A stretch of 13,172 nucleotides of DNA. It comes from Deltaproteobacteria bacterium (GTDB lineage: Bacteria > Bdellovibrionota_F > JAHFAK01). Position numbers and translations under genes: made by a program. The notes beneath the pieces are model-generated. The model was given only the letters and a program-made list of their open reading frames with translations. It did no database searches and was not told the DNA's origin. The stretch is taken from positions 1,780-14,951 of the forward strand of contig JAHFAK010000054.1 in the NCBI GenBank assembly GCA_023250585.1. The letters are read 5' to 3'. Positions 1 to 13,172 of this stretch are shown piece by piece (positions within the stretch are counted from its first letter, which is position 1; every line of letters begins with the position of its first letter).

Positions 1-1733
1 TCAAAGACATTCAATGATTGAGTATTGAAGCTATCATTTTCCCCGTGTGGGATATGAATTTTTCGTGCGCGTACGAGCGAATAAATTTTTTCTTTCATAG
101 GGTGGTCTAAGTCAGCGCCGACTATTTTCCAATTATTATCAACCTTAGGTTCAATAACTTTTTTTTCTCGTACATACTGGGCAATCAGCGTTTGCATGGT
201 TGCATCTGGCCATTTTTCAAGGGAATCAAAGACTTTATCTTTTTCTTCCAAATAGCCATCGTGAGCAAGTGCGCCAAATCGATAGTTATTCATAGCAATA
301 GTGAATGTCATATCATCAGTTACCGGTTTACCTTGAAAGTTTAAATTTTTGATTCGTTTTCCTGGTTCTTGCGAGATATCTATTTCATAAGTAACACCAG
401 AAAACATATCGTAATTATAGTGACGGATATTTCCATCAAAGCTAATCGTTACATCGCCCGGTTTGTAGGTATTGAAATAGCGCGCTGACCATTCCATATA
501 CTTTTTTAATTTTTTACCGGAAATTTTTGCTGCAATTAAAGTATTGGGATATTTATAAATATTAATTATGTCTTTATTTTTAAATGCGCCTTTTTTAATA
601 TTCATATCTGATTTGAATAGAGAACTGGAGGCAATATCAGCTTTGGTAAAATATAATTCTACGGTATTAATCAGATCATTAATTGCATTATCCTGTAATG
701 GTAAAAGAGAAATTCCGGGAAGAAGCTCTCTTTTTTTTAAAAAATCTTGAGATACTTCTGCAATAATTTTATTTGCTTCCTGTCGAGAAGCCAGATGAAT
801 CCACTCATATTTTTTTTCCAGTTTTGTATCAGCTGCATATTTTCTTGTGTCTATATTTTCTGAAGCTTTTTCTACAATTTTCCACTCCTCATTTTTTTTA
901 CGGAGTTTAAGAACGATCTTTGATACTCGCTCGCCCTTATAACTTGGATCAACTACAAGAGTCGTACCAATGGTAATTCCTGGAATATCTCTATGCGCAT
1001 GACCTGAGACAACGACATCAAGCCGTGGGTTTGTTTCGATAATAGATCGAACGCCATCAGAATGAGAGTACTCAGTATCAAGACCAATATGAAATGCTCC
1101 AACGACGACATCTGCTTTACCCTGTAGTTCCTCGAGTACTTTTTTTGTTTCTTCAACAGGATTTTTAAACTCAAGTCCGACATAATGGTCTGGGTAGGCT
1201 CCTTCCCAGCGAGGGATGTTGGGTGTAATCATGCCAATAACGGCAATGTTAATTCCATCTTTCGTACTAATTTTATACGCATCATATACTCGTTTGCCTG
1301 TTGTCGTACTATAGATATTAGCGCCTAATACCATTGCGTGTGATGTTTTCACGGCTCGTTCTAATATCTCTAATCCAAAATTGAATTCATGATTGCCCAG
1401 TGTCCAGGTATCGTAGCCAATATCGTTCATGACTTCGATAATCGGACTTTTTGCTTCTCTATGAAAAAGATTAATGTAGTTACCTTCGATAGTATCACCC
1501 GCATCAACGAGAATAACATTTTTGTATTGTGCACGTGTTTCTTTTACTACAGAAGCTATTTTAAGATACCCTGCGGCCGTATCTTTTTCATCGTGCGCAT
1601 AATCCCACGGAAAAATTCGTCCATGGAGATCGGAAGTTCCCAAAATAACAATGGTAACTTCTTTATCATGAGCATGGACGAGTGAAATAAAAAGAAAACT
1701 CAGCGAGAGAATATAGGCAAGATTTTTTTTCAT
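1..1733 (-). CDS. Exported 5'-nucleotidase / 2',3'-cyclic-nucleotide phosphodiesterase (CpdB/UshA/YfkN family), 3' end outside window
   Basis: My own translation from ATG at 1731-1733 stays open for 577 codons to the left edge, so the C-terminus is missing. Residues 1-21 form a signal peptide (MKK, hydrophobic core, cleavage after VHA), so the protein should act in the periplasm. The calcineurin-type metallophosphatase motifs are all present in order: SDLHG (D35, H37), DAGD (77-80), GNHEF (N114, H115), AFHIG (H215) and GHAH (H245, H247). A 5'-nucleotidase C-terminal domain follows, with an NNYRFG motif that resembles CpdB/YfkN more than UshA. The family hydrolyses nucleotides or cyclic nucleotides so that nucleosides and phosphate can be taken up. 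It starts 39 bp after the stop of the heme-oxygenase-fold gene, so the two are probably co-transcribed. The substrate cannot be decided from sequence. Confidence 0.9.
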   Translation of the reverse strand, partial: MKKNLAYILSLSFLFISLVHAHDKEVTIVILGTSDLHGRIFPWDYAHDEKDTAAGYLKIASVVKETRAQYKNVILVDAGDTIEGNYINLFHREAKSPIIEVMNDIGYDTWTLGNHEFNFGLEILERAVKTSHAMVLGANIYSTTTGKRVYDAYKISTKDGINIAVIGMITPNIPRWEGAYPDHYVGLEFKNPVEETKKVLEELQGKADVVVGAFHIGLDTEYSHSDGVRSIIETNPRLDVVVSGHAHRDIPGITIGTTLVVDPSYKGERVSKIVLKLRKKNEEWKIVEKASENIDTRKYAADTKLEKKYEWIHLASRQEANKIIAEVSQDFLKKRELLPGISLLPLQDNAINDLINTVELYFTKADIASSSLFKSDMNIKKGAFKNKDIINIYKYPNTLIAAKISGKKLKKYMEWSARYFNTYKPGDVTISFDGNIRHYNYDMFSGVTYEIDISQEPGKRIKNLNFQGKPVTDDMTFTIAMNNYRFGALAHDGYLEEKDKVFDSLEKWPDATMQTLIAQYVREKKVIEPKVDNNWKIVGADLDHPMKEKIYSLVRARKIHIPHGENDSFNTQSLNVF

Positions 1734-1772
1734 TAAGATAATTTTCCGTTTTCACGAATCCTGCAGAATGCT

Positions 1773-2594
1773 TTATCTCTTCAATCTATCGTTATTAAGT
1801 CCGTCCCAAAAGGTTTGTACGCCAATAAGCATTTCTTTTCCGGTTTTTATAAATTTTTCTTCACTAAATTCAGGGTAAAAATAAACTTCTTTGAGTTCAT
1901 CATGAGTATGGCCGGCATGCTGATCTTCAACTTTATCATGCCATTTAAAAAAGCTAAGCGGAAGATTCGGAAGTTTATTTTTTTTAAATCGTTCTAAGCC
2001 TTGAATTAATTCTTTCCAAAATCCAGCGGCTGCCCAATTTTCGACGGCATAGCTAGCACCAGAACCAACACTGAAATCTTCACTTCCATAAAGACGATCG
2101 AGTTCATCCATAAAATGCAGGGTTGTTTTTGTCCCATGCTTTCGTTTTCCTAAATCATTAAATCCCAAATCGAGCGGCCTGCCAAAATCAAGCATCCATT
2201 CAAAATGTGCGGCTTTAAACAGAAAACGTCCTCCATCGACGGTTCCTTCGGTGCTTACTAAAATACTTTCTTCATCATTTTCTGTGTTTTTTTGTATTTC
2301 TTTTTTCTTATTTTTATTATTGAAAACCGTTCCCAATTCACTTGCTAATATTTCTTTTGATTTTCTCATTTCTTCAAGGCTTGAAGCATTGATTACTTTT
2401 TTGAGTTGAGCAACCATAAACCAATTCGAAAATACGGAAAACTGAACTGCAAAATGACGAACTTCTTGGAGTGATAAATCCGCTTCTTTGAACCATCTGG
2501 TATATTTATTATTCGTAATAATTTCGTGGGTCATGAGTTCAGATTGGATTTGTTCTTTGAAACCATTATAATCATTTTGTGATCGTGTAACCAT
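1773..2594 (-). CDS. Heme-oxygenase-fold diiron-type protein (CADD/HDO/PqqC-TenA superfamily)
   Basis: A 273-residue helical protein without signal peptide, so cytoplasmic. It carries a set of residues arranged like the six iron ligands of heme-oxygenase-like diiron oxidases such as CADD and UndA: E86 in SELG, H130 in KAAHFEW, E185 in AVENW, then H219-xxx-E223-xx-H226 in WHDKVEDQH. A Lys/Asn/Glu-rich insertion (about 93-112) separates E86 from H130, which are only a few residues apart in CADD. E223 replaces the more usual Asp. Family members perform O2-dependent chemistry, for example p-aminobenzoate formation by CADD and fatty-acid decarboxylation by UndA; the substrate here is unknown. The start is fixed by AAAGGAG six bases before ATG. 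A sigma70-like promoter lies 30-58 bases upstream. It is probably the first gene of an operon with the nucleotidase. Confidence is good for the fold, moderate for the diiron site. Confidence 0.72.
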   Translation of the reverse strand: MVTRSQNDYNGFKEQIQSELMTHEIITNNKYTRWFKEADLSLQEVRHFAVQFSVFSNWFMVAQLKKVINASSLEEMRKSKEILASELGTVFNNKNKKKEIQKNTENDEESILVSTEGTVDGGRFLFKAAHFEWMLDFGRPLDLGFNDLGKRKHGTKTTLHFMDELDRLYGSEDFSVGSGASYAVENWAAAGFWKELIQGLERFKKNKLPNLPLSFFKWHDKVEDQHAGHTHDELKEVYFYPEFSEEKFIKTGKEMLIGVQTFWDGLNNDRLKR

Positions 2595-2623
2595 ATTTTT
2601 CTCCTTTAAAAAAGGTTTTTTCG

Positions 2624-2652
2624 AATATAAATAACTTACTTCATCATATCAA
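2624..2652 (-). promoter_or_regulatory. Sigma70-like promoter for the diiron-protein/nucleotidase operon
   Basis: On the minus strand, TTGATA (2647-2652) and TATATT (2624-2629) each match the consensus at 5 of 6 positions, with a 17-base spacer. This places the transcript start about 20-25 bases before the ATG at 2594. The -35 box abuts, and shares one base with, the 133-bp palindromic repeat. Confidence 0.6.
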
Positions 2653-2784
2653 GTAATACTAAGTCGCATTCAAACGCTAACTGCGTTGGCTTCGTCGTCG
2701 GCTCCTCAACGTACTCATTACGTACGTTTGCGTCGCCTTCTCCTTGCCGTCTTGTTATCATTTTGAATGCAACTTAGTATTACT
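2652..2784. repeat. 133-bp palindromic repeat element between acs and the next operon
   Basis: The two ends are 23-base inverted repeats, 2652-2674 and 2762-2784, with one mismatch. The left arm begins AGTAATACTAAGTCGCATTC. Inside is a second palindromic centre around AACGTACTCATTACGTACGTT-like sequence at 2708-2728, so the whole element can fold into a long imperfect hairpin. It has no coding capacity and is more GC-rich inside than its surroundings. The right arm contains the acs stop codon (2780-2782). Form and size fit a MITE- or REP-like dispersed repeat. As RNA it could also end or stabilise the acs transcript. Confidence 0.75.
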
Positions 2785-4738
2785 CTTCATTATACTGTGT
2801 CTTTAGTGTTTCGATCACTGCTGGGTCAGCAAGCGTGGTGACATTGCCCAATGCTCGTCCTTCAGCAATATCACGGAGCAATCGCCGCATGATTTTTCCC
2901 GAACGTGTTTTTGGAACATCGGCTGAAAATATAATCCGCTCAGGGCAGGCGAATTTTCCAATTTTTGTTTCAATTAAATTCATAAGTTCTTTTTCTAATT
3001 TTGGTGTTGATTGTTGGCCTGATCGCAGACTCACGAATGCAATAAGGCTTTGGCCTTTAACCTCGTGGTGTGCTCCAATAACCGCGGATTCGGCCACAGC
3101 AGGATGTTCGATAAAAATACTTTCAAGCTCGGAGGTTCCAATACGATGTCCTGAAACATTGACGACATCATCGACTCGTCCAAGAATCCAATAATATCCA
3201 TCAGTATCTTTTCGTGCTCCATCGCCAGGAAAATAAATTCCATTCCATTTTGACCAATATGTTTTTATATATCTGTCGGGATCTCCATAAATACCTCGAA
3301 GCATTCCAGGCCATGGATTTTTAATTACCAAGTAACCGGCATCCGTTTCTTTTCCATCATTGGTATAAATTGCTGGTTCAATACCAAAGAAGGGAAGGGT
3401 TGCGCTGCCTGGTTTTGTTGAAATTGCTCCAGGCAGAGGTGTGAGCATTATGCCACCGGTTTCGGTTTGCCACCATGTATCCACAATAGGACACTTTTCA
3501 TTGCCAATTATTCTGTGATACCACATCCATGCTTCTGGATTAATTGGCTCTCCAACGGTTCCAAGAAGTCTCAATGATGAAAGATTATATTTTTTGGGCC
3601 ATTCATCTCCCCATTTCATAAATGTTCGAATTGCTGTGGGAGCGGTATAAAAAATAGTTACTCCATAATCTTCAATGAGTTTCCAGAAACGACCTTCATC
3701 GGGAAACTGTGGGGTGCCTTCATACATCAAAACAGTTGCGCCATTGAGCAGAGGTCCATATACAAGATAGCTATGTCCCGTAACCCAACCAATATCTGCC
3801 GTACACCAAAATACATCGGTATCATGAAGGTCAAAAACATATTTTGAGGTGAGATATGCATACGTCATATAACCACCCGTTGTATGCATAATACCTTTTG
3901 GTTTTCCTGTTGTGCCACTGGTATAGAGTAAAAAGAGCATGTCTTCACTATCCATTACCTCTGCTTCATGTTCTGAAGAAACTTTGTGATACAGCTCATG
4001 ATACCAATGATCTCTGTTTTTTTGTAGTGTACAGGGAAATACCGCATCCTCTTTTCGTTTAATAACAAGAACATTTTCAATTGTTGCTGAATCCTTAATA
4101 GCTTCATCGACGGTACTTTTTAGTGGCAGTACTTTGCCGCGGCGATAACCGCCATCGGCAGTAATGACGAGTTTTGCTTTGCAATCATCAATTCTATCTT
4201 TAATTGCATCAGCTGCAAAGCCAGCAAAAATGACTGAATGAACAGCCCCAATACGAGCACATGCTAAAACACAAATGGCGAGTTCAGGAATCATAGGAAG
4301 ATATATAATGACTCGATCGCCCTTTTGTATTCCTAAATACTTCAGAACATGCGCGCATTTTTTTACCTCTTGCGTGAGTTGCCAGTAACTGAAAGATTTT
4401 TTATCTCCTGGCTCGCCTTCCCACAGAAGCGCTATTTTATTTTTTCTCGCTGTAGTAAGATGTCGATCAAGTGCATTATAGGCAATATTTGTTTTGCCAC
4501 CTTCAAACCATTTGTAAAAGGGAGCTTCTTTGGTATTGAGAACGTTTTTCCATTTTTTAAACCAATGAAGTTCTTCGGCAACATTTCCCCAAAAGCTTTC
4601 ATTATGCTCAATGCTTTCTTTATAGATTCGTTCATAGTCTTTTAAGGAAGAAATATGAGCATTTTTAGAAAATTCAGGTAATGGTTTAAAAAGGCGCGTT
4701 TCTTTAAGGACAGTATCGAATTCTTTAGTAGTGTTCAT
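2780..4738 (-). CDS. acs: Acetyl-CoA synthetase (AMP-forming)
   Basis: A 652-residue cytoplasmic enzyme, the same length as the E. coli protein, that activates acetate with ATP and CoA to acetyl-CoA, AMP and PPi. All ANL-superfamily signatures are present: the N-terminal acetyl-CoA-synthetase segment, the nucleotide loop TSGTTGKPKG (273-282), WWQTETGG (422-429) including the Trp that limits the pocket to acetate, FPGDGA with D506, the hinge and A8 region RVDDVVNVSGHRIGTSE (521-537), and PKTRSGKIMRR (609-619). In the last motif, Lys615 matches the catalytic lysine that is reversibly acetylated in Acs proteins. The start is well set by AAGGAGG five bases before ATG. The stop codon is supplied by a palindromic repeat. 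It has its own promoter and appears monocistronic. It implies use of acetate or salvage of protein- or lipid-derived acetate. Confidence 0.97.
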   Translation of the reverse strand: MNTTKEFDTVLKETRLFKPLPEFSKNAHISSLKDYERIYKESIEHNESFWGNVAEELHWFKKWKNVLNTKEAPFYKWFEGGKTNIAYNALDRHLTTARKNKIALLWEGEPGDKKSFSYWQLTQEVKKCAHVLKYLGIQKGDRVIIYLPMIPELAICVLACARIGAVHSVIFAGFAADAIKDRIDDCKAKLVITADGGYRRGKVLPLKSTVDEAIKDSATIENVLVIKRKEDAVFPCTLQKNRDHWYHELYHKVSSEHEAEVMDSEDMLFLLYTSGTTGKPKGIMHTTGGYMTYAYLTSKYVFDLHDTDVFWCTADIGWVTGHSYLVYGPLLNGATVLMYEGTPQFPDEGRFWKLIEDYGVTIFYTAPTAIRTFMKWGDEWPKKYNLSSLRLLGTVGEPINPEAWMWYHRIIGNEKCPIVDTWWQTETGGIMLTPLPGAISTKPGSATLPFFGIEPAIYTNDGKETDAGYLVIKNPWPGMLRGIYGDPDRYIKTYWSKWNGIYFPGDGARKDTDGYYWILGRVDDVVNVSGHRIGTSELESIFIEHPAVAESAVIGAHHEVKGQSLIAFVSLRSGQQSTPKLEKELMNLIETKIGKFACPERIIFSADVPKTRSGKIMRRLLRDIAEGRALGNVTTLADPAVIETLKTQYNEE

Positions 4739-4743
4739 AGGAT

Positions 4744-4750
4744 CCTCCTT
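4744..4750 (-). promoter_or_regulatory. Ribosome binding site of acs
   Basis: AAGGAGG on the minus strand, five bases (ATCCT) before the acs ATG. It is a near-perfect anti-16S match and settles the start. Confidence 0.8.
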
Positions 4751-4768
4751 TGGAAAAATTATGAAGTT

Positions 4769-4798
4769 ACTATACTTAATGTAAGGGAAAGGTGTCTA
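4769..4798 (-). promoter_or_regulatory. Sigma70-like promoter of acs
   Basis: TAGACA (4793-4798) and TATAGT (4769-4774) on the minus strand each match 5 of 6 consensus bases, with an 18-base spacer. The predicted start is about 25 bases before the acs ATG. No activator site is recognisable, and the upstream side is repeat sequence. Confidence 0.55.
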
Positions 4799-4911
4799 TT
4801 GAAAACGAAGAAAGAATCTACCAGTTCAGAAGGTGTGAAAAACTGAGATTTCTCGCAGACGCTCGAAATGACAGAAGACCGCACGTTGTCATTGCGAGCA
4901 TGGTCCCTCAC
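4799..4911. repeat. Remnants of GTCATTGCGA-type repeats upstream of acs
   Basis: This gene-free stretch contains a fragment that looks like the end of such a repeat (GAGATTTCTCGCAGACGCTC followed by GAAATGACAG, about 4847-4874). It also contains a second start-like piece, GTTGTCATTGCGAGC (4886-4898 region). I see no gene or RNA here. Confidence 0.45.
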
Positions 4912-5038
4912 CTGTCATTGCGAGGAGGACACGTTTTCTTGTCCGACGAAGCAATCTCAAGCAGATTCGGGATAAACTCGCAATCGTGCATATGTAAGAA
5001 GAGATTGTTTCAAACCCTTCAGGTTTTCGCAATGACAG
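4912..5038. repeat. GTCATTGCGA-type palindromic MITE/REP-like repeat
   Basis: Perfect 12-base inverted ends, CTGTCATTGCGA (4912-4923) and TCGCAATGACAG (5027-5038), enclose a second inverted pair, GAAGCAATCTC (4948-4958) and GAGATTGTTTC (5001-5011), with one mismatch. This nested layout is that of a very widespread bacterial dispersed repeat ('GTCATTGCGAGGAG...GAAGCAATCTC'). It is non-coding; the short reading frames crossing it are by-products of the repeat. Confidence 0.75.
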
Positions 5039-5060
5039 TCGCATTGGACATTTGAGTTTC

Positions 5061-5648
5061 CTATCCGCCTTCGCAGAGTACCACGGCATATGCCGTGGGT
5101 GAATGCGCGGGAGCTTTTGCGGATGTCGCCCCAGGACTTACAGGCGGATACCCTCCGTAGCCTTTGGCGAAGGAGGGTAATAAATGGTACCACGGCTTTA
5201 GCCGTGCGGCTCTATGGATAAGTCGGATATACGTGATATCTGCTGCCCATACCTGATTGGGTCGTACAATTGTTAACCCCCGAAGAAGATACGGAAAAAT
5301 GGTGTGCTCCTGTCTCCGCTTGCTCGTATTCGGACCCGGACATATTCCCGCTATTCCTATGGTTCGCATCAATCTCTGTACTCGTTTTCGATTGACCGAG
5401 TATCCATATCCCTTCAAAAATATGACCATTTTCCGACTCCCGTAAAAGGGTGTCTTCGTATACTGGGCGTCCAGTAAATTTATTAACAATACATCTTCCG
5501 CTTCGATCCCTACCGCTCGATAATAAAACCGTGATCGGCACAGTCCCAAAAGCTCGCACTGCCGAGAAATGCTTATCTCCTTGTCCTTTGAAACTAATCC
5601 CATCTTTCCTCCGTACTTAAAATCCAAGCTTTTTTTTAAGCCAATCAT
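5061..5648 (-). pseudogene. IS3-family transposase OrfB, truncated after the first catalytic Asp
   Basis: The N-terminal part is a normal IS3 OrfB: a helix-turn-helix-like segment (ISISRQCELLGLCRSRFYYR), then YGSRKMVIFLKGYGYSVNRK and KRVQRLMR. The start of the rve/DDE integrase core follows, PNQVWAADITYIRL, with the first catalytic Asp. At about 5219 homology stops abruptly and the frame reads through the GC-rich hairpin cluster to a chance stop at 5061. The second Asp and the Glu of the DDE triad are missing, so it cannot be active. OrfB normally has roughly 270-290 residues; only about 140 of this ORF are genuine. The reading frame overlaps orfA as in IS3 elements. Confidence 0.85.
5062..5215. 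repeat. Cluster of GC-rich hairpins (REP-like) fused to the broken IS3 end
   Basis: Four inverted repeats occur in about 150 bases: TATCCGCC (5062-5069) with GGCGGATA (5143-5150); the perfect 18-base palindrome CCACGGCATATGCCGTGG (about 5081-5098); CCCTCC (5151-5156) with GGAGGG (5172-5177) around GCC-TTT-GGC; and CACGGC-TTTA-GCCGTG (about 5190-5205). The second and fourth share the frame TACCACGGC...GCCGTG, so they look like two copies of one unit. The GC content is clearly higher than in the neighbours. No gene is visible. Confidence 0.6.
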
Positions 5649-5970
5649 TTTCCACCTCCACCTGTCCTATCTTCTCATACAGTTTCTCGATTAATTGTTT
5701 TTGTTCTTTTTCGTATCCTCTCGCATTACTCCCTTTCTCGAAAAGATGCGATACACTTTCCTTGACCTGCTTTTTCCATACTCCTATCTGAATCGGATGT
5801 ACTCCGTATTCTGACGCTAACTCCGTTAGACTTCGGTCTTCTTTTAATGCTGCTAATACTACCTTTGCCTTAAATTCATTACCGTGATTCTTCTTCATCC
5901 CCATAACTAAACCTCCATTCTGACACCCTAGTTCAGGGGTCTCTTCTTGTCTAGTTTTCGGGGTCCACTA
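5216..5970 (-). mobile_element. IS3-family insertion sequence, 3'-truncated
   Basis: The upstream end is preserved: TGGACCCCGAAAACTAGACA on the minus strand (5948-5967) is a typical IS3-type terminal inverted repeat just before orfA. The other end and the distal half of orfB are absent, replaced by the hairpin cluster. The preserved end directly abuts an interrupted IS630 transposase, suggesting insertion into that older element followed by a deletion. Confidence 0.8.
5617..5904 (-). CDS. IS3-family transposase OrfA (helix-turn-helix)
   Basis: A 95-residue protein with the typical IS3 OrfA start (NEFKAKVVLAALKEDRSLTELASEYGVHP, a helix-turn-helix that binds the element ends) and a C-terminal leucine-zipper-like heptad segment ending ENDWLKKKLGF. 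GGAGG lies seven bases before ATG. The end overlaps orfB at a run of eight A (minus strand), the usual site for programmed frameshifting in this family. It appears intact, but the element as a whole is broken because orfB is truncated. Confidence 0.9.
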   Translation of the reverse strand: MGMKKNHGNEFKAKVVLAALKEDRSLTELASEYGVHPIQIGVWKKQVKESVSHLFEKGSNARGYEKEQKQLIEKLYEKIGQVEVENDWLKKKLGF

Positions 5971-5971
5971 T

Positions 5972-6472
5972 AGTCAACCGGAACGAATCGACTATGAGTA
6001 CGAACGCAATGGAGTTGGTCACTTGTTTATGTTTTTAGAACCCATGAGTGGATTTCGCCACGTTGATGTTTTGACCTCTCATGATCGAAAAGATTGGGTA
6101 TATGTGATGAAATCACTCATGGAAAAGTACTACAAAGAAGCTCAAAGAGTTACGTTTGTGTTAGATAATTTATCAACACACAACCCTAAATTTTTTTATG
6201 AATTTTTGAATCCGGAAGAAGCGAGATCTTTGTTAAACCGTATAGAGTTTAAATATACCCCCAAGCATGCGAGTTGGTTGAATATGGCTGAAATCGGATT
6301 TAGTGTATTAAGTAGAGAGTGCTTAGATAGGAGAATTCCTGATCGGGAGAGCTTAACTCACGAGATTACTCTGTGGGAGAAAGAGAAAAATAAAAAGCAC
6401 CATAAGGTTACTTGGAGATTTACAACAAAGGATGCAAGAATTAACCTTAAAAAATTCTACCCATCAATTTAA
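5972..6472 (+). pseudogene. IS630-family transposase, 5'-truncated (C-terminal DDE_3 half)
   Basis: Reading back from the stop at 6470-6472, the frame is open to the IS3 junction. It begins in QPERIDYEYERNGVGHLFMF, a well-known internal segment of IS630 transposases. The remaining part carries the second acidic residue (VLDNLSTHN) and the third (ASWLNMAEIGF, Glu), with the C-terminal KKHHKVTWRFTTKDARIN. The N-terminal helix-turn-helix and the first catalytic Asp (usually in an LDE motif) are missing. A TTG at 6023 could serve as start but has no convincing ribosome binding site. The stop overlaps the end of the convergent metalloenzyme gene by 9 bases. Confidence 0.85.
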
Positions 6473-7540
6473 ACGTGGTGCTGTACTAGGTTCAATATTA
6501 TTATAAAAAAGCTGATCATTGACCATGATTTGTACTTGTGGGCAAATGAAATCAAAATGCATTTTTGTTGTAGTATTATTCGCATTAGTAGGATCGGCAC
6601 CTATACCGAGATGCATCCCTAATGATGCTTCATTTGAGGTAGCGCCCCAATTATATATGAGAGGAAAAGACGTTGTGCTTAATCCAATCCCCACTTCTAC
6701 TATTGAAGTAAAGGCGTAATGACTAAATAGTATATCATTAAAAACCTTTTCAACATATGAATTTTCTGATTCAATAGAAATAATAGTTCCAGCTTGTATT
6801 GTTAATAATACAGAATCATCTTTCAACATTTTCCCCGCATATAATATATTTTCATACAAATCTTTTTCATCACGATTTATAGAACGAAATGGAAGAATAC
6901 TCAAAGCTCCGCGGTTGCAGAGTAATGAGCCATTAATCTGATTCCCTCCATAATATAACTCTGCAGCTGGAGCAAATCGAATATCTCCTATCTCCAAAGG
7001 CCCTGATATTTCCATAATTGGACTGATATCTTCAACGGTTAATTTATAGAACACTTCTTGTTTCCCCGTAATAAATTTTAATGAATAGGGATTTTTCTTC
7101 ATTTCAAGTTTTTCAAAAAATGAATCTGCAATTTTAAGGTGCTCAAAAGGAGAGTCTTTAAGCCATCGTTCTAAAGTTTCTGTTACCTGTACTTGTGTCA
7201 GATTATAACGAGGTAGTTCTAAAGTAGTAAGTGCAGCTGACGTATGATTTTTTTCTATATACCGAAAATTTGACTTGTCTTTTGGAAAGATTGTTTCCAC
7301 CGTAAATTCAAAAATACACATAATACTATTTTTACGGTGATTTTTTTTCACCGTTTCATAGGCGTTATTACAGATACGAGCATTAATAACCATAGCATTC
7401 ATTTCCCGAAATGCATCAATAATATCAGTACTAAAATAACCTGGATCATAAAAGAGAATAATTTGAATATTATGGGAATGTTTTATTTTACTTAAGTATT
7501 CATCAAAATAGTCTAATGCTCGTTTTTTCATAAGGGGCAT
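6464..7540 (-). CDS. M29 aminopeptidase T / NicX-like metalloenzyme, second copy (C-terminus altered by IS630)
   Basis: 358 residues, paralogous to the product of 8201-9193. The C-terminal half has the family's block order: AAELYYGGNQINGS (E194), EVGIG (E282), SNEASLGMHLGIG (E304, H310) and KMHFDF (H328, D330). These match the metal-binding Glu/His/His-x-Asp set of M29 aminopeptidases and of the related ring-cleaving Fe(II) dioxygenase NicX. The canonical PGGEV loop has become APAAEL, so this copy may have another specificity. No signal peptide. It starts 14 bases after the oxygenase gene; an in-frame ATG three codons later is an alternative start. Compared with the paralogue, about 10 residues (IEPSTAPRLN) are extra at the end, where the sequence coincides with the IS630 terminus. 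Peptidase and oxygenase chemistry cannot be told apart from sequence. Confidence 0.68.
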   Translation of the reverse strand: MPLMKKRALDYFDEYLSKIKHSHNIQIILFYDPGYFSTDIIDAFREMNAMVINARICNNAYETVKKNHRKNSIMCIFEFTVETIFPKDKSNFRYIEKNHTSAALTTLELPRYNLTQVQVTETLERWLKDSPFEHLKIADSFFEKLEMKKNPYSLKFITGKQEVFYKLTVEDISPIMEISGPLEIGDIRFAPAAELYYGGNQINGSLLCNRGALSILPFRSINRDEKDLYENILYAGKMLKDDSVLLTIQAGTIISIESENSYVEKVFNDILFSHYAFTSIVEVGIGLSTTSFPLIYNWGATSNEASLGMHLGIGADPTNANNTTTKMHFDFICPQVQIMVNDQLFYNNIEPSTAPRLN

Positions 7541-7554
7541 TCTTTAAAATAATA

Positions 7555-8196
7555 TTATACGTAATGAAAAGTCATAGTATATCTACTAACATTTGCTTTT
7601 TCGGTAACCCGAACAACTTTATGTAATGATTTTTCATGAGGGATAAATAAAACAGCTTCATTAAAACGAGGGAAAATCCTTTTTTTAAACCTTCCCCAAT
7701 GATATATGGTAGCCCCACCAAATGATTTTTGCCAATTCTTTGTTAAAGACAAACTAATCACGAGTTTTGTGTGGTTATTTGATGGTCCAAAATCAGTATG
7801 ATCTTCAAGAAAATTACCCGATACCATCTTAATAAATATACCACTGTTGAGTGGGCGCATTTTTGTTAGTGGTAATCCTGTTATATTTGATAACAATAGT
7901 ACTGTTTCGTTCATTTGCATGTACTTACAAAGCAGATCTATTGATTTAATCTTATTCTTTGTTCTTTTATGAATACTAATAAATATTTTTTCCCTATCAG
8001 GTTTACCAAATTTAGTTAGGATAGTATCTCCTTCAAAAAATACACAGAAATCAGAAAACTTTGTTATTGATGCTTCCTTATAAATAGCTTCTGCAATATC
8101 ATGGTCAAGAAAGTTTTTTACTTGAGCAAAGTCTGGTAAAGAAAACACACGCCTTTTATGAAGATTTATACTATTTGGAGAAGAAAAATGTAGCAT
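7555..8196 (-). CDS. 2-oxoglutarate/Fe(II)-dependent oxygenase
   Basis: A 213-residue protein ending in a double-stranded beta-helix domain. The iron triad is H133-x-D135 (FLEDHTDFG) and H192 (SLHKVVRV), with R205 (SRYTMTFHY) in the position that binds the 2-oxoglutarate carboxylate; this resembles the prolyl-4-hydroxylase-like superfamily. Members hydroxylate or otherwise oxidise proteins, peptides or small molecules. The N-terminal 110 residues are not recognised. It lies between the two M29-like genes, with gaps of 4 bases upstream and 14 downstream. There is no clear Shine-Dalgarno, so translation is probably coupled to the preceding gene. Together with the upstream small peptide and exporter it is a candidate tailoring enzyme; the substrate is unknown. 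Confidence 0.78.
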   Translation of the reverse strand: MLHFSSPNSINLHKRRVFSLPDFAQVKNFLDHDIAEAIYKEASITKFSDFCVFFEGDTILTKFGKPDREKIFISIHKRTKNKIKSIDLLCKYMQMNETVLLLSNITGLPLTKMRPLNSGIFIKMVSGNFLEDHTDFGPSNNHTKLVISLSLTKNWQKSFGGATIYHWGRFKKRIFPRFNEAVLFIPHEKSLHKVVRVTEKANVSRYTMTFHYV

Positions 8197-8200
8197 AGGT

Positions 8201-9193
8201 TTAACTAAATATATTATTATTTATTTTTACAGACGTATTAGTACTCATAAAATCAACATGAATAAGTTCTTTATGAACATTTTTTTCATCAGGATCAGGA
8301 TCGCCTCCAATAGCAACATGAACCCCAGGATGCCCTTCGTTACTTGAAGCGGGCCAATTATGAATAAACTGTTTAACTGCAAAGTTAAATGAAAAACCAA
8401 CTTCAGTTATTCTATAATACAGCCTACTGTTAAGTATTGTAGTAATCTGCCGATGGAGACCACCTACACTAGTCCAATGATGTATAATTCCATTCTTGAT
8501 CATCAGTGTAATAGGGTCATTAGGTATATGTTTACTTAATGTTGTTATTCTTTGAGCAAGATCATGCCCTCTTGGATGTAAGGGAGTTGCAAGAAGAGCA
8601 CCATTAATAGTAAATGTGCCATTAATAGAACTTCCTGTGTAGGCTACTTCACCTCCCGGTAAAATACGGTGTTCTCCTTTACCCAGTGGGCCGTATAATT
8701 CAAATAATGGTATACGGTCATTTATTGTAAGTTCCCCCGTTGTTTTTATCGTAATGCTATATGGAACCGATTCTTGAAGATAACGAAATAATCTTTTAGC
8801 TGTAATAGATTGTCTCTGATAGTCTGAACGATCTATTACATGGTGAATGTAAAAAATTTGTTCAAGAGAAGGGGAAAAATCAATTATAGGTAATTCAACA
8901 CGAGCAAAAGAATAATTATTGTTTGTTTCTAAAAGACTATGACCCTTGATAATTGAGGCATGTTTAAGAAAATAACACACAAATACAGCTGTTTTTTTTT
9001 GTTTTTTTAAGCAACAGAGAAGCTCCAAAACCTTTGAATAATCAAAGTCAATATTAAAAACTACAGTAGAATAGCGTGATGCGGAGCTTAATAAGGTATT
9101 TGTATGTTTTTCAGTAAGTTTAAAGTCGGTAAGAAAAACAAGCACTGCCTTATGAGGGCTAAATTGAGCTAATAGTGAATTGTAACCGGTCAT
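8201..9193 (-). CDS. M29 aminopeptidase T / NicX-like metalloenzyme, first copy
   Basis: 330 residues, no signal peptide. The C-terminal half carries the family's hallmark blocks: HRILPGGEVAYTG (E182), SSINGTFTINGA, ITEVGFSFN (E264), SNEGHPGVHVAIGGDP (E286, H292) and KELIHVDFM (H312, D314). In M29 aminopeptidases these residues bind two metals; in the related NicX dioxygenase a His/His-x-Asp set binds one Fe(II). The N-terminal 140 residues form an alternating hydrophobic/helical domain that is less conserved. It overlaps the MATE stop by four bases (ATGA), with AGGAG eight bases before ATG, so the two are translationally coupled. It is the better-conserved of two paralogues around the 2OG oxygenase. 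Trimming of a peptide or oxidation of a residue are both possible. Confidence 0.7.
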   Translation of the reverse strand: MTGYNSLLAQFSPHKAVLVFLTDFKLTEKHTNTLLSSASRYSTVVFNIDFDYSKVLELLCCLKKQKKTAVFVCYFLKHASIIKGHSLLETNNNYSFARVELPIIDFSPSLEQIFYIHHVIDRSDYQRQSITAKRLFRYLQESVPYSITIKTTGELTINDRIPLFELYGPLGKGEHRILPGGEVAYTGSSINGTFTINGALLATPLHPRGHDLAQRITTLSKHIPNDPITLMIKNGIIHHWTSVGGLHRQITTILNSRLYYRITEVGFSFNFAVKQFIHNWPASSNEGHPGVHVAIGGDPDPDEKNVHKELIHVDFMSTNTSVKINNNIFS

Positions 9194-10536
9194 GAATTAA
9201 TCTCCTGAATATGAGACTGCAATACTCTTTTTGCTTGAGCATACATAACCACTACAAGAATAATTTGTAGGGATAAGTAACAACTCCACATAGAAATGGC
9301 TCCAAATTGTAGAAGTATCCCAAAACAATAACTGCCTATTAATAGAACACAAAATTGTAAAATTATCTCAGAAATTGAGACAAAAACTTCTGCTCCATTT
9401 AACTTTGCAATCGTTTCATAATTGAAAGCAGCTAACTCTAATATGCTGAATAATGCAAAAAGTATAAACCAGGAGACCATATTGAAATCTTTCGATGGAC
9501 TTAATGAAAATGCTGCTAAAATTGACTGTACAAAGAAACAAAGTATAAGGTTACAAACGATAGATCCTCCAATACATAAAAGTGAACCTTTCTGAAAATG
9601 CTCTTTTGCTGTTCCTAATTCTTGCGCATTAAGAGCATTGGTAAACGATATTGCATTTGATCGTACAAAACCAAAGAGGATGATTCTATTCATGGTGATA
9701 ACTTGAAGAGTAACGCTCGTAAAGGCTAGATAAACTATCCCCATTTGACCTACAAGATTTCTAAAAATGAGTAAGATCAGGATACTTATAAAAGCTTGTA
9801 TTCCTGGCCAAAAAGTCATTATTACTGCTTTTTCTAAATATTTTTTGAACAAAATGAGAGAAAATACCAGCGCATTGCCTTTCATAAGGTTCCATAAAAT
9901 ATAGCCAACAAGGCATATTTCTGATAGTATAGTTCCTAATGCTGCACCTTGTATCTTTAAGCTTGGAACATTGATATACGTTAATCCATTGATCAATATC
10001 CATGTGCTACATATTTTTATTCCCGTAGATATGATCGAAAGGGTAATGATTATTTTTGTCTGACCAATCGTTGCTAGGTAAGCAAAATAAACAAAAATTA
10101 CAGGCATCATAAGGATGGAATATTTTGCAATTTGTAAATATGAATCAAATCCTTGCCGAGCTTCATAACCAGATATACCGGTAAAGATGAGTGCGCTAAT
10201 ATAATGAGACAATCCGCTTATAGTCATAAAAGAAAATAACCCCAAAATGAAACCAATTAAGGTCATATGAAATAAATGAGTACTCAGTGAGGATACTGCA
10301 TCACCTCCGAGTGATTCTTTTGTTCGAGCAAGTTCTTTACTAAAAAAAGAATGGCTGGGGACATTAATACCTAAGAGAAATGAGATCACCATTGAAATAA
10401 CTAATCCTGATAGGCTTACTGCGCTAATAGCCTCAATTCCAAATGGTGAGATTAAATAGGTATCGATAAGATTAGAAAAATATTTGAGTATTCCGATAAT
10501 GGACAGGGAAATACCCATGGTAAGCATCTTTTTCAT
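9190..10536 (-). CDS. MATE-family efflux transporter
   Basis: 448 residues with about twelve hydrophobic membrane segments and the two-lobed MATE pattern. The N-terminal lobe has the typical SLSIIGILKYFSNLIDTYLI and PFGIEAISAVSLSGLV, and a similar arrangement recurs after about residue 235. MATE proteins export small cationic or amphipathic compounds using H+ or Na+ gradients from the inner membrane. It is the first of four tightly packed genes, preceded by a 35-codon ORF and a stem-loop; export of the cluster's product, or self-protection against it, is the natural role. The Shine-Dalgarno is weak (AAAGG about 14 bases upstream), so the start is less certain; ATG at codon 4 or 7 is possible. 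Confidence 0.88.
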   Translation of the reverse strand: MKKMLTMGISLSIIGILKYFSNLIDTYLISPFGIEAISAVSLSGLVISMVISFLLGINVPSHSFFSKELARTKESLGGDAVSSLSTHLFHMTLIGFILGLFSFMTISGLSHYISALIFTGISGYEARQGFDSYLQIAKYSILMMPVIFVYFAYLATIGQTKIIITLSIISTGIKICSTWILINGLTYINVPSLKIQGAALGTILSEICLVGYILWNLMKGNALVFSLILFKKYLEKAVIMTFWPGIQAFISILILLIFRNLVGQMGIVYLAFTSVTLQVITMNRIILFGFVRSNAISFTNALNAQELGTAKEHFQKGSLLCIGGSIVCNLILCFFVQSILAAFSLSPSKDFNMVSWFILFALFSILELAAFNYETIAKLNGAEVFVSISEIILQFCVLLIGSYCFGILLQFGAISMWSCYLSLQIILVVVMYAQAKRVLQSHIQEINS

Positions 10537-10599
10537 GTTAATTTTTAAGCACCTTTAACCATTGAATGGTAACTATTGGGTAGGTATAAAAAGTTACAC

Positions 10600-10630
10600 T
10601 AGGAGGAAGTTTATATGTTACTTCCCCCTA
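10600..10630 (-). terminator. Stem-loop between the small peptide gene and the MATE operon (attenuator or weak terminator)
   Basis: TAGGGGGAAGT (10620-10630, minus strand) pairs over 11 positions with ACTTCCTCCTA (10600-10610), with one G-U pair and a 9-base loop. A run of five T follows only after seven further bases, so termination would be partial at best. Such a structure would let the first small gene be expressed more strongly than the downstream enzyme genes, or would protect its mRNA end. Confidence 0.5.
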
Positions 10631-10666
10631 ATAGAAAAAATACAATCCCAACAATGTAACAAAAAA

Positions 10667-10774
10667 TTATTGCCAAATATCGTATCGAGCTGCCCCCATA
10701 GAACGAACACGTAAAGTATTCTTTTGTACTTTTTTGGTTGATTTTTTTCTGTTCTTTCCTTTTGTTTGTTTCAT
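10667..10774 (-). CDS. 35-residue basic peptide, possible precursor peptide of the downstream cluster
   Basis: A small ORF with AAAGGAG five bases before ATG, one of the best ribosome binding sites in the window, and a clean TAA. The first 24 residues are extremely basic (11 Lys/Arg, starting MKQTKGKNRKK), then the character changes to the tail SMGAARYDIWQ. It is on the same strand as, and 130 bases before, the MATE gene, from which it is separated by a stem-loop. That is the usual layout of a precursor peptide followed by modification and export genes. I do not recognise the sequence. Alternatives are a small ribosome- or nucleic-acid-associated protein, or a regulatory leader peptide. Expression is likely; the precursor role is inference from context only. 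Confidence 0.6.
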   Translation of the reverse strand: MKQTKGKNRKKSTKKVQKNTLRVRSMGAARYDIWQ

Positions 10775-10779
10775 AGAAA

Positions 10780-10786
10780 CTCCTTT
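10780..10786 (-). promoter_or_regulatory. Strong ribosome binding site of the 35-residue peptide gene
   Basis: AAAGGAG on the minus strand, separated from ATG by TTTCT. It is much better than the sites in front of the MATE and oxygenase genes, which argues that the small ORF is truly and abundantly translated. Confidence 0.65.
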
Positions 10787-10837
10787 CATGTATTAAAGTT
10801 AAAAAAGTTACACCTCAGCTTATATCTTTCAAAGATC

Positions 10838-11140
10838 TATCAGCGTTACGTTACCGCAGCAATACGTTTCAAATTCAGAGCCATCACTGTCCAAATTCTT
10901 TGCTCCCCATCATGCATCTGGATCACTCGGTGGCTGTGGTTTCTCTTTCCGCCATGCCTTCGGATTCTTCTCTTCATAGCTTATATGCGCCTTCTCATTC
11001 GATACCGCTTGCCGTGAAGGACTTACATCTGCTTTTATATGCGTACTATGTACCTATGCTCCAAAAACTAGGGACTTTCCATTCCTTTCTCACCCTTATT
11101 TCCAAAGACCTTCACAATTTCGCAACAGCCTCTTTAACGA
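10838..11140 (-). pseudogene. Decayed DDE transposase remnant (IS1182/IS5-like)
   Basis: On the minus strand, from 11053 the frame reads VHSTHIKADV, then SYEEKNPKAWRKEK, then PPSDPDA, followed by an in-frame TGA (10910-10912) and WGAKNLDSDGSEFE. The THIKA and DPDA-(stop)-WG motifs are those of IS1182/IS5-type DDE transposases, where an Arg codon normally stands at the place of the TGA. Another stop (TAG) lies just before the Val. Both ends are missing, so this is a fossil. The stretch is more GC-rich than its neighbours. Plus-strand reading frames here are shadows. Confidence 0.5.
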
Positions 11141-11207
11141 AGTAATGCAAATGGCATGCCATTAATTATTCTATATGATTACTGATAGTTATGTGTTTTC
11201 AAGAAAA

Positions 11208-11233
11208 AAAATGTAATGAAAGAATTACATTTT
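11208..11233. terminator. AT-rich stem-loop with flanking A/T runs
   Basis: AAAATGTAAT (11208-11217) pairs with ATTACATTTT (11224-11233) around a 6-base loop, with an A run on one side, so it reads as stem plus T run on the minus strand. The stem has few G/C pairs, so it would be weak. It separates the transposase remnant from the phospholipase-like gene. The rest of 11141-11318 holds only the palindrome AATGGCATGCCATT (11150-11163) and a TTGACA box. Confidence 0.35.
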
Positions 11234-11264
11234 GTCTTAATCGATATTCAAAAAAAACGGGTAC

Positions 11265-11270
11265 TTGACA
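11265..11270 (+). promoter_or_regulatory. Possible -35 box for the phospholipase D-like gene
   Basis: A perfect TTGACA lies 48 bases before the ATG at 11319, but no good -10 box stands at 16-18 bases (TTAGCT at 17). It is a possible promoter needing an activator, or chance. Confidence 0.3.
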
Positions 11271-11318
11271 AAAAATGGATTGTTAAATTAGCTAAAACAA
11301 AGGATTCGATTATTACTC

Positions 11319-12527
11319 ATGTCCATACATAGAAAAAAACTTCATCTCTTAATCGGCGGGAAAAAGGCTTTTAAAAAGATTTTCAAGAATATTAGAAAAG
11401 CCAAGAAATCAGTCTATATTAATGTCCATGTATGGCGAGATGATTTTATTGGCAATAAGATGGCAACGATGCTTCTTAGGGCTGCTGATAGAGGCGTCCA
11501 AGTCACTATTGTGAAAGATCAGCTTGGAGCAGTCGCTGAGTTTGGTGATAGAAATAACCAAAGTTTTTTTAATAAAAATATTTATAGGAAAAATCTGAAG
11601 TTGTATCTTTTGAGTATAGCTTCATTATATTTTTACAGCAAACGCTTTATCTTTCGTTCATATCCATTTCAAAAAGAAAATAAACTATACAAACGACTTT
11701 TAGAACATCCCAATATTAAACTCTTTACCGATCAGGAACTCAATGATCATTCTAAATTTTATATTTTTGATTTACAAAAACTCATTCTTGGAGGAATTAA
11801 TATTGGAGATGAATATTATAAAACTTGGCATGATTATATGGTTATGCTTGATAATCCTGAACTCGTTCAACGTTTTATTAAGAGACTAAAAGGATTGGGT
11901 AGTAATGATAGATGTCCAATTGATTTTATAGTAGATACACAAACGAGTTCTCATATACGAGAAAAGTTTCTTGAACTCATACGAGGTGCTCGCGAAAAAA
12001 TGAGTATAGAGATGTCGTATTTCACTGATTATGTTTTTGCGGATGAACTCATTCGCGCAAGTCAAAGAGGGATTAACGTTGAAATTATAATGCCGCTGAA
12101 AGCTGATGTCGTTGATAATCTCAATAAAACTATAATTAACTATTTATTTAAAAGAACGACCGAAAATCTCACCATTTATTTTTATCCAAAAATGATTCAT
12201 GCAAAACTTATGTTTATTGATGATGAGATAACATTTCTTGGATCAGCGAATCTTACACAATATACAAGCGGCCGGATCTTAGAAGCTAATATTTTAGTGA
12301 ATGATAGAGAAGCTCCATTTACGAAAAAGTTAAAAAAACAATTAGAAGAAGATAAACGCCACGCGTTTCTGATTTCCCGTGAACAAAAGATTCCCTGTAG
12401 CTCCTTGCGAGCATTGGCTGAATCCTCCTATATTGAACAAGACAGCAACTACCCTCATAAGTCACGATTAGTGTCAGTTATTTCAAGCCTTGAGCAAGGA
12501 ATTCGGCGATTGTATTTTGAAGGATAA
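11319..12527 (+). CDS. Phospholipase D / cardiolipin synthase-like protein with two HKD motifs
   Basis: 402 residues with two complete HxKxxxxD motifs: H144-S-K146...D151 (DHSKFYIFD) followed by GGINIGDEY, and H294-A-K296...D301 (IHAKLMFID) followed by GSANLTQYT. That is the bacterial cardiolipin-synthase (Cls) / PLD arrangement, in which a phosphatidyl group passes via a His intermediate. It lacks the two N-terminal membrane helices of classical ClsA and so resembles ClsB/ClsC-type or stand-alone PLD proteins; a hydrophobic stretch at about 93-107 could touch the membrane. AAAGG lies 15 bases before ATG, rather far, yet an in-frame TAG at 11289 excludes a much longer form. It is the only intact plus-strand gene and convergent with the Omp85 fragment. 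Phospholipid synthesis is the most likely role; secreted effector or nuclease roles are possible. Confidence 0.88.
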   Translation: MSIHRKKLHLLIGGKKAFKKIFKNIRKAKKSVYINVHVWRDDFIGNKMATMLLRAADRGVQVTIVKDQLGAVAEFGDRNNQSFFNKNIYRKNLKLYLLSIASLYFYSKRFIFRSYPFQKENKLYKRLLEHPNIKLFTDQELNDHSKFYIFDLQKLILGGINIGDEYYKTWHDYMVMLDNPELVQRFIKRLKGLGSNDRCPIDFIVDTQTSSHIREKFLELIRGAREKMSIEMSYFTDYVFADELIRASQRGINVEIIMPLKADVVDNLNKTIINYLFKRTTENLTIYFYPKMIHAKLMFIDDEITFLGSANLTQYTSGRILEANILVNDREAPFTKKLKKQLEEDKRHAFLISREQKIPCSSLRALAESSYIEQDSNYPHKSRLVSVISSLEQGIRRLYFEG

Positions 12528-12563
12528 CTTTTCTTTTGGAAATGTCCAAGCAGTAGTAACTGT

Positions 12564-13073
12564 CTAAAACGGCTGATCTAAAGATAAATATACTTTGACT
12601 GATTCTTCATTAAAATGATCGAGTTGTTTTGCTACATCGATTCTAAAGAGTGTTTCTCGTATTCCCATGAGATCAAAAAAAATCTGAAAGCTATAACCAG
12701 CATCAATACTAAAGTGTTGCACATCAAAGACCCCGGGAATATCGTTTGGTACTGTTAATGAGGGATCAAGGAATGCATTTCGTTCTTCGAGAACGATTTG
12801 GGTAACTCGCCCCGTATCTGAAAATAAGGCGCCTTTAATTTTGGTAAGACGAAACCAATTGTCTGCATTGAGATTGAGATTTAAGAGGAGGGGGTGTCTA
12901 TATTCAAGACCGGCAATGAATTTATTTCTTCCTGTATATGATGCTTCTCCCGCTGGAATCCCGCGAATGTTCGAGATGCCTCCAAGTGAAAATTGCTTTT
13001 GCTCCGGTATATCATCTCGTGCAATTCCAAATTCGGCATGAAACCCTAAGGGACAAAAGGTGGGGACCGACAT
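12564..13073 (-). CDS. C-terminal fragment of an Omp85/BamA-TamA-type outer-membrane barrel (5'-truncated)
   Basis: 169 residues covering the last beta-strands of a surface-antigen (D15) barrel: FSLGGISNIRGIPAGE carries the conserved (V/I)RG motif of loop L6 (R37-G38). EYRHPLL, KGALFSDTGRV and FRIDVAKQLD are typical strand sequences, and the protein ends in Phe (SLDQPF), the outer-membrane assembly signal. Full-length family members have POTRA domains and about 16 strands; most of that is absent. ATG 13073 is preceded by no ribosome binding site. Upstream is a small hairpin with flanking direct repeats. If its 44 bases are removed, the frame extends by TFDIATVHMSVP, a convincing extra strand, before meeting a stop. 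I therefore take it as a disrupted gene; a short standalone protein is unlikely. Confidence 0.75.
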   Translation of the reverse strand: MSVPTFCPLGFHAEFGIARDDIPEQKQFSLGGISNIRGIPAGEASYTGRNKFIAGLEYRHPLLLNLNLNADNWFRLTKIKGALFSDTGRVTQIVLEERNAFLDPSLTVPNDIPGVFDVQHFSIDAGYSFQIFFDLMGIRETLFRIDVAKQLDHFNEESVKVYLSLDQPF

Positions 13074-13078
13074 ATGAA

Positions 13079-13128
13079 CAGTAGTTAGTGCAAGTAATTT
13101 TACACAATTACCCTTACACTAACAGTAG
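13079..13128. repeat. Small hairpin flanked by CAGTAG direct repeats
   Basis: An imperfect palindrome, GTTAGTGCAAGTAATT (13084-13099) against AATTACCCTTACACTAAC (13106-13123), is bracketed by CAGTAG at 13079-13084 and 13123-13128. It looks like a tiny inserted palindrome with a 6-base target duplication, sitting inside what was an Omp85 gene. Confidence 0.5.
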
Positions 13129-13141
13129 CAATATCAAAGGT

Positions 13142-13170
13142 TTGACAAAGTAGCTATAAGTAGCTATATT
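13142..13170 (+). promoter_or_regulatory. Sigma70-like promoter pointing out of the right edge, with tandem decamer
   Basis: TTGACA (13142-13147) and TATATT (13165-13170) have a 17-base spacer, a near-consensus promoter on the plus strand. The spacer and -10 contain a tandem decamer AGTAGCTATA (13149-13158, 13159-13168), one helical turn apart, possibly an operator. The gene it would serve lies outside the window. Confidence 0.45.
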
Positions 13171-13172
13171 AA

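Follow-up and report, generated by a model that had tools for sequence, protein, structure and literature searches.

The window, by which we mean the whole 13,172-nt stretch of DNA analysed here, contains a five-gene operon that, judging from its sequence, is likely to be a divergent RiPP operon of the crocagin type, whose product would differ from crocagin. It probably makes and exports a tiny modified peptide. The first-pass annotation had proposed an exported modified peptide, or a compound cut from the peptide's tail, made by a gene set that matched no described system. The C-terminal tail as the source of the product is still the best reading, whereas the claim of an unprecedented gene set is largely wrong and the accompanying reference to NicX does not hold: crocagin biosynthesis employs a matching set, and a MATE gene is found in cyanobacterial relatives. 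What we see is a divergent form of an already described type of machinery rather than a gene set without precedent. The product should be new, because the end of the peptide differs from that of crocagin and both metal-binding helper proteins apparently remain active.

On the minus strand the genes run in the order 35-codon ORF, MATE exporter, M29-like protein a, 2OG-Fe(II) oxygenase and M29-like protein b (Table 1). The coordinates agree with the earlier description of the last four as closely packed genes on one strand, with a 4-nt overlap between the genes for the exporter and protein a, a gap of 4 nt between protein a and the oxygenase, and a gap of 14 nt between the oxygenase and protein b. 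The small ORF encodes the Lys/Arg-rich sequence MKQTKGKNRKKSTKKVQKNTLRVRSMGAARYDIWQ, and its start codon is preceded at a distance of 5 nt by the Shine-Dalgarno sequence AAAGGAG, which bears out the excellent ribosome-binding site noted previously. It is alone in having such a site among the window ORFs of 20–60 codons. Across 200 first-order Markov sequences, a site of this kind preceded on average 0.35 ORFs of 30–60 codons per window, and none of these ORFs contained 30% or more Lys+Arg. A longer form of the ORF, beginning at an ATG at position 10789, would adjoin the Shine-Dalgarno sequence, and a start there is unlikely. The genome was searched for a second copy of the candidate precursor and only the one copy was found. 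We infer a border between a leader, MKQTKGKNRKKSTKKVQKNTLRVRSMG, and a core, AARYDIWQ.

Table 1 Features of the operon, its surroundings and the related cyanobacterial clusters. Positions are those of the window unless a locus is named.
Feature	Position	Strand	Basis or content
Candidate precursor peptide, 35 aa	10667..10774	(-)	ATG at 10774, stop end at 10667
14-bp hairpin, then AACTTTTT, between precursor and MATE gene	10597..10640	(-)	Fold
MATE-family exporter, 448 aa	9190..10536	(-)	PF01554 (MatE) E 1.6e-8
M29-like / CgnB-CgnE-like protein a, 330 aa	8201..9193	(-)	tblastn bridge to CgnB, hhalign
2OG-Fe(II) oxygenase, 213 aa	7555..8196	(-)	PF13640 E 7.3e-9, PF13661 E 7.6e-7
M29-like / CgnB-CgnE-like protein b, 358 aa	6464..7540	(-)	Identity to protein a, ligand positions
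IS630-type DDE_3 transposase fragment, convergent	6023..6472	(+)	PF13358 E 7.9e-18
IS3-type transposase pieces	5061-5904		Downstream of operon
Possible transposase remnant	10846-11145		Upstream of operon
Cyanobacterial crocagin-like clusters	L018:3153-10746, L019:2765-10616, L020:2827-10611		Precursor, CgnB/CgnE pair, 2OG, MATE

The space between the precursor and the MATE gene holds a stable hairpin. The minus-strand fold of positions 10560-10680 has a predicted energy of -31.9 kcal/mol (z -3.7), and 0 of 200 shuffled sequences were equally stable; a scan for simple consensus terminators did not report this hairpin. Attenuators between precursor and enzyme genes are common in RiPP operons, and the hairpin, which counts in favour of the crocagin-type reading, is possibly a terminator or attenuator that yields more precursor than enzyme. 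Separately, we observed GTGTAACTTTTT at positions 10585-10605, past the hairpin and downstream of the peptide gene, and at positions 10800-10815, in the region upstream of the peptide gene.

The MATE protein scored 62 bits against TIGR00797, which is under the cut-off of that model, and is weakly similar (E 2.5e-5) to WgkD, the MATE protein associated with tryglysin. By its Pfam matches the oxygenase is of the 2OG-FeII_Oxy_3/4 type. Its facial triad HxD...H is present as H133, D135 and H192, and it also matches the NCBIfam model for YhhC at E 1.2e-5, again under the cut-off.

Proteins a and b are paralogues with approximately 30% identity over 200 aa. Only the oxygenase gene lies between them, an arrangement that corresponds to the crocagin-type pairing of CgnB/CgnE-family genes within approximately 2.1 kb. 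Each retains six of six candidate metal ligands (E182, E264, E286, H292, H312 and D314 in protein a; E194, E282, E304, H310, H328 and D330 in protein b), and together with the oxygenase triad this supports the earlier observation that metal or iron ligands are kept in all three enzymes. Remote homology, the six-ligand pattern and a PxGE-type motif liken the two proteins to Peptidase M29 (AmpS, AmpT, PepS), but they are shorter than M29 proteins in the N-terminal region and stand beside peptide and 2OG genes. A Pfam search of both proteins matched no model, and PF02073 (Peptidase_M29) found nothing in either of them or anywhere in the genome. NicX (2,5-dihydroxypyridine 5,6-dioxygenase), to which the first-pass annotation had likened the pair, shares an M29-like ancestry by sequence, but the likeness fails at the metal site. 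The iron ligands of NicX are His265, Ser302, His318 and Asp320; at the first two of these positions both proteins of the window carry Glu and His, which makes NicX-type chemistry unlikely. As a candidate function for the M29-like proteins, NicX-type oxygenase activity was set aside on these ligands, which follow the M29/CgnB pattern instead.

The link between protein a and CgnB runs through an intermediate sequence: by tblastn, protein a matches a CgnB-like protein from a Deinococcus plasmid (E 5e-4), which itself matches CgnB (PDB 6zsv) at E 8.9e-11. A two-sequence profile of the window pair gave few PDB matches, among them 6zsv, aligned at the metal motif with an E value of only 0.71. Using hhalign, the window pair reached a probability of 97 over 218 columns against a set of CgnB-like proteins from Deinococcus, Thermus and cyanobacteria, 94 over 106 columns against M29 proteins, and 96.7 against the myxobacterial M29-like protein of locus L027. 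A tree was built with M29-type proteins as the outgroup (one G139 match and two matches from the cyanobacterial-phylum search). In this tree the window pair falls together (95/93), and the split that separates the pair and the CgnB-like group from the M29-like group has support of 94/95 and is not starred. Constraining the tree to unite the window pair with L027 was marginally disfavoured (p-AU 0.055). The signature W-x(3-4)-S-(xx)-NE-x3-G-x-H is common to the window pair and the CgnB family, while the first-ligand motif of the pair is PxxE (PxGE-type), as in M29 proteins, where CgnB has FFE. These data support the placement of the pair in the CgnB/E-M29 superfamily, with a similarity to CgnB/E that is remote. 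As L027 is nearly as close and the first-ligand motif is PxxE, our reading is that the pair would represent a third, deep lineage beside CgnB/E, between CgnB/E and M29, with a duplication of its own. An AlphaFold2 model of protein a, made from the two-sequence alignment, had a pLDDT of 37, and a PDB search with it gave no meaningful match. The L027 gene (L027:6507-7727) is a lone M29-like gene encoding 406 aa, located beside an MFS gene in what is probably a myxobacterial genome; it has the NE-x3-G-x-H motif and is intermediate between M29 and CgnB-like proteins.

The crocagin (cgn) cluster of Chondromyces crocatus includes CgnA, CgnB, CgnC and CgnE, of which CgnA is the 21-aa basic precursor (PMC10070186). 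CgnB and CgnE are homologous, have no Pfam match and probably derive from M29 aminopeptidases, although neither showed aminopeptidase activity; they bind the precursor and cooperate with the 2OG-dependent oxygenase CgnC, and the three proteins are enough to form the tetracyclic core on CgnA (PMC10070186). CgnB has a dinuclear metal site (ligands E161, E252, E274, H280, H291 and D293), for which an elimination reaction is proposed, and the site of CgnE is broken; in cases of duplicated CgnB-type proteins, according to the authors, the second copy always has a mutated metal site (PMC10070186). Our literature searches yielded no other publication on CgnB/CgnE-type systems.

The window operon is like cgn in its short basic precursor, its homologous and Pfam-less M29-derived pair, its 2OG-Fe(II) oxygenase and its transport gene. 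The two differ in that crocagin has the C-terminal core Ile-Tyr-Trp whereas the window tail reads ...RYDIWQ, and in that the metal site of CgnE is broken whereas both window copies keep their ligands. The cgn cluster also has the protease CgnD, a methyltransferase and a carbamoyltransferase, whereas the ORF list and Pfam matches reveal no methyltransferase, glycosyltransferase, carbamoyltransferase or protease among the operon genes. Because its Tyr and Trp are two residues apart and Trp is followed by Gln, where crocagin has adjacent Tyr-Trp-COOH, the window tail is not expected to form the crocagin tetracycle, and a tetracyclic pyrroloindoline would be an unlikely product of this operon. A more distant comparison is offered by the tryglysin wgk operon, which makes a RiPP from a 21-aa precursor using a radical SAM enzyme (PMC8092268). 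It likewise combines a small-precursor operon with a transporter gene modelled by NCBIfam as MATE (WgkD), but it relies on the radical SAM enzyme and is without M29-like or 2OG proteins.

Closer counterparts were found by searching 386 genomes in the phylum of a phycobilisome-bearing (cyanobacterial) genome, which revealed three crocagin-like clusters in three species of a single genus. Their 27-aa precursor, M[NS]AKKTQKRKLEQVNKETRSNLGN[IV]YW with the tail GN[I/V]YW, is encoded just 5' of the CgnB-like gene, and the latter is followed by genes for a glycosyltransferase, a PhyH-type 2OG oxygenase, a methyltransferase and a MATE protein, with a second copy nearby. The ligands of the CgnB-like protein in L020 are E161, E253, E276, H282, H293 and D295, and the cyanobacterial second copy shows the metal-site changes E276->Q and H293->Y. 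Since all three clusters carry a MATE gene, such a gene does accompany crocagin-like clusters and the gene types in the window match. The clusters thus share with the window a basic precursor, a CgnB/CgnE-like pair, a 2OG oxygenase and a MATE protein, but they differ from it in the PhyH-type oxygenase, the degenerate second copy, and the presence of a glycosyltransferase and methyltransferases. Pairwise tests detected no similarity between the window oxygenase and the PhyH-type oxygenase, nor between the window MATE protein and that of the cyanobacterial clusters. At a related cyanobacterial locus (L021:308-7671) we see MATE and PhyH genes, a truncated glycosyltransferase gene and the ligand-poor copy alone, as in a decaying cluster.

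In the mechanism we propose, the basic stretch of the 35-aa peptide would serve as a leader recognised by both M29-derived proteins, at least one of which would bring the C-terminal residues to the 2OG-Fe(II) oxygenase. The oxygenase would hydroxylate beta-carbons in the tail, at the Tyr, Asp, Ile or Trp of ...RYDIWQ, and, in line with the proposal for CgnB, the M29-like dinuclear metal site or sites would then carry out an elimination or cyclisation at the hydroxylated residue. The ring so formed would involve Tyr and/or Trp. Leader removal would fall to an enzyme whose gene lies elsewhere, or perhaps to one M29-like copy in a peptidase role, and the MATE protein would export the product. It is conceivable, though we lean against it, that the operon defines a new RiPP class, with a separate lineage of M29-derived pair in which both copies are catalytically competent, an oxygenase of another type, and a Tyr-x-x-Trp crosslink within the tail leading to an unseen macrocycle or alkaloid.

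Some of the same features can be read in other ways. The operon could be a peptide operon unrelated to crocagin, wherein the oxygenase hydroxylates the peptide, the M29-like proteins are true aminopeptidases and degrade the basic leader from the N-terminal side, and the MATE protein exports the trimmed core. Such a role would suit the M29-protein PxGE-type motif in both copies, the retention of all candidate ligands by both, which is unlike the situation in crocagin clusters, and an operon that has no other protease. We nevertheless find it unlikely, given the short N-terminal regions and lack of an M29 Pfam match, the lean of the whole-pair profile and the tree towards CgnB-like proteins, and the finding that CgnB and CgnE showed no activity as aminopeptidases. 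Another option, to which we assign a distinctly low probability, is a small-molecule operon, in which the substrate of the oxygenase and M29-like proteins is a free metabolite, exported by the MATE protein, while the small ORF encodes a basic protein or leader peptide unrelated to the pathway. Small molecules are common cargo of MATE proteins, no relatives of the small ORF are known, and approximately 130 nt and a hairpin separate it from the MATE gene; against this, a short basic ORF with paired M29-like proteins and a 2OG oxygenase is the crocagin set, and a similar ORF adjoins the CgnB-like gene in three species.

We consider it very improbable that this is a decaying or truncated cluster that has lost its tailoring and protease genes to insertion sequences and has no mature product now. 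One cyanobacterial relative is visibly decayed, and IS fragments flank the operon, but all five reading frames are open, the catalytic residues are kept, and the C-terminal metal motif of protein b is complete. The preferred reading of a crocagin-type operon allows for some loss. Transposase pieces on both sides place the operon in an IS-rich island, and since the DDE_3 fragment runs 9 nt into the 3' end of gene b, operon genes may have been lost; an IS insertion may have removed a methyltransferase or a glycosyl- or carbamoyltransferase gene. The IS630-type element is present once in the genome, with no second copy by which its borders could be fixed. Elsewhere in the window, the protein encoded at positions 1773-2594 (minus strand) very weakly resembles iron-containing redox enzymes with a heme-oxygenase-like fold (PF14518, E 0.04).

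Crocagin machinery turns three amino acids into a rare alkaloid scaffold; its need for two M29-derived proteins, when the metal site of one is dead, is puzzling. An operon that keeps both metal sites and has another core motif is a natural comparison for separating catalysis from substrate presentation, as well as a candidate source of a new product. It would extend crocagin-type chemistry to a barely sampled phylum, represented by two genomes in the collection searched, the other of which lacks the system. No further operon of this type was found in 386 diverse genomes, in the 386 genomes of the cyanobacterial phylum, or in 195 genomes presumably of the myxobacterial phylum, each of these searches being incomplete. 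The genome_contigs collection, scanned with protein a and with an alignment (A2), gave 0 confirmed relatives, and a scan of viral_contigs found none; these contig scans, likewise incomplete, depend on short peptide patterns.

In the plasmid search, the only relative of protein a was a remote one from Deinococcus, and protein b had none. On a plasmid of Deinococcus sp. QL22 (L003:7392-8720), a single CgnB-like gene is followed by a methyltransferase gene and preceded by a 98-aa ORF with three EVKF[T/S]YAPE repeats and the tail CPCGTF, a candidate multi-core RiPP precursor. A plasmid of Thermus thermophilus AA2-2 (L007:6686-7972) also has a single CgnB-like gene, with an ABC transporter downstream, and an 85-aa ORF upstream of it ends in CPCGVGI, comparable to the CPCGTF of Deinococcus.
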